Assembly (NCBI GenBank): GCA_030549795.1
Contig: JAUQQO010000054.1
Coordinates: 1-64,000, forward strand
DNA: 64,000 nucleotides
From: Pseudomonadota bacterium
Lineage (GTDB): Bacteria > Pseudomonadota > Alphaproteobacteria > Geminicoccales > Geminicoccaceae
Direction: 5' to 3'
In this document: in pieces, positions 1 to 64,000 of the stretch
Position numbering within the stretch: position 1 is the first letter of the stretch
Layout: the number at the start of each line of letters is the position of its first letter
Notes under the pieces: model-generated
Told to the model about the DNA's origin: nothing
The model's input: only the letters and a program-made list of their open reading frames with translations
The model's database searches: none
Made by a program: the position numbers and the translations under genes

Positions 1-1284
1 CGGATCGTAGGCCGCTACCGGCACCTTGAGCTGTGCTATGCTGAGGATCCCGGTAGCGGCAAGAAGCGCGTGCGCCGCAACGAGCTCCTCATGTGCTGCA
101 CGCTGCTGCTCGAGGCGGGCGGCGAAGAGCTCCTGCTCGGCATCGAGCACATCGACCACGCTGCGCGCGCCGGTGAGCGCTTCGGTGCGCACGCCTTCAA
201 GCGCCAGCTCAGCGGCGCGCACCCGGCTCGCGAGGGCAGCGGCGCGAGCCCGGGCGGTCATAAGATTGTGCCAAGCAGCGGCGATGTCGCGCGCCACGCT
301 TCGGCGCGCGTCCTCAAGCTCGTAGCGGCGCTGCTGCGCGAGCCTGCGGCTCTCGCGCACCCGCGCGTACTCGGCCCCACCTTGGTAGATCGGCACACTT
401 AAGGTGGCGATGAGCGCGAGCTCGTTTCGGCGCGCTTCCAAGCGCGCGGGATCGCGACCGAGTGCAGTCTCACCGCGCAGCGCCAGCTTGGGCAAAAGAG
501 CCGAGCGTGCCACCGCGATCTCGTCCTCGGCGCTCGCCAAGACGAACTGCGCCGCGCGCACGATGGGGTGCACGTCGACCGCTTCGAGAGCTTCATCGAG
601 CGAGCGCGGCAGCGGCTCGGGCAGGCCGATGGGCGCGAGCCGCTCGCCCGGCGGTTCGCCCGTAAGCCTGCGGAAATCGGCAGAAGACGCCGCAACAGCA
701 CCTTCCGCCGCCAGCCGATCGGCGATCGCGCGGGCAAAGCGCGTTTCCGCGAGGGCGACATCGGTGCGGGTGACTTCCCCGAAGCGGAAGCGATCGCGGG
801 TAGCGGCGAGCTGCCGATCAAGACTGCGCTCGGTGTCGCGGGCGATGGCAAGCAGAGCGCGGTCGCGCAACACGGCCGCGTAGGTCACCACCGTCTCGAG
901 CAGCACGTCCTGTTCGACCGCGGCAAGGCGGGCCCGCTCGGCGAGGACAGCGTTCTCCTTCGAGTTCACAAGCGCCTGCGTTTCACCTCCCGAATAGAGC
1001 TGCTGCTCAAGAGCGAGGACCTGGCGGAAGCCGAGAACGCCGCGCGTCGCACCGGCACGCTCAAGCCGGCTTATTGCCGCGCTCGAGAGCGCGAAGATGC
1101 GCGGTCGCCCGCTGCCAAGAGCCTGGGCGACGCGTTCGACGGCGGCCTCGTAGCGGGCGCGGGCGGCGGCAAGACGCGGATTGGTCGCGTAAACGCGAGC
1201 GAGGACCTCGGGCAGGGAGGTTGCGTGTCCCGAGGCTAGGGGCAGGAGCAGGCCCAAAAGGGCGCAGGCGAGCGCGCGCAGCAT
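1..1284 (-). CDS. tolC: TolC family outer membrane efflux/secretion channel (C-terminus cut by window edge)
   Basis: Outer-membrane channel subunit for type I secretion or RND/ABC efflux, forming a trimeric beta-barrel with a periplasmic coiled-coil tunnel. The frame is open from an ATG at 1284 to the left edge (428 codons, no stop). It begins with a signal peptide (MLRALACALLGLLLPLASGHA), followed by the TolC hallmark TNPRLAAARARYEAA and long alanine/arginine-rich helices. The internal duplication typical of the family is visible: a second repeat begins near residue 245 (HPIVRAAQFVLASAEDEIAVARS), and GARSVVDVLDAEQELFAAR lies near the end. TolC proteins are about 450 residues, so little is missing. 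It lies 98 nt downstream of pcm on the same strand, a pairing common in alphaproteobacteria. No membrane-fusion partner is in view, so its substrate is unknown. Confidence 0.92.
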   Translation of the reverse strand, partial: MLRALACALLGLLLPLASGHATSLPEVLARVYATNPRLAAARARYEAAVERVAQALGSGRPRIFALSSAAISRLERAGATRGVLGFRQVLALEQQLYSGGETQALVNSKENAVLAERARLAAVEQDVLLETVVTYAAVLRDRALLAIARDTERSLDRQLAATRDRFRFGEVTRTDVALAETRFARAIADRLAAEGAVAASSADFRRLTGEPPGERLAPIGLPEPLPRSLDEALEAVDVHPIVRAAQFVLASAEDEIAVARSALLPKLALRGETALGRDPARLEARRNELALIATLSVPIYQGGAEYARVRESRRLAQQRRYELEDARRSVARDIAAAWHNLMTARARAAALASRVRAAELALEGVRTEALTGARSVVDVLDAEQELFAARLEQQRAAHEELVAAHALLAATGILSIAQLKVPVAAYDP

Positions 1285-1382
1285 GCGCTATGGGTAGCAC
1301 GAGTTCGCCCCACGCGCTAGCTGATCCTTCAAAACTCAACCAAAAAGAAAAGACGCCATCGCCCGCGGTGGCCGACGCGCCC

Positions 1383-2036
1383 TTAAAAGGTGAAGCGGGG
1401 CGGTGGGCGCAGCGCCGGGAGCTCCGGGATCAGGGCGTCGTCGACGGCGACGCGTCCGAAGCTGTCGCCGATGCGGGTAAAGAGCGTGACCTCTCCCGGG
1501 CGCCCGTCGCACATCACCGCGACCAGGCGGCCGCCGTCGGTGAGCTGGCGCAAAAGCGCTTCGGGAACTTCGCGCACCGCGCCCACGATGAGGATGACAT
1601 CGAAGGGCGCCTGGCTCGGCAGGCCCTCGCGCGGCACGCCGACTTGCACCACGGCGTTGTCCGCTCCGGTCTGGGCGAGCTTGGCATCGAGCTCGGCGGC
1701 CTCGTCTCGGCTCGTCGCGAGCAGGATCACGGTAGCGGCGAGCCGCGCGAGCACCGCACCGACATAGCCGGTGCTGTCGCCGATCACGAGCGCGACATCG
1801 TGCGGTGCGACGCGCGCCGCCTGCAGGAGTTTGGCAAGGGCTAAGGGTTCGATCAAAAAGCGGCCGTCGCCGAGCGGCAGATCCTCATCGACATAGGCGG
1901 CACCGCGCAGTGCCGGAGGCACGAAGAGTTCGCGCGGCACCGCGCCCATCGCGGCGAGCACGCGGCGATCGGTGATGCGGTTGGGCTTGAGCTGGTTGTC
2001 GACCATCCGGCGGCGGGCTTCGGCGTGGTCTTCCAT
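1383..2036 (-). CDS. pcm: Protein-L-isoaspartate O-methyltransferase family protein
   Basis: A 217-residue SAM-dependent methyltransferase of the Pcm type, which repairs isoaspartyl residues in damaged proteins in the cytoplasm. The N-terminal ARRRMVDNQLKPNRI and the segment VPRELFVPPALRGAAYVDED are typical of the family. The SAM-binding loop reads VIGDSTGYVGAVLARL instead of the canonical EIGTGSGYQ, a divergence seen in the short alphaproteobacterial version that sits beside tolC. The ATG start has a GAGGG ribosome site 8 nt upstream. It probably shares a transcript with tolC. Because the motif is divergent, its true substrate is less certain than its fold. Confidence 0.85.
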   Translation of the reverse strand: MEDHAEARRRMVDNQLKPNRITDRRVLAAMGAVPRELFVPPALRGAAYVDEDLPLGDGRFLIEPLALAKLLQAARVAPHDVALVIGDSTGYVGAVLARLAATVILLATSRDEAAELDAKLAQTGADNAVVQVGVPREGLPSQAPFDVILIVGAVREVPEALLRQLTDGGRLVAVMCDGRPGEVTLFTRIGDSFGRVAVDDALIPELPALRPPPRFTF

Positions 2037-2175
2037 TGTGAACCCTCATCAAGCGCACGGGCGCGCTCATAAGTCGGCAAGGCGAGCCGCGGCAAGGCAC
2101 AGCCGGTGCGGTGGGACATCGCCAAGCCGGGCTCGGTTGACCCGTGCGCCTTGTGATCTTAAGTGAAGTCGAGCC

Positions 2176-2249
2176 GGCCCGGTGGCAGAGTGGCCATGCA
2201 GCGGACTGCAAATCCGCGTACGTCGGTTCGATTCCGGCCCGGGCCTCCA
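2176..2249 (+). tRNA. tRNA-Cys (GCA)
   Basis: A complete cloverleaf. The acceptor arms are 2176-2182 and 2239-2245, the anticodon stem is 2201-2205/2213-2217 with loop CTGCAAA (anticodon GCA at 2208-2210), and the T arm is 2222-2238. The discriminator is T and CCA is encoded at 2247-2249. Confidence 0.97.
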
Positions 2250-2303
2250 CGGCCGAAGCCCCCTGGCGTCGAGGCCTGGGCGCTGCTAGAAGGCCGCGCG
2301 TGT

Positions 2304-2379
2304 TCCGGCGTAGCTCAGTTGGTAGAGCAAGCGGCTGTTAACCGCTGGGTCGTAGGTTCGAGTCCTACCGCCGGAGCCA
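2304..2379 (+). tRNA. tRNA-Asn (GTT)
   Basis: A complete cloverleaf. Acceptor TCCGGCG (2304-2310) pairs with CGCCGGA (2369-2375), the D arm is 2313-2328, and the anticodon stem AGCGG/CCGCT encloses loop CTGTTAA (GTT at 2337-2339). The discriminator is G with CCA at 2377-2379. It is 54 nt after tRNA-Cys and only 22 nt before the cobB start codon, so all three may be cotranscribed. Confidence 0.97.
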
Positions 2380-2401
2380 TCTCGCCGAACGGTACTGCGT
2401 C

Positions 2402-3109
2402 TTGTCGTCGCACCATCCCGCCCTCGTCATCTTGACCGGCGCCGGTATTTCGGCCGAATCGGGGCTTCCTACGTTCCGCGGTGCGGGTGGCCTGTGGGAA
2501 GGGCATCGGGTCGAAGACGTCGCGACACCTGAGGCGTTCGCGCGCGATCCCGAGCTCGTGCTGCGCTTCTACGATGCCCGGCGGCAGGCGCTTGCGCGCG
2601 TTGCGCCCAATCCTGCCCACTTTGCGCTCGCGCGCCTGGAAGCCGCCTGGCAGGGGCCGTTCTTGCTCATCACCCAGAACGTCGACGACCTCCACGAGCG
2701 GGCGGGATCGCGCAAGCTCCTGCATATGCACGGCGAGCTCGTGCGGGTGCGCTGCGTGCGCTGCGGGCTCAACGAGCGTCTTGAGGGGCCGCTTGCCGGG
2801 CGGGCGTGTCCGCGCTGCGGAGCGCGGCCGGGCTTGCGCCCCGATGTCGTGTGGTTCGGGGAGATCCCGTACAGCCTCGATGAGATCGAGGCGGCGCTTG
2901 CGCGCTGCGCGTTGTTCGTGGCGATCGGCACATCGGGGGAGGTCTATCCGGCGGCCGGCTTCGTCGACGAGGCGCGCGCGCATGGCGCGCACACAATCGA
3001 GCTCAACCTCGAGCCTTCGCGGATCAGCGCGCGCTTCGCTGAACACCGCTTCGGTCCGGCGAGCCGCATCGTACCCGCGTGGGTAGAAGAGCTTTTGGCG
3101 CGCGGCTAG
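2402..3109 (+). CDS. cobB: NAD-dependent protein deacylase (class III sirtuin)
   Basis: Cytoplasmic sirtuin that removes acyl groups from lysine using NAD+. It is 235 residues with a TTG start. Visible motifs are GAGISAESGLPTFRG (13-27), QNVDDLHERAG (92-102), catalytic His110 in HMHGEL, and a zinc ribbon with Cys118, Cys121, Cys136 and Cys139. Tyr57 and Arg60 in FYDARR match the pair that selects succinyl or other acidic acyl groups in SIRT5-type enzymes, so desuccinylase activity is likely besides deacetylation. The start lies directly after tRNA-Asn. The substrate preference is inferred from these two residues. Confidence 0.93.
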   Translation: MSSHHPALVILTGAGISAESGLPTFRGAGGLWEGHRVEDVATPEAFARDPELVLRFYDARRQALARVAPNPAHFALARLEAAWQGPFLLITQNVDDLHERAGSRKLLHMHGELVRVRCVRCGLNERLEGPLAGRACPRCGARPGLRPDVVWFGEIPYSLDEIEAALARCALFVAIGTSGEVYPAAGFVDEARAHGAHTIELNLEPSRISARFAEHRFGPASRIVPAWVEELLARG

Positions 3110-3271
3110 CCGCGGTGGCACTGCGGCAACCCGTCCCCGATCCGACACAGGCGCTCGCTTGCCGGGCCGAAAGAAGCATGTTAAGCGGCCGCCGCTTCTT
3201 GGCGGAACCGTTCCGGGGCCGGGGTTCCGTCGACTGCGGTCTTTTCAGGGAACAACGCGAGGACGCGCCGG

Positions 3272-3831
3272 GTGGCAGCGAAATCAGCCGCTTCGTCGGG
3301 TGTGGCGCTACGCTACGCCGCGGCTCTCTTCGAGCTCGCACAAGAGCAGGGCATGCTCGATGCCGTCGCCTCGGACCTCGATCGGCTCGAAGCGGTGTTG
3401 GCCGAGAGCGCCGATCTCGGCCGGATGCTCGTCTCGCCGCTCGCGAGCCGCGAGGAATTGGTGGGCGCGGTTGGAGCGCTGGCCGAGCGGGCGGGCTTTA
3501 CCAAGCTGGTCAAGAACTTCTTGGGCGTGCTCGCCCGTCAGCGGCGGATGAGCCTGCTCGCGCAGGTGATCGCGCGCTTTCGCGAGCGGCTCGCGGAAGC
3601 CCGCGGTGAAGCGACCGCCGAGATCGTCTCTGCGGCTCCGCTCGCGGAAGCGGAGCTCGAGCGGCTGCGGGCTGCGATCGCGCGCTTTGCGGGAAAGAAC
3701 GTGCGGCTTACGACGAGGATCGACCCCGATCTCCTGGCCGGGCTTACGGTCCAAGTGGGATCGCGGATGGTGGACGCCTCGCTGCGCCGTCGCCTCCAAC
3801 AGCTCGAGACGATGATGAAAGGGGTCGGGTG

Positions 3832-3832
<1 letters not shown>
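3272..3832 (+). CDS. atpH: ATP synthase F1 subunit delta
   Basis: Stator subunit that links the F1 head to the peripheral stalk of the membrane-bound F1Fo ATP synthase. It is 186 residues from a GTG start and has the family N-terminus [18 protein letters not shown] and C-terminal [22 protein letters not shown]. It is the first gene of atpHAGDC. The 162 nt gap after cobB probably holds the operon promoter. Its stop overlaps the atpA start (TGATG). The Fo genes are absent here, as is usual in alphaproteobacteria. Confidence 0.95.
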
Positions 3833-5367
<1,535 letters not shown>

Positions 5368-5383
5368 AACGGGGCGAGCTGCC

Positions 5384-6268
5384 GTGCCCAGCCTTAAGGA
5401 CATGCGGAACCGGATCAATTCGGTCCGGGCCACCCGCAAGATCACCAGTGCGATGAAGCTCGTCGCCGGCTCCAAGCTCAGGCGGGCGCAAGAATATGCC
5501 GAGGCGGCACGTCCTTATGCCGCCAAGATGGCATCCATGCTCGCCAACCTGGCGGCGGCGGTGCGCGCGCAGGGCGAGGCCCCGCCGCTTCTCGCCGGCA
5601 CCGGCAAGGAGGATAGCCATCTCCTCGTCGTAGCCACGGCCGACCGCGGCTTGTGCGGCGCCTTCAACAGCTCGATCGTACGCGCCGTCCGCAAGCGGAT
5701 CGAGGAGCTCAAAAGCCAAGGCAAGACGGTCAAGCTCGTGTGCGTCGGCCGTAAGGGCCGCGATATGCTTCGCCGCGAATACGGGGATCTCATCATCGAA
5801 TTCTTAGACGGGATCGCCGGCAAGCGGCGCATCGGCTTCGCCGATGCCGAGCGCGTCGCGCAAAAGCTCCTCGAGCTCTTCGAGGCGGGGGAGTTCGACG
5901 TCGCCACCATCGTCTTCAACCGCTTCAAGAGCGCGATGGTGCAGATCGTCACCTTCAAGCAGCTCATTCCTGTCGAAGCGCCGGAAGTCGCGGCGGAGAG
6001 CGAAGGGGTGAGGGCGATCTACGAGTTCGAGCCCGATGAGGAGCGCATCTTAAGCGAACTCTTGCCGCGTAATCTGGCGGTTCAAATCTACGGCGCGCTG
6101 CTCGAGAATGCCGCCAGCGAGCAAGGAGCGCGCATGGTGGCGATGGACAACGCCACCCGCAACGCGGGCGAGATGATCGAGCGGCTCACGCTCCGCTACA
6201 ATCGCCAGCGTCAGGCCAACATCACCAAGGAGTTGATCGAGATCGTTTCCGGCGCCGAGGCTCTTTAA
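5384..6268 (+). CDS. atpG: ATP synthase F1 subunit gamma
   Basis: Central rotor shaft of F1, turning inside the alpha3beta3 ring. It is 294 residues from a GTG start. The N-terminal helix ([20 protein letters not shown], then [16 protein letters not shown]) and the C-terminal helix ([20 protein letters not shown], then [16 protein letters not shown]) are the conserved coiled-coil pair. It sits between atpA and atpD in the standard order. Confidence 0.96.
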
Positions 6269-7738
<1,470 letters not shown>

Positions 7739-7741
7739 GCG

Positions 7742-8161
7742 ATGGCCGAGACGCTGAACGTCGAGGTGGTCGATCCGGAGCGGGTGATCGTAAGCGCCGC
7801 GGTCGAGATGGTGGTGCTGCCGGGGGCCGAGGGCGACTTCGGCGTCCTGCCCCTGCACGCCCCGCTGGTCTCGCTCCTGCGCCCGGGTGTGGTGTCCTTG
7901 TTCGAAAACGGCCGCCCGGTACGGCAGTTCTTCGTAGCAGGCGGTTTCGTCGAAGTGAGCGAGCAGGGTTGCACCGTGCTCGCGCAAGGGGTGGAACCGC
8001 TCGAGGAGATCAGCCGGGCAGCAGCCGAACAGGCGCTCAAAGACGCCGAAGAGGATCTCGCCGACGCGAAAGCGCCGAGCGAGGAAGAGCGCGCCCGGCT
8101 CGAGCGCGCGGTCGCGATCGCCCGCGCTCGGCTCGAGGCCGTGAGCCAGGCGGCGAGCTAA
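7742..8161 (+). CDS. atpC: ATP synthase F1 subunit epsilon
   Basis: Rotor subunit that couples gamma to the c-ring and can inhibit ATP hydrolysis. It is 139 residues with an N-terminal beta-sandwich (VVLPGAEGDFGVLPLHAPLV) and a C-terminal pair of helices rich in Ala, Glu and Arg. It starts 3 nt after the atpD stop and ends the operon. Its last 4 nt overlap the end of the convergent GNAT gene. Confidence 0.95.
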   Translation: MAETLNVEVVDPERVIVSAAVEMVVLPGAEGDFGVLPLHAPLVSLLRPGVVSLFENGRPVRQFFVAGGFVEVSEQGCTVLAQGVEPLEEISRAAAEQALKDAEEDLADAKAPSEEERARLERAVAIARARLEAVSQAAS

Positions 8162-8718
8162 AAGGGAGCGAAGACCCGGGCCTGCGCCAACTGCGCGCAG
8201 GGCCAGCCGCGCAGCCGCTCACGCCAGAGCTCGCCAAGATCCAACAATTCGAGCGCCCAGGTGGCGGGGGTGGGCGGCAGCAGCGCGAGCACGGCACAGG
8301 CTTCGGGCGGCTCGAGGCGCACGCGTGCGGCACGCGTGCGCAGGAGGGCCCGCACCGCCGCATTGTCGACGGCAAAGAACAGGAAGAGCTCGCGCCAGAA
8401 GCGGTTGCGGGCAAGCGCGAGGGCGCGCTCGAACAGAGCCCGGCCGATCCCCTGACGCCGATAGGCCGGCTCCACCGCCAGGGCGAGTTCGCCCGTGCCC
8501 ACGCGCACCGGGTAGAGTTCGCTCGTGCCGATCAGGCGATCGTCGAGGAAGGCGCCGACCGCCAGAGGCGGCTCGGGCGGGTCGAGGTTGCGGGCGCAAA
8601 GCCCGCGAGCGCGGCGGGCCTCGGGTTCCAACCGCGTAAGATGGGCGAGCCGGGCGGTCCGGTCCCGGCTGTCGAGTCGCCGGAACCGGACCTCGCCGGC
8701 GCGAAGCACGCACAGCAT
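8158..8718 (-). CDS. GNAT family N-acetyltransferase
   Basis: Predicted acetyl-CoA-dependent N-acyltransferase of unknown substrate. The acetyl-CoA loop VEPAYRRQGIGRALFERAL is clear, preceded by beta strands such as GELALAV. The frame stays open upstream to a TTG at 8796, but residues before 8718 are encoded by a perfect inverted repeat (8732-8766) and do not look like protein. The ATG at 8718 (MLCVLRAGEVRFRRL) is therefore preferred; its ribosome site is weak. It lies downstream of mrp on the same strand and converges on atpC. Confidence 0.8.
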   Translation of the reverse strand: MLCVLRAGEVRFRRLDSRDRTARLAHLTRLEPEARRARGLCARNLDPPEPPLAVGAFLDDRLIGTSELYPVRVGTGELALAVEPAYRRQGIGRALFERALALARNRFWRELFLFFAVDNAAVRALLRTRAARVRLEPPEACAVLALLPPTPATWALELLDLGELWRERLRGWPCAQLAQARVFAPF

Positions 8719-8731
8719 CGCAGGTCCGATG

Positions 8732-8766
8732 ATGCTGCAGCGCAGCATTCTTTTGCGCTGCAGCAT
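8732..8766. repeat. Perfect 13-bp inverted repeat between mrp and the GNAT gene
   Basis: The arms ATGCTGCAGCGCA (8732-8744) and TGCGCTGCAGCAT (8754-8766) pair perfectly around a 9 nt loop. There is no T-run, so it is an incomplete terminator at best. It could be an operator, an mRNA-end stabilising hairpin, or a processing site after mrp. Confidence 0.6.
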
Positions 8767-8838
8767 GAGGATGAGATGATCGCGGCTAGCCGTCAACCCC
8801 TCACGGCGTGCAACCCTGGCCTGCGCGTTTTTGAGCCG

Positions 8839-9951
8839 TTAGAGCCAGACGATGCGCGGAAAGCGGCGGGCCTTGCCGCCCGCGAGCTCGGTGAGCTTGT
8901 CGCGCACGCTGCGCGCGAGATCGAGATAGGCGCGCGCCTGCGGGCTCTCGGGGCGGGCGAGCACGATCGGCCGTCCGGAATCCGAGAGTTCGCGGATCTC
9001 GGGATCGAGCGGGATCTCGGCCAAAAAGTCGACCCCGAAGCGCTCGGCACAGCGTCGCGCCCCGCCGTGGGCGAAGATTTCTGCGCGATGGCCGCACTTG
9101 GGACAGCAATAATAGGACATATTCTCGACGATGCCTAAGATCGGCACGTCGACTTTGCGGAACATGTTGATCGCCTTGCGGGCATCCAATAAGGCGATGT
9201 CCTGGGGGGTGGAGACGATCACCGCCCCCGAAAGCGGCACGCGCTGCGCCATGGTGAGCTGGGCATCGCCGGTTCCGGGCGGCAAATCGACGATCATGAC
9301 GTCGAGATCGCCCCACTCGACGTCGCTCAGCATCTGCTGGATGGCGCTCTGCACCATGGGGCCGCGCCAGATCATGGGCGTGTCCTCGTCGACGAGGAAG
9401 CCCATCGACATCACTTTGACCCCGTAGCTCTCGAGCGGCCGCAGCTTGTTGCCGCTCGCCGAGGGCCGACCGGCGGCCCCGGTCATGCGCGGCAGCGAGG
9501 GGCCGTAGATGTCGGCGTCCAAGAGCCCGACGCGCGCGCCCAAAACGGAAAGCCCCATGGCCAGATTCACCGCCGTGGTCGACTTGCCCACCCCGCCTTT
9601 CCCCGAGGCGACGGCAACGATCGCCTTCACACCGGGTACGGCCGGGCGCGCTGAGGCCTCGGGCCGGGCGAGGTTGGGTGGCGGGGGCGGCGGCGCCGCG
9701 GGCCGCTCGGCGGTGAGCACGGCGGTTGCCGAGGTCACGCCGGGCAGCCGTTTTATCGCCTCTTCGCAGGCGCGCCGCAACGGTTCCAGGCTCCGCGCCT
9801 CGCGCGGATCCACTTCGATCGACAAGCCGACGTTGCCGCCCTTGATGACGACGCCCGAGATCATGCCCAGGCTCACCACGTCGACGCCGCGCTGCGGATG
9901 GCGAACGGCACGCAAGGCGTCGAGAACCTGTTCTTTTGTTAATCCAGCCAT
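8839..9951 (-). CDS. mrp: Mrp/NBP35-type iron-sulfur cluster carrier ATPase
   Basis: Cytoplasmic P-loop ATPase that carries [4Fe-4S] clusters to target proteins. It is 370 residues. The start chosen is the ATG at 9951 (MAGLTKEQVLDALRAV), because the open frame upstream is proline/arginine-rich and not conserved. Domains: an N-terminal MIP18-like (DUF59) region (1-80), a proline-rich linker (86-103), and a deviant Walker A GKGGVGKS (117-124). Cluster ligands Cys283 and Cys286 lie in CCPKCG, and DLPPGTGD and STPQDIALLDARKA follow. It is divergent from hflK across 94 nt, which should hold both promoters. Confidence 0.94.
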   Translation of the reverse strand: MAGLTKEQVLDALRAVRHPQRGVDVVSLGMISGVVIKGGNVGLSIEVDPREARSLEPLRRACEEAIKRLPGVTSATAVLTAERPAAPPPPPPNLARPEASARPAVPGVKAIVAVASGKGGVGKSTTAVNLAMGLSVLGARVGLLDADIYGPSLPRMTGAAGRPSASGNKLRPLESYGVKVMSMGFLVDEDTPMIWRGPMVQSAIQQMLSDVEWGDLDVMIVDLPPGTGDAQLTMAQRVPLSGAVIVSTPQDIALLDARKAINMFRKVDVPILGIVENMSYYCCPKCGHRAEIFAHGGARRCAERFGVDFLAEIPLDPEIRELSDSGRPIVLARPESPQARAYLDLARSVRDKLTELAGGKARRFPRIVWL

Positions 9952-10045
9952 AGTTGATCCCTTCGCCCGCGGAGGCGATATAGGGGGAGCACGCGCGCTC
10001 TGCCAGAGCGCGCGCAACCGGCACGTGTAGCGTCGAGGAGCCGCG

Positions 10046-11152
10046 ATGCCCTGGAACACGCAAGGTGGCGGCGGTTGGGGCGGGCAGGGCCCCTGGGGTG
10101 GTCGTCCGAGCGGCGGGCCGCAGCCGCCCGACCTCGAGGAGGTGCTCCGGCGCGGCCAGGAGCGCCTCAAGCGGCTGTTTCCGCCGGGGGGAGGACAATC
10201 GGGGCGCGCCTTGGCGATCATCGCCTTGGCCGCGCTCGGGCTCTGGCTCGCCTCCGGCTTCTATCGCGTGGGACCGGAGCAGCAAGGTGTGGTGCTGCGC
10301 TTCGGCAAGCTCGACCGTCTTACCGGTCCCGGCCTCAACTACCGGCTGCCGTGGCCGATCGAGGAGGTGCTCACGCCCGAAGTGGCGCGCGTCAACCGCA
10401 TCGAAGTGGGCTTCACGAGCGGTGGTCCCGGGGTGCGCGGGCGGCGCGAGCTGCCGGAAGAGGCGCTCATGCTCACCGGCGATGAGAATATCGTCGACAT
10501 CAACTTCGTTGTCCTGTGGAAGATCGCCGACGCCGCACAGTACCTCTTCAACATTCGTGATCCCGAAGTCACGGTCAAAGCCGCGGCCGAAAGCGTGATG
10601 CGCGAGATCATCGGCCAAACGCCGATCGTGCAGGCGACGACGGAAGGACGGCGGGCGATCGAAGCGCGGGCACGCGAAATGCTGCAGCAGCTCATGACCG
10701 ATTACGGCGCCGGTATCGAGATCCAAGAGGTGCAGCTGCAGAAAGCGGATCCGCCGGCCGAGGTGATCGACGCCTTCCGCGACGTTCAGCGGGCGCAAGC
10801 CGACCGCGAGCGCGAACAGAACATCGCCGAGGCCTTCGCCAACGACATCATCCCCCGCGCGCGCGGCGAGGCGGAGCGGCTGTTGCAAGATGCGGAAGCC
10901 TATCGCCAAGAGGTGGTGGCGCGCGCAACCGGCGAGGCACAACGCTTCAAGGCCATTCTCGCCGAGTATCAAAAGGCGCAGGACGTCACCGTACAGCGCC
11001 TCTACCTCGAGACCATGGAAGAGGTGCTCAAGGGCATGAGCAAGCTGATCGTCGAGGCGCAGGCCGGCGTCGGCTCGGTGGTGCCCTATTTGCCGCTGCC
11101 CGAACTGCAGCAGCGGCGCGCGGCCCCGCAGGCGCAGGGAGCGAACCAATGA
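10046..11152 (+). CDS. hflK: HflK, FtsH protease modulator (SPFH family)
   Basis: Inner-membrane SPFH/Band-7 protein that forms a cage with HflC around the FtsH protease and limits its access to membrane substrates. It is 368 residues: a Gly/Pro/Trp-rich cytoplasmic N-terminus (1-35), one transmembrane segment (about 54-73, ALAIIALAALGLWLASGFY), then the SPFH domain (GVVLRFGKLDRLTGPGLNYR). A long heptad-rich helix (RAQADREREQNIAEAFANDI) ends the protein. It overlaps hflC by 4 nt (ATGA). Confidence 0.94.
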   Translation: MPWNTQGGGGWGGQGPWGGRPSGGPQPPDLEEVLRRGQERLKRLFPPGGGQSGRALAIIALAALGLWLASGFYRVGPEQQGVVLRFGKLDRLTGPGLNYRLPWPIEEVLTPEVARVNRIEVGFTSGGPGVRGRRELPEEALMLTGDENIVDINFVVLWKIADAAQYLFNIRDPEVTVKAAAESVMREIIGQTPIVQATTEGRRAIEARAREMLQQLMTDYGAGIEIQEVQLQKADPPAEVIDAFRDVQRAQADREREQNIAEAFANDIIPRARGEAERLLQDAEAYRQEVVARATGEAQRFKAILAEYQKAQDVTVQRLYLETMEEVLKGMSKLIVEAQAGVGSVVPYLPLPELQQRRAAPQAQGANQ

Positions 11153-12141
11153 ATCAACGCCTCATCCTGCTCGTCGGCATTCTCGTCGCCGCCGCAGTCG
11201 TGTTGCTCGCGGGCTCGGTCTTCACCGTGCACCAGAGCCGCCAGGCGCTCGTGCTCCAGTTCGGCAATCCGGTGCGGGTGGTCAAAGAGCCGGGGTTGAG
11301 CTTCAAGCTGCCGTTCATCCAGCAGGTCGAATATTTTGAAAAGCGCGTTCTCGACTACGATGCACCCTCGGTCGAGTTGATCTTGGGTGACCAGCGGCGG
11401 CTCGTGGTCGACGCCTTCACCCGCTACCGCATCGTCGATCCCCTGCGCTTCCGCCAGGCGGCCGGCAACGAGGTGCTCTTCCGCCAGCGGTTGGAGCCCA
11501 CGGTGTTCGCGGCGCTGCGCAGCGTGCTCGGCGAGACCTCGCTTATGGAGGTTTTGAGCAAGGACCGGGCGACGCTTATGAACCGTATCCGCGACGAGGC
11601 GAATAAGGCGCTGCAGCGCTTCGGCGTCGAGGTCGTGGATGTGCGCATCAAGCGGGCGGATCTGCCGGTTGAGAACACCCAGGCGATCTTCCGCCGCATG
11701 CAGACCGAGCGCGAACGCGAGGCCAAGGAGCTGCGGGCGCAGGGTGCCGAACTCGCGCAGCGCATTCGCGCCCGCGCCGATCGCGAACGGCGCGTGCTCA
11801 TCGCCGAGGCCCAAAAGCGAGCCGAGATCATCCGCGGCGAAGGCGATGCGGAAGTGATCCGCATCTTCGCCGAGGCGTTCGGCCAGGACCTCGATTTCTT
11901 CAAATTCTACCGCACCATGCAGGCCTACCGGCAGGCGCTCGGGGACGGCAACACGAGCATCGTGATGTCGCCCCAAAGCGAGTTCTTCCGCTTCTTCGCG
12001 AGCCCCGGTCTGGTCGACAGCGTGCCCGGGCGCACCCCCGCACCGGCCGACCTCGCCGCGCGCGGCGATACCGCAGCCGTCCTCGCTCCCGCCGCGCGTC
12101 CAACACCGCAAGACGGCGCGGCGACAGCTGCGCCGCGGTGA
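11149..12141 (+). CDS. hflC: HflC, FtsH protease modulator (SPFH family)
   Basis: Partner of HflK in the FtsH-regulating membrane cage. It is 330 residues with an N-terminal transmembrane anchor (LILLVGILVAAAVVLLAGS), an SPFH domain (QALVLQFGNPVRVVKEPGL), the conserved MQTEREREAKELRAQGAE coiled coil and SEFFRFFASP near the end. The last 40 residues are an Ala/Pro-rich tail of no known role. The start is coupled to the hflK stop. Confidence 0.94.
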   Translation: MNQRLILLVGILVAAAVVLLAGSVFTVHQSRQALVLQFGNPVRVVKEPGLSFKLPFIQQVEYFEKRVLDYDAPSVELILGDQRRLVVDAFTRYRIVDPLRFRQAAGNEVLFRQRLEPTVFAALRSVLGETSLMEVLSKDRATLMNRIRDEANKALQRFGVEVVDVRIKRADLPVENTQAIFRRMQTEREREAKELRAQGAELAQRIRARADRERRVLIAEAQKRAEIIRGEGDAEVIRIFAEAFGQDLDFFKFYRTMQAYRQALGDGNTSIVMSPQSEFFRFFASPGLVDSVPGRTPAPADLAARGDTAAVLAPAARPTPQDGAATAAPR

Positions 12142-12196
12142 TCGCCGAAACGGGCACGCGGGCAGCGGATCGCTCGACCCATCCGCGTATTGATCC

Positions 12197-12382
12197 ATGC
12201 GCGATCTGTGGACGGGGCTCGCCCTCGTGCTCGTCATCGAGGGGCTCGCCTGGGCGGTAGCACCGGGGGCTCTGCGCCGCGTCACCGCGCGTTTGGGCGA
12301 GCTCGACGACTCGAGCTTGCGCATCGCCGGGCTCGCTGTGGCCGCCCTTGGAGTTCTCGCCGTATGGCTCGTGCGCGGTTGA
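12197..12382 (+). CDS. DUF2065 family small membrane protein
   Basis: A 61-residue protein with two hydrophobic segments (LALVLVIEGLAWAVAP and IAGLAVAALGVLAVWLV), matching the DUF2065 family that sits between hflC and degP/degQ in many proteobacteria. Its function is unknown; the fixed position suggests a link to membrane protein quality control. It lies in the same orientation 55 nt after hflC and 135 nt before degP. Confidence 0.85.
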   Translation: MRDLWTGLALVLVIEGLAWAVAPGALRRVTARLGELDDSSLRIAGLAVAALGVLAVWLVRG

Positions 12383-12517
12383 GGGCGGGGGCGGGCGAGA
12401 CTTGCTGCTTGAGCTAGGCCGGTGACATCATTTCGGGAAAGGCGGATACTGACTCCCGGGGGCGGTCGGAACCCGCTGGGAGGAGCGCGACGCCGGCCGG
12501 CGCGAAGGAGAGGCACG

Positions 12518-14017
12518 ATGTCGAGGGTAAAAGGCCGCGACCCGCAGATCTTTGGGCTCCGCGGCGCATGGCTCATGCTGTTGAGCGCCTTGCTCCTTTT
12601 GATCCTTGCCGTCCCGGGTGGCTGGGCGGCACCCGCTGGTCCGCCCGGCTTCGCCGATCTCGTGGCGCGGGTGGCACCCGCGGTGGTCAACATCGCCACG
12701 CGCAAGGTCGGAGCGCCGCGCGCCGAGGCTCCATCTCTGCCGCAAGTTCCTCCCGGCTCGCCCTTCGAAGAGTTCTTCAAGGAGTTCTTCGAGCGCGAAC
12801 CGCAACGCGAGCCCGTGCCGCCTCGGCGCAGTGTATCCTTGGGATCCGGCTTCATCATCGATCCCGAAGGCTATGTGGTCACCAACAACCACGTGATCGC
12901 CGACGCCGACGAGATCTCGGTTATCATGTATGATGAAAAAGAATTTCCGGCCAAAGTCGTCGGCCGCGATCCCAAGACTGATCTTGCGCTTCTTAAAATC
13001 GACGGTGACAAGCCTTTCCCGTTCGTCGAATGGGCCGACAGCGATCAGGTGCGCGTGGGCGATTGGATGATCGCCATCGGCAACCCCTTCGGTCTCGGCT
13101 CTTCGGTCACCGCCGGGATCGTGTCCGCGCGCGGCCGCGATATCCGCAGCGGTCCTTACGACGACTATTTCCAGGTCGACGCGGCGATCAACCGCGGCAA
13201 CTCGGGCGGGCCGTCGTTCACCATGGACGGCAAGGTGTTCGGGGTGAACACCGCCATCTTCTCGCCTTCCGGCGGTAACATCGGCATTGGCTTTGCCATC
13301 CCCTCCAACCTCGCCCGTCCGGTCATCGAGAGCTTAAAGCGCACCGGTCGCGTCGCCCGCGGCTGGTTGGGCGTGCGGATCCAAACCGTAACAGAGGAGA
13401 TCGCCGAGAGCATCGGCCTTAAAGAGCCGGCCGGCGCGCTGGTTGCGAGCGTCACCCCGGGAGGACCGGCCGCGGCCTCGGCGATCGAGCAGGGCGATGT
13501 GATCCTCGAGTTCGACGGCAAGAAGATCGACAAGATGCGCTCGCTGCCGAGGATCGTGGCGGAGACACCGGTCGGGCGCGAAGTCGAGGTGGTGATCTGG
13601 CGCAAGGGCGAGAGGAAGACGGTGCGCGTCAAGCTCGGTGAACTGCCCGATGAAGAGCAGCTCGCCGAGCTCGGCAGGCCGCAGCAACCGCCGCGGCCCG
13701 GCCCCACGGGCGGAGTGCGCGTCCCCGAACTCGGCCTCGTCGTCAGTCCGATTACGCCCGAGCTCAAGAACCGCTTCTCCTTGCCGGATCGCGCCAAAGG
13801 GGTGGTGGTGGTCGAGGTCGAACCCGACGGCCCCGCTGCTCAGGAAGGAATCCGGCCCGGCGATCTCATCGTCGAGGCGATGCAAGAGGAGATCAAGGCG
13901 CCGAACGAGCTCGCCGCCAGGATCGAGGCGAGCAAACGAGCCGGCCGTAAAGCCGCGCTCCTGCTCGTCGAACGGCAAGGCGAGGGCCGCTTCATCGCGC
14001 CGCGCTTCAAGGAATAG
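12518..14017 (+). CDS. degP: DegP/DegQ-type periplasmic serine endoprotease (HtrA)
   Basis: Periplasmic protease/chaperone that degrades misfolded envelope proteins. It is 499 residues from the ATG at 12518, which has an AAGGAGAGG ribosome site; an in-frame upstream start would add an arginine-rich stretch with no conservation. A signal peptide spans about 1-38. The catalytic triad is His125 (TNNHVIADAD), Asp155 (KTDLALL) and Ser229 (RGNSGGPSF). PDZ1 follows at about 300-385 and PDZ2 at about 405-495. It closes the hflKC locus, so soluble and membrane proteases are probably coregulated. Confidence 0.95.
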   Translation: MSRVKGRDPQIFGLRGAWLMLLSALLLLILAVPGGWAAPAGPPGFADLVARVAPAVVNIATRKVGAPRAEAPSLPQVPPGSPFEEFFKEFFEREPQREPVPPRRSVSLGSGFIIDPEGYVVTNNHVIADADEISVIMYDEKEFPAKVVGRDPKTDLALLKIDGDKPFPFVEWADSDQVRVGDWMIAIGNPFGLGSSVTAGIVSARGRDIRSGPYDDYFQVDAAINRGNSGGPSFTMDGKVFGVNTAIFSPSGGNIGIGFAIPSNLARPVIESLKRTGRVARGWLGVRIQTVTEEIAESIGLKEPAGALVASVTPGGPAAASAIEQGDVILEFDGKKIDKMRSLPRIVAETPVGREVEVVIWRKGERKTVRVKLGELPDEEQLAELGRPQQPPRPGPTGGVRVPELGLVVSPITPELKNRFSLPDRAKGVVVVEVEPDGPAAQEGIRPGDLIVEAMQEEIKAPNELAARIEASKRAGRKAALLLVERQGEGRFIAPRFKE

Positions 14018-14027
14018 CCGCCGCGGC

Positions 14028-14909
14028 TCACGCGCTGCGGTGCTCCGCTTCGGGGATGCCCTGAAGGAAAAGGAGCGCGCGCAGATCGCCATGGACGATA
14101 TTCACGGGCGCCCGCGCGCGCACGCGCGGATGAGCGCGAAAGGCGACACCGAGACCGGCGCGCAAGAGCATCGGCAGATCGTTGGCGCCGTCGCCCACGG
14201 CGAGCGCCGCTTCGGCGGGAAGACCTTCGCGGGCGAGCAACTCTTCGAGCGTGGCGAGCTTGGCGGAGGCATCGAGGATCGGCTCGGCAACGCGACCGGT
14301 CAGTCGCCCGTCCTCGATGATCAGGCGGTTGCCGCGCTCTTCATCGAAGCCCAGCAGCGCCGCGACATGGCGGGTGAACTGGCGAAAGCCAGAAGAGACG
14401 AGCGCCGTCTTGGCCCCTTGAGCGCGCATGGTGGCAACGAGCGTTTGTGCCCCCGGTGTCGCGCGGATGCGCTCGGCGATCACCTCCTCGATGACGCGTT
14501 CGGGCAGACCCTCAAGGAGAGCCACGCGGCGCCGTAAGGATTCGCGATAGTCGATCTCGCCGTTCATGGCAGCACGCGTGATCGCCGCCACTTCGGCCTT
14601 GCACCCGACGTAATCGGCGAGCTCGTCTAAGCACTCGACGGTGATCATGGTGCTATCCATATCAGCCACGAGCAGGCGCTTGCGGCGCCCGGCCGCCGGC
14701 AGCACCGCAACGTCGAGCGGCAGATCAGCCAAAAGCGGAGTTGCGCGGGCGCGGATCTCTTCTGCGGTGAGCGGGCTTAGGATCTCGACCGCTTGCTCGG
14801 GAGCGAGCCAGCGCGAACTTCCGGCGAGGGCGCGCTCGAGCGCGCGCACGAGCTCAAAAGAAAGCGGCGCGCGCGCGGGATCGGCGATGAGGACGAGAAC
14901 CTGCGACAC
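14028..14909 (-). CDS. serB: Phosphoserine phosphatase
   Basis: HAD-superfamily enzyme that makes L-serine from O-phosphoserine, the last step of serine synthesis. It is 293 residues: an N-terminal regulatory-like region (1-75), then nucleophile Asp83 in VADMDSTMI with acid/base Asp85. Then come SSGFRQFTRHVAALLGFDE and the metal-binding GDGANDLPML. It converges on degP with a 10 nt gap and is divergent from miaA, the usual alphaproteobacterial arrangement. Confidence 0.94.
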   Translation of the reverse strand: MSQVLVLIADPARAPLSFELVRALERALAGSSRWLAPEQAVEILSPLTAEEIRARATPLLADLPLDVAVLPAAGRRKRLLVADMDSTMITVECLDELADYVGCKAEVAAITRAAMNGEIDYRESLRRRVALLEGLPERVIEEVIAERIRATPGAQTLVATMRAQGAKTALVSSGFRQFTRHVAALLGFDEERGNRLIIEDGRLTGRVAEPILDASAKLATLEELLAREGLPAEAALAVGDGANDLPMLLRAGLGVAFRAHPRVRARAPVNIVHGDLRALLFLQGIPEAEHRSA

Positions 14910-15150
14910 GGATCGACCCTAAGTCTTAGGGTGCGCGTGACGCTAGCAGCGCGGCCAGTTGGGGTGAACCGGCTCGAAATCCGGGCGCGAACAACGGTCG
15001 CAGGGACCGCGCCTTTGGGCCGCCGCGCCGACCGGCAGATCGGATCGCAAGGCAGGAGCGCCGAGTGCGCGGCGGCGGGAAAGAGCCGCTTCGAAGGGGA
15101 TCTGCGCGGGCAGCGGCAGGACGCCTCGCCGCGTCGGAGTTTTCGGGCCG

Positions 15151-16203
15151 ATGAGCAGAGAAAGGGCGGAAGCAAAGCAAGACGGAGTTGCGCGCGCAGA
15201 CGCTATCGGCCCGCAAGAGCCTTTCGCCACCAGCCCGCTCTGTATCATCGGCGGCACCACAGCGAGCGGCAAATCGGCTCTCGCGCTCGCGCTTGCCGAG
15301 CGCACCGGCGCGGTGATCGTCAACGCCGACAGCCAGCAGCTGTTCGCCGATCTGCCTATTCTCACAGCACGGCCGGGGCCCGAAGACGAGGCGCGGGCCG
15401 AGCATCGGCTCTACGGAGTCTTGGGTCCGCGCGAACAGCCCTCGGCCGGGCGCTGGCTTGCGCTCGTGCTTCCCGTTCTTGCCGAGCTCGCGGCATGCGC
15501 GCGACCGGTCATCCTCGTCGGCGGTACCGGCTTTTATCTGGCCGCGCTCCTGCACGGGCTCTCGCCCATCCCCCCGGTGCCCGAAGAAGTGCGCACGCGC
15601 TTGATCGACGAGACGAGGGAATTGCCGAGCCCAGAGCTCCACGCCCGGCTCGCGCGGCTGGATCCGATGACCGCAGCACGGCTGCGTCCCTCCGACCGGC
15701 AACGGATCTTGCGCGCGCTCGAAGTGTTGGAGGCGACCGGGCGTCCGCTCGCCCTCTTCCAGGCCGAGCCCCGCCGGCCCTTGATCCGGCCGCGCGCCAT
15801 GATGGGCGTGGCGCTCCTGCCACCGTCCGAGGTGACGAGCCCGCGCATCGCTCGCCGCCTTAAGGACCAGCTCGCGCGCGGGGCGCTTCACGAGGTCGCC
15901 GCTTTGGCCGCGCGCGCGCCGGGCCTCGGGGAGGCAGCGCGGGCCAACGAAACCGAGCGCTGGCCGATCCTCAAGGTGCACGGCTGCCGCGAGCTGCTCG
16001 CGGTCCTCGATGGTCGCCTCGGGCTCTTTGAAGCCGAGGCCGAGATCGCGCGCCAGGTGCGCGCCTATGCCAAGCGGCAACGCACCTTTTTCCGCACCCA
16101 ACTGCCCGAGCTGAGGGCGCTTGCGGTGGTGGGTGAAGCCGACGGTCTAGCGGAGCGGCTGGCGCGCGAGTGGCGGGCGCGCTTTGCGCGGGCGGACGCT
16201 TAA
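15151..16203 (+). CDS. miaA: tRNA dimethylallyltransferase
   Basis: Adds an isopentenyl group to A37 of tRNAs that read UNN codons. It is 350 residues. The P-loop is GGTTASGKS (34-42), followed by [34 protein letters not shown] and [18 protein letters not shown]. The N-terminal 25 residues are not conserved, so a later start cannot be excluded. The last 4 nt overlap the 3' end of the convergent ilvD. The 241 nt upstream to serB contain no other gene I can support. Confidence 0.93.
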
Positions 16204-17924
16204 AGATCGGCGTACGCGACGATCTCGGCTTTGGCGCCGGGGTGGGTGACCGCGCCATAGCGCGCTGGGCCTACGAGCTGGGCATATTTGTAGAGTGCCC
16301 CGCTCGTGTAGATGGTGGGTCGCGGTTTCCATTCCGCGCGTCGGCGCGCGAGCTCCTCTTCCGGCACCTCGAGGTCGAGGGTGCCCTTCTCGGCATCGAT
16401 GGCGATGATGTCGCCATCGCGCACGAGTGCGATGGGGCCGCCCACCGCCGCCTCGGGACCGACGTGGCCGATGCAGAACCCGCGCGTGCCGCCCGAGAAG
16501 CGACCGTCGGTGACGAGCGCGACCTTTTCCCCCATCCCCTGGCCGTAGAGCGCGGAGGTGACGGAGAGCATCTCGCGCATGCCCGGTCCGCCCTTGGGCC
16601 CCTCGTAGCGGATGACGAGCACCTCGCCCTCGCGGTAGGCGCGCGCCTGCACCGCCTTCATGCAGTCCTCTTCGCAGTCGAACACCCGCGCGGGACCTCG
16701 GAACGCGAGATGCTTGAGGCCCGCGATCTTAACGATCGCTCCATCGGGAGCGAGCGAGCCTTTAAGACCGACAACCCCGCCATAGGGCGTGATCGGGTCG
16801 CTCACCGGCCGCACCACGTCCTGGTTCGGGTTCCAGCGCACTTCCGCGAGGTTCTCGGCCACCGTCTTGCCGGTCACGGTGATGCAATCGCCGTGTAAAT
16901 ATCCGCCCTCTAAAAGGGCTTTCATAATCAGCGGCACGCCACCGGCCTGAGCAAGATCGGCCATCACATAGCGACCGCCTGGCTTGAGATCAGCAATATA
17001 GGGTGTGGAGCGGAAGATCTCGGCGACGTCGAAGAGATCGAAGTCGATGCCGGCTTCGTGCGCGATCGCTGGCAAGTGCAGGGCAGCGTTGGTTGAGCCG
17101 CCCGAGGCGGCGACCACGCGTGCCGCGTTCTCGAGGCTCTTGCGGGTGACGATATCACGCGGGCGGATGCCGAGCTCAAGACAGCGCATGACCGCCTCGC
17201 CCGAGAGTTCGGCATAGCGGTCGCGTGCCTCGAAGGGCGCTGGCAGTCCGGCCGAATAGGGAAGCGCGAGGCCGATCGCCTCGGACACGCACGCCATGGT
17301 ATTAGCCGTGAACTGGCCGCCGCAAGAGCCGGCAGACGGACAGGCGACCCGCTCGAGTTCTTCGAGCTCTTCGTCGCTCATTTCACCGATGGCATGTTTG
17401 CCGACCGCCTCGAACACGTCGACGACCGTAACATCTCGGCCCTTGTATTTGCCGGGGAGGATGGAGCCACCGTACATGAACACGGACGGCACATTGAGCC
17501 GCACCATCGCCATCATGAGCCCGGGCAGGCTCTTGTCGCAGCCGGCGAAGCCCACGAGCGCGTCATAGCCGTGGCCGCGCACGGTGAGCTCGACCGAATC
17601 GGCGATCACCTCGCGGGAGACCAACGAGGCCTTCATGCCCTGATGGCCCATGGCGATGCCGTCGGTGACGGTGATGGTGGTGAACTCGCGCGGAGTGCCG
17701 CCGGCCCGGCTCACCCCGATCTTGGCCGCCTGCGCCTGGCGGTGCAGCGCGATGTTGCACGGTGCGGCCTCGTTCCACGTCGTGACGACCCCGACAAAGG
17801 GACGCGCGATATCCTCCTTGCCGAGGCCCATGGCGTAGTAATAGGACCGGTGTGGTGCCCGCTCCGGGCCCACCGTGCTGTGCCGGCTCGGCAGCTTGGA
17901 CTTGTCGAAGAGCGTGATCGCCAT
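16200..17924 (-). CDS. ilvD: Dihydroxy-acid dehydratase
   Basis: Iron-sulfur enzyme of branched-chain amino acid synthesis that dehydrates 2,3-dihydroxy-isovalerate and -methylvalerate. It is 574 residues from the ATG at 17924 ([19 protein letters not shown]), which is preceded by GGGAGGGAACGTCC. Likely cluster ligands are Cys56 ([10 protein letters not shown]), Cys129 ([11 protein letters not shown]) and Cys201 ([11 protein letters not shown]). The length fits the shorter [2Fe-2S] class. The start codon overlaps the proposed start of the divergent cation transporter gene. Confidence 0.95.
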
Positions 17925-18696
17925 GGACGTTCCCTCCCAGAGCCGCGCGGCGGCGCGGACCTTAGCCGCATGCGCGGAAGCTGACCAGAGCACGCGACCA
18001 GCGTCGCTTGCGACCGGCTGCGGCACAGCGGCATACGATGAACCCGCGCGTTGCTGCGCACAGCTCGCCCGCCCGTTCACCGGCGAAGACCCGCGCTATC
18101 GTCGGGCCCTTCTCGCCGTGCTGCTCATCAACGCCTCTATGTTCGTGTTCGAGACGCTCGCCGGTCAGCTCGCCGGGTCCCGTGCGCTGCAAGCGGATGC
18201 GTTGGACTTTCTGGGCGACAGCCTGACCTACGGCCTCACCTTCTGGGCTGTCGGCCGTTCCGATCGCACGCGTGCCACCGCCGCCTTGATCAAGGGTGCG
18301 AGCCTGTCGCTTATGGGCCTGTGGGTGCTGGGGGCAACGCTGTGGAGCGTGTTCGTGCTCGGGCGGCCGCGCGCGGAGGTGATGGGTCTTGTGGGGTTCC
18401 TCGCACTCGCGGCCAACCTCTCTGCGGTGGCGATCCTGATGCGCTGGCGCAAAGGCGATGCCAACGTCCGCTCGGTGTGGCTGTGCTCGCGCAACGATGC
18501 GATCGGCAACCTCGCGGTGATGGGCGCGGCCGTGGCGGTGGCGCTCACCGACAGCGCCTGGCCCGATCTTTTGGTCGCCTTCGCGATGGCCGCGCTGTTC
18601 TTACACAGCTCGACGCGGATCCTCTTGCACGCGCGCGCCGAGCTCCGCCATGCCACCTTCCGTCGTACCCTCGGCACGCGAACCCGCACCGGGTGA
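17923..18696 (+). CDS. Cation diffusion facilitator-like membrane transporter
   Basis: Predicted inner-membrane metal cation exporter of the CDF fold, reduced to the transmembrane part (257 residues). About six hydrophobic segments are visible. The metal-site helices carry [17 protein letters not shown] and [17 protein letters not shown], the Asp-rich pairs of this family. No cytoplasmic C-terminal metal-sensing domain is present. The start is uncertain: the ATG at 17923 adds about 60 unconserved residues and overlaps the ilvD start codon, while a GTG at 18118 would begin just inside the first helix. It overlaps the next gene by 47 nt. The metal is unknown. Confidence 0.72.
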
Positions 18697-19645
18697 GCCC
18701 GGCGCCCCGCAACCACCCGTGCGGCTCCAGGCGCTCGTGCGCGCCCTTTCCCGCGTGGCGCATTGTGGACGCGCGTTCTTAAGCGCTGTGCACCATCTCT
18801 TTTTCGAAGACGGCCTCGTGGTCGCGGGCTATGTCGCCTTCGCCGCGCTTTTTGCGCTTTTTCCCTTTTTGATCGTGCTCTTGTCGATCGCCGGCATCCT
18901 CGGTCAGAGCGAAGCCGCGCAGGCCTCGATCGAGCTCGGCCTCGAACTCGTACCGCCCGAGGTCGCGGCCGTGTTGCGGCCGGTGATCGCCGAGATCCTG
19001 GGCGGGGCGCCGCGCGGGCTGTTGGGCCTCGGCATCGTGGTTTCGCTTTGGTTCGCATCCTCGGGGATGGAGGCGGTGCGCCACGTTCTCGATCGCGCCT
19101 ACGGCTGCCCGGAGCCCGCCCATTTCTTGTGGGCGCGAATGCAGAGCCTGCTGTTGGTCGTGCTCGTGGCCCTCGCCATTCTCATCGCCATGCTGGCGCT
19201 CGTGGGCCTGCCCCTTGCCGGGCGGATCGCGGCGTGGCTCGGCGAGCACGAGCTGTTCGCGCGGGATCTTTGGTTCTGGGCGCGCTACGGGCTCGGCCTC
19301 GGCCTGTTGTTCGCCCTCACCACGACCCTGCACCTGGTTTTGCCAACCGTCTCCTTGCGCCTGCGCGAGGTCTTGCCCGGCACGCTGCTCTCGGTCGCGC
19401 TGTGGGCGATCGCCGCCGAGCTCTACTCGGCCTATCTGGCTTCGCTTCCGACCTCCTATTCGCTCACCTATGGCAGCCTCGCCGGCATCATCGTGACGCT
19501 GCTCTTCTTTTACATCTCGGCTGCGATCTTCATCTTGGGCGCCCAGTTCAACGGCGCGCTGCGCGACGAGCGAGGCAAGAGCACGACCTCCCCTGCCTGC
19601 GCGCTCGAGACCGCCACGCCCGCGCCAGAGCGTCGGGAGGCGTAA
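18650..19645 (+). CDS. YihY/virulence factor BrkB family membrane protein
   Basis: Inner-membrane protein of the YihY family (once misnamed RNase BN); molecular function unknown. It is 331 residues with a cytoplasmic N-terminus and about six transmembrane segments. Family motifs are GYVAFAALFALFPFLIVLLS, FASSGMEAVRHVLDRAYG and SYSLTYGSLAGIIVTLLFFY. It starts inside the end of the upstream transporter gene and so is probably translationally coupled to it. Confidence 0.88.
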   Translation: MPPSVVPSAREPAPGEPGAPQPPVRLQALVRALSRVAHCGRAFLSAVHHLFFEDGLVVAGYVAFAALFALFPFLIVLLSIAGILGQSEAAQASIELGLELVPPEVAAVLRPVIAEILGGAPRGLLGLGIVVSLWFASSGMEAVRHVLDRAYGCPEPAHFLWARMQSLLLVVLVALAILIAMLALVGLPLAGRIAAWLGEHELFARDLWFWARYGLGLGLLFALTTTLHLVLPTVSLRLREVLPGTLLSVALWAIAAELYSAYLASLPTSYSLTYGSLAGIIVTLLFFYISAAIFILGAQFNGALRDERGKSTTSPACALETATPAPERREA

Positions 19646-19742
19646 TCCCGTGTGGTGCCTGCGCCCTGCGATGTGCGCGTTCCTCGCATGTGCCGCGCTG
19701 CCATGCTAAGAACGCGCGCGTACCGAACGGGCGCAGCGCGCA

Positions 19743-20627
19743 GTGATCGAGTACGTGCTGTTGGGCGGGGCGGGCATCGCCGCCATTTCCGCTTGGGCCG
19801 GGCTCATCGAGCCGCGCCGTCTCGTGGCGGCTCGCTACGAGCTGAGCGTTCCGCGCTGGCCGGCCGGCTTGCCGCCGCTTCGCCTCGCGGTGGTGGGCGA
19901 TCTGCACGCGGCGCGGCCACATGTGAGCGAGGCGCGCCTGGCGCAGCTGGTTGCGCGGGTCATCGCGGAGCGGCCGGATCTCATCCTGTTGCCCGGCGAC
20001 TTCTTGGCCAACCGTACCGCCTTCGTGCGCCCGCTGCCCATAGCGGCGATCGCCGCGGCGCTCGCACCGCTCGCCAAGGCAGCGCCCACCCTCGCGGTCC
20101 TCGGCAACCACGATTGGCACCGGGGCGCCGGCCATCTCGTGCGCGCTGCGCTCGAGCGGGTGGGGATCGCGGTGCTCGAGAACGAAGTGGTCGAGTTCGC
20201 CTTCGGCCAATCCACGCTGCAGGTCGCCGGCTTGGGCTGCGCGATCAGCCGCCGTACCGATCTTCCGGCCGTCCTCGAGCGGCTCGACCCCGAGCGTCCG
20301 TGCATCGTCTTGACCCATTTGCCGGACTCGGTGGCCTATTTGCCGGATCAGCCGCTGCTCGTGGTCGCCGGCCACACGCACGGCGGCCAGGTGTGCGTTC
20401 CCGGCATCGGGCCCTTGTTGACGATGAGCACCTTACCGCGCCGCTTCGCGCGCGGTTTGCACCGAGTGGGCGGGCGGCACCTGCTCGTCACCTCCGGTGT
20501 GGGGACGAGCCTTTTGCCTATTCGCCTCGGGACGCCGCCTGAGTATGTGATCGCCACCGTTCGCGCCGCCGAGGCCGCGCGGGGGCAGACGCGCGCGGCG
20601 GTCGCAGCGGTCAGCACGCACGTGTAA
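19743..20627 (+). CDS. Calcineurin-like metallophosphoesterase
   Basis: Dinuclear-metal phosphoesterase, 294 residues from a GTG start. All five metal motifs are visible: GDLH (Asp53, His55), PGDF (Asp86), GNHDW (Asn122, His123), LTHLPD (His192) and GHTHGGQ (His211, His213). The N-terminal hydrophobic stretch (IEYVLLGGAGIAAISAWAGL) looks like a membrane anchor, as in YkuE/YaeI-type enzymes that act on membrane lipids. The substrate is not predictable. No strong ribosome site precedes the start. Confidence 0.88.
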   Translation: MIEYVLLGGAGIAAISAWAGLIEPRRLVAARYELSVPRWPAGLPPLRLAVVGDLHAARPHVSEARLAQLVARVIAERPDLILLPGDFLANRTAFVRPLPIAAIAAALAPLAKAAPTLAVLGNHDWHRGAGHLVRAALERVGIAVLENEVVEFAFGQSTLQVAGLGCAISRRTDLPAVLERLDPERPCIVLTHLPDSVAYLPDQPLLVVAGHTHGGQVCVPGIGPLLTMSTLPRRFARGLHRVGGRHLLVTSGVGTSLLPIRLGTPPEYVIATVRAAEAARGQTRAAVAAVSTHV

Positions 20628-20648
20628 GCGAGGAAGGGGAGGGTCGCC

Positions 20649-21032
20649 GTGCGCCGCTACATCAACCCAGCAGGCATCGCCCCGCCCGTGGCCAACTACA
20701 GCCACGCCGTACTCGTGCGGGGCTTCCAACGGCTGCTCGTCGTGTCCGGCCAGCTCGGGATCGCCCCCGACGGCTCCATCCCCGAGGGCTGCGAGGCGCA
20801 AGCCAAGCTCATCTTCGCCGCTTTCGACCGCTGCCTCGCCGAAGCCGGGATGGGCCGGCGGCACGTGCTGCGGCTCAACACCTATCTCGTCGATCTCGCC
20901 GATCGTCCCGCCTTTATGGCGGTGCGCGATGCCTGGGTGGAGAGCCCGCCGCCCGCGTCCACACTGGTTGTGGTCAAAGCCCTCGTGCGCCCCGAGGCGC
21001 GGCTCGAGGTCGAGCTGATCGCCGCCTGTTGA
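20649..21032 (+). CDS. ridA: RidA family protein
   Basis: Small trimeric protein of the RidA/YjgF family, which hydrolyses reactive enamine/imine intermediates made by PLP enzymes. It is 127 residues, the family length, from a GTG start with an AGGGGAGG ribosome site. It contains VSGQLGIAPDGSI, LAEAGMGRRHVLRLNTYLVD and a conserved Arg in VKALVRPEARLEVELIA, the position that binds substrate carboxylate. It lies 21 nt after the phosphoesterase gene and may be cotranscribed. It could be a non-canonical RidA subgroup. Confidence 0.88.
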   Translation: MRRYINPAGIAPPVANYSHAVLVRGFQRLLVVSGQLGIAPDGSIPEGCEAQAKLIFAAFDRCLAEAGMGRRHVLRLNTYLVDLADRPAFMAVRDAWVESPPPASTLVVVKALVRPEARLEVELIAAC

Positions 21033-21049
21033 AAAGACGTCCGCCTCGC

Positions 21050-21541
21050 TTACGGCCGCGGCAGGCAATAGGCGGGAAGTTCGTAGCGCCGGCGCAAGAG
21101 CGAGCCGCGGCGCTCGGCTTCGCGCTCTAAGGCGGCATAGCGCCCAGCGGAAAACCGCGGACAATCGCGGGCGAAACCCGAAGCGACCATGCGCGCGCCC
21201 ACATCCTCGCCCGATAAACGGCAAACGGCGACGATCCGACCGTAGGAACGGCTTCCATCCGGAATACAGTCGAGGGTGCGTCCCAAGACCAGCCGTTCGA
21301 GCGCGTCTTTTGCTTCGCGGCCGAATGCTTCGTGCAGTTCGGGCGCGGCCACGCCCTGCAGCCGCACGACGCGCCCGGAAAGCTCGAGCGTGTCGCCGTC
21401 GCGCACGTGTGTTACCACACCGCGCAGGGGCGAGCCGGAAAGCGCGGCGGTCGAAGGCCCGCTCCCGCCCTGGGCGAGGGCGAGCAGACCCGAGCCGAAG
21501 AGCAGCGCAACGAGGAGGACGAGAACAGGACGCAAGGCCAC
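21050..21541 (-). CDS. Thermonuclease-like (SNase-fold) secreted protein
   Basis: A 163-residue protein with an N-terminal signal or anchor (LVLLVALLFGSGLLALAQ) and an OB-fold staphylococcal-nuclease domain. VRDGDTLEL keeps the first Asp pair, VVRLQGVAAPEL keeps the Arg and Glu, and SYGRIVAVC keeps the second Arg. The calcium-binding Asp of the usual GIDAPE motif is Ala here, so nuclease activity may be reduced or lost. It converges on ridA with 17 nt between the stops. Confidence 0.82.
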   Translation of the reverse strand: MALRPVLVLLVALLFGSGLLALAQGGSGPSTAALSGSPLRGVVTHVRDGDTLELSGRVVRLQGVAAPELHEAFGREAKDALERLVLGRTLDCIPDGSRSYGRIVAVCRLSGEDVGARMVASGFARDCPRFSAGRYAALEREAERRGSLLRRRYELPAYCLPRP

Positions 21542-21658
21542 GACGAGGGCTCCAAGCCTCGCCGCTGATTAACCGCGGGCTATGGAGCCGTGGCATCAAA
21601 TCGGACCGAAGACGTACCCCGATGCGCGCAATACCGAGGCGACTGTACGCTCCATGCA

Positions 21659-22993
21659 CTAGCCGAGGACCGGCCGCACGGGCTGGCCGGGCACGCGCAC
21701 CGGCGGAAGACAGGCATCACCCGCCACATAGTCGATGCCGGCTGCGCGCGCCTGTTCCAAAAGCGCGCGATCGGAAACGGGCACGAGCAGGCTGCGCAGG
21801 CCCGCTTCCGCACAGGCGGCCACCAGCTGCGCGAGCCGAGCCGGCGTTGGTGGCGCAGCGGCTGCGAGCTCGGAGGCGTCGATGGAGGCAACCCGCGCCG
21901 CGGTCTGCTTAAAGGCGCGAATCGCCGCAGGATCGGGCGGTACGCGCACGAGCACGAGCCCGACGCGGCCTTCGAGCGGGGCGAGCATAGCGGTGAGCTG
22001 CGACGGCGAGAGGTCCACTTCGGGATCGCGAATTTCAAGGAAGATGTAACGACTGAGCTCGCTCGGCAGGGCGAACAACCGTTCGCGCCACGGACCGCGA
22101 AAGCCCGGTGTGGCAAGGGTTGTGCCATGCACCGGGATGGCGAGGACCGGCAGGGCGGCATCCGGCGGGCGCGGCATGCGCAGCACCGCGATCGCCTGAT
22201 CGAGCAGCCAGCAGTCCAGTTGCGCCTGGAAGGCGCCGGTGACGCATTCGGGGCACACACGCGAGGGCAGCGCGAGGGAGCCATCCGGCATGACCATGCG
22301 CACAAACGCCCGAAAGCCGACCACGCGGGCGAGCCGCACGGCGAGTACCGGACGCCAGAGGGCGAGGAGCGAATCGGCATGCGATTCGAACAGCTTCTCT
22401 TCGCAGGACGCGGCCTCCCGCCGTGCCGTTTCCACCCGCTCGCGCAGTGAGAGGAGTCCCGCCACGTTGCGCAGACCGGAAGCGAAGTCGAAGGGCAACA
22501 GCCGCAGGCGGACAAAGCGTGCCCCAGGTGTTACGCCGAGGAGCCGTTCGGTGATATCGGCGGCGATCAGTTCGCTCCGCCGCTTGACCTCGCTGCGGTC
22601 GTGGGCGAGCGGCAACAGCCAGATGGTGGTCTCGTCGACCAAGAGGTAATGCTCGGCGGGCTCCAGGCGGCGGGCGACGCAAGCCTCGACGTTGGCGAGC
22701 ACCTTGGCGCGCAGTTCCGGCCAGCGTCGGCCCAGATGCTCTTTGAGGCGGGCGAAGTCGAGAATGGGCAGAAACGCTGCGCGCGGTTGCGGCCGGGCGA
22801 GGAAGGCGCGGCGAAAGCGAGCGAGCTGTTCAGCGAACGCCCCCGGTCGGCGCGGATCTAAGCCGCCGCGCGCGCGTGGCGGGTAGAGTTCGAACAGTGC
22901 GCCGCGGTCGTGCGCAGCCGGTTCGCGCATGGCTGTGCGGCCCCATGCGATGCGGAAGTGGCGCTCGCGGAAACCCGCGGCATCCGCGCGCAC
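21659..22993 (-). CDS. Degenerate EAL-like protein, function unknown
   Basis: A 444-residue soluble protein with no clear signal peptide or membrane segment. The C-terminal third looks like the end of an EAL-type TIM barrel: LRSLLVPVSDRALLEQARAA followed by GIDYVAGDACLPP resembles the GIDYVQG end of c-di-GMP phosphodiesterases. The catalytic EAL and metal-ligand motifs are not recognisable, so it is probably not an active phosphodiesterase. The N-terminal half (residues about 60-170) could be a relic of a cyclase-like domain but has no GGDEF motif. The start is uncertain: GTG 22993 or ATG 22930. It is divergent from cysQ. Confidence 0.65.
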   Translation of the reverse strand: MRADAAGFRERHFRIAWGRTAMREPAAHDRGALFELYPPRARGGLDPRRPGAFAEQLARFRRAFLARPQPRAAFLPILDFARLKEHLGRRWPELRAKVLANVEACVARRLEPAEHYLLVDETTIWLLPLAHDRSEVKRRSELIAADITERLLGVTPGARFVRLRLLPFDFASGLRNVAGLLSLRERVETARREAASCEEKLFESHADSLLALWRPVLAVRLARVVGFRAFVRMVMPDGSLALPSRVCPECVTGAFQAQLDCWLLDQAIAVLRMPRPPDAALPVLAIPVHGTTLATPGFRGPWRERLFALPSELSRYIFLEIRDPEVDLSPSQLTAMLAPLEGRVGLVLVRVPPDPAAIRAFKQTAARVASIDASELAAAAPPTPARLAQLVAACAEAGLRSLLVPVSDRALLEQARAAGIDYVAGDACLPPVRVPGQPVRPVLG

Positions 22994-23058
22994 TCTGTGC
23001 GCAGATGCTTGAAAAAGTCTTAATGAAGCGTCGGGTGCGGCGCCGATCGGAGGTTTCG

Positions 23059-23823
<765 letters not shown>

Positions 23824-23827
23824 GGCG

Positions 23828-24877
23828 GTGTTGGCCGGACTGTTGCGCCTGTTGCCACCCGAGACGGCGCACCGCGCAGCGCTTTTCATCGCCGGGGCGA
23901 TCCCACCGCTTCCGCATCGGCCGCGGCCGCGCCTCGCTCTGTCCTTAGCCGGGCTCAGGCTTCCTCACCCGGTCGGCCTCGCCGCTGGTTTCGATAAGAA
24001 CGCCGTCGCGTTTTCGGGCCTGCTCAACTTCGGCTTCGCCTTCGTCGAGGTCGGCACCGTCACGCTGCGGCCGCAAGCGGGCAACCCGCAACCGCGCCTG
24101 TTCCGCCTTCTCGAGGACAGAGCGCTCATCAACCGCATGGGGTTCAACAACGACGGGGTCGAGGCGGTGGCAGCCCGCCTGGCGCGGCGCGATCCCAAAG
24201 CGGGGGTGGTCGGTGCGAACATCGGCATCAATCGCGACAGCCCCGATCCGATCGCCGATTTCATCACCGTGCTCGAGAAGCTCGCGCCGCTTGTGGACTA
24301 CCTTGTCGTCAACGTCTCGTCGCCCAATACGCCGGGCCTTAGGGATTGGCAGCGGCCGGAACGTCTTGCTCCGCTTCTTGCGCAACTGCGCGATCGCCTC
24401 ACCACGCGCACAGGTGGCCGGCGTACGCCCTTGTTCCTCAAGATCGCTCCCGATCTCGACCCGGCGGGCGAAGAGGCGCTCGTCGCCACCGCGCTTGATG
24501 CCGGCATCGACGGGCTCGTTGTGTCCAACACGACGATCGCCCGCCCCTCGCATTTGCGCTCGCCCTTGCGGGTGGAGCCGGGGGGGCTGAGCGGCGCGCC
24601 GCTCTTCGCTCCATCCACTGAACTGTTGCGGCGGATCGCGCGGCGAACGGGCAAGCGGCTCGTCCTCATCGGGGTGGGCGGGATCGATTCGGCCGAGCGC
24701 GCCTACGCCAAGATCCGCGCCGGGGCCTCGGCGATTCAGCTCTACACCGGTCTTATCTACGAGGGCCCGGGATTGCTCGCCCGCATCCTCGATGGGCTCG
24801 AGCGCTTGCTCGACCGCGATCGGCTCGAGCGGCTCGAAGACGCGATCGGGCTCGACGTCCAAAGCCCAGGCGGTTGA
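23828..24877 (+). CDS. pyrD: Dihydroorotate dehydrogenase (quinone), class 2
   Basis: FMN enzyme at the inner membrane that oxidises dihydroorotate to orotate with quinone as acceptor, the fourth step of pyrimidine synthesis. It is 349 residues from a GTG 4 nt after cysQ. The N-terminal amphipathic membrane-binding helices (LAGLLRLLPPETAHRAALF) mark class 2. Other motifs are GLAAGFDKNA, LINRMGFNNDG, VNVSSPNTPGLRDWQ (catalytic Ser region), VSNTT and GVGGIDS. A hairpin with a T-run follows the stop. Confidence 0.95.
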   Translation: MLAGLLRLLPPETAHRAALFIAGAIPPLPHRPRPRLALSLAGLRLPHPVGLAAGFDKNAVAFSGLLNFGFAFVEVGTVTLRPQAGNPQPRLFRLLEDRALINRMGFNNDGVEAVAARLARRDPKAGVVGANIGINRDSPDPIADFITVLEKLAPLVDYLVVNVSSPNTPGLRDWQRPERLAPLLAQLRDRLTTRTGGRRTPLFLKIAPDLDPAGEEALVATALDAGIDGLVVSNTTIARPSHLRSPLRVEPGGLSGAPLFAPSTELLRRIARRTGKRLVLIGVGGIDSAERAYAKIRAGASAIQLYTGLIYEGPGLLARILDGLERLLDRDRLERLEDAIGLDVQSPGG

Positions 24878-24913
24878 CAGCCGGGGCAGGGAGGCGCAAG
24901 CCGGACCCGGCGG

Positions 24914-24937
24914 GGGCGGCTGATGCGCCGCCCTTTT
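24914..24937 (+). terminator. Rho-independent terminator after pyrD
   Basis: Stem GGGCGGC (24914-24920) and GCCGCCC (24927-24933) with loop TGATGC, followed by TTTT. It lies 37 nt after the pyrD stop and separates cysQ-pyrD from metZ. Confidence 0.75.
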
Positions 24938-24998
24938 GGGGCTCGCTCGATTCCGATAATCGCCGCGGCGCATTCACCCGTCGCGGCGGAGGCGCGCG

Positions 24999-26174
24999 AT
25001 GGAGCAGGGAACAGGGGTACGGACTCGCCTCGTCCATGGCGGCACGCTCCGCTCGGATTTCGGCGAGACTTCGGAAGCGATCTTTTTGACCTCCGGCTTT
25101 CTCTACCCGAGCGCGGAAGAAGCCGAGGCACGCGTCGCCGAACGCACGGCCGGCTATCAGTACAGCCGCATCGCCAATCCCACCGTGCGCATGCTCGAAG
25201 AGCGCTTCGCGCTTCTCGAAGGGGCGGAGGATTGTGCGGCGGTGGCAACCGGCATGGCGGCCGTGCACGCCGCGCTCTTCGCGCAGCTGCGGGCGGGCGA
25301 CCGTGTGGTCGCGTCGGCACCGCTCTTTGGAGCCTGTCTTTGGATCCTCACCGAGCTCTTGCCGCGCTTTGGCATCACAACCGAGCTCGTTTCGGCCGGC
25401 GATCCGGAGGGGTGGGAACGCGCGCTCTCGCGCCCGGCTCAGCTCGTGCTCGTCGAGACTCCCGCCAATCCCACCTTGGAGCTGGTCGACATCGCGCATC
25501 TGGCGCGGCTCGCTCAGGCTGCGGGAGCACGACTTGTGGTCGACAACGCCTTCGCCACACCCTACTTGCAGCGGCCGCTCGCGCGCGGTGCCGATCTCAC
25601 GGTCTATTCCGCGACCAAACTGATCGATGGGCAGGGGCGCTGTCTTGGCGGTCTCATCGCCGGTTACAGCCGGTTTTTTGGCGAGGTCTTGCGCCCCTAT
25701 CTGCGCAACACGGGGCCGAGCCTGTCGCCGTTCAATGCCTGGGTGCTCCTTAAAGGGCTCGAGACGTTGAGCATCCGCATCGAAGCTCAACAAAGAACGG
25801 CGCAAACCCTCGCGAGCTGGCTCGAGGGTCATCCGCGGATCGTGGAAGTGCGGTATCCGGGCCTGCCCTCACATCCCCAGGCCGAGCTGGCCGAGCGGCA
25901 GATGTCGGGGCCGGGAACCATGATCGCGGTACGGGTGGGCGGCGGGCGGGCACGGGCCTTCAACGTTCTTGACCGTTTGCGCGTGATCAAGATCTCGAAC
26001 AACTTGGGTGATGTGCGTTCGCTCGCCACTCATCCGGCGACGACGACGCATGCCAAAGTGCCGCCCGAGCTGCGCGAGCGGTTCGGGATCAGCGAGGACT
26101 TGATCCGGATTTCGGTCGGGCTCGAGGATGCGGAAGACTTGATCGCCGATCTGGACCGGGCGCTGGGACCGTGA
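24999..26174 (+). CDS. metZ: O-succinylhomoserine sulfhydrylase
   Basis: PLP enzyme of the Cys/Met metabolism family, converting O-succinylhomoserine and sulfide to homocysteine. It is 391 residues. The PLP lysine lies in TVYSATKLIDGQGRCLGG; YQYSRIANPTVRMLEERFA, LVETPANPTLELVDI and GDVRSLATHPATTTH are MetZ-type. Other subfamily members (cystathionine gamma-synthase) are less likely because of the LIDGQGR context. No SAM riboswitch was recognised in the 121 nt leader. It overlaps the next gene by 4 nt. Confidence 0.93.
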   Translation: MEQGTGVRTRLVHGGTLRSDFGETSEAIFLTSGFLYPSAEEAEARVAERTAGYQYSRIANPTVRMLEERFALLEGAEDCAAVATGMAAVHAALFAQLRAGDRVVASAPLFGACLWILTELLPRFGITTELVSAGDPEGWERALSRPAQLVLVETPANPTLELVDIAHLARLAQAAGARLVVDNAFATPYLQRPLARGADLTVYSATKLIDGQGRCLGGLIAGYSRFFGEVLRPYLRNTGPSLSPFNAWVLLKGLETLSIRIEAQQRTAQTLASWLEGHPRIVEVRYPGLPSHPQAELAERQMSGPGTMIAVRVGGGRARAFNVLDRLRVIKISNNLGDVRSLATHPATTTHAKVPPELRERFGISEDLIRISVGLEDAEDLIADLDRALGP

Positions 26175-27025
26175 ACGAGACTGTGGACATTGAACATCTC
26201 CGCCAGTGGATCGGGCGCGAAGAGCGCACAACCGACTGCTTGCGTCCCTGGCCGGCAGCCGCCTTGACGGCGGCACTCGATCGCGAGGACCCGCCAGCTT
26301 TGGGCGAGCCGCTGCCACCTTTTTGGCACCATCTCTACTTTCTTCCGGTTGTGGCGGCCGCGCGCACCGGTCCCGACGGCCATCCGCGCCGCGGCGACTT
26401 TCTGCCCCCGGTGCCCTTGCCGCGGCGGATGTGGGCGGGCGGGCGGCTGCACTGGGAGCGTCCGCTGCGCATCGGCGAGACGCTCGAGCGCCGATCGATC
26501 GTGCGCGCCGTGAACGTCAAACAGGGCCGCAGCGGTCCTTTGGTGTTCGTGACCGTCGAGCACCGCTTCAGCGCCGAGCACGAGCTCGCCCTCATCGAGG
26601 AACAGGATATCGTCTACCGCGAGCCGCCGCGGTCGGAGGATGGACCCGAGCCGCCGCTCGCACCGGCACCGGGGCCGTGGCAGCGTCGCTGGCGACCGGA
26701 TCCGGTGCTCCTCTTCCGCTACAGCGCGCTCACCTACAATGGGCATCGCATCCACTACGACTACCCTTATGCGACGCGCGTGGAGGGTTACCGCGGGCTG
26801 ATCGTGCACGGGCCGCTCTTGGCTACGCTTATGCTCGATCTCGTGCGCCGCGAGCGGCCGCATGCCTTCGTGCGCCGCTTCGACTTTCGCGCCACCGCCC
26901 CGCTCTTCGCCGAGGAAGAGCTCACCGTGCACGGCGATCCCGAGACCGACAGCGGCACGATTCGGCTGTGGATCGAGGGCGCCCGCGGCGAGCTCGCCAT
27001 GATCGGCACGGTAACCCTCGCCTAA
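26171..27025 (+). CDS. MaoC-like hydratase (FAS1-like dehydratase / mesaconyl-CoA hydratase family)
   Basis: A 284-residue double hot-dog protein resembling the HTD2/mesaconyl-C4-CoA hydratase group. The N-terminal half is a FAS1-like dehydratase domain (WAGGRLHWERPLRIGETLER). The C-terminal half carries the hydratase-like active-site stretch YSALTYNGHRIHYDYPYA and GLIVHGPLLATLMLDL. It probably acts on a CoA-linked enoyl or 2-methyl-branched acid. The GTG start overlaps the metZ stop, giving translational coupling. The exact substrate is unknown, and no neighbouring CoA-pathway gene helps. Confidence 0.85.
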   Translation: MNETVDIEHLRQWIGREERTTDCLRPWPAAALTAALDREDPPALGEPLPPFWHHLYFLPVVAAARTGPDGHPRRGDFLPPVPLPRRMWAGGRLHWERPLRIGETLERRSIVRAVNVKQGRSGPLVFVTVEHRFSAEHELALIEEQDIVYREPPRSEDGPEPPLAPAPGPWQRRWRPDPVLLFRYSALTYNGHRIHYDYPYATRVEGYRGLIVHGPLLATLMLDLVRRERPHAFVRRFDFRATAPLFAEEELTVHGDPETDSGTIRLWIEGARGELAMIGTVTLA

Positions 27026-27072
27026 GCGCTGCCGCTTGATCCTCGCTTCGCTGCGCCGTTAAAAATGCGACT

Positions 27073-27456
27073 ATGAGACGCGAAGAGCGGTTCGCGCATC
27101 GCACATTGGCCTGGGCGGCGATCCTAGCCGTTCTGCTCCTGGGCCCGCTCGTCCGCGCGCACGCGCTCCTCGATCTCGCCGCGCAGCTCAGCGGCGAGGC
27201 GCCCACCTGCCTTACAGGCGCGCAAGATCGCGAAGGCGGCACACAAGAGGGTGGGAGCGGAAAGGCTTATTCCTGTGCTGCCTGTGTGCTCGCGCGCGGC
27301 ATAGAGGCGAGTGCACCTGCAGCGGAAGTCCAATCGGCGCAGCTGCCCGCTCCTTCCGCCCCGGTCCATCCGCTTTTCGAGGCCAAGGATCGGCGCGCCG
27401 AATTTTTCCACACCCGTCCTCCGGTCCGCGCTCCACCGCTTCTCGCTCGCGTTTGA
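27073..27456 (+). CDS. DUF2946-like small exported protein
   Basis: A 127-residue protein with an N-terminal transmembrane or signal segment (LAWAAILAVLLLGPLVRAHA) and the CAACVLARG motif typical of DUF2946-like proteins found with copper genes. Its C-terminus is Pro/Ala-rich. The CxxC pair may bind copper. It is the first gene of a run with ycnI, a DsrE-like gene and copCD, so a periplasmic copper role is likely but unproven. Confidence 0.68.
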   Translation: MRREERFAHRTLAWAAILAVLLLGPLVRAHALLDLAAQLSGEAPTCLTGAQDREGGTQEGGSGKAYSCAACVLARGIEASAPAAEVQSAQLPAPSAPVHPLFEAKDRRAEFFHTRPPVRAPPLLARV

Positions 27457-27519
27457 TCGCAAACGCCCGCTCGGGCACACGGCTCCATCTCAGTCCACGC
27501 GAGCAAGGAGGACGTCTTC

Positions 27520-28035
27520 ATGCTGCGCTTTTCATGCGCTTTCCTGTTGGGCATCACGGCGTCGACGGCAGCTTTCGCACATGCTTCGTTGGAGACGACG
27601 CAAGCACCGACCGGCAGTTATTACACGGCGGTGATCCGCATCACCCACGGCTGCAACGGTTCGCCCACCAAAAAGGTGATGGTGAAGATTCCGGAAGGGG
27701 CGACGAGTGTGCGTCCACAGCCCAAGCCCGGTTGGAACTTGCACATCATCAAGACCAAGCTCGATCAACCCTACAAAGATGCTCACGGTCGCGAGATCAG
27801 CGAGCGAGTGAGCGAGGTTCACTGGACGGACGGGAAACTTTTGGATGAGCACTATGACGAGTTCCGCATCCGCTTGAAATTGCCGGAGGCGCCGCCGGGG
27901 ACAGTGACCTACTTCCCCACCGTCCAGGAGTGTGAGCAGGGGGTGCACCGCTGGATCGAGATCCCCCAGCCCGGTCAAAAGGCAAGCGAGCTGCGCGAGC
28001 CGGCACCGGCTGTGACGCTCACCGCCAAGCCTTGA
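27520..28035 (+). CDS. ycnI: YcnI family periplasmic copper-binding protein (DUF1775)
   Basis: A 171-residue exported protein. The signal peptide ends AAFA at residue 20, leaving His21 as the predicted new N-terminus (HASLE), the key copper ligand of YcnI proteins, with Glu25 close by. The domain follows: YYTAVIRITHGCNGSPTKKV, IPEGATSVRPQPKPGW and VHWTDGKLLDEHYDEFRIR. Unlike many YcnI proteins there is no C-terminal membrane helix. An AAGGAGG ribosome site precedes the ATG. Its position before copCD fits copper delivery. Confidence 0.92.
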   Translation: MLRFSCAFLLGITASTAAFAHASLETTQAPTGSYYTAVIRITHGCNGSPTKKVMVKIPEGATSVRPQPKPGWNLHIIKTKLDQPYKDAHGREISERVSEVHWTDGKLLDEHYDEFRIRLKLPEAPPGTVTYFPTVQECEQGVHRWIEIPQPGQKASELREPAPAVTLTAKP

Positions 28036-28071
28036 CGGCGCGGAAGTTCAATCCTCAAGCGGAGCGTTTCG

Positions 28072-28506
28072 ATGCAACGCTGGGTCGCAACTGTCTTTTG
28101 TGCGGTGGCGTTGCTGTTCGCTCTCGCCGAACGACCGGCGCTCGGCGAGGAGAAACCCACGCTCGTCGTCAACCTCACCAGTGACGACGTTTGGACCGAG
28201 CAAATGGCGCTCGCGTTCGCCCGCAACATTCAAGACGACGGCTATCCCGTGGTCGTGTTCTTGAATGTGCGCGCGGTCACGATCGCCAACACCAAGGTCC
28301 CACAGCATCGGGGCGCCATCACCGGCAAGACAGCCGCCGAGCTGATCGCCGAGATCATCGAAAAGGGCGGGCGCGTGTTCGTCTGCCCAGCGTGCACCAG
28401 GCAGGCCGGGCTCGAGCTCGCGGACCGACTTCCCGGTATCGAGCCAGGAGGTCCCGAGTTCCGGCGCATCCTCATGGCTCCGGGAACGCGGGTGATCAGC
28501 TTTTGA
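28072..28506 (+). CDS. Exported DsrE/F-like protein in the copper operon
   Basis: A 144-residue protein with a signal peptide (WVATVFCAVALLFALAERPA) and a DsrE-type Rossmann-like domain (PTLVVNLTSDDVWTEQMALA). A CPACTRQAG segment near residue 110 puts Cys residues at the position used for sulfur transfer in DsrE/TusD relatives. Family members are mostly cytoplasmic, so export is unusual. It lies between ycnI and copCD, overlapping copCD by 1 nt (TGATG), so it probably acts with copper; a CPAC site could bind Cu(I). Confidence 0.75.
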   Translation: MQRWVATVFCAVALLFALAERPALGEEKPTLVVNLTSDDVWTEQMALAFARNIQDDGYPVVVFLNVRAVTIANTKVPQHRGAITGKTAAELIAEIIEKGGRVFVCPACTRQAGLELADRLPGIEPGGPEFRRILMAPGTRVISF

Positions 28507-30161
28507 TGCGCGGGCCGGATAAGGGGGCGAGCGGTTGCCGCCGCTCGTCCCTTTTGCGCATCGGGGCATCCTTGCTTGCGGCGGTGCTGAGTTGGGCGCT
28601 CGCGATTCCGCTTAAGGCCCACGCGCACGCGGTGCTCCTCGAAAGCGCGCCGGCGGCAGGTGCCCGCTTGTCCACCTCGCCGCCGGAGTTCCGCCTGCGC
28701 TTCAACGAGCCGGTTCGGCTTCTCGCCGTGCGCTTGCTCAACGCGCGCGGCGAGGAACACGTGCTGCAGCCGCGCGCGAGCCTAAGCGGGGAAGAGCTCG
28801 TCTTCGTTCCGGCCGAACCCCTACCAGCTGAGCTGTACACACTCAGCTGGCAGGTGGTCTCAGACGATGGCCACCCCGTAGGCGGCTCGCTGCGCTTTGC
28901 TCTTGGCGTCGATCCGCCGCCGGCTGTGGCGCATGAGAGGTGGGCTTGGCCCACGCCGTCGTTTGCGCTCGTGGTGCGGCCGCTGTTGCTTACGAGCATT
29001 TTCGCGGCCACCGGGCTCACGGTGGCGCGGCTGTGGTTCGCGGACGCGCTGTCGACCGCGACCGTGCGGGCGAGCGAACGCGTGCTCGTGATGGTCGCGA
29101 GCCTTGCCGTTGTGAGCGCCTTTGCGCAGGTGCTGGCGCAGGGCTTCGCGCTGGTCGGCGAGGACATCGAAGGGGTGTTGGCGGCGCTCGCCGAGGGGCT
29201 GGCCTCGGCCTCGGGGGTGAGCGCCCTCTCGGCCGCGGTTGCCGTGCTCGCGAGTGTGAGCGCTCTGATCATGGGGCCCGGTGGACCCGGTGGGGTCGTC
29301 GCCGCCCTCGCAGCGATCGCAGGCACAGCTGCGCTCGCCTTCGCCGGCCACGCCATCACGGCGCCGCCGCGCGTCCTCGGGATCGCAGCACTTGCCGTGC
29401 ATCTCGTGCTCGCGGCTCTGTGGTTCGGAGCACTCCTGCTCCTGTGGCGGGCGACGCGTCATCTCAAGCTCGCGCAACTCTCGATACTGTTGCGACGGTT
29501 TTCTTCGCTCGCCTTGCCGCTGGTCATCGTACTTCTCGCCTGTGGTCTTTTGCTCACGTGGCGCCAGCTCGCCAGCTTCTCAGCGCTTTTCACAACCGCC
29601 TACGGTTTGATCTTGAGCGCGAAGGTCGCAGCCATAATCGCGGTACTGCTCATCGCGCTTCACAACCGCGTGGTGCTCACACCCGCGCTCGCCTGCGGCG
29701 ATGCGGGTGCGCGCGCGCGGCTTCAGCGCAATCTCGTCCTCGAGCTGTTGGGCCTCGCGCTCGTGGTGAGCTTGGCCTCGGCGCTCAGCTTCACGCCACC
29801 GCCAAGGGCGCTCGCGCAAGCACAAGCAGCGGCAGCGCGCGCACAGCTGCGCGAGGTGGCCGACGAGGCGGGGCGGCGCGCACGCATCAGCCTGCAACCG
29901 GGCCAAGTAGGCTGGAACCAGATCGCGGTGAGCTTCCTCGACGCGGTGGACAAGCCACTTAAGCCCCTCGCAGCAGAAGTTTTGATTGAATCGGAAGCGC
30001 AAGCGATCGAGCCAACGCGCGTCGTGCTCACCGCCCAAGGAGAGCGTTGGGTGCACAACGGTCCCGAATTGAGCCTGCCCGGCTCCTGGCGGATCGTGGT
30101 CGAAGCACTTCTCGATCCGTTTACCAAAGCGCGCTTTGAGGCCGAATTCGCGCTTAAATGA
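28506..30161 (+). CDS. copCD: CopC-CopD fusion, copper transport protein
   Basis: A 551-residue fusion. After a signal peptide comes a CopC domain (about 40-140): HAHAVLLESAPAAGARLSTS carries the first His ligands, and SDDGHPVGGSLRFALG the last. A CopD membrane domain with about eight helices follows (150-435), including AFAGHAITAPPR and LVLAALWFGALLLLWRATRH. The C-terminal 110 residues form a periplasmic beta domain. CopCD is thought to bring copper into the cytoplasm. It converges on the rtcA fusion gene with a 10 nt gap. Confidence 0.92.
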   Translation: MRGPDKGASGCRRSSLLRIGASLLAAVLSWALAIPLKAHAHAVLLESAPAAGARLSTSPPEFRLRFNEPVRLLAVRLLNARGEEHVLQPRASLSGEELVFVPAEPLPAELYTLSWQVVSDDGHPVGGSLRFALGVDPPPAVAHERWAWPTPSFALVVRPLLLTSIFAATGLTVARLWFADALSTATVRASERVLVMVASLAVVSAFAQVLAQGFALVGEDIEGVLAALAEGLASASGVSALSAAVAVLASVSALIMGPGGPGGVVAALAAIAGTAALAFAGHAITAPPRVLGIAALAVHLVLAALWFGALLLLWRATRHLKLAQLSILLRRFSSLALPLVIVLLACGLLLTWRQLASFSALFTTAYGLILSAKVAAIIAVLLIALHNRVVLTPALACGDAGARARLQRNLVLELLGLALVVSLASALSFTPPPRALAQAQAAAARAQLREVADEAGRRARISLQPGQVGWNQIAVSFLDAVDKPLKPLAAEVLIESEAQAIEPTRVVLTAQGERWVHNGPELSLPGSWRIVVEALLDPFTKARFEAEFALK

Positions 30162-30171
30162 CGCGCGCGTT

Positions 30172-31914
30172 TCAATCGAGGCGCAAAAAGGGAAAGCGTG
30201 CCCGCTCCGCGCGATCGAAGGCGGCAACACCTGCCCGCTCGTCGACGATCTCGACCACGAGGATGACATCGACATCGTCGAAGGCGATGCGCCCGGGGGT
30301 GCCGCGCGCCGCAAGCGCTTGCAGGAGCCGCTCGTTGAGTGTCCGCTCGAGCTCGTGCCCGGAGAGCGCTTTGCCCGGTCCGCGCTTGTGCACCCGCACG
30401 TGGAAACTCTTGCCGGCGAGCCGCGGCAGCATGGGCTCAAAGGCGGCGAACAGCCGATCCGCCGCGTGCTCGAGCGGCCCGAGCTCGAAGGCCGCATCAA
30501 GCGGCACAAGACGCGAGATGAAGTTGAGGATCCCGGGCTCGGCGGCGATCTGGGCGGCGAGCGCTTCCGCGACCGCGCGCGGATCGTCGACCGCCATCAC
30601 GACCACATTGTAATAGGGGGTTTTCACGACTTTGCCGAAACGCCCGAGCATGGCGCGTGCTTCCCGCCAGCCCTCGGCGTGGGCGGTGGCGACGATGTTC
30701 CAGGGCACGGCAGCGATGGCCGCGGGCGGGCGGGGTTGCTCTGGGGCGGTCACCCGCTCGCGCACCTGCCGTTCGGCGCCCGCGGCTTCACCGGCACCGG
30801 CAAGCACGACCGGCTCCTCGCGCGGCTCGGCGAGCGGCAACGCCACGGGTGCCGGCTCGACCTCGACCAGCACGCTTCCATCCTCGCGGTGCTCGAGATG
30901 GACGCGCGCGACGTCGAGCAGGCCCAACAGCCAGGCGCAGGTCTCGAGATGGCCGCTCATCGCCTCGGCGAGAAAGCGCGAGCGCGCGGATGCGAAGGCG
31001 AGCGGCAAGAGCAGTTGATCGGCGAGGTGACGATCGATGACAGCGGCGCCGCGCTCGAAGGCGAGCAGCGCGTGCGCCGCCTCTTCGGCGACGACTTCGG
31101 AAGCCTTGCCCGGAGCACCCAGCGAATCGAAGCCGGCGCGCACATCCTCGTGGTGTGCGATCAGGCACAGCGCTGCCCCCGGCGAGGCGGCGCGAACCCG
31201 CTCGGGGCGGATGGCGAGCGGCACAGCGAGCGGCTCCAAGAGCTTGCGGGCGCGGTCGGCGATGCGCTGGGGGATGTGCGCGGGCAGATTCGCAGCGAGA
31301 GCCCGTCCCTCGATGCGCGCAAGCGGCGGGCGCGTGGTGGCATCGAGAGGCTCGAAGGGTCTGCCGGCGCGGCCGAGGATGCGGGCGTGTACTCGTCCCT
31401 TGCCGAGCGGAAACCAGCCCGAGACCTCAAGTGCGAGTTCGACCACCATGCCGAGGTGGGCGAGCATGGGCGCCCAGACCTCGGCCAGATAGTCGAAGGG
31501 CGGGCTCCAAGGGACGTGGGTCCCGCCTTCGAGCCGCAGTTCGGAGCTGCCGCGGGCGAGCGCGAGGGGGATGGCCACCGCCTGCAGGACGAGGCTCACT
31601 GCCCCGGCACTGCCGCCTGCGCGCGCTGCGCCGACATCGATCACGTAGCTGCCGGCGCGCACCGGGCTTTTGGGGTAAAAGCACAGCCTGCGCGAGCCGA
31701 GCTCGGCCCCCTCGAGCTCGGCATCGCAGAGAGCCGCGAGCGCCCGCACGGCGGTGAGATGCTGCGCGGCAAGGCCGGGAATGGGCCGCTTCTCGCGGAT
31801 CTTGACGATCTCGAGCGCGCGCCCGGTAAGCGCGGCCACCGCAAGCGCGGTGCGCAGGATCTGCCCGCCGCCTTCTCCGGTCGACCCGTCGATTTGGAAA
31901 AGCGCGTCCGCCAT
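30172..31914 (-). CDS. rtcA: RNA 3'-terminal phosphate cyclase fused to a THUMP-like RNA-binding domain
   Basis: A 580-residue fusion. Residues 1-345 are RtcA, which converts RNA 3'-phosphate to 2',3'-cyclic phosphate using ATP: IDGSTGEGGGQILRTALA (8-25), RPIPGLAAQHL (43-53), GGTHVPWSPPFDYL (130-143), HLADQLLLPLA (296-306) and the likely nucleophile His322 in MSGHLETCAW. A Pro/Glu-rich linker (about 355-402) joins residues 404-580, which match THUMP domains: GKSFHVRVHKRG, GHELERTLNERLLQAL, DDVDVILVVEIV, AGV and FPFLRLD. The ATG at 31914 has an AGAGGG ribosome site; the frame upstream is arginine-rich and unconserved. No rtcB or rtcR is in view. The THUMP part suggests tRNA as the substrate. 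Confidence 0.88.
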   Translation of the reverse strand: MADALFQIDGSTGEGGGQILRTALAVAALTGRALEIVKIREKRPIPGLAAQHLTAVRALAALCDAELEGAELGSRRLCFYPKSPVRAGSYVIDVGAARAGGSAGAVSLVLQAVAIPLALARGSSELRLEGGTHVPWSPPFDYLAEVWAPMLAHLGMVVELALEVSGWFPLGKGRVHARILGRAGRPFEPLDATTRPPLARIEGRALAANLPAHIPQRIADRARKLLEPLAVPLAIRPERVRAASPGAALCLIAHHEDVRAGFDSLGAPGKASEVVAEEAAHALLAFERGAAVIDRHLADQLLLPLAFASARSRFLAEAMSGHLETCAWLLGLLDVARVHLEHREDGSVLVEVEPAPVALPLAEPREEPVVLAGAGEAAGAERQVRERVTAPEQPRPPAAIAAVPWNIVATAHAEGWREARAMLGRFGKVVKTPYYNVVVMAVDDPRAVAEALAAQIAAEPGILNFISRLVPLDAAFELGPLEHAADRLFAAFEPMLPRLAGKSFHVRVHKRGPGKALSGHELERTLNERLLQALAARGTPGRIAFDDVDVILVVEIVDERAGVAAFDRAERARFPFLRLD

Positions 31915-32298
31915 GGCACCGCCCTCTCGCGCTCGCGCTTTTATCCTGCCACGGCGGGAAGAGGCGGCAAAAGCCGCCGGGGCAATGCCCTCGCGCACCG
32001 CGAGCCAAGGCGGGGCAGGTCCGCTTGTGGTGGAACATCGATCTATTGAAGGCAGAAGCGCTCGTTGTGCGTGCGGGCGCGCAAGTGCGCAGCCGGAAAG
32101 CCGACTTGGCCGCGCCGCTTGCAAAGAAAGCTCACAAGGCGCCGCCAGCCGCCTTCGGCGGTGTTTTCGCGCTGTCTTGCGCGGTCGGCATAGGCGAAAG
32201 GCGTCTTGTCTCTCGACCGCGGGCGCGCTGCGGGCTACCCGGCGGAGCGGGTCTGCGCTAGCTCGCAGAACAACAGGCACCGCGAAAGGAGAGGCACG
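31915..32298. other. Intergenic region between the rtcA fusion and the ABC permeases
   Basis: 384 nt between divergent genes. I see no convincing coding frame. A short hairpin (CCGCC-TTC-GGCGG, 32149-32161) followed by TGTTTT could be a weak terminator. The promoters for both flanking genes should be here; no sigma-54 element of the kind that drives rtcBA in E. coli was recognised. Confidence 0.5.
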
Positions 32299-33252
32299 GT
32301 GGCGACGAGGACGGAGCGGGTGGCCCTTCCCCCGATCGAGCAGAGCTGGATCGTGCGCCTGTTCGACTGGAAGCCGTTTCTCGTCTTCATGTGTATGCTG
32401 CCGGCCGCCGCACTCCTGTTGATCTTCCTGACCTATCCCTTGGGGTTGGGAATTTGGCTCGGCTTTACCGACACGCGCATCGGCCGGCCCGGAGAGTGGA
32501 TCGGCCTCGAGAACTACATTTCGCTTTTGCACGACGATACTTATTTGATGGCGGTTTGGTGGACGTTTTTCTACACGTTCGTTGCCACGATCGGGAAGTT
32601 CGCGTTGGGACTATGGTTGGCGTTGTTGCTCAACCATCATCTGCCGTTCAAGTCATTTTTGCGCGCGATCATCCTCATTCCCTGGATCGTTCCCACGGTT
32701 CTATCGGCGATTGCCTTTTGGTGGATCTACGATCCGCAGTTCTCGATCCTTTCCTACCTGTTGGTCGACGTTTTGGGGCTGCGTGATCGCTATATCGACT
32801 TTCTGGGCGATCCGTGGAACGCGCGCTGGTCCTTGATCGCGGCGAATATCTGGCGGGGCATTCCCTTCGTCGCGATCTGCCTTCTGGCTGGTCTGCAGAC
32901 CATTTCGCCTTCACTTTATGAAGCGGCGATGATCGACGGTGCCACGGCATGGCAACGCTTTTGGCACATCACCTTGCCGATGCTCATGCCGATTCTGGCG
33001 GTTGTGCTGACCTTCTCGGTGATCTTCACCTTCACCGACTTCCAACTCGTCTATGCGATCACCCGCGGCGGTCCGGCGAATTCGACGCATCTTATGGCCA
33101 CGCTCGCCTTCCAGCGGGCGATCCCCGGTGGTCGGCTGGGAGAGGGCGCTGCGATCGCCGTCTCCATGATCCCGTTCCTCGTATTCGCTACCGTCTTCAG
33201 CTACTTCGCGCTGGCGCGCCGTAAGTGGCAGCAGGGAGGCAAAGATGACTGA
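32299..33252 (+). CDS. Carbohydrate ABC transporter permease (MalF-like)
   Basis: Inner-membrane subunit of a CUT1-type sugar importer, 317 residues from a GTG with an AAAGGAGAGG ribosome site. Six transmembrane segments are visible. The EAA loop YEAAMIDGATAWQRFWHITL contacts the ATPase. TITLARGGPANSTH-like segments of the family appear as YAITRGGPANSTHLMATLAF. Its stop overlaps the next permease gene by 8 nt. No solute-binding protein or ATPase gene lies on either side, so the substrate is unknown. Confidence 0.92.
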   Translation: MATRTERVALPPIEQSWIVRLFDWKPFLVFMCMLPAAALLLIFLTYPLGLGIWLGFTDTRIGRPGEWIGLENYISLLHDDTYLMAVWWTFFYTFVATIGKFALGLWLALLLNHHLPFKSFLRAIILIPWIVPTVLSAIAFWWIYDPQFSILSYLLVDVLGLRDRYIDFLGDPWNARWSLIAANIWRGIPFVAICLLAGLQTISPSLYEAAMIDGATAWQRFWHITLPMLMPILAVVLTFSVIFTFTDFQLVYAITRGGPANSTHLMATLAFQRAIPGGRLGEGAAIAVSMIPFLVFATVFSYFALARRKWQQGGKDD

Positions 33253-34147
33253 GGCGGCGAGCACCGCACCTGGACCGACCCAGTTCGCAGAGCGGACCGG
33301 AGTGATCGAATGGACGAGCCTGCCACGGCGGGTCGTCACCGTCTATGTTCCGCTCGCTTGCTTCGTCATCGTCCTTCTCTTTCCCTTCTATTGGATGACG
33401 GTGACGACGTTCAAATCCAACGAGGAGCTCTACGATTATAAGAACTTCAATCCCTTCTGGGTGTACTCGCCTACACTTGCCAACATCAAGAAGCTGTTGT
33501 TCGAGACCGACTATCCGAGCTGGCTCACCACCACGATGACGGTGGCGGTGGTTTCCACCTTCCTTTCCCTGTTCGCGAGCGTGCTCGCCGCATATGCCAT
33601 CCAGCGCTTGCGCTTTAAGGGGTCGCAATGGGTTGGGCTCGCCATCTACCTCGCCTACCTCGTGCCGCCCTCGATCCTGTTCATTCCGCTCGCCACCATG
33701 GTCCACCAGCTCGGGCTCTTCGATAGCCCGCTCGCGCTCATCCTCACCTATCCGACGTTTCTCGTTCCGTTCTGCACCTGGCTTTTGATCGGCTACTTCA
33801 AATCCATACCCTACGAGCTCGAGGAATGCGCGCTGATCGACGGCGCGACGCGCTTGCAGATCTTGTGGAAGATCACCCTGCCGCTCGCCGTTCCGGGGCT
33901 GATCTCGGCGGGAATCTTCGCCTTCACCCTCTCATGGAACGAGTTCATCTATGCGCTCGCTTTCATCCAATCCGCCGAGAAAAAGACGGTTCCAGTTGCG
34001 GTGCTCACGCAACTCGTGGAAGGCGACGTCTATCACTGGGGATCGCTGATGGCGGGCGCGCTTTTGGGCTCGATCCCCGTGGCTTTGTTCTATTCCTTCT
34101 TCGTTGAATACTATGTCTCGAGCCTGACCGGCGCGGTGAAAGAATAG
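33245..34147 (+). CDS. Carbohydrate ABC transporter permease (MalG-like)
   Basis: Second permease of the CUT1 importer, 300 residues, six transmembrane segments. The EAA loop is LEECALIDGATRLQILWKIT, with LSWNEFIYALAFIQS in the fifth-sixth helix region as in MalG. It is translationally coupled to the upstream permease. The expected binding protein and MalK-like ATPase are absent from the locus and must be encoded elsewhere if the pair works. Confidence 0.92.
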   Translation: MTEAASTAPGPTQFAERTGVIEWTSLPRRVVTVYVPLACFVIVLLFPFYWMTVTTFKSNEELYDYKNFNPFWVYSPTLANIKKLLFETDYPSWLTTTMTVAVVSTFLSLFASVLAAYAIQRLRFKGSQWVGLAIYLAYLVPPSILFIPLATMVHQLGLFDSPLALILTYPTFLVPFCTWLLIGYFKSIPYELEECALIDGATRLQILWKITLPLAVPGLISAGIFAFTLSWNEFIYALAFIQSAEKKTVPVAVLTQLVEGDVYHWGSLMAGALLGSIPVALFYSFFVEYYVSSLTGAVKE

Positions 34148-34285
34148 CCGGCCGCCAGCTTCCGCAAGGCGCCCGCGCGCTTGCGAGGCGAGGAGCGTTT
34201 CGCGTAAAGGTTGATTTTGAAGCCGCATCGGATCAATCTTCCCTGCGGGGGTGTCGCCCGACGCCCGCGGGCGGGAGAGGGGACG

Positions 34286-35950
34286 ATGCGCGCAAGCGGC
34301 AAGGAGCCGGGGCCGGGCCGCGATCGCGGTCTTCGCTGGAAACGTTGGCGCAACGCCTGTCGGCGCGCGCGCAAGCTGGCCGAAGCGCGCGCCGCCATGC
34401 TGGCTGCGGTCAGCCACGACATGCGCGATCCGCTCAACAGCCTCATCGGCATGGCGCGGCTGTTGCGCGACACGCCGCTCGACGGCGAACAGCGCGAGTT
34501 CGTCGATACGATCATCGAAGCGGGAGAGGCTCTGCATACCCTCGTCAACGAGCTCCTCGACCTCTCGCGCATCGACGCCGGCCGGCTCGAGCTCGCCCCG
34601 ACCGCGGTGGCGGTGCGGCCGTTTCTCGAGCGGCTCGCCGCCCATGTGCGGGCGCGGGCCAAGGCCAAAGGCCTGGCTTTCGAGCTCGCGATCGCCCCCT
34701 CGGTGCCGGAGACACTCGAATTCGATCCCACGCGGCTGCGCCGCGCGCTTCTCAATCTCCTCGGCAACGCCCTCAAGTTCACCTCGCAAGGGCGCATCGC
34801 CTTGCGCGCTTCAGCCGAGCCCCACGCGCAGGGCGTACTGTTGCGGATCGAGGTGGCCGACACCGGTATCGGCATGACGGAGGAGGAGCAAAGGCGGCTC
34901 TTTACGCCCTGGACGCAGATCGGCGCGGCGCGCGGGGGGCTCTACGGCGGCAGCGGGCTCGGACTTTCGCTCGTGCGCCGCATCGTGGAGGCGATGGGCG
35001 GCCGCATTCGGTGCGCGAGCCGACCCGGAGAGGGAACCACCTTCACCCTCGAGCTGCCCCTCGACCGTGCCCGAGCGCAGCCGGCGCAGCCGTCCGCTGC
35101 CGCTCCGGCCCTCTCGGGTGCGCAGCTGTTGATCGTCGATCCGGTCGCGCGCAGCCGGGCGCTTGTGGAAGCCTTGGCGCTGTCTTGGGGCATGCTCGTG
35201 CGCACCGCGGCCAGTAGCCGCGAAGCGCTCGCGCTTTTAAACGAAGCCGCCGATCGCGGCTCTCCCTTCGATTTCGCCCTCATCGATGCCCAGCTGAGCG
35301 ATCCCGCACCAGAAGAGCTGGCCCGGCGGGTTGCGGCCGACACGAGGCTCGCCGGGACGCGGCTGATCCTTTTGGCCTCCGCTGGACTGCGCGGCGACGC
35401 CCGCCGCGCCGCGGATGCCGGTTTCGCCGCCTATCTCGAAAAACCGGTCACCGCCGAAACGCTCATGGCCTGTTTGCGCACCCTGCGCAGCGGCCACAGG
35501 GCGGAGCTCGTCACCCGGCACAGTCTCGCTGAGCGCGCGGTGGCGCCGCTCGAGATCCTGGTGGTCGACGACAATCCGCTCAACTGCCGGTTGCTCGCGC
35601 TCATGCTCGGGCGCGCCGGTCACCGCGTGACCACGGTGCAGAGCGGGGAGGCGGCACTCGCCGCGCTCGCCGCGCGGTCCTTCGATCTCATCCTCATGGA
35701 CATGCAGATGCCCGGCCTCGACGGGCTCGAGACAACAAAGCGCATCCGTGCGCTCGCCGATCCGGGGCGCGCGCGCATACCCGTGCTCGCGGTCACCGCC
35801 AACGCGATGGCGGGTGAAGAAGCGCGCTGCCGGGCGGCGGGAATGAACGGATATCTCACCAAGCCCATCGACGGGGCGAGTCTCTTGGCGGCGGTGGAGC
35901 GTGCCGCCAGCGGCGAATCTGTCGCGCAACACGAGAAAACACTTGCGTAA
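34286..35950 (+). CDS. Soluble hybrid histidine kinase with two receiver domains
   Basis: A 554-residue signalling protein with no membrane segment and no recognisable sensor domain. After a basic N-terminus (1-35) comes HisKA with His44 (VSHDMRDPLNS), HATPase_c with NLLGNALKF, DTGIGM and GSGLGLSLVRRIV. Next is REC1 (about 275-395), which keeps the phospho-acceptor region FALIDAQLSD and Lys (EKPV) but has only one Asp in its acidic pair. A canonical REC2 (about 425-545) follows with VVDDNPLNC, Asp472 in LMDMQMPGLDG and TKPI. The ATG at 34286 has a GGGAGAGGGG ribosome site. The input signal is unknown; it may be partner-activated and may control the adjacent pilus genes. Confidence 0.9.
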   Translation: MRASGKEPGPGRDRGLRWKRWRNACRRARKLAEARAAMLAAVSHDMRDPLNSLIGMARLLRDTPLDGEQREFVDTIIEAGEALHTLVNELLDLSRIDAGRLELAPTAVAVRPFLERLAAHVRARAKAKGLAFELAIAPSVPETLEFDPTRLRRALLNLLGNALKFTSQGRIALRASAEPHAQGVLLRIEVADTGIGMTEEEQRRLFTPWTQIGAARGGLYGGSGLGLSLVRRIVEAMGGRIRCASRPGEGTTFTLELPLDRARAQPAQPSAAAPALSGAQLLIVDPVARSRALVEALALSWGMLVRTAASSREALALLNEAADRGSPFDFALIDAQLSDPAPEELARRVAADTRLAGTRLILLASAGLRGDARRAADAGFAAYLEKPVTAETLMACLRTLRSGHRAELVTRHSLAERAVAPLEILVVDDNPLNCRLLALMLGRAGHRVTTVQSGEAALAALAARSFDLILMDMQMPGLDGLETTKRIRALADPGRARIPVLAVTANAMAGEEARCRAAGMNGYLTKPIDGASLLAAVERAASGESVAQHEKTLA

Positions 35951-36031
35951 GTTCAACTAAAAAGATAGGATCGCGGCGCGTGGGACCGTGCGGTCCCGCC
36001 CATCCTCCAACCGCCACACGGAGGGCGAACC

Positions 36032-36529
36032 ATGGTGGGACGGACGGCGCGTGGCATGGCGGCGGGGGTCGCACTCGCCCTCGCTTGGGCCGCTCAGGCC
36101 AGTGCGCAGAGCCAGACTTCCACAGCCCAGCTCACCGTTACCGCAACGGTGCAGAGCAGCTGCTCGGTCACCGGCGGGACGCTCGCCTTCGGCACCTACA
36201 ATTCGGGGCAACCGAGCGCGCTCGATGCCGAGGGCACGATCAGCTACACCAACTGCCCAGCCAACAGCGCGCTGACCATCGAGCTCGACAACGGTCTCAA
36301 CGCCCAGGGCGGCCAGCGCCGGCTGCGCTCCGGCTCAAACTATTTGAACTACGAAATTTACAAGACAGCGGCGCGCAGTACGCGATGGGGAACTGGATCG
36401 GAAGCACTTGGCTATCAGGTTCTCGCCGGCGGCAACGGAACCATACCGGTCTATGGTAGGATCTTTGCCAACCAGAATGTTCCTGCGGGATCGTACAGCG
36501 ATACCGTGACCATTACGTTGCGTTTTTAA
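36032..36529 (+). CDS. SCPU (spore coat U) domain pilin subunit
   Basis: A 165-residue secreted pilin of the archaic chaperone-usher type. The signal peptide ends ASAQSQ near residue 26. The mature domain begins TAQLTVTATVQSSCSVTGG with the conserved Cys, has TISYTNCP with the partner Cys, and ends VPAGSYSDTVTITLRF, the beta-strand donor-accepting C-terminus. It is the first gene of a four-gene pilus operon and probably the major subunit. Confidence 0.9.
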   Translation: MVGRTARGMAAGVALALAWAAQASAQSQTSTAQLTVTATVQSSCSVTGGTLAFGTYNSGQPSALDAEGTISYTNCPANSALTIELDNGLNAQGGQRRLRSGSNYLNYEIYKTAARSTRWGTGSEALGYQVLAGGNGTIPVYGRIFANQNVPAGSYSDTVTITLRF

Positions 36530-36541
36530 AAGCTCGGGCCG

Positions 36542-37252
36542 ATGATCCCGATCCGTCTTCTCGCCACGTTTCTCTTCGCCGTGCTGCTGCTCGCCGCCGC
36601 AACGGCGCCTGCCACCACCCTTTCGGTCGCGCCCACGCGCCTCGAGCTCGCTCCCGATCGGCCGGCCGCCGCGGTCACGGTCACCAACGACGGCAAAGCG
36701 CCGGTTCTCGTCCAGGTGGAGACCTTCGCCTGGCGCGCCAGCCCGGCCACCGCCGATCTCGAGCCGACGCGCGAGCTCTTAGCCGTGCCGCCCGTTCTGC
36801 GGTTGGCACCGGGCGAGAAGCAGCTCGTGCGGGTCGCCCGGCGCAGCAACACGCCACTTCAGGTAGAAGAAACCTATCGCCTGCTCGTGAGCGAGGTTCC
36901 CGAAGGCGGCGAGCGGGGTGGGGTGCGGTTGGCGCTGCGCTTGAGTCTGCCGGTGTTCGTCACCCCTCCGGGCGCGCGCGCCGCACCGCGCTGGCGCCTG
37001 CATCGGGATCACGCGGGTCTCGTGCTCGAGGTACGCAACCTCGGTACCGCGCATCTCCACGTCCGCGAGGCACAGATCCTCGTCCATGGTCGCGTGCTGC
37101 CGGTGACCGTGGCGCCGGCCTATGTGCTCGCCGGCCAGACGCATCAGTGGGCGCTCGGCGAGCTGCGTCTTGAGGGAGCGCATGCGCTCGGCTTGCGCGC
37201 CGAGACCAACCTTGGCGAGATCGAGCTCCTGGTTCCTGTTCAAGGCGGCTAG
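36542..37252 (+). CDS. Pilus assembly periplasmic chaperone
   Basis: A 236-residue PapD-like chaperone that holds pilin subunits in the periplasm and donates a G1 strand. It has a signal peptide (LLATFLFAVLLLAAATAPA), first Ig domain motif VAPTRLELAPDRPAAAVTVT, then LRLAPGEKQLVRVARR (the G1 region) and ETYRLLVSEVP with the conserved Tyr-Arg. The second domain follows from about residue 140. It starts 12 nt after the pilin gene, and its 3' end overlaps the usher gene by 71 nt. Confidence 0.92.
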   Translation: MIPIRLLATFLFAVLLLAAATAPATTLSVAPTRLELAPDRPAAAVTVTNDGKAPVLVQVETFAWRASPATADLEPTRELLAVPPVLRLAPGEKQLVRVARRSNTPLQVEETYRLLVSEVPEGGERGGVRLALRLSLPVFVTPPGARAAPRWRLHRDHAGLVLEVRNLGTAHLHVREAQILVHGRVLPVTVAPAYVLAGQTHQWALGELRLEGAHALGLRAETNLGEIELLVPVQGG

Positions 37253-39869
37253 TCTCGCCGGCGGAACGGCGCTGCTCGCCGTCTGGTCGGGCCTGGGTGC
37301 ACTCGGGCCGGAAGAAGCCTTCGATCGCCCCCCCGCGCCCGCGATCCGCCGCGACGGTCAGCTGTTGCGGTTGATCATGGCCAACCGCCAGCGGGGTTGG
37401 GAGCTTCCCGTGCCGACGCGGGATCACGCTGCCCAACAAGAGGCGCCTGCGCCCGAGCCTCGTGCCGCAGTTGCCGAACAGCCAGCGCCGCCGGGCGCGC
37501 TCGACCCCGAGCCGCACGCGCCGCCACCGCCGACCCCGCGGCGCACACCGGTTGAAGGGGCGCGGGTCGTGCCGGCACTCGTCGCACCGGAACCGGTGCC
37601 GCCGCGACGCATCTTGCGCCGCGACCCGATCGAGCCGCCGCTTCTCGATGAGGGTTGGCGGGAGTGGGTGTTCGCCCTCGTGCTCAACGGCCAGGAGGTC
37701 GCCCAAGGCCTTATCGTCGCCGAAGAGCCGGCGAGCGGGCGGCTCGCCTTGCCCGTGAGCCAACTGCGCCGGTGGCGGGTGCGCGTCGACCCCGCGGCGG
37801 CGATCACGTTGCAAGGCGAGCCGTTCCTGCCGCTCGATGCCCTCGCAGGCGCGCGCGTCGCGGTCGACCGCGAGGCGCTCGTTTTGCGCGTGGATCTGCC
37901 GCCCGAGGCCTTCGAGGGTTACACGGTCGAGTTGGGCCCCGAGCCGGGGCCGCCCCCCGAAAGCGCCCGCGGCGCCTTCCTCGACTATGACCTGTTGGCG
38001 AGCTTCGGTGAGGGTATCGCGGAACGGCTGGACGGCCTCGCCGAAGCCGGCGTGTTCGGGCCATGGGGCGTTCTCACCTCAAGCGCGATCTTGCGCGACC
38101 TCGCGGGCGATCCGGAGATCGTTCGCCTCGAGACACGCTTCACGCGCGACATTCCGGAGCGACGCGCGAGTCTGCGGTTCGGCGACAGCATTACGGGAAC
38201 GGGGTCCTTTGCCGCACCGGCCCGCTTCGGCGGTATCCAATGGGCCACCAATTTCGCCACCGATCCCGCCTTCGTGACCTTCCCGCTTCCCGCCATCGGC
38301 GGCTTGGCCGAACAGCCGGCGACGGTGGAAGTGTTGATCGACAATTTCAAACGCGCGGTGGGCCAAGTTCCCGCTGGCCCTTTCAGCTTCGGTGCACTTC
38401 CGGTTGTCACCGGAGCAGGGGAAGTACAGCTCAAGGTCAAAGATCTGTTGGGTCGCGAGCGCATCGTCACGCAACCCTATTATGTGAGCGCGCGCAACCT
38501 CAAAAGCGGTCTGCACGACTTTTCCTATGAAGTCGGTTTCGAGCGTCGGCGCTACGGGGAAGCGAGCTTTCGCTACGGCGACGCACTTCTCTCGGCGACG
38601 CACCGCTACGGCTTTACCGACACGATCACCGGGGAAGCGCATGCCCTTTTGCAGGAGGATCGCCAGGGATTGATCTTGGGCGGGGCGTTCCAACTCGGTC
38701 TTTTGGGCACACTCACCGCCGGGATCGGGGCCAGCTACGACCGCGAGCGCGGAGGCGGAGCGATGGGGCAGCTGGCCTACGAGTATCTCGCCCGCGGCTT
38801 CAGCTTCGGGGCGCGCACCCGTTTTACGAGCGCGGATTGGAGCGAGCTCGGCGGCCACAAGGGGGTGCGCCGGGTCGACCAGCTCAACCTCGGTCTTGAT
38901 CTCGGGAGCTTGGGCCGGCTCGGGCTGTTCTTTGCCAATGAAGAGAGCGACCGCCGCGACGACCGCAGCCTCGTCGCCGCCAGCTGGTCGCTCGCCCTGG
39001 GACCCGGGGCACTGCTCGTCAACGCGGGTCAGAGCCTGCGTCCGGAGCGGGACTTCGCGCTCACCCTGACCTACGTGCTGCCGCTCGGCGACCGCACCAG
39101 TCTCGCCACCGACGCCCGGGTGGGCGACGGCTACAAAAACGCCCGCGTGCAACTGCGCCATACCCGCGGGGCTTCCGATCTCGGCTTTGATGTCCGCGCT
39201 GGCGCCGAGATCGGCGAGCGCGCGCGCGCTTTTGACGCGCGCGTGAGCTATCAGGGCAGCCTCGGGGCGATCGCGCTCGAGGCCGAACGGTCCGGGGGCG
39301 AGGAGCGGGCGCGGGTGAATCTCGAGGGGAGCCTCGCGCTCGTTGAGGGCACGCTGCGCGCCTCGCGCCGGCTCGGTCAAGCCTTCGGGCTCGTCGACGT
39401 GCCGGGTTTTCCGGACGTGCGCGTCTATCTCGACAACCGCGAGGTGGGGCGCACCGATTCGGAGGGCAAGCTGCTCTTGCCGGGTTTGCGACCCTACGAG
39501 GTCAATCGCGTCAGGCTGGACTTGGACGATCTACCGATCGGCGCCAACCTCACGCGGACCGAACTGGCCGCCGTTCCCTTCGAGCGCAGCGGGGTGCGGA
39601 TAAGCTTTCCGATCGACCGACGCCGGCAGGCCAAGGCGATCCTGCGCGATCGCGACGGCGCGCCGCTCGCCGCGGGCCTCGAGCTCGCATCGCGCGACGG
39701 GCTCACCACCGTGCTGGTCGGGCGCGATGGCTTCGCCTTGATCACCGGTCCGCTCGATCAGCCGGTCGAAGTCGAGGGACGCGGCGACCAGGAGGCGTTC
39801 TCGTGCACCGTTCCGGCCGTGGCGGTTGACGATCCTCTTCCCGAGCTGGGCGAGCTGCGATGCCGGTGA
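37182..39869 (+). CDS. Outer membrane usher protein (FimD/PapC family)
   Basis: Outer-membrane pore that assembles and secretes the pilus, 895 residues. The ATG at 37182 has a GAGGGA ribosome site and gives a signal sequence (AASLAGGTALLAVWSGLG), although it lies 71 nt inside the chaperone gene. A Pro-rich segment (about 60-150) precedes the usher N-domain (VFALVLNGQEVAQGL). The beta-barrel and plug follow (GSLTA-like strands, VEVLIDNFKRAVGQVPAGPF). The C-terminal domains contain DVPGFPDVRVYLDNREVGRT and YEVNRVRLDLDDLPIGA. The Pro-rich extension is unusual for the family. Confidence 0.92.
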   Translation: MRSACAPRPTLARSSSWFLFKAASLAGGTALLAVWSGLGALGPEEAFDRPPAPAIRRDGQLLRLIMANRQRGWELPVPTRDHAAQQEAPAPEPRAAVAEQPAPPGALDPEPHAPPPPTPRRTPVEGARVVPALVAPEPVPPRRILRRDPIEPPLLDEGWREWVFALVLNGQEVAQGLIVAEEPASGRLALPVSQLRRWRVRVDPAAAITLQGEPFLPLDALAGARVAVDREALVLRVDLPPEAFEGYTVELGPEPGPPPESARGAFLDYDLLASFGEGIAERLDGLAEAGVFGPWGVLTSSAILRDLAGDPEIVRLETRFTRDIPERRASLRFGDSITGTGSFAAPARFGGIQWATNFATDPAFVTFPLPAIGGLAEQPATVEVLIDNFKRAVGQVPAGPFSFGALPVVTGAGEVQLKVKDLLGRERIVTQPYYVSARNLKSGLHDFSYEVGFERRRYGEASFRYGDALLSATHRYGFTDTITGEAHALLQEDRQGLILGGAFQLGLLGTLTAGIGASYDRERGGGAMGQLAYEYLARGFSFGARTRFTSADWSELGGHKGVRRVDQLNLGLDLGSLGRLGLFFANEESDRRDDRSLVAASWSLALGPGALLVNAGQSLRPERDFALTLTYVLPLGDRTSLATDARVGDGYKNARVQLRHTRGASDLGFDVRAGAEIGERARAFDARVSYQGSLGAIALEAERSGGEERARVNLEGSLALVEGTLRASRRLGQAFGLVDVPGFPDVRVYLDNREVGRTDSEGKLLLPGLRPYEVNRVRLDLDDLPIGANLTRTELAAVPFERSGVRISFPIDRRRQAKAILRDRDGAPLAAGLELASRDGLTTVLVGRDGFALITGPLDQPVEVEGRGDQEAFSCTVPAVAVDDPLPELGELRCR

Positions 39870-40285
39870 TCGGGGTCTTGATGCTCGCTGCCGCGCTTCT
39901 CTGCTTTGCATCGGCGGCAGACGCGCGCTGTAGCGTGGAGGTGCAGCCGGTGGTCTTCGGCATCATCGAGCTCGGCCGCACCCATTACGGCAAGGGCGCG
40001 GTCATCGTGCGCTGCGATCGCCCGACCAATTTCGAGATCGCGATTTTAGGCGGCGGCGAGCGCGAACTGGCGACGCCGCGCGGCGAGCGCTTGCGCTATC
40101 GGCTGTACCAGGATCCCGGCCATCGCCGCCTGTGGGGCGACGGCGGGGCGAAGGGCGATACGGTGAGCGCCCACAACGACGGGCGGCGACCGACCCGTCT
40201 TACGATCTACGCGATCATCCCGAAGCAATCAGGGATTGCAGCAGGTCACTATAGCGACCAACTGGCGATCGCCTTGCGCTATTGA
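39860..40285 (+). CDS. Second SCPU domain protein, last gene of the pilus operon
   Basis: A 141-residue exported SCPU-fold protein with a signal peptide ending ADA (about residue 22). Mature domain: CSVEVQPVVFGIIELGRTHY, the second Cys in VIVRCDRPTNFEIAIL, and the C-terminal strand GIAAGHYSDQLAIALRY. It overlaps the usher gene by 10 nt. In archaic pilus operons the last gene often encodes a longer two-domain tip adhesin; this one has a single domain, so it may be a minor pilin or a short tip subunit. Confidence 0.88.
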   Translation: MPVIGVLMLAAALLCFASAADARCSVEVQPVVFGIIELGRTHYGKGAVIVRCDRPTNFEIAILGGGERELATPRGERLRYRLYQDPGHRRLWGDGGAKGDTVSAHNDGRRPTRLTIYAIIPKQSGIAAGHYSDQLAIALRY

Positions 40286-40287
40286 AA

Positions 40288-40326
40288 AGGCGGGCGCCCG
40301 CTGTTGCGAGCGCCCGCCTCGCTTTT
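40288..40326. terminator. Bidirectional rho-independent terminator
   Basis: A 10-bp stem, AGGCGGGCGC (40288-40297) with GCGCCCGCCT (40310-40319) and a 12 nt loop. CGCTTTT follows on the plus strand, and AAAA precedes it, giving a T-run on the minus strand. It serves the pilus operon (plus) and glnA (minus), which converge here. Confidence 0.85.
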
Positions 40327-40328
40327 GA

Positions 40329-41759
40329 TCAGCAGTCGTAGTACAGGAAGAACTCGTAGGGATGCGGCCGCAGCCTGATCGGATCCACTTCCGCCGACCG
40401 TTTGTAGTCGATGTAGGTAGCGATCAGATCGGGCGTGAACACATCGCCTTCGAGCAAGAACTCGTGGTCCGCTTCAAGAGCCGCCAGGCTCTCGGCGAGC
40501 GAGCCGGGAACCTGCTTGATGAGCCGCGCTTCTTCGGGCGGCAGGTCGTAGATGTTCTTATCCACCGGCTCACCCGGGTCGATCTTGTTCTTGATCCCAT
40601 CCAGGCCGGCCATGAGCATGGCGGCGAAGGCGAGATAGGGGTTGCAGGAGGGATCAGGGCAGCGGAACTCCACCCGCTTGGCCTTGGGGCTGTCGCTGTA
40701 CATGGGAATGCGGCAGGCGGCCGAGCGATTGCGCAACGACCAGGCGAGGTTCACGGGCGCCTCATAGCCGGGCACGAGCCGCCGGTAGCTGTTGGTGGTG
40801 GGCGCGGCAAAGGCGAGGATCGCCGGGGCGTGCTTCAACAGGCCGCCGATGTACCAGCGGGCGATCTGCGACAGCCCCGCATAGCCGGCCGGATCGGAGA
40901 ACAGCGGCTTGCCGTCCTTCCAGATCGACTGATGGCAGTGCATGCCCGAGCCGTTGTCGCCGTAGAGCGGCTTGGGCATAAACGTCGCCGTCTTGCCATG
41001 TTTGCGGGCGACGTTCTTGACCACGTATTTGTAGACCATGAGATGGTCGGCCATGTTGACGAGCGTATCGAACTTGATGTCGATCTCGCACTGGCCGGCG
41101 GTTGCCACCTCATGGTGCTGGCACTCGACCTTGAGGCCGCAGCGCATCATCGTAAGCGCCATCTCGGCGCGCAGGTTCTGCAAGGTGTCATTGGGCGGGC
41201 AGGGGAAATAGCCCTCTTTGGGACGGATCTTGTAGCCCAGGTTGGGGCCCTCGGCGCGGTTGGTATTCCAATGCCCCTCGACCGAGTCGACGAGATAAGA
41301 CGAGTAGTTCTGTCCGCTCCCGTATTGAACATTGTCGAAGACGAAGAATTCTGCCTCCGGGCCAAAATAAGCGGCGTCAGCAATCCCGGAGCTCAAGAGA
41401 TAAGCCTCTGCCTTCTTAGCGACACCGCGCGGATCGCGGGCATAAAACTCCTTGGTGACCGGATCCTTGATGTCGGCGATCATCACGAGCGTCTTGTGCT
41501 CGAAGAAGGGGTCGATGAAGGCCGTGGTCGGATCCGGCATCAAGAGCATGTCGGATTCGTGGATGACCTTGAAGCCACGGATCGAGGAACCGTCAAAACC
41601 GAGCCCTTCTTCGATCGTCCCCTCGTCGATGGCCGCGGCTGGAAACGAAGTGTGTTGCCACATACCCGGCAGATCGGTGAAACGAATGTCCACCATCTCG
41701 ATGCCGTGTTCTTTGATCGCCCGCATAACATCGGCTGCGGTCTTGCAACCCAAGCTCAT
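40329..41759 (-). CDS. glnA: Glutamine synthetase, type I
   Basis: ATP-dependent synthesis of glutamine from glutamate and ammonium; dodecameric, cytoplasmic. It is 476 residues. Motifs are [50 protein letters not shown] and the ATP-binding [10 protein letters not shown]. Tyr404 in [10 protein letters not shown] is the adenylylation site, so GlnE control is expected. It lies 104 nt downstream of glnB on the same strand; the pair is probably cotranscribed from the sigma-54 promoter ahead of glnB, with a possible second promoter in the gap. Confidence 0.97.
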
Positions 41760-41863
41760 CGATCGTCTTCCTCGTTACTCAGTTGGTAAGCCGCGACTGA
41801 TTGCGACGACCCGCGATGCGGGCCGCCGCGGTGTGGAGCCTCCTGCCGCGCGGACGAGCAGGA

Positions 41864-42208
<345 letters not shown>

Positions 42209-42258
42209 CTACCCCTCGAGGGACCGCGCGGCGGTCCAGCGCGTTCGGGCTCGACTTC

Positions 42259-42273
42259 GCACATATCGTGCCA
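42259..42273 (-). promoter_or_regulatory. Sigma-54 (-24/-12) promoter of glnB-glnA
   Basis: On the minus strand the sequence reads TGGCACGATATGTGC. Against the consensus TGGCACG-N4-TTGC it keeps the invariant GG and GC at exact spacing and differs at one base of the -12 box. It lies 57 nt upstream of the glnB start. This fits nitrogen-limitation control by NtrC; no NtrC site was searched in detail. Confidence 0.75.
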
Positions 42274-42431
42274 AGCCGTGGACACAGCCCTCGGCCGCCT
42301 CGGTCACGCGAAACGGCGCAACATCTGCTGACAAAAAGGGCAGATCGCCTATTTTTTAGGCATACGCGCGAGAACGCTCGGCGCCGCGCCTTGACGGACT
42401 CTCGCCGTTCCGCCACAAGCGGGCAGTCACG

Positions 42432-42508
42432 GCGGGCGTAGCTCAGCTGGTCAGAGCGCCAGGTTGTGGCCCTGGAGGTCGTGGGTTCGAGACCCACCGC
42501 TCGCCCCA
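42432..42508 (+). tRNA. tRNA-His (GTG)
   Basis: A complete cloverleaf: acceptor GCGGGCG (42432-42438) with CGCTCGC (42498-42504), anticodon stem CCAGG/CCTGG around loop TTGTGGC (GTG at 42466-42468), T arm 42481-42497. Discriminator C (42505) faces an encoded G at 42431, the histidine-specific G-1. CCA is encoded. A TTGACG -35-like box lies at 42391. Confidence 0.97.
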
Positions 42509-42616
42509 TCGCCAGCCACGCACCGCGACCTCCCATCCGCGAGGCGCACCTGCGACGGCTCGCCGCGAAGCTGCAAGCACCTCCGTTAAGATTTTGGTGA
42601 TCTGCAGGTGCGAGAA

Positions 42617-42805
42617 ATGGGGCGAAACCGGATCGCGTGCGCCATGCGCCTGTTCGTTGTCCTCCTCTTTCTTACCGTCGCTGCCTGCACGGCACGGGTG
42701 CGGGGGCCAGAGGTGTCCGTCGAAGCGCCGCCGGTGCGGGTCACGATCGGCGAGCCGGATCCGCGCTTCTGCCCGCCCGGTCAGGCCAAGAAAGGCAATT
42801 GCTGA
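42617..42805 (+). CDS. Small predicted lipoprotein
   Basis: A 62-residue protein with a lipoprotein signal (LFVVLLFLTVAAC) and a short mature part that ends PRFCPPGQAKKGNC, a tail seen in small uncharacterised proteobacterial lipoproteins. The start may be ATG 42617, ATG 42644 or GTG 42608; all give the same lipobox. It overlaps the end of the convergent amidohydrolase gene by 25 nt. Its function is unknown; the two Cys in the tail could form a disulfide. Confidence 0.7.
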   Translation: MGRNRIACAMRLFVVLLFLTVAACTARVRGPEVSVEAPPVRVTIGEPDPRFCPPGQAKKGNC

Positions 42806-43668
42806 GCGGCTGCGATCGCGCAGCCAGCCGAGCCCGTAGCCGCAGCGCCGCCGTGCGGCCGTTTCCACGCGCGCACGGGCGGCACCCCCGGCCAGCGGCT
42901 GTAAAGCGCACGTCGAGCGAGAAGCGGCGCCAAAAGATCCGCGAGCCGATCGGCCCAGGCCTGCGCGCGCGCTTCGCTTGCGATCTCGTCCTGGCGGATC
43001 TCGAGCAGAAGGTGCGGCAAGCGCGTGCGCTGGGCGTGGAACTCGATCGTGTAGCCGAAGCCGTCGATCCCCGAGTAGGGCTGATTGTCCCCGACGACGA
43101 GGTCACCCGGCGCGCGCAGAGCGGCGAGCAACGGTCGGGCGAGCCGATCGTCGCCGCGCCAGAGCACACCGACCTGCCAAGGACGATAGTCACCGCGCAT
43201 CAGCCGTGGGGTGAAGCTGTGCAGAGCAAGCAGCACGGGCGCGCGGTTCCCCCTTGCGTGCGCCGCGATCCAGCGCGCGATGGCGCGGTGCCAGGGCAGG
43301 AAGAATCGTCGGATGCGCGCCTTGCGGGCGGCTGTTGTGAGGCCGAGATTGCCCGGCACAACAGTGCCGTCGACTTGCTCGGGGATCGCAGCCGGATCGT
43401 CGGGTCGCCGGTTGGGGTCGATGATCAGCCGCGAGGCGTGGTTGAAGAGCGCAGGCACCCCCAGCCGACGCGCGAGGCGGCGGGCGAGCGGTGCGATCCC
43501 GATATCGAAGGCGATATGCCGCTCGCGCTCGGCGCGCGGCAGCCCGAGACCGTCGAATTCAGGAGGGATGCAATTGCCGGCGTGGTCGACGAGGATCAGC
43601 ACATCGTCGCAGCGGCCGGGATCGAACAGTTCGACGAATTCGCCGAGCTCGCACCGAAGGCCGTGCAT
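42781..43668 (-). CDS. N-formylglutamate amidohydrolase family protein
   Basis: A 295-residue zinc-dependent hydrolase of the HutG/FGase family, releasing formate from N-formyl-glutamate or similar acyl amino acids. Motifs are ILVDHAGNCIPPEF, HIAFDIGIAPLARRLA, HASRLIIDPNRRPDDPAAIP, LLALHSFTPRLMRG and VGDNQPYSG with LLLEIRQDEI. No other histidine-degradation gene is nearby, so a role outside the Hut pathway is possible. The last 40 residues are not conserved. Confidence 0.9.
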   Translation of the reverse strand: MHGLRCELGEFVELFDPGRCDDVLILVDHAGNCIPPEFDGLGLPRAERERHIAFDIGIAPLARRLARRLGVPALFNHASRLIIDPNRRPDDPAAIPEQVDGTVVPGNLGLTTAARKARIRRFFLPWHRAIARWIAAHARGNRAPVLLALHSFTPRLMRGDYRPWQVGVLWRGDDRLARPLLAALRAPGDLVVGDNQPYSGIDGFGYTIEFHAQRTRLPHLLLEIRQDEIASEARAQAWADRLADLLAPLLARRALYSRWPGVPPVRAWKRPHGGAAATGSAGCAIAAAQQLPFLA

Positions 43669-43889
43669 GCGCCCCTTTTAGCGGCGCGCGACAGCGCGGG
43701 TAAGAGGCGAACCGGCGCTTCGCTGGTACCGCACGGCGAAGAAAAATATGGGCGCACCGCAACCGGGGGCGCGAGCGTTGCAGCGAAACCGCAAGCAGCC
43801 CGCGAGCATCCGCCTGCGCCTTGAACTCGCGCGTCTGCGCTATACCCTTGGAAGCGACACGGACCTGCTGAGCATTCCTTCGTTCGCTC

Positions 43890-44390
43890 ATGTTCACCCG
43901 TCGCGCCGTGCTGACGCCGCTCCTTGCCGGCCTTGCCTTGCCGTGCCGCGCTCGGGCGCTGCCTCGGATCGATCGCATCGAGGTGCGCAAGCGCGAGCGG
44001 GTCATGGAGCTCAAGGCCGGCTCCGAAGTGCTCTGGCGCTTTCGCGTAGCGCTCGGCCGACGTCCAGAAGGGCACAAGCTGCGCGAGGGCGACGGCCGCA
44101 CACCGGAAGGGCGGTACGAGCTCGTCGAGTTCCTGCCGCGCAGCTATTTTTACAAAGCCATTCGCATTTCCTACCCCAACGAAGAGGACATCGCGCGCGC
44201 GCGTCGGCTCGGCGTTTCTCCAGGGGGCAACATCATGATCCATGGTCTCGATCCGAAGATGGAGCCCCGCTGGCGGCGCGATCATTGGTTGTTCAATTGG
44301 ACCCAGGGTTGTATCGCGGTTACTGACGAGGAGATGGACATCGTATGGGCGAGCGCCGAACCCGGCACGCCCATCGATATTCTCCCGTGA
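43890..44390 (+). CDS. L,D-transpeptidase family protein, YafK/DpaA-like
   Basis: A 166-residue exported YkuD-fold enzyme. The N-terminus has a twin-arginine-like signal (MFTRRAVLTPLLAGLALP). Catalytic residues are His118 (IMIHGL) and Cys141 (NWTQGCIAVTDEEMD). The order GHKLREGDGRTPEGRYELVE then IRISYPNEEDIARARRLG resembles the YafK group, which includes DpaA, the E. coli enzyme that releases Braun lipoprotein from peptidoglycan. It precedes an Lpp-like gene by 71 nt, which supports that role. Cross-linking activity cannot be excluded. Confidence 0.85.
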   Translation: MFTRRAVLTPLLAGLALPCRARALPRIDRIEVRKRERVMELKAGSEVLWRFRVALGRRPEGHKLREGDGRTPEGRYELVEFLPRSYFYKAIRISYPNEEDIARARRLGVSPGGNIMIHGLDPKMEPRWRRDHWLFNWTQGCIAVTDEEMDIVWASAEPGTPIDILP

Positions 44391-44461
44391 TGCTCCGAGG
44401 GCCTCACCGGCCCGCGGACCGTTCCGATGCGACACCCACTGTCGAAGGAGGAGCACCGACG

Positions 44462-44716
44462 ATGAGAAAACTCGCTCTCTTGGCGGCCGTGGCGCCGCTC
44501 GCGTTGCTCGGCGGCTGCGCGACTAAGGGCGATATCGAAAGCTTGCGGCAGGAGATCGCCGGTGTGCGCGCCATCGCCCAAAGCGCCGAGCAGAAGGCGG
44601 CGGCGGCCGAGGCCAACTCCCGGCAGGCGGCGGCGGATGCGGCGCGAGCCGCTCAGGACGCCCAGATGGCGAGCGAAAAGGCCGATCGCATCTTCCGCGC
44701 CGGTCTGCGCAAGTGA
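44462..44716 (+). CDS. Alanine-zipper lipoprotein of the Lpp/OprI type
   Basis: An 84-residue lipoprotein with lipobox ALLGGC (Cys19). The mature 66 residues are one Ala-rich heptad helix (EQKAAAAEANSRQAAADAAR), expected to trimerise in the periplasm. The sequence ends GLRK. The C-terminal Lys is the residue that L,D-transpeptidases link to peptidoglycan in E. coli Lpp (…YRK) and Pseudomonas OprI (…SRK). The ATG at 44462 follows GGAGCACCGACG. It lies between two L,D-transpeptidase genes and is followed by a strong terminator. Confidence 0.85.
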   Translation: MRKLALLAAVAPLALLGGCATKGDIESLRQEIAGVRAIAQSAEQKAAAAEANSRQAAADAARAAQDAQMASEKADRIFRAGLRK

Positions 44717-44723
44717 CATGAGA

Positions 44724-44756
44724 GCGCCCCGGTCCGCGCGGCCGGGGCGCATTTTT
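44724..44756 (+). terminator. Rho-independent terminator after the Lpp-like gene
   Basis: A perfect 9-bp stem, GCGCCCCGG (44724-44732) with CCGGGGCGC (44742-44750), then ATTTTT. It ends the short lpp transcript. The T-run also covers a possible TTG start at 44755, which argues for the later GTG start of the next gene. Confidence 0.88.
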
Positions 44757-44769
44757 GCTCCTGAAAAAC

Positions 44770-45777
44770 GTGCTCACCCGCCGCGCTCTCCTCGCCGCGC
44801 TCGCTGCACCCGCATGGCTTGCAAGCGTCGGCGCGCGCGCGGCCGCCTCCCAATCGAGCGAGCTGATCGGCGCGCTGCGCTGGCATTTGACCGACGAAAG
44901 CGACACGCTGCTCGATATCGCGGTCGCCAATGATGTGGGGATCCTCGCCATCTCGGCCGCCAACCCCGGTGTGGATCCCTGGGTGCCGGGGGCCAACCGC
45001 CTGATCCTTCTGCCCAAGCTGCACATTTTGCCCGACGGTCCGCGCGAGGGGATCCTCATCAACAAGGCCGAACTCGGCCTCTATTGGTTCCCGCGCGGTG
45101 GTCCGGTGCGTCGCCACGCGATCGGCGTCGGCCGCGACGGCTACGACACACCGGTGGGCGAAACCCGCGTGGTGCGCAAGCAAAAGGATCCGACCTGGTA
45201 TCCCACCCCCAGAACGCGCGCCGAGCGGCCCGAACTCCCTCCCGTTGTTCCACCCGGCCCCGACAACCCCCTAGGCCGCCACGCGCTCTATCTCGCCTGG
45301 CCGAGCTATCTCATCCACGGCACCAACAAGCCCTATGGCGTCGGCCGACGCGTGAGCCGCGGCTGCATCCGTATGTATCCCGCCGCGATCGAGCGCTTGT
45401 ACGAGGAAGTTCCGATCGGAACTCGGGTCACGGTCGTCGACCAGCAGGTGAAAGCGGGTTGGCACGAGGGCGAGCTCTATCTCGAGGCTCATCCGGATCT
45501 CGGCCAGCTCGAGGAACTCGAGGAGAACTACAGCTTCACCCCGCGGCCGGGCGAGATCGACGAAGCCTCGCTCGCGCTTATCCGCCGCAAGGCCGGAACC
45601 GAGATCGCGCGGGTGGATTGGGAACGCGTGGAAGCGGAGCTCATCGCACGCCGCGGCGTTCCGATGCGCATCACCCGACCGCTGCGCGCAGAGCATGAGC
45701 CGATCATCGAGGAGCCCGGGCCCGCGCCAGAAATCCCGCTCGCGCCACAGGGCCTCGGCCTGCCCGGGATCTATTGA
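44770..45777 (+). CDS. L,D-transpeptidase of the ErfK/YbiS type
   Basis: A 335-residue exported YkuD enzyme. Signal: LTRRALLAALAAPAWLASVG. A LysM-like peptidoglycan-binding region (about 38-85, DTLLDIAVANDVGILAISAA) precedes the catalytic domain (about 95-215) with His183 (LIHGTNKPYG) and Cys199 (VSRGCIRMYP). This layout is that of E. coli ErfK, YbiS and YcfS, which attach Lpp to peptidoglycan. The C-terminal 110 residues are charged, then Pro-rich. GTG 44770 is chosen over TTG 44755, which falls in the terminator. It overlaps the convergent peptidase gene by 7 nt. Confidence 0.9.
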   Translation: MLTRRALLAALAAPAWLASVGARAAASQSSELIGALRWHLTDESDTLLDIAVANDVGILAISAANPGVDPWVPGANRLILLPKLHILPDGPREGILINKAELGLYWFPRGGPVRRHAIGVGRDGYDTPVGETRVVRKQKDPTWYPTPRTRAERPELPPVVPPGPDNPLGRHALYLAWPSYLIHGTNKPYGVGRRVSRGCIRMYPAAIERLYEEVPIGTRVTVVDQQVKAGWHEGELYLEAHPDLGQLEELEENYSFTPRPGEIDEASLALIRRKAGTEIARVDWERVEAELIARRGVPMRITRPLRAEHEPIIEEPGPAPEIPLAPQGLGLPGIY

Positions 45778-46922
45778 GCGGCAAGAGCGAGGATGGTGCG
45801 CGCGAGCGCCTGTGCGCGCGGCACGAGCGTCGCGAGTTCCACATATTCCTCAGGGGTGTGGCCCTTGCCGCCGACCGGCCCGAGCGAGCACAGGGTGGGA
45901 ACACCCAACGCCGCGGTAAAGCCGGAATCGGCACAACCGCCCGAGAATTCGCCCTCCACCGAAAAGCCGAGCGCGCGCGCCGCACTCTGGTAAAGAGCGA
46001 GCAGCCGATCCGAGGCGGGCGTCGGCTCGAGCGGGAGGAACTCGCCTTTGATCGCGAATGTCGCGCGGGTGTCGGGTACGGTCGCTTGCGCGACGATCGC
46101 ACCGACGGCAGCGAGCAACGGTTCGCGGTCGGCAAGCCGTATGTAGCGCAAATCCACTTCGGCTTCCGCCCAAGGAGCGACGGTGTTGACCGATTGACCG
46201 CCGCGCACGACGCCCACATTCACCGTGATCCCGCGCTCGGGGTCGCTCAAGCGGGCGAGTGCGAGGGTCTTGTGGGCGAGCTCGAGAATGGCGCTGCGCC
46301 CCTCCGCCCAGGCGGATCCCGCATGCGCAGCTCGACCCTCGATGCGGATCTCGGCGAAGATGCCGCCTTTGCGGGCGTTGCAGACATTGCCGGAGGGCCG
46401 CCCCGGCTCGGCGTTGAGGACGGCCCGACAGCCGCGCGCCGTGGCTTCGATGACGGATCGCCCCTTAGGGCTGCCGATCTCTTCATCGCTCGTGAACAGC
46501 CCGAGCAACGGGCAGGGCGCTGCGCGCGATTGCGCAAAGCCGGCGAGGACGAACGCGTTCATCACGAGCCCGGCCTTCATGTCCGCGACACCGGGACCGA
46601 ACGCGCGGCCGCCCTCGATCCGGAACGGACGGCGCGCCGCTTCGCCCACCGGGAACACCGTATCGCAGTGACCCAACAACAGGATGGGTGGCCCCGCCGG
46701 GCCGTCGACCCGAGCCCGCACGATGTGGCCGACGCCCGCTTGCGGCAGCCACTCCACCGCGACCCCGTGCTCTTCGAGAAAGGCAGCGATCGCTTCTGCC
46801 ACCGCCGTCACGCCGGCCGGATGGTGGGAACCGCTGTCGATGTTCACAAGCCGCGCGAGCAGGCTGAGCATTTCTTGCTCCCGCGCGGCAAACCAAGCAT
46901 CAAGATGGGTCGGATCGATCAC
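45771..46922 (-). CDS. M20 family metallopeptidase, carboxypeptidase G2-like
   Basis: A 383-residue di-zinc hydrolase that removes glutamate or other C-terminal acyl amino acids. Zinc ligands and catalytic residues are seen in LLGHCDTVFP (His, Asp), GVADMKAGLV (Asp), TSDEEIGSPKG (Glu-Glu), LNAEPGR and KGHTPEEYVE (His). The dimerisation lid runs about 190-300 (RKGGIFAEIRIEGRAAHAGS). The GTG at 46922 has a GGAG site. No signal peptide is visible, so it acts in the cytoplasm. The substrate is unknown. Confidence 0.9.
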   Translation of the reverse strand: MIDPTHLDAWFAAREQEMLSLLARLVNIDSGSHHPAGVTAVAEAIAAFLEEHGVAVEWLPQAGVGHIVRARVDGPAGPPILLLGHCDTVFPVGEAARRPFRIEGGRAFGPGVADMKAGLVMNAFVLAGFAQSRAAPCPLLGLFTSDEEIGSPKGRSVIEATARGCRAVLNAEPGRPSGNVCNARKGGIFAEIRIEGRAAHAGSAWAEGRSAILELAHKTLALARLSDPERGITVNVGVVRGGQSVNTVAPWAEAEVDLRYIRLADREPLLAAVGAIVAQATVPDTRATFAIKGEFLPLEPTPASDRLLALYQSAARALGFSVEGEFSGGCADSGFTAALGVPTLCSLGPVGGKGHTPEEYVELATLVPRAQALARTILALAAQ

Positions 46923-47335
46923 GGTCGGGCTCCGATCGCTGCCCGCCCCCGCGCCGCGGCGCGAGAGCACGGGTCGGCGTTGGCGAGATCGCGCGCCGCA
47001 CCCTCTTCGAGACAATGCCGAAAGGCAAGCGCAGCCGTGCAAGGCAGATCGATCACCCGAAAAAGCACGGGCTTTAAAGCGTCGCGCGCGACGATCGCTC
47101 AGCCGGCGATGGCACCCGGCGCGCGCAGCGAAGGCGGGATCGGCGAAGAGACCGAAAGGGAGCGCTTTTCTCTCAGCGCGCGCTTTTCCCACACCGCGAT
47201 CGGCTCGCGCGAGGCGGCAGCGCCCGGGGCCGGCGAAGCGCCGGCAAGGCCGCATGCGCGGGCGCGCGGTCGGCACGCCAGCTCGAGCCTGAGGCCGGCA
47301 CACAGGTGAACGCGCACCTTCGAGCGGAGCGCCGC
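46923..47335. other. Intergenic region, no gene supported
   Basis: 413 nt between the M20 peptidase start and the end of a small gene on the same strand. Minus-strand frames are open but Arg/Pro/Ala-rich, without a ribosome site or recognisable motif. The promoter of the peptidase gene should lie here. Confidence 0.5.
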
Positions 47336-47551
47336 TCAGCCCGTGGAGGGGGCGAGGCCTTTGGGGCGCGCGGCAGCGGGGTGATAAGGCACGCAGCGGG
47401 CGTACCGCACGCGGTAGCCCGCGGGCGTCGCGGCAGCGATCACATTGGCACCGGCGTACACGCAGGCGAGGGCGTCGACGCGCTTTTCATGCACCTCGCA
47501 CTGATCGGGGGCGCTCACAAGACAGAGCACGAGCGTCAGCGTCGCTTGCAT
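47336..47551 (-). CDS. Small conserved-looking protein, function unknown
   Basis: A 71-residue protein starting MQATLTLVLCLVSAPDQCEV, with Cys10, Cys18, Cys30 and Cys53 (YRVRYARC). The layout (hydrophobic start, two Cys pairs, C-terminal HPG/YRV-R-x-x-C) resembles a group of short uncharacterised proteobacterial proteins. The ATG is preceded by GGAAG. The C-terminal tail is basic and Pro-rich. It stands alone, so nothing can be said of its role. Confidence 0.6.
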   Translation of the reverse strand: MQATLTLVLCLVSAPDQCEVHEKRVDALACVYAGANVIAAATPAGYRVRYARCVPYHPAAARPKGLAPSTG

Positions 47552-47982
47552 TCCGCGACTTCCGTTTTCCCTGCAAAATTGAGATCTTTGCTTGATGCTC
47601 GCTCATATAACGCGAAAAGTGGAAAGTCCAAAGAATGCTCGCCTGCGAGCGCTGGTCGCGTAGCTCTGTCCGCGTAGGTGGAAGCGCACGCGCTCGGCGC
47701 GCCGAACGGCGCTGCAAAGAATGGTGAAGCGCCCCCATAGCCCACCGTTCGCGCGGAGGCTCTGCGAGCGGATGCCGGCCGAGAGCGCCCGCCTGATCGA
47801 TGATCGGGAAAGCGGCGCCGTGCGGCTACCGCCTCAGGCCGCGGGGGTTGAGGCGGTTGTGCCGAGCCGAGCACAGCTGCGCGGGCGCGGCTTGGGCAAG
47901 GCGCCGCTGAGCTCGAACGTGACGCGGCACTTCGCGTGCGGGCGCGCCCAGCTGTGGCCGATGGTGTCGGATCTGCCGCCGA
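47552..47982. other. Intergenic region with a coding-like remnant
   Basis: 431 nt between dctM and the small gene. Around 47760-47980 the plus-strand frame (read from about 47775) has codon usage like real genes here but no start, no recognisable family, and an end that runs into the 3' end of dctM. It may be a decayed gene or chance. The AT-richer stretch at 47570-47640 is the likely promoter of the small minus-strand gene. Confidence 0.4.
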
Positions 47983-49290
47983 TCAGCTCACAAAGCCGAA
48001 GCGCCGAGGCAGCCAGAGCACGAGCTCAGGCACGAACGTCACGAGGAAGAGCGTGGCGACCATAATCGCGAGCAAAGGCAGCATCGGCTTGATGACGGCG
48101 GTGATCGGCAAGCCAGCGATACGGCAGCCGACGAAGAGCGAGGTGCCGACGGGTGGCGTGATCAGTCCGAAGGAGAGGTTGACGACCATGATCACGCCCA
48201 AGTGCACGAGGTCGACGCCGAGTTTTTGTGCGAGCGGCAAGATGATCGGCACGGTCATGATCAGGGCCGGTGTCATGTCGATGAACATGCCTGTGATCAA
48301 CAGCAAGATGTTCAACAAGACGAGCAGGATCCAGCGCTCATTGGCGAGCGCGAGAAAATTTTCGGCGATCCACGCCGGCACGCGCTCGTAGGCGAGGATG
48401 AAGCTGAAAACCGAGGTGGTGGCGATCAGAAAGAGAACGACTGCTGTCGTAAGGCAAGTTTCCCACATGATGCGCGGAAGATCGCGCCAGGAAATCTCGC
48501 GATAGACCACGATGGTCAGGAAAAGGGCGTAGAGCGCAGCCAACGCGCCGGCTTCGGTGGCGGTCGTAAGGCCAAAGGCGATGCCCCCGAGGATGATGAC
48601 GAGGGTGAAGAGCCCGGCGAGGCCGGCACCGATCCGCCGCAGCTTCTCGGGCCATGGCAAAGCGGCGGTGCGCTTGGGATGGTAGAGCCGGCCGTGGACG
48701 TAGGCCGCGGCCAAAAGCCCAAGCCCGATCAAGATCCCGGGAACCACACCGCCCAAGAGAAGACCTCCGACCGACACATTGCCCGCAAGATAGGCGAAGA
48801 GGATCATGGCGATCGAAGGCGGAATGATCGGGCCCATCACCGCCGAAGCGAGGGTGATCGCGGTGGCAAAGGGCTTGGAATAGCCGTCGGCGACCATAGC
48901 ACCGATCATCATCCGGCCGATGCTCGACACATCGGCCACGGCCGAGCCCGACACGCCACCGAAGAACATGGAAGAGAGGACGTTGATCTGGGCGAGTCCG
49001 CCCGGGAAGCGACCGACCAAGACTTCGGCCATGGCCACGAGGCGCTTGGCGACCCCGCCATGAGCCATCACGGCTCCGGTAAAGACGAAGAAGATGACGG
49101 CAAGAAGCGGAAAGCTGTTGATCCCAAAGAGCATCTTTTGGACGAGGGTGATTTCGTCGATGACGAACGGGTTGCCGAGCCAAGCATAGCCGAGGCTCGC
49201 AAGCGCAGCGGCAAGGCCGATGGCAAAGGCGATCGGCACGCCCAAGAGCATCAAGAGGATCAAGGAGAGAAGGAGCAAGAGAACGATCAT
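47983..49290 (-). CDS. dctM: TRAP transporter large permease
   Basis: Main membrane subunit of a sodium-driven TRAP importer for organic acids, 435 residues with about 12 transmembrane segments. Family motifs are LMLLGVPIAFAIGLAAALAS, MFFGGVSGSAVADVSSIG, PIIPPSIAMILFAYLAG and GLITPPVGTSLFVGCRIAG. It lies 6 nt downstream of dctQ. Confidence 0.95.
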   Translation of the reverse strand: MIVLLLLLSLILLMLLGVPIAFAIGLAAALASLGYAWLGNPFVIDEITLVQKMLFGINSFPLLAVIFFVFTGAVMAHGGVAKRLVAMAEVLVGRFPGGLAQINVLSSMFFGGVSGSAVADVSSIGRMMIGAMVADGYSKPFATAITLASAVMGPIIPPSIAMILFAYLAGNVSVGGLLLGGVVPGILIGLGLLAAAYVHGRLYHPKRTAALPWPEKLRRIGAGLAGLFTLVIILGGIAFGLTTATEAGALAALYALFLTIVVYREISWRDLPRIMWETCLTTAVVLFLIATTSVFSFILAYERVPAWIAENFLALANERWILLVLLNILLLITGMFIDMTPALIMTVPIILPLAQKLGVDLVHLGVIMVVNLSFGLITPPVGTSLFVGCRIAGLPITAVIKPMLPLLAIMVATLFLVTFVPELVLWLPRRFGFVS

Positions 49291-49296
49291 CGATAA

Positions 49297-49812
49297 TCAA
49301 TCGCTGGCTGTGACGAGTTCGACCCGGCGCGTGCGCAACTCCGGTGCGAACCACAGGTTCAAAAGATCGCGCAGCGCAAAGAGAACGATAAGGCCTCCTG
49401 CTATCGGTACAGAAATATAGTACCATACGTTGCGATAAGGAATCGTTTCCATAAAATCACTGCCGAACTCACGCACGAAGCCGATGCCGTAAACGAGCAT
49501 CACGATCCCGAAGACGAGGATCGCCAGATCGACGAGCGAGGCCAAGAGAAGGGCGAGGCGACCCTTGGCCTTTTCCACCAAGAGTTCGAGGGCGATGTGT
49601 TCCTTGAGATCGACACCGCAGGCAGCAGCCATGAAGGCGACCCAGATCAACAGATAGCGCGGTACTTCCTCCGACCAGGAGGGGACCTTGCCGATCGTCG
49701 CCCGCAGAACGACCGCGGCGATGACCACCGCGAAGAGCGCGCTGGCCAGCACGAGCGTCCAAGCGCGCGCGACGAGCCGAACGAAGTCACACAAGCGGTT
49801 GAAGCTGCGCAA
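49297..49812 (-). CDS. dctQ: TRAP transporter small permease
   Basis: Small membrane subunit of the TRAP importer, 171 residues with four transmembrane helices. The motif WSEEVPRYLLIWVAFMAAAC is diagnostic. The TTG at 49812 is preferred because a GAGGGAG ribosome site lies 7 nt upstream; the frame upstream runs through the dctP-dctQ hairpin and is unconserved. Confidence 0.9.
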   Translation of the reverse strand: MRSFNRLCDFVRLVARAWTLVLASALFAVVIAAVVLRATIGKVPSWSEEVPRYLLIWVAFMAAACGVDLKEHIALELLVEKAKGRLALLLASLVDLAILVFGIVMLVYGIGFVREFGSDFMETIPYRNVWYYISVPIAGGLIVLFALRDLLNLWFAPELRTRRVELVTASD

Positions 49813-49837
49813 ACCGGGCTCCCTCGGCGCGAAGAAG

Positions 49838-49869
49838 AGCCCTCGGCTCCACGCGGGGAGCCGAGGGCT
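49838..49869 (-). promoter_or_regulatory. Strong hairpin between dctP and dctQ
   Basis: A perfect 13-bp stem, AGCCCTCGGCTCC (49838-49850) with GGAGCCGAGGGCT (49857-49869) and a 6 nt loop, directly after the dctP stop. There is no real T-run downstream on the minus strand. Such a hairpin can stabilise the dctP message or partly block read-through so that more binding protein than permease is made. Confidence 0.7.
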
Positions 49870-49873
49870 GTGC

Positions 49874-50857
49874 TCAGAAGTTCTTTTGTGTCTCGAGCAA
49901 GAACTTGACTTCCTCCTCGACACCGAGGCGCTTGGCTTCGCGGTCGAGAAGCGCTGAGACTTTTTCAAGGAACGGCTTTTTGTCGACGTTCTCGATCACC
50001 TTGAAGTCGGGCAGGCTCTTTAAGAACGCCAAGGAGGCTTTCTCATCGGCCGCCCAGGCACCGCGCATGAACGCCTCGGCCTCGCGTCCGGCTTGAACGA
50101 TGGCGGCGCGCTGTTCGGGCTTGAGCCGATCCATGACGCGCTTGGATGCGATCATGATATCGGGAATACGGGCATGCTCATTGAGGACGAGGGTTTTCGT
50201 CACCTCGTAGAATTTCATCGACCGAATCGATGGCGGATTGTTCTCGGCTCCATCCACCACGCCGGTTTGCAGCGCGTTGTAGAGTTCACCCCAAGCCACT
50301 GGCACTCCGGCACCGCCAAAGGCTTCGACCATGGCGATCTGCACCGGGCTCGCCATGGTGCGGATCTTCTTGCCGACGAACTTGGAGGGATGGGAAAGTT
50401 CCTCTTTGGCGAAGAAGCTTCGGGCCCCGCTGTCCATGAAGGCGAGAACGACGATGCCCTTCTCCTCCAGTGGCTTCACGAATTCGCGCGCCCGATCGGA
50501 CGTCAGGTACCACCAATAATGCTTCGCGTTCTTGAACAGGAACGGCAATGAATACATATCCATCCTTGGGTCGACCTGCGAGAGATTCGCAGAGGATACC
50601 GTGAAAAAGGCGATGGTACCATTGCGGATCGACTGCACCGACTCGACCGCATCGCCAAGAGCCCGTGCATGGTGCACGTCGATCTTGATTTCTCCCTTCG
50701 TCAGCGCTTCGACCCGCTCGGCGAAAAACTCATGGGTCATCGATACAGGATGGTCCGGAGCATGCAGTCCGTTCATTTTAAGTTCGATCGCCGCATGCGC
50801 TGGACTGAAAAGCCAAAATCCGGCGACAAAAGATAACAATAAACTTCTTACTGTCAT
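49874..50857 (-). CDS. dctP: TRAP transporter substrate-binding protein
   Basis: Periplasmic receptor of the TRAP importer, 327 residues. The signal peptide ends PAHA near residue 23. It has the DctP fold with GEIKIDVHHARALGDAVESV, the conserved Arg in FVGKKIRTMASPVQIAMVEA that binds the substrate carboxylate, and ELYNALQTGVVDGAENNPPS. These fit a C4-dicarboxylate or sugar-acid ligand; the exact one cannot be told. It is first in dctPQM, divergent from the next cluster across 173 nt. Confidence 0.94.
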   Translation of the reverse strand: MTVRSLLLSFVAGFWLFSPAHAAIELKMNGLHAPDHPVSMTHEFFAERVEALTKGEIKIDVHHARALGDAVESVQSIRNGTIAFFTVSSANLSQVDPRMDMYSLPFLFKNAKHYWWYLTSDRAREFVKPLEEKGIVVLAFMDSGARSFFAKEELSHPSKFVGKKIRTMASPVQIAMVEAFGGAGVPVAWGELYNALQTGVVDGAENNPPSIRSMKFYEVTKTLVLNEHARIPDIMIASKRVMDRLKPEQRAAIVQAGREAEAFMRGAWAADEKASLAFLKSLPDFKVIENVDKKPFLEKVSALLDREAKRLGVEEEVKFLLETQKNF

Positions 50858-51030
50858 CTCGAGCCTCCCTTCCCAGCTCTCGCTTTTTTCGCTTTAGGAT
50901 CGCGCGCGCGCCAAATGCTATCGAGGATAGGAGAAAGCGACAAGCCGCGCCCTCTTTCCAAATGAGACGCCTTCGCTTCCGCCGAGCCGGTGATTGGCAG
51001 TGCACGAGCGGCTGTGCTAGCCGAAGGAAT

Positions 51031-52023
51031 ATGATGAGCGAGGCTGACCGTCCGCGCACCGCCCGCGCCTTGTGGTGGATGGGTCCTTTTTCGGCCGCAC
51101 TCCTCGAAGAGAACCTGCCGACCCCCGGTGCCGACGAGGTGCTCGTGCGTACCCTCGTTTCGGGTGTGAGCCGCGGCACCGAGGCACTGGTTGCCGCCGG
51201 CTGTGTGCCCGAGAGCGAATGGCAGCGGATGCGCTGTCCCTTCCAGGCGGGGTCCTTCCCCTTTCCGGTCAAGTACGGTTACTGCGCCGTGGGTGTCGTG
51301 GAGGCCGGACCAGCCGCGCTGCTCGGCCGCACCGTCTTCTGTTTGCACCCGCACCAGGAGGCGTTTGTGGTTCCGGCCGCGGCGGTGGTCCCGGTGCCTG
51401 AGAGCGTGCCGGCCCATCGGGCGGTGCTCGCCGCCAACCTCGAAACCGCGCTCAATGCGCTGTGGGACGCACCGGCCTTACCCGGCATGCGCATCCTCGT
51501 GCTGGGGGCGGGGGTCGTAGGCGCGTGCGCGGCGCGGCTGTGCGCGCAGCTGCCCGGCACCGAGGTGGTGCTCTGCGATCGTGAGCCCGAGGCGGCGGCG
51601 CTCGCGCGTGCCTTGGGCTGCGCCTTCGCGCAAGCCCCCAACCTCCCGCGCGAGGTCGACCTCGTGATCGAGGCAACGGGCAACCCGCAGGCGCTCTCCC
51701 TTGCGCTCGAAGCGGCGGGAGAAGAGGCGACGATCCTCGTCCTCTCTTGGTACGGAGCGCAGGCGGCAGCAGTGCCGTTGGGGGCGGCGTTCCACGCCCG
51801 CCGGCTCAAGCTCGTCTCTTCGCAAGTCGGTGCGGTGGCGCCAAGCATGCGGCCGCGCTGGCCGCATCGGCGTCGACTCGCGAAGGCACTCGCGCTCCTC
51901 GCCGATCCGGCGCTCGAGGCGCTGCTCGACGAGACGGTCCGCTTCGAAGACGCGCCTTTGCGGCTACCAGAGCTGTTGCGCGCGCGGCGGCGCGGTTGTC
52001 TGCGTATTCGCTACCCAGAGTGA
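51031..52023 (+). CDS. BchC-like zinc-binding-type alcohol dehydrogenase
   Basis: A 330-residue medium-chain dehydrogenase of the group that includes BchC. The N-terminal GroES-like domain has VLVRTLVSGVSRGTEALVAA and PVKYGYCAVGVVEAG. The Rossmann fold has ILVLGAGVVGACAARL and EVVLCDREPEAAALARALG. The catalytic-zinc Cys/His set of classic ADHs is not obvious. ATG 51031 or 51034 is possible; the latter has better spacing to AAGGA. It is first of four plus-strand genes with a PTPS variant, a GT and an MT, so it probably oxidises or reduces an intermediate of their product. Confidence 0.85.
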   Translation: MMSEADRPRTARALWWMGPFSAALLEENLPTPGADEVLVRTLVSGVSRGTEALVAAGCVPESEWQRMRCPFQAGSFPFPVKYGYCAVGVVEAGPAALLGRTVFCLHPHQEAFVVPAAAVVPVPESVPAHRAVLAANLETALNALWDAPALPGMRILVLGAGVVGACAARLCAQLPGTEVVLCDREPEAAALARALGCAFAQAPNLPREVDLVIEATGNPQALSLALEAAGEEATILVLSWYGAQAAAVPLGAAFHARRLKLVSSQVGAVAPSMRPRWPHRRRLAKALALLADPALEALLDETVRFEDAPLRLPELLRARRRGCLRIRYPE

Positions 52024-52034
52024 TGGAGAGGGCC

Positions 52035-52445
52035 ATGTACAGCGTGCGGGTGCGCGATCGGGTGATGATCGCCCACAGCTTCAAAGGTGAGATCTTCGGA
52101 CCCGCGCAGCGCTTACACGGCGCCACCTATCTGGTCGATGTCACCTTTGAGCGGCCCCAACTCGATCCCGACGGGCTCGTGGTGGATATCGGGCGGGCCC
52201 ATGCCGTACTCGCCGAGGTGCTCGCGCACATCGCCTACCGCAATCTCGACGAGATGCCGGAGTTCGCAGGCGTAAACACGACCACCGAGTTCCTCGCCCG
52301 TTGGATCTTCGAGCGCGTGCGGGAAGCGATCGCGGCCGGCAGACTCGGACCGCATGCTCACGGGCTCACCGGCCTTGCGGTCGAACTCGCCGAAAGCGAC
52401 ATAGCCTGGGCAGGCTACCGCGCCGCGCTGGGCCGTGCGGAGTGA
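52035..52445 (+). CDS. Variant 6-pyruvoyl-tetrahydropterin / 6-carboxytetrahydropterin synthase family protein
   Basis: A 136-residue T-fold protein of the PTPS/QueD family. His14 (IAHSFKG) and His28 (RLHGATY) match two zinc ligands, but the usual HGH motif is HGA, so the third ligand is missing, and no Cys is found at the usual catalytic position before it. The HIAYRNLDEM and GVNTTTEFLARWIF motifs and a Glu near the end (ELAESDIAWAGY) are kept. Pterin or a related bicyclic ligand is likely bound, but the chemistry should differ from QueD. The ATG at 52035 has a GGAGAGG ribosome site. Confidence 0.85.
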   Translation: MYSVRVRDRVMIAHSFKGEIFGPAQRLHGATYLVDVTFERPQLDPDGLVVDIGRAHAVLAEVLAHIAYRNLDEMPEFAGVNTTTEFLARWIFERVREAIAAGRLGPHAHGLTGLAVELAESDIAWAGYRAALGRAE

Positions 52446-52449
52446 CGCG

Positions 52450-53508
52450 ATGGAACGTCGGCTCGTCCTCGCCGTACCCCTCGACCCCGATCTCGCCACC
52501 GGCGGTACCATCTACGACCGCCGCCTCGCCGAGGGTCTAAGGGAACGTGGCTGGCAGGTGGATTGGCTGCGGTTGCCCGACGGTTTCCCGTTTCCGGACG
52601 AACAAGCGGTTGCCGCTTCGGCGCAAGCCTTCGCCGCGTTGCCGCGCGGCACCTTGCTGCTCGTAGACGGCCTCGCGCTCGGCGTTCTCCCCGAACTCGC
52701 GCGCGAGCAGAGCCAAAGGCTGCGCCTGCTCGGGCTCGTCCATCACCCGCTCGGCTATGAAGACGGGCTCGACCACGAAACGGCAACCCAGCTGATCGCG
52801 AGCGAGCGCGCCGCGCTGCGCTGGCCGCGGCGGATCTTGTGCACCTCGCAGACCACCGCGCGCACGCTCGAAGACCATTTCGGCGTCGAGCCGCAGCGGG
52901 TGGTGGTGATCGAGCCCGGCACCGATCCCGCCCCGCTTGCGCGCGGCTCGGGTGGACCAGAGGTGCAACTCTTAGCCGTGGGCGCGGTGATCCCGCGAAA
53001 GCGGTTCGACCGCTTGGTGCGCGCTCTCGCCCGGCTGCCCGAGCTCCCCTGGCACCTCACCGTCGTGGGTTCGCTCGAGCGCGCTCCGCAAGCGGTTGCG
53101 GCGCTGCGCGCGGCGATCGCCGAGACCGGGCTCGGCGATCGCGTGACACTTGCAGGCGAGCTGCGCGGCGAGGCGCTCGAGGCGGCCTTCGACCGCGCCG
53201 ATCTCTTCGTCTCCGCCTCCGCCTACGAGGGATACGGCATGGCTCTGTCCGAAGCGCTCGCGCGCGGCCTGCCGATCGTTGCCGTGGCAGGAGGAGCGGT
53301 CGCTGATTGGTTGCCGGCGGATGCGGCACTCCTCGTACCGCCGCGCGATGAAGAGGCGCTGGCGCGCGCGCTCGCGCGCGCGATCGGTGATGCCGCCTTG
53401 CGCGCACATCTGAAAAAGGGTGCGATCGCGGCGCGCGCGCACTTGCCGCGCTGGCCCGAGCAGATCGCGCGCGCAGAAGCCGTTCTCGAGCAGGAGCTGG
53501 CGCGCTGA
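52450..53508 (+). CDS. Glycosyltransferase family 4 protein
   Basis: A 352-residue GT-B retaining glycosyltransferase. The acceptor domain starts RRLVLAVPLDPDLATGGTIY and LAEGLRERGWQVDWL. The donor domain has LAVGAVIPRKRFDRLVRALA, the Glu motif VSASAYEGYGMALSEALARG, and LPIVAVAGGAVADWL. No membrane segment is visible. Its place between a PTPS variant and a methyltransferase suggests a small-molecule acceptor rather than a cell-surface polymer. It starts 4 nt after the PTPS gene and overlaps the next gene by 4 nt. Confidence 0.9.
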   Translation: MERRLVLAVPLDPDLATGGTIYDRRLAEGLRERGWQVDWLRLPDGFPFPDEQAVAASAQAFAALPRGTLLLVDGLALGVLPELAREQSQRLRLLGLVHHPLGYEDGLDHETATQLIASERAALRWPRRILCTSQTTARTLEDHFGVEPQRVVVIEPGTDPAPLARGSGGPEVQLLAVGAVIPRKRFDRLVRALARLPELPWHLTVVGSLERAPQAVAALRAAIAETGLGDRVTLAGELRGEALEAAFDRADLFVSASAYEGYGMALSEALARGLPIVAVAGGAVADWLPADAALLVPPRDEEALARALARAIGDAALRAHLKKGAIAARAHLPRWPEQIARAEAVLEQELAR

Positions 53509-54329
53509 GCGGGTTCTCGGCTGACTGGCTGGATCTGCGCGAGGCCTATGATGCGGCCGCGCGCGATCCTGGGCTCGAGCAGAAGCTGGCGGCCTGGGCC
53601 GCCGGGCGCCGTGGCGAGCTCGAGGTCGTCGATCTCGGCGCCGGCACGGGCAGCAACTTGCGCCATCTCGCCCCGCGCTTGCCGGTGCCCCAGCGCTGGA
53701 CGCTCGTCGAGCTCGATCCCGCCCTCATCGCCGCAGGCGCGCGCCGCCCGGCGCCCGCTCCTGCGGTCGCGGTCGCGTATCGCCGAGCCGATCTTGCGCG
53801 CGCGCTCGAGGAGGTCCTTGCGGGACCGGTCCATCTTGTGACCTGCTCGGCACTGCTCGATCTCGTCTCGGCGGATTGGCTCGCGCGGCTCGTGCGCCTT
53901 TTGATCGCGCGCGATCTCGCGTTCCTGGCGGTGCTGAGCTATGACGGTTTAGTCGAACTCGAACCACCGCACCCGCTCGATCGTGAGGTGATCGGGCTCG
54001 TCAACCGCCACCAGCGAACCGAGAAGGGCTTCGGTCCGGCGCTCGGCCCCGAGGCGGTGCGCTACTGCACCGAGCTTCTGCGGGCGGCGGGCGAGGTATC
54101 GCTCGTCGCGCGTTCGGACTGGCGCGCCGGGCCGGCCGATGCCGCCCTGCAACGTGCTCTCATCATGGGCTGGAGTGAGGCGGCCCGTGCCATCGCACCC
54201 GAGCGGACGGCGGCGATCACCTCATGGCAAGAGGAGCGGTTGCGCGCGATCGAGGCCGGGCTTGGGCGGGCGCGCGTCGGCCATCTCGATCTCTTGCGCC
54301 TGCCGCGCCGGGAGCGTGCGGCGTCGTAA
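53505..54329 (+). CDS. Class I SAM-dependent methyltransferase with a CTG start
   Basis: A 274-residue methyltransferase. The SAM site is EVVDLGAGTGSNLRHLAPRL with TLVELDPALIAAGARR as the next acidic loop. Homology-like sequence begins at FSADWLDLREAYDAAARDPG, upstream of any ATG, GTG or TTG. The only plausible start is CTG 53505, which overlaps the GT stop as CTGA and has an AGGAG ribosome site 8 nt upstream. The last 108 nt overlap the RibD-like gene on the other strand. It probably methylates the product of this cluster. Confidence 0.82.
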   Translation: MSGFSADWLDLREAYDAAARDPGLEQKLAAWAAGRRGELEVVDLGAGTGSNLRHLAPRLPVPQRWTLVELDPALIAAGARRPAPAPAVAVAYRRADLARALEEVLAGPVHLVTCSALLDLVSADWLARLVRLLIARDLAFLAVLSYDGLVELEPPHPLDREVIGLVNRHQRTEKGFGPALGPEAVRYCTELLRAAGEVSLVARSDWRAGPADAALQRALIMGWSEAARAIAPERTAAITSWQEERLRAIEAGLGRARVGHLDLLRLPRRERAAS

Positions 54330-55130
54330 GCGGCAGTAGAAGAGCCAGTCCTCGCCCAAGCGGATGACCTCGGGGGCAAGCCGCAGGGCTTCCTCCATGC
54401 GGCCGATGGCGGGCAGCACGAGGGCGGCGCGGCCGGAGCCGATGATAAGCGGTGCCACGCAGAGGTGGAGCGCATCCAAGCAGCCGGCGGCGAGAAAGCG
54501 TGACACCGTCATGCCGCCGCCTTCCACGAACAGACGGCGGATGCCGCGCGCGCGAAGCGCAGCGAGCACGGTGCGCGGCTCGAGAACCCCTCCCTGCGCG
54601 GGTAGGCCCAAGACTTCCGCCGTCCCAAGCCGCGCGCAATCCTGCCGATCGGCGCGACAGAGGAGCAGAGTGGGTGGCTCGGGATCGCGGAACAGGCGCC
54701 GATCGGCCGCCAGGCGGCGATCGGGATCGAAGACCACGCGCAAGGGACTGGGCCCGGGCACGAGGCGCACGGTGAGGAGGGGATCATCATAGGCGACGGT
54801 TCCCGCACCCACGAGCACGGCATCGGCGAGCGCCCGCAAGCGATGCATGTGGACGAAATCCTCACGCCCGGTGATGAAGGTCGAATGGCCGCGCTCGGTG
54901 GCGATGCGGCCATCCAGGCTCTGCCCGAGATGGGCGACGACGCGCAGCCCGTCGGGAGAGGGGGCGAGGAAGTCGCGGTAGGTGGCGAACAAGCGCTGCT
55001 GCTCGGGTCCAAGGCCATCAAGCGGCACTGTTGCGAGATCGCCGGCGCCGTGAGCGCAGTCCAAAAGACGCTCCCAGGCGCGTGCGATCCAGCGTGCCTG
55101 CGGACCTTCCTCGCGTGCGGGCGGCTTCAC
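54222..55130 (-). CDS. RibD C-terminal-domain (pyrimidine reductase-like) protein
   Basis: A 302-residue NADPH-dependent reductase of the RibD-C/dihydrofolate-reductase-like fold, without the RibD deaminase domain. Motifs are VVAHLGQSLDGRIATERGHS, LRALADAVLVGAGTVAYDDP, LRVVFDPDRRL, IRRLFVEGGGMTVSRFLAAG and LIIGSGRAAL. The first 55 residues are a helical extension not found in RibD. It shares 4 nt (ATGA) with the upstream yceI gene and overlaps the methyltransferase gene antiparallel at its 3' end. Reduction of a ribosylamino-pyrimidine or related compound is likely. Confidence 0.88.
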   Translation of the reverse strand: MKPPAREEGPQARWIARAWERLLDCAHGAGDLATVPLDGLGPEQQRLFATYRDFLAPSPDGLRVVAHLGQSLDGRIATERGHSTFITGREDFVHMHRLRALADAVLVGAGTVAYDDPLLTVRLVPGPSPLRVVFDPDRRLAADRRLFRDPEPPTLLLCRADRQDCARLGTAEVLGLPAQGGVLEPRTVLAALRARGIRRLFVEGGGMTVSRFLAAGCLDALHLCVAPLIIGSGRAALVLPAIGRMEEALRLAPEVIRLGEDWLFYCRLRRRTLPARQAQEIEMADARPPKPGLDRAQPLLLP

Positions 55131-55717
55131 TCGCGGATCGCCTCGAGCTCGATCTGGATCGGGATCTCATCGGCCACCCAGCCGTTGTCCACGGCGTAGG
55201 TGCTTCCCCACAGGCTGCGCTTGACGACCGTGCGCGCGCTCAATCCCAAGACATAGTTCTCGCCCCAGGGATAGCGGCCGATCTTGTTCAAGGTGACGTC
55301 GACCGAAAGCGGCAAGGTTACGCCGCGGAAGGTCAGCAGGCCCTCGACCACGCCCGTGGTTTCGCTTTTGGGAACGGCTCGGGTCATCTTGAAGCTGATG
55401 ATCGGGTGCCGCTCGGCATCCAAGAAGTCGGCGGCACGCAAGTGGTTGTCGCGGGCTTCGTGATTGGTGAACACGCTGCGCGCATCGACCCGAATCTCGG
55501 CATCGAAAAGCGTGCGGGTCGTCTCATCGAAAACGAACTCGCCTTCGGCCTTGAGGAATTGGCCGAGCACTTTGGAGTAGCCGATGTGCATGGCTTCGAA
55601 CGCGATGGCGAAATGTTCGGGGTCGATCCGCCAGCGGCGCGGCTCCGCATACGTTGTCTTGGACACCGCAACCGCAAGGAGCGAGGCCAGAAGAGCACGG
55701 GCAGCAAACCGAATCAC
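55127..55717 (-). CDS. YceI family periplasmic protein (copy 2)
   Basis: A 196-residue exported lipocalin-like protein that in homologues binds isoprenoid quinone-like lipids. The signal peptide ends TTYA near residue 24. The domain has WRIDPEHFAIAFEAMHIGYS, LKAEGEFVFDETTRTLFDAE, LRAADFLDAERHPIISFKMT and LTFRGVTLPLSVDV. It sits between ribA and the RibD-like gene in one minus-strand run, an unusual neighbourhood for YceI. Confidence 0.92.
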   Translation of the reverse strand: MIRFAARALLASLLAVAVSKTTYAEPRRWRIDPEHFAIAFEAMHIGYSKVLGQFLKAEGEFVFDETTRTLFDAEIRVDARSVFTNHEARDNHLRAADFLDAERHPIISFKMTRAVPKSETTGVVEGLLTFRGVTLPLSVDVTLNKIGRYPWGENYVLGLSARTVVKRSLWGSTYAVDNGWVADEIPIQIELEAIRE

Positions 55718-55738
55718 GGCTCGGCCTCCTTTAGATTT

Positions 55739-56884
55739 TCAGCCGGCGCCCCCCTCGATCGGGACACCGGTTATTCCGTTGCCCAAGATGCGCAACAGAT
55801 GGCCGCTGCGGCGGGCTTTGGTCTCGAGGTAGAAGCGGTTGTGCCGATTGGGCGGGATCGCCGAGGGAACGCGCTCGATCACCGCGATACCGTGCCGAGA
55901 AAGGGCTTCGAGCTTGTCGGGGTTGTTGGTGATCAACCGTACCCGCTCGATGCCGAGCAGGCGCAACATTTTCGCAGCGAAGGCATAGTCGCGCTCATCC
56001 GGTAGAAAGCCGAGATGGGTGTTGGCATCTACCGTATCCAGGCCTTGGTCTTGCAGCCGATAGGCGCGCAGTTTGTTGAGAAGCCCGATACCGCGGCCTT
56101 CTTGCCGCAGATAGACGAGCACACCCGCTTCTTCTTCGGCCATCTGCGTGAGCGCGGCTTCCAGCTGCGCACCGCAGTCGCAGCGCAGCGAGCCGAAGAC
56201 ATCGCCCGTGAAACATTCCGAGTGCAGCCGAACGAGCGGGGAAGGCTGCCGCGCGGGATCGCCCACAACCAGCGCGAGATGCTCGACCGCGCCCGAGGCT
56301 GAGCGGAAGAGCACAAGCCGCGCGTGTTCCGTGGCAGCGATGGGCAAGCGCGCCTCGACCAGAGGCCGCAGGGTCGCGAGGTCGTCGCGCGAGCGGGCGA
56401 AGATGGCTTCCGCCTCGACGACCACATCAGCGCGCGTTTCCGCATTTGCAGCGCGCGCCAGCACAGCCGGGATGAGCCCGGCGCGCTTGGCGAGCTCGAC
56501 CGCCGCTTCCTCCACCCGCGTGGCAAGGCGCAGCCGATAGCCCTCACCGAGCGAGCGCGCCCCGCCGGGCAGGCTCGGGCCTACGAGGGCGAACAGGGTC
56601 GAGGATGTGATGGCGGGATCGAGCTCGAGCGCAACGCAACTGGTGGCCGTTGCCGCAAGGCCCAGCGCCTGGGCGCGCGTGCCGGTGAGCAGAAGCGTTG
56701 CCGGACTGTGCACGGTGAGCCACTCGCCGAGCCCGGGCTCATCGAAGGGTTCGACGGCATGGACGAGAATGGCGCCGCTCGCGTCGAGGATCAGACACGT
56801 GCCACCGCCGGCGAGCACTTTCTCGGCGGCGACGACGCGCGCGCGGCTCGCGCGGGCCACCGGACTCACAGCGACCTCCGGCAT
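55739..56884 (-). CDS. ribA: GTP cyclohydrolase II with an N-terminal extension
   Basis: A 381-residue protein. The C-terminal half (about 185-370) is GTP cyclohydrolase II, which opens GTP to the diaminopyrimidine precursor of riboflavin. Zinc ligands are in SECFTGDVFGSLRCDCGAQ; LRQEGRGIGLLNKLRAY and FLPDERDYAFAAKMLRLLG complete the site. The N-terminal 180 residues resemble a decayed DHBP-synthase-type region without its catalytic motif, as in several alphaproteobacterial RibA proteins. It may supply riboflavin generally or feed the adjacent cluster. Confidence 0.92.
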   Translation of the reverse strand: MPEVAVSPVARASRARVVAAEKVLAGGGTCLILDASGAILVHAVEPFDEPGLGEWLTVHSPATLLLTGTRAQALGLAATATSCVALELDPAITSSTLFALVGPSLPGGARSLGEGYRLRLATRVEEAAVELAKRAGLIPAVLARAANAETRADVVVEAEAIFARSRDDLATLRPLVEARLPIAATEHARLVLFRSASGAVEHLALVVGDPARQPSPLVRLHSECFTGDVFGSLRCDCGAQLEAALTQMAEEEAGVLVYLRQEGRGIGLLNKLRAYRLQDQGLDTVDANTHLGFLPDERDYAFAAKMLRLLGIERVRLITNNPDKLEALSRHGIAVIERVPSAIPPNRHNRFYLETKARRSGHLLRILGNGITGVPIEGGAG

Positions 56885-57031
56885 TTGCGGCTGTCCATCG
56901 CCCGCTCCTCCCGACCACGGCGCCTATCCGAGCGCAGCGCAGCACCTCTTATCGGCGGCATTGCCGCACGAGCGCAGTTATCACGTCGAACCGCTTTGGA
57001 AAACATTGGACGGGCCCGGATCTCGTTACGC

Positions 57032-57592
57032 TCACTTCCCTCGAATCATACGTACGAGGACGCGGTCCCGATCGATCACCTGGTGTTTGAGCGCGGCAGC
57101 GATGTGGAGAAGAAGCAGCGCGGCAAGCGCCCAGCCTTGAGCGCGATGGGCGGCGAGCAGGATCGCCTCCAGCTGCGCGTCGGGGCCGATCGGGTGAGGA
57201 ATAGGTATGACGCCAAAGAGAAGGGTCGGGATCCCAAGTGGTGAAGCGGCGGCGGCGAGGAAGCCGGTGATCGGCATGGTGAGGAGAAGAAGGTAGAGAA
57301 GGCCGTGGTTGATCGTCGCCGCGCGCTGTTGCCAAAGCGGCACCGTCGAGGGCAGCGCCGGTCGGGCGGGCTCAGTCATCCGCCAGGCGAGTCGGACAAG
57401 GGTGAGAGCGAGGACGACAAAACCCAAGCTCTTGTGGCGCTGATAGAGCACGAACTTCTCGGCTACGGACTCGGGCCCAAGGGTCACCATGTAGCGGCCG
57501 AGCAGCCATTGCACGAGCACGAGGGCAGCCGACAGCCAGTGCAACAGGCGAATGCCGAGGCCCCAGCGCTCGCGATCGCTACGCCAGTTCAC
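57032..57592 (-). CDS. Cytochrome b561 family membrane protein
   Basis: A 186-residue inner-membrane di-heme protein with four helices. Heme-ligand histidines are visible in IRLLHWLSAALVLVQWLLG, YQRHKSLGFVVLALTLVRLA, NHGLLYLLLLTMPITGF and AHRAQGWALAALLLLHIAAA. It probably passes electrons between the quinone pool and a periplasmic partner. It overlaps the upstream yceI gene by 4 nt, a common pairing. Confidence 0.93.
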   Translation of the reverse strand: MNWRSDRERWGLGIRLLHWLSAALVLVQWLLGRYMVTLGPESVAEKFVLYQRHKSLGFVVLALTLVRLAWRMTEPARPALPSTVPLWQQRAATINHGLLYLLLLTMPITGFLAAAASPLGIPTLLFGVIPIPHPIGPDAQLEAILLAAHRAQGWALAALLLLHIAAALKHQVIDRDRVLVRMIRGK

Positions 57593-58149
57593 GGCCGGAT
57601 CGCCTCGACCTCAAAGCGCACGAGGATCTCAAAGGCGAGGACTTGTTCGCTCGCGAAGGGACCCTCCCCGAAGCGGAACAGGCGGCGATCAAGGCGCACC
57701 TCGCCGTCGGCGCGCGCTCGCGTGCCGTCAAGCGTGATTCGCACGGGATGGTGGATCCGCTGCGCTACGCCCTTCATCGCGAGCTCCGCCTCGACGAGAA
57801 AGACGCCATCGCCTTGCGGCCGAAAGGCGATGGTTCGGTAACGGGCCTGTGGCGATCGCGCGACGTCAAAGAATTCGGGTGCGAGGGCTTGGCGGTCGAG
57901 ATTGCCATCGCCGGTGCGGAGGCTTCCGAGCTCAACCGTGACCTCCACCGAAGCGCTCGCAAGATCCTCGGGATCGAAACGGATCTGAGCCGTCCAGCGG
58001 GTGAACGAGCCGGTGATCTTCTGCGCGCCCTGCCGCGTTTCGAAGCTGATCCGGCTGGCCTCGGGGACGAGGCGCCATTCCATCGCCGAAATTGGGCCGG
58101 CTGAGAGGAGCAAGGCGCCGACCCCACAGATTGCTGCGGCGACACGCAT
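57589..58149 (-). CDS. YceI family periplasmic protein (copy 1)
   Basis: A 186-residue exported lipocalin-fold protein with a signal peptide (VAAAICGVGALLLSAGPISA). Domain: EWRLVPEASRISFETRQGAQ, ITGSFTRWTAQIRFDPEDLA, FFDVARSPQARYRTIAFRPQ and AELAMKGVAQRIHHPVRITL. It is coupled to the cytochrome b561 gene, so it may carry a quinone-like lipid for it. Its ribosome site GGAAGGGG lies inside a strong hairpin. Confidence 0.92.
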   Translation of the reverse strand: MRVAAAICGVGALLLSAGPISAMEWRLVPEASRISFETRQGAQKITGSFTRWTAQIRFDPEDLASASVEVTVELGSLRTGDGNLDRQALAPEFFDVARSPQARYRTIAFRPQGDGVFLVEAELAMKGVAQRIHHPVRITLDGTRARADGEVRLDRRLFRFGEGPFASEQVLAFEILVRFEVEAIRP

Positions 58150-58157
58150 CGCGATGA

Positions 58158-58190
58158 CCCCTTCCGAGCTCGCAACGAGCCCGGAAGGGG
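58158..58190 (-). promoter_or_regulatory. Hairpin that covers the ribosome site of yceI
   Basis: On the minus strand CCCCTTCCG (58190-58182) pairs with CGGAAGGGG (58166-58158), with further pairing GCTCG/CGAGC inside and a tiny loop. The 3' arm contains the Shine-Dalgarno sequence GGAAGGGG, 8 nt from the yceI ATG. It also lies 51 nt after the malate synthase stop but has no T-run. Confidence 0.7.
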
Positions 58191-58240
58191 AGATCGTGCG
58201 CGTGTAGCGCGCCGTCTAGAGCTTAAGGCGAAGGCGCGCT

Positions 58241-59851
<1,611 letters not shown>

Positions 59852-59987
59852 GAGATCCTCTCCTGATCGGACAGCGGACCGCGGAGCGGATAGCACGGCT
59901 GACACGGTCCGGCCATGGTGCGGTGCAAAAAGGGCGCGGCGCAGGAAGCGCGTTCCCGCTTTGCCTCGGCTCGGGGATCGGGCACCC

Positions 59988-60974
59988 ATGAACGAGACCA
60001 TGGCTGGACGGCACAGTCCCATTGCGGAAACGGCGCGGGCCCATCTCGAGAATCGGGTTCCGCGCGGGTGTGAAGAGGAGACGGCGGCAGAGGCGTTGGC
60101 GCGTCTGTCGCGCGAGCGCTACGCGCTCGTCGATCCCTTTTGGGTCGTGGACCGCCTCGGGCGACTGTCGGGGATGGTGCCCACAGCCGAACTCTTAGCC
60201 GCGGCCCGCGATGCCCCCCTGGCCTCGCTTATGCGCCCACCGCCACCCACCGTCGATGACGACACCGACCAGGAGCGGGTGGCGATCCTCGCCCATCGTC
60301 ATCGTTTGGCGGCGGTGCCGGTGGTGGACGGTGAGCGGCGGTTCTTGGGCGTGGTGCCACCCGAGGCGCTCATTGACGTGCTCTGGCGCGAGCATGATGA
60401 GGACTTGCGGCGCTTTACCGGCATGCTCGGTTCCGCCAACCACGCCACCCAGGCCCTTGCCCTCTCGCCTCTGCGGCGCGTGGCGCACCGCCTGCCGTGG
60501 CTGTTGGTGGGCCTTTTGGGCAGCATCGTGGCCGCAGCGGTGATGGCAGGCTTCGAAGCGCAGCTGCAGGCGCAGCTGGCCATCGCATTTTTCGTACCCT
60601 CGATCGTCTATCTCGCCGATGCGATCGGCACGCAGAGCGAGGCAGTGGCGGTGCGCGGGCTCTCGCTTGAGGCGATGCCACTCAGCCGCGTTCTGTGGGG
60701 CGAGCTTGCCACCGGAGCGCTTTTGGGTCTTGTGCTCGGCCTCGGCGCCATGCCGGCCGCTTTACTGCTCGGAGCCGGGCTCGGCCTTGCCATGGCGGTG
60801 GCCACGGCCATTTTCGCCGCTGGGACCTGCGCGTGCGGGATCGGGCTTCTTTTCCCCTGGATCTTGAGCCGTCTCGGGCTCGATCCCGCCTATGGGAGTG
60901 GCCCGGTTGCCACCGTCGTCCAGGACCTGCTCACGCTGCTCGTCTATTTCGCCTGCGTGGCGCTACTCGCTTGA
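59988..60974 (+). CDS. MgtE-like magnesium/divalent cation channel lacking the N domain
   Basis: A 328-residue protein: a CBS-domain pair (about 35-150, [20 protein letters not shown]), a connecting helix and five transmembrane segments. MgtE signatures are [20 protein letters not shown] followed by VRGLS, and the pore Asp in [15 protein letters not shown]. Standard MgtE is about 450 residues with an N-terminal helical domain that closes the channel; that domain is absent here, and the usual GGN in the first motif is ADA. It is divergent from aceB, and its stop overlaps ecsC by 44 nt. Confidence 0.88.
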
Positions 60975-61830
60975 TCGGCCGCGGCTTGCCGTAGCGGGCG
61001 CCGATCGCGCGGTAGGCCGCCTCGACCGCCTCTCGGCCAAAGGCGCGCTCGAGTCTGCGCACCGTGAAGTGGCCGTTTGCTACCGACAGGAAATGGTCCA
61101 TGAAAAGCGCGTTCACCGTAGCACCCGCGAGCGCGCCGAACACCGGTACGAGCTGCGCTGCCGCTTTGTCCGTCACCACCACACCGAAGCGCGCGCCGAT
61201 GGCGCGCAGCAAGCCGATCGGCTGCGGCAACGAGGCGGCGGTGCCGGCATCGAGGGACGGAATCGCGGTATACTGCCAAGCGAGGCCAAGACGCAGCTCG
61301 TAATAGCCGAGCTCGGCATAATCATCGGCATGGCTGCGCCCGCCGATCGCGAACACTTTGATGCAGGAGAGACGGGTTTTGGGGCTGCGCGGATCTTCGC
61401 CATTCGCGCGGGCGACGTCGGCAATTGCACGCAACATGAGAAGTGTGGTGGTCGGGAGCTCCAAAAGAAGCGCCGGAAGTCCAAAGAAACCGCCGAGCGC
61501 CCCGGTCGCCACCGCCGCCAAGCGATGGCCGGCGAACCCAGCGGCGGCACCTTGTTCTGGTAGCGCTTGCGCGGCGACGTCGTAGGCGCGTACCACGGCC
61601 GCTTCCGCGGCGCGGCGCAGAGGCAATGACCACTCCTCGGGAAGCAGGCGCAAAATTTGCTCGATGGGTGTGCCGAGGATGCTCGACAGCTGCGCCGCCA
61701 GACTCGGCCGCTCGAGCGCGAGCCACGCTCGTTCGAGCTCCTCAAGCGCTTCTTTAGGAAGCGAGTTCAAAGGAAAAGTGCGGGTCTTGCGAACAGCCGG
61801 CAAAGGGACGATTACCACAGCACCTTCCAA
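60931..61830 (-). CDS. EcsC family protein
   Basis: A 299-residue protein with the EcsC domain: TTTLLMLRAIADVARANGED, KVFAIGGRSHADDYAELGYY and VFGALAGATVNALFMDHFLS, then RLERAFGREAVEAAYRAIGA. Two glycine-rich hydrophobic stretches (about 95-130 and 210-245) suggest membrane association. EcsC function is unknown. It overlaps the preceding small gene by 19 nt and the 3' end of the mgtE-like gene by 44 nt. Confidence 0.9.
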   Translation of the reverse strand: MEGAVVIVPLPAVRKTRTFPLNSLPKEALEELERAWLALERPSLAAQLSSILGTPIEQILRLLPEEWSLPLRRAAEAAVVRAYDVAAQALPEQGAAAGFAGHRLAAVATGALGGFFGLPALLLELPTTTLLMLRAIADVARANGEDPRSPKTRLSCIKVFAIGGRSHADDYAELGYYELRLGLAWQYTAIPSLDAGTAASLPQPIGLLRAIGARFGVVVTDKAAAQLVPVFGALAGATVNALFMDHFLSVANGHFTVRRLERAFGREAVEAAYRAIGARYGKPRPIKRVAPRRRNRRAA

Positions 61831-62027
61831 CTGACCACGCTGCGGAGCATCGACTTGGGTAGGACGGCGCGAACCCTTTCACCCCGATCGTTGCTCAGCA
61901 CCACGACGACATGCGTTGATGTCACAGTGCTAACTTCGGCTTTGTCGAAGGCGAACTCGTGACGAACGTGTGGCGCTTCGATGACGACCCGGGCGGTCGC
62001 ATCGCTGTGCTCCGCATTGGCGCTCAT
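61812..62027 (-). CDS. Small protein upstream of ecsC, function unknown
   Basis: A 71-residue protein with no signal or membrane segment; mostly predicted beta strands (ARVVIEAPHVRHEFAFDKAE, THVVVVLSNDRGERVRAVLP). The ATG at 62027 has a strong AAGGAGAAG ribosome site, which supports it as real. I do not recognise the family. Its end overlaps the ecsC start, so the two are translationally coupled. It is divergent from the DUF5132/HMA_2 genes across 145 nt. Confidence 0.68.
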   Translation of the reverse strand: MSANAEHSDATARVVIEAPHVRHEFAFDKAEVSTVTSTHVVVVLSNDRGERVRAVLPKSMLRSVVSWKVLW

Positions 62028-62172
62028 CGATCTTCTCCTTTTCGGGCGCACTGCTTGTGCAGCTCTCCGCTGATGCGATCTTAACGTGCGCGGCCGTGCT
62101 TGCACTCCCTGCGCCGGCTATGGCATTCGCGAAGGCGCCGTCGTTGGGACTGTTGGAAGGAGAATTGCGCCC

Positions 62173-62484
62173 ATGCCGCTCGGCTCGCTCAACGGCCGCG
62201 GCCAGCTCGTTTTGACCGGTCTCCTTGTAGGGGCGGCCACGCTCGCGTTGGCGCCTGTCTTGCTCCCGACGATCGCGCGGGTCGGTCGACCGATTGCCAA
62301 GGCGGCGATCAAGGGAGTCATCCTCGCCTGGGAGACGACCCGCGAGACGGTGGCCGAACTGGCCGAAGCGGCGGAGGACATGCTCGCCGAAGCGCGCGCC
62401 GAGCTCGCGCAAGAGCTGGTCGGCGAAGCCCCTGCTGCTGCCGGGACCGCGCCCGGGGCAAGTGAGGCGCGTGCGCATGGCTGA
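62173..62484 (+). CDS. DUF5132-like small membrane protein
   Basis: A 103-residue protein: one hydrophobic stretch (LVLTGLLVGAATLALAPVLL), then PTIARVGRPIAKAAIKGVIL and a long acidic helix (ELAEAAEDMLAEARAELAQE). This matches DUF5132-type proteins. It has an AAGGAG site upstream of the ATG. It overlaps the HMA_2 gene by 8 nt. Function unknown; a membrane-anchored scaffold is plausible from its shape. Confidence 0.72.
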   Translation: MPLGSLNGRGQLVLTGLLVGAATLALAPVLLPTIARVGRPIAKAAIKGVILAWETTRETVAELAEAAEDMLAEARAELAQELVGEAPAAAGTAPGASEARAHG

Positions 62485-62941
62485 ACCCGAAACGGCGCGC
62501 ATCGTACACCGTCTTCCCGGCCGTGTCCGGCTCAAGATCGATCAGCGTCGCTATGATGCCGCGTGGTTTGAAGCGCTCGCGCTCGAACTCGCGCTCGTTG
62601 AGGGCATCCGCACCGTCGAAGTCAATCCGCGCACCGCAAGCCTGCTCTTGTTCCACGACGGACCGCTCGAGCCGGTCCTCGATGCGCTCGCCGCGCGCGG
62701 TCTTGTGCGCCTTGAGAGCCTCGAGCCGCGCGAAATTCCCCTAACGCGCCGATTGCGCGAACGAGCCGGCCGACTCGATGCGCGGCTGCGTCAAGCGACT
62801 GCGGGCGAACTCGATCTGCAGGGTGCAGCCCTTCTCGGGCTCCTCTTCCTCGCGCTCGTTCAGGCCCTGCGCGGTCACGTCGCGGGCCCGGCCGTGAGCC
62901 TTTTGTGGTACGCCTCCAATCTCGCGCGCAATAACCGCTGA
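62477..62941 (+). CDS. HMA_2-like domain protein with a membrane tail
   Basis: A 154-residue protein. Residues 8-75 look like the heavy-metal-associated (HMA_2) ferredoxin-like fold: ARIVHRLPGRVRLKIDQRRY and VEGIRTVEVNPRTASLLLFH. The CxxC metal site is absent, so metal binding through it is not expected. The C-terminal third has a hydrophobic segment (GAALLGLLFLALVQAL) and ends basic. Coupled to the DUF5132 gene. Probably a binding partner or adaptor rather than a metal carrier. Confidence 0.75.
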   Translation: MAEPETARIVHRLPGRVRLKIDQRRYDAAWFEALALELALVEGIRTVEVNPRTASLLLFHDGPLEPVLDALAARGLVRLESLEPREIPLTRRLRERAGRLDARLRQATAGELDLQGAALLGLLFLALVQALRGHVAGPAVSLLWYASNLARNNR

Positions 62942-63019
62942 ACGGTCGCCGAGCATCGACTTTCGCGCCGACGACCGCACGACCAAGTCAATATCGAAGG
63001 CGGGAGTAGAGGTGGGCTC

Positions 63020-63793
63020 ATGCAAGAACAGGCAGCGACTGCGCAGGAGGTGACAGCGGTCGATCACGAGCTCGAGACGGCGGTGCGCGGTGAGCTCGAA
63101 AAGATCGCCCGCACGGAAGAGGAGATCGCTGAACTCGTGCGCGCGCGCATCCGCGAGAGCGCGCGCGCCACCGGCCGTACGGCGGTGGATGCGCTCGTCA
63201 TCGCGCGCGATGCCGTGCGCACGGCGATAGCCGCAGCCAAAGATGCCGGCAGCCTGCTCATCACCGTGCGGGCGGCGGCTAAGGGCGCTGTGCTCGGCGT
63301 AGCGGATGTCGGCGGTGACGTCGCCGCCGCTGCGGGCGGTATCGTTCGCGCCGCGACCGAAGCAGCGGCGCAGTCGGGAGCCGATGCCGCCGCGGTCGCC
63401 AAACGGGCGGTCGATGGCGTGCTCGAGGCCGCCACTCAGGTCAGTGGGCGCACGGCGGACATCGCGCGCACCGCCGCCAACACCGCGCTCGAAGCGGTAA
63501 GCGGCATCGGCGGGGTGGCGGTGGGCACGCTCAAAGAGCTCCTCGGCACCATCGGCGGCGTGGTGCGTGCGATCGGCGAGCTCATGGTGCAAAAGCTCGC
63601 ACCACGCGAAACGGCCGCGGCGGGCGAAGCGGGGGAGGGGGCGGCGAAGCCGCCGCGCGCGCGTCGCACGGGCAAACCGGCGGCGCGGGCGCGTACGGCC
63701 AAGGCTTCGTCTGCGCGCCGCAAAGCAGCCGAAGAGGCCAAGCCTCAGCCGACAGCCGAGTCAGCCGGCGGTGAGCCGCCCGAGGCTGGCTGA
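63020..63793 (+). CDS. Alanine-rich amphipathic protein with a histone H1-like tail
   Basis: A 257-residue protein I cannot assign. Residues 1-60 are a charged helix (HELETAVRGELEKIARTEEE). Residues 60-195 are low-charge Ala/Gly/Val repeats that could form amphipathic helices (GGIVRAATEAAAQSGADAAA, GIGGVAVGTLKELLGTIGGV), as in phasin- or lipid-coating proteins. Residues 205-257 are Ala/Lys/Arg/Pro-rich (KPPRARRTGKPAARARTAKA), like histone H1-type nucleoid tails. The ATG follows AGAGGTGGG. It may bridge a membrane or granule surface and DNA, or another polyanion. Confidence 0.7.
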   Translation: MQEQAATAQEVTAVDHELETAVRGELEKIARTEEEIAELVRARIRESARATGRTAVDALVIARDAVRTAIAAAKDAGSLLITVRAAAKGAVLGVADVGGDVAAAAGGIVRAATEAAAQSGADAAAVAKRAVDGVLEAATQVSGRTADIARTAANTALEAVSGIGGVAVGTLKELLGTIGGVVRAIGELMVQKLAPRETAAAGEAGEGAAKPPRARRTGKPAARARTAKASSARRKAAEEAKPQPTAESAGGEPPEAG

Positions 63794-63798
63794 AGCGA

Positions 63799-64000
63799 TC
63801 AGCCGCGCAGCGCCTCGACCCGGTCGAGGCGCTCCCAGGGCAGATCGAGATCAACGCGACCGACTTGGCCGTAAGCCGCGAGCTGGGCAAAGAACCCGGA
63901 AGACGATCGGGCGGGCAAGCGGCGCAAATCGAAACTGCGCACGATCGCAGCCGGTCGGAAATCGAACACCCGTGCGATGCGCGCTGCGATCTCTTCTTCC
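63799..64000 (-). CDS. metK: S-adenosylmethionine synthetase, C-terminal fragment (cut by window edge)
   Basis: The minus-strand frame ending at 63799 encodes the last 66 residues of MetK, which makes SAM from methionine and ATP. Recognisable features are RPAAIVRSFDLRRLP, the AYGQVGR segment of the active-site region, and the family C-terminus DLDLPWERLDRVEALRG. Its start lies beyond the right edge. Six bases separate its stop from the stop of the convergent alanine-rich gene. Confidence 0.88.
   Translation of the reverse strand, partial: EEEIAARIARVFDFRPAAIVRSFDLRRLPARSSSGFFAQLAAYGQVGRVDLDLPWERLDRVEALRG

Follow-up and report, generated by a model that had tools for sequence, protein, structure and literature searches.

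The Fusion Gene and Its Locus

The window analyzed here is a stretch of 64,000 nucleotides from an alphaproteobacterium of the family Geminicoccaceae (assembly GCA_030549795.1, contig JAUQQO010000054.1, positions 1 to 64,000). On its minus strand, a frame of 580 codons plus stop is open throughout positions 30172-31914 and joins an RNA 3'-terminal phosphate cyclase (RtcA) to a C-terminal unit of NFLD and THUMP type; the plus-strand reading of the same interval contains no RtcA. The gene, its parts, and its downstream neighbor are as follows:

30172..31914, minus strand: RtcA-THUMP fusion gene, 580 aa (ATG at 31914, stop at 30172-30174)
30853..31899, minus strand: RNA 3'-terminal phosphate cyclase domain, residues 6-354 (Pfam, NCBIfam, Foldseek)
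Within the RtcA domain, minus strand: RTC insert domain, residues 194-285
30949..30951, minus strand: codon of His322, the equivalent of the E. coli RtcA nucleophile His309 (1qmh alignment)
30712..30795, minus strand: disordered tether, residues 374-401, Pro/Glu/Ala-rich (pLDDT of the full-length model)
30175..30705, minus strand: NFLD and THUMP-type domain, residues 404-580 (profile comparison, fold, relatives)
Within that domain, minus strand: ferredoxin-like part at about 404-475 and THUMP core at about 480-567 (limits set by eye from the model)
28191-30161, plus strand: CopC/CopD copper gene, downstream of the fusion gene and convergent with it

By our own reading, a GA-rich stretch, gagagggcgg, precedes the ATG of the fusion gene and could be its ribosome-binding site. 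Upstream, on the side of higher coordinates, are two divergent ABC-transporter permease genes (BPD_transp_1). All four orthologous loci that were read by eye (G001, G002, G004, and G005) have one or more divergent permease frames beside the fusion gene, with one additional frame in between in G004. Because this divergent neighbor recurs in four orthologous loci, the fusion gene looks like a single-gene unit at a stable position, outside any RNA-repair operon; neither rtcB nor archease adjoins it at its locus. The CopC/CopD gene was not recognized by eye beside the fusion gene in the same four genomes.

A Complete Cyclase Domain

The initial annotation had read the N-terminal part as a full RtcA with its catalytic His322 in place, and that reading holds. 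Pfam RTC (3.2e-66 over residues 13-330) and RTC_insert (5.6e-20) both exceed their cut-offs in the window protein, as does NCBIfam TIGR03399 (348.7 bits vs. a cut-off of 250.05), and the narrower NF003246 falls slightly below its own (341.5 vs. 352). By sequence, the PDB relatives of the RtcA part are 4o89 (1e-59) and 1qmh (1.1e-46), and Foldseek with the full-length model retrieves the same two RtcA structures (1.5e-40 and 1.4e-36, respectively). The E. coli equivalents of the active-site residues were taken from the 1qmh alignment. Glu14, Arg21, Arg40, Arg43, Gln51, Asp299, Gln300, and His322, which we take to have catalytic roles in RtcA, are invariant in all six fusions, and the position of E. 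coli RtcA Tyr284 is occupied by His296 in the window protein and by Phe in P. horikoshii. On sequence and model, residues 6-354 are a complete RtcA that keeps the nucleophile histidine, and cyclase activity is predicted for them.

An NFLD-THUMP Unit at the C Terminus

The proposal of a THUMP-like domain at the C terminus had been made from a handful of short motifs, all of which are present in the frame; the longest run invariant in the six orthologues (residues 504-518) falls inside one of them. The search suggested at the time, of residues 404-580 against Pfam THUMP and by structure prediction, gave a divided answer: the predicted structure has a THUMP fold, but the window protein has no Pfam THUMP match (E<=10). 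Scanning the C-terminal 182 residues with Pfam and NCBIfam returned nothing, the ThiI family is likewise absent from the Pfam and NCBIfam scans of the window protein, and the PDB yielded no THUMP chain to a sequence profile built from the six fusion domains (E<=10), whose only match there was a MurF-type ligase at E 0.63. A PF02926 scan of the organism's own genome yielded zero THUMP genes, the model missing the fusion too. Because the window protein on its own has no THUMP match by sequence, the identity of the domain rests on relatives, profile comparison, and structure together.

Profile comparison leads to ThiI. When the six fusion domains were aligned by hhalign with 14 ThiI N-terminal regions from other Pseudomonadota, the match reached 97.6% (E 3.1e-12); a profile that includes two free-standing relatives (described below) reaches, at a best E of 3.5e-9, genes of other Pseudomonadota that we read as ThiI, and a profile of these ThiI-read sequences in turn finds ThiI chains in the PDB (2c5s, 1.1e-22; 4kr6, 1.9e-14). 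Of 31 profile matches outside the window genome, 26 fit the ThiI start pattern and 14 of those entered the ThiI alignment; omitted from the set were L057 and L061 (missed by the pattern), L071 (an implausible antisense frame), and two matches without a locus. One of the two free-standing relatives exceeds the Pfam THUMP cut-off of 20.6 with a score of 22.2, the other giving no match, and among three other fusion orthologues scanned, two stay below the cut-off (19.1 and 17.2) and the third has no match. Against the full ThiI model TIGR00342, an orthologue scores 18.6 bits vs. a cut-off of 264.5, over the THUMP stretch only. ThiI is the nearest family by sequence among those found.

The structural comparison points the same way. 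The domain model, built from six sequences, has a pLDDT of 65.9, and the full-length model, built from ten, has a pLDDT of 87 with both parts confident. Foldseek of the domain model gave 877 PDB matches, ten of them at E<=0.001, and all ten are THUMP proteins (PH1313, the T. maritima ThiI-RNA complexes, Trm14, TrmN, B. anthracis ThiI, and the CDAT8 deaminase); the search with the full-length model returned THUMP entries again, from E 4.9e-7, with weaker EPSP synthase entries. In VIA-align, the first 13 rows are THUMP enzymes (TrmN, Trm14, ThiI, RlmKL, Trm11, and RlmM at the top), with Z of 8.0-11.1 over 122-145 residues, and unrelated rows are single ferredoxin-like folds with Z of at most 7.8 over 62-75 residues. 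PH1313, Trm14, TrmN, Trm11, CDAT8, RlmKL, and RlmM all carry the THUMP domain. For ThiI, the THUMP domain is stated in the title of 2c5s and in the available text of PMC4041423. The THUMP-type assignment is thus upheld by both the hhalign result and the ten of ten Foldseek matches, and extended in fact to an NFLD plus THUMP: judged from profiles and models, residues 404-580 are an NFLD-THUMP unit as in ThiI, with tRNA binding predicted.

According to the available text of PMC4041423, the THUMP and NFLD of ThiI bind the tRNA acceptor stem, and a groove formed by the T102-K109 strand, the V118-N132 helix, and the F133-D144 loop holds the 3'-ACCA end. We compared this groove, in T. maritima numbering, between seven of the eight family rows (the free-standing protein of G117 being left out) and the 14 ThiI rows. 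In the fusion, the strand reads S-F-H-V-R-V-H-K and the helix starts H-E-L-E-R; the positions of F103, V105, and D144 are retained in the family. The K108 position is His in 7/7 family rows vs. Lys or Arg in 14/14 ThiI rows, the A127 position is Glu or Asp in 6/6 fusions vs. Gly, Ala, or Ser in 14/14 ThiI rows, and the G126 position, Gly in 14/14 ThiI rows, is Gly in four of the six fusions and Asn in the window protein. The positions of S123, Y119, K104, and R141 also differ from T. maritima, and none of them is constant in the ThiI rows themselves. The fusions extend the CCA-binding loop by four residues relative to ThiI, with an invariant GTPGR in all six. Homology makes it likely that the unit docks on an RNA 3' end; because K108, A127, and partly G126 differ and the loop is longer, ThiI-like reading of CCA is not assured, and the exact recognition may be different.

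The Pro/Glu-rich linker of the initial annotation is borne out as a disordered tether. Residues 374-401 are the only segment of at least three residues with pLDDT <50 in the full-length model, and the corresponding disordered stretch spans 13-31 residues among six orthologues, with 35-54 residues between the end of the RtcA domain and the WN motif. The 13 disordered residues of the shortest orthologue would limit the reach of the tethered cyclase.

Conservation and Distribution of the Fusion

The fusion is present as the same continuous frame in all six genomes of the genus, which represent six species, one of the genomes being a single contig. Over 15 pairs, pN/pS is 0.24-0.42 for RtcA and 0.16-0.44 for the THUMP domain, and both domains are under purifying selection; in the tether region (residues 355-403), it rises to 0.53-1.11. 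Because pN/pS is high in the tether and low on either side of it, the tether is free to change and its RtcA and THUMP ends are both retained as domains.

The genome survey covered Pseudomonadota, with Alphaproteobacteria as the sampled class. Among the 31 family genomes searched, which are the whole order sample and in which all candidates were scored, the domain is absent from the 25 outside the genus, and five of these carry an unfused RtcA. Across 385 class genomes, the domain was found at E<1e-30 in five, namely three of the genus plus G117 and G213, where it is a separate protein; no RtcA-THUMP fusion was found in the 382 class genomes outside the genus, an absence softer than that in the family search, since only eight first-look candidates were scored in most of the larger genomes. 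Weak class-wide matches made up the other 29 of 34 genomes (E 0.0016-0.09) and were set aside: seven frames were read by eye (helical proteins at L021, L022, and L026, an ATPase, a CusA-like and a CopA-like protein, and an antisense frame), and the remaining 22 were taken as chance. No relative of the THUMP domain was found in the viral contigs and plasmids searched.

The two free-standing proteins, from other families of the same class, are located as follows:

G117, C14:17959-18486: free-standing NFLD-THUMP protein, about 180-200 aa
G213, C111:45703-46233: free-standing NFLD-THUMP protein, about 180-200 aa

Both share the NFLD-THUMP domain of the fusion at 37-40% identity, and neither reaches any NCBIfam cut-off. 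Their genomes both carry RtcA and RtcB; unlike in the fusion, which joins the two parts, the THUMP gene there is separate and lies on a contig other than that of rtcA. RtcA exceeds its cut-off in 17 of 385 class genomes, or 14 of the 382 outside the genus, and the chance that both THUMP-bearing genomes would fall among these 14 is 0.00125, a value that concerns two genomes only, is uncorrected for relatedness, and assumes the same 385 genomes in the THUMP and RtcA surveys, G117 and G213 being large (5.1 and 5.9 Mb). In these 14 genomes, no RtcA frame exceeds 422 aa, too little for a fusion of this kind, and no THUMP gene lies within about 5.5 to 9 kb on either side of rtcA at any of the 14 loci. 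Seven of these RtcA share 35-39% identity with the window RtcA and adjoin RtcB; the other seven, including those of G117 and G213, share 46-55%. Archease-RtcB was seen in four of the latter seven genomes, apart from rtcA in G117, G213, and G017 and beside it in G186.

RtcB, Archease, and RtcR in the Genome

That no rtcB or rtcR lies near the gene, as first noted, is true of the locus, but it would be wrong to picture a genome without the ligase, as archease-RtcB stands on another contig. The genome has one RtcB, preceded by archease and followed by a protein with S30AE and cold-shock (CSD) domains:

L083:7809-8375, own genome, contig 31: S30AE plus CSD protein

RtcB is present in 6/6 genomes of the genus and in 17 of 31 family genomes, with archease beside it in all five genus loci checked (the sixth genome standing outside this count), and RtcR was found in none of the 31 family genomes, the E. 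coli protein being recovered as a positive control. The S30AE/CSD protein follows archease-RtcB in 10/10 order loci examined, from 17 order genomes with RtcB; its domains were assigned by scanning the own-genome protein, and the relatives (L084-L092) were identified by tblastn. This neighbor suggests a link of RNA ligation to ribosome hibernation. In G117 and G213, the sequence examined around RtcB contained no S30AE/CSD protein. A 52% identical S30AE plus CSD relative occurs at L116:4940-5491 in G213, about 2.3 kb from rtcA.

The rtcBA operon of E. coli and Salmonella, which is associated with RtcR, likewise has RtcA and RtcB in one genome. In contrast to that operon, RtcB here belongs to an archease-RtcB-S30AE/CSD cluster on a contig other than the fusion's, and the 31 family genomes yield no RtcR.

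A Proposed Role in tRNA Repair

Taken as a whole, the architecture suggests a repair enzyme steered to broken tRNA by a THUMP-type tail. The RtcA domain would convert RNA 3'-phosphate to 2',3'-cyclic phosphate via adenylylated His322, and the NFLD-THUMP unit would serve as an RNA-docking module, most likely gripping the tRNA acceptor stem and 3' end. The available texts of three papers describe the THUMP domains of ThiI and TrmTS as reading the CCA end of tRNA (PMC4041423; PMC12255305; PMC9957541). If THUMP is on that end, the tethered cyclase would act elsewhere, for example at a nick: the floppy tether would give it access to another 3' end within one tRNA, the 3'-phosphate at a break in the tRNA body, such as one in the anticodon loop that leaves the two halves paired. 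Archease-activated RtcB would then ligate the cyclized end to the 5'-hydroxyl on the partner half. We regard a two-domain RNA repair enzyme of this kind, with a cyclase tethered to the acceptor/CCA end that serves broken-tRNA 3'-phosphates upstream of archease-RtcB, as an even proposition; THUMP-tRNA binding, the broken-tRNA substrate, and the feeding of RtcB are the parts that we infer.

Work in Salmonella, in the available text of PMC7790460, describes a broken-tRNA signal that needs RtcA in truA mutants and does not need it in ruvA mutants. RtcB is reported to ligate 3'-phosphate as well as cyclic phosphate ends (PMC3973293, available text), and because it joins both end types, the cyclase is not strictly needed for ligation and the cellular role of RtcA is unsettled. 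That a whole genus retains a natural RtcA with a docking domain of tRNA type points to a tRNA substrate, and the question of the RtcA substrate becomes directly testable by deleting one domain of the fusion. More tentatively, the protein may be a cyclase dedicated to tRNA breaks and the first enzyme with a THUMP domain to work on an RNA end, with THUMP serving elsewhere in the alphaproteobacteria as a separate partner of RtcA; this further proposal is possible, and we hold it somewhat doubtful.

Three other roles have to be weighed against a cyclase that docks on the acceptor end and works at a break. In the first, the tRNA 3' end held by THUMP would itself serve as substrate: tRNAs truncated inside CCA or ahead of it would have their 3'-phosphate cyclized, so as to mark them or to block exonucleases and the CCA-adding enzyme until they are handled. 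In ThiI, it is the extreme 3' terminus that sits in the THUMP groove (PMC4041423, available text), and the changes near the last adenosine (A127 to Glu or Asp, and partly G126) could reflect a different terminus. Yet TrmTS, per the available text of PMC12255305, does not bind tRNA without ACCA, a terminus gripped by the groove would lie away from the catalytic domain of the same chain, and Glu or Asp at the A127 position would probably be unfavorable to a phosphate, all of which leaves this role improbable.

A second role looks beyond tRNA. THUMP domains occur in rRNA-modifying enzymes too, and the unit could direct the cyclase to rRNA (its 3' end, or a cleaved 16S or 23S strand) for ribosome repair. 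The structural matches include the rRNA methyltransferases RlmKL and RlmM, RtcB adjoins the S30AE/CSD protein in the 10/10 order loci with the G213 relative about 2.3 kb from rtcA, and the available text of PMC12606134 places Rtc in the upkeep of translation-machinery RNA. The nearest sequence relatives of the domain are nevertheless the ThiI tRNA enzymes, the neighborhood of RtcB bears only indirectly on RtcA-THUMP, and the stretches around RtcB of G117 and G213 are without the S30AE/CSD protein; we consider an rRNA target unlikely.

Third, the C-terminal domain might be a general RNA-affinity or dimerization appendage that does no steering. Isolated THUMP is said to bind tRNA weakly (cited in the available text of PMC12255305), and RtcA without THUMP occurs in other genera of the same family. 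Against this, THUMP matches the catalytic domain in conservation (pN/pS 0.16-0.44 vs. 0.24-0.42) and is encoded on its own in two genomes that carry RtcA; we assign the appendage a low probability. Finally, although RtcA and THUMP parts do occur separately elsewhere, a fusion arising as an artefact of frameshift, assembly join, or pseudogene formation (a sequencing frameshift between two genes had been named at the outset as the alternative to one gene) is ruled out for practical purposes by the same continuous frame in six genomes of six species, one of them a single contig, by purifying selection on both parts, and by confident models.

Relation to Known RtcA and THUMP Enzymes

The initial annotation knew of no described RtcA-THUMP fusion, and we found no description of this architecture in the literature searched, subscription papers and domain-architecture databases lying outside that scope. 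With RtcA proper (TIGR03399; 4o89, 1qmh), the fusion has the catalytic and insert domains, the active-site residues, and the fold in common; it differs in about 225 additional C-terminal residues (tether and NFLD-THUMP), in standing alone, and in belonging to a genome without RtcR. With the 4-thiouridine synthetase ThiI (TtuI; 4kr6, 2c5s), it shares NFLD followed by THUMP, the F-x-V-R strand, the Glu-Arg helix, and the loop-end Asp, whereas the further ThiI domains are missing, the unit is C-terminal, His stands at K108 and Glu or Asp at A127, and the loop is longer by four.

The available text of a 2023 review recognizes five types of THUMP enzyme, with no cyclase among them (PMC9957541). If the proposed role is correct, an end-processing enzyme would join the THUMP enzymes, which otherwise are known to target internal bases or riboses. 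A further close parallel is TrmTS (TK1257), a SPOUT methyltransferase with NFLD and THUMP whose report, in its available text, indicates that novel THUMP combinations are still emerging (PMC12255305). Like the fusion, TrmTS combines the unit with a catalytic fold new to THUMP, and it itself requires the CCA end; unlike the fusion, it methylates nucleotide 6 of archaeal tRNA rather than acting in repair (PMC12255305, available text).
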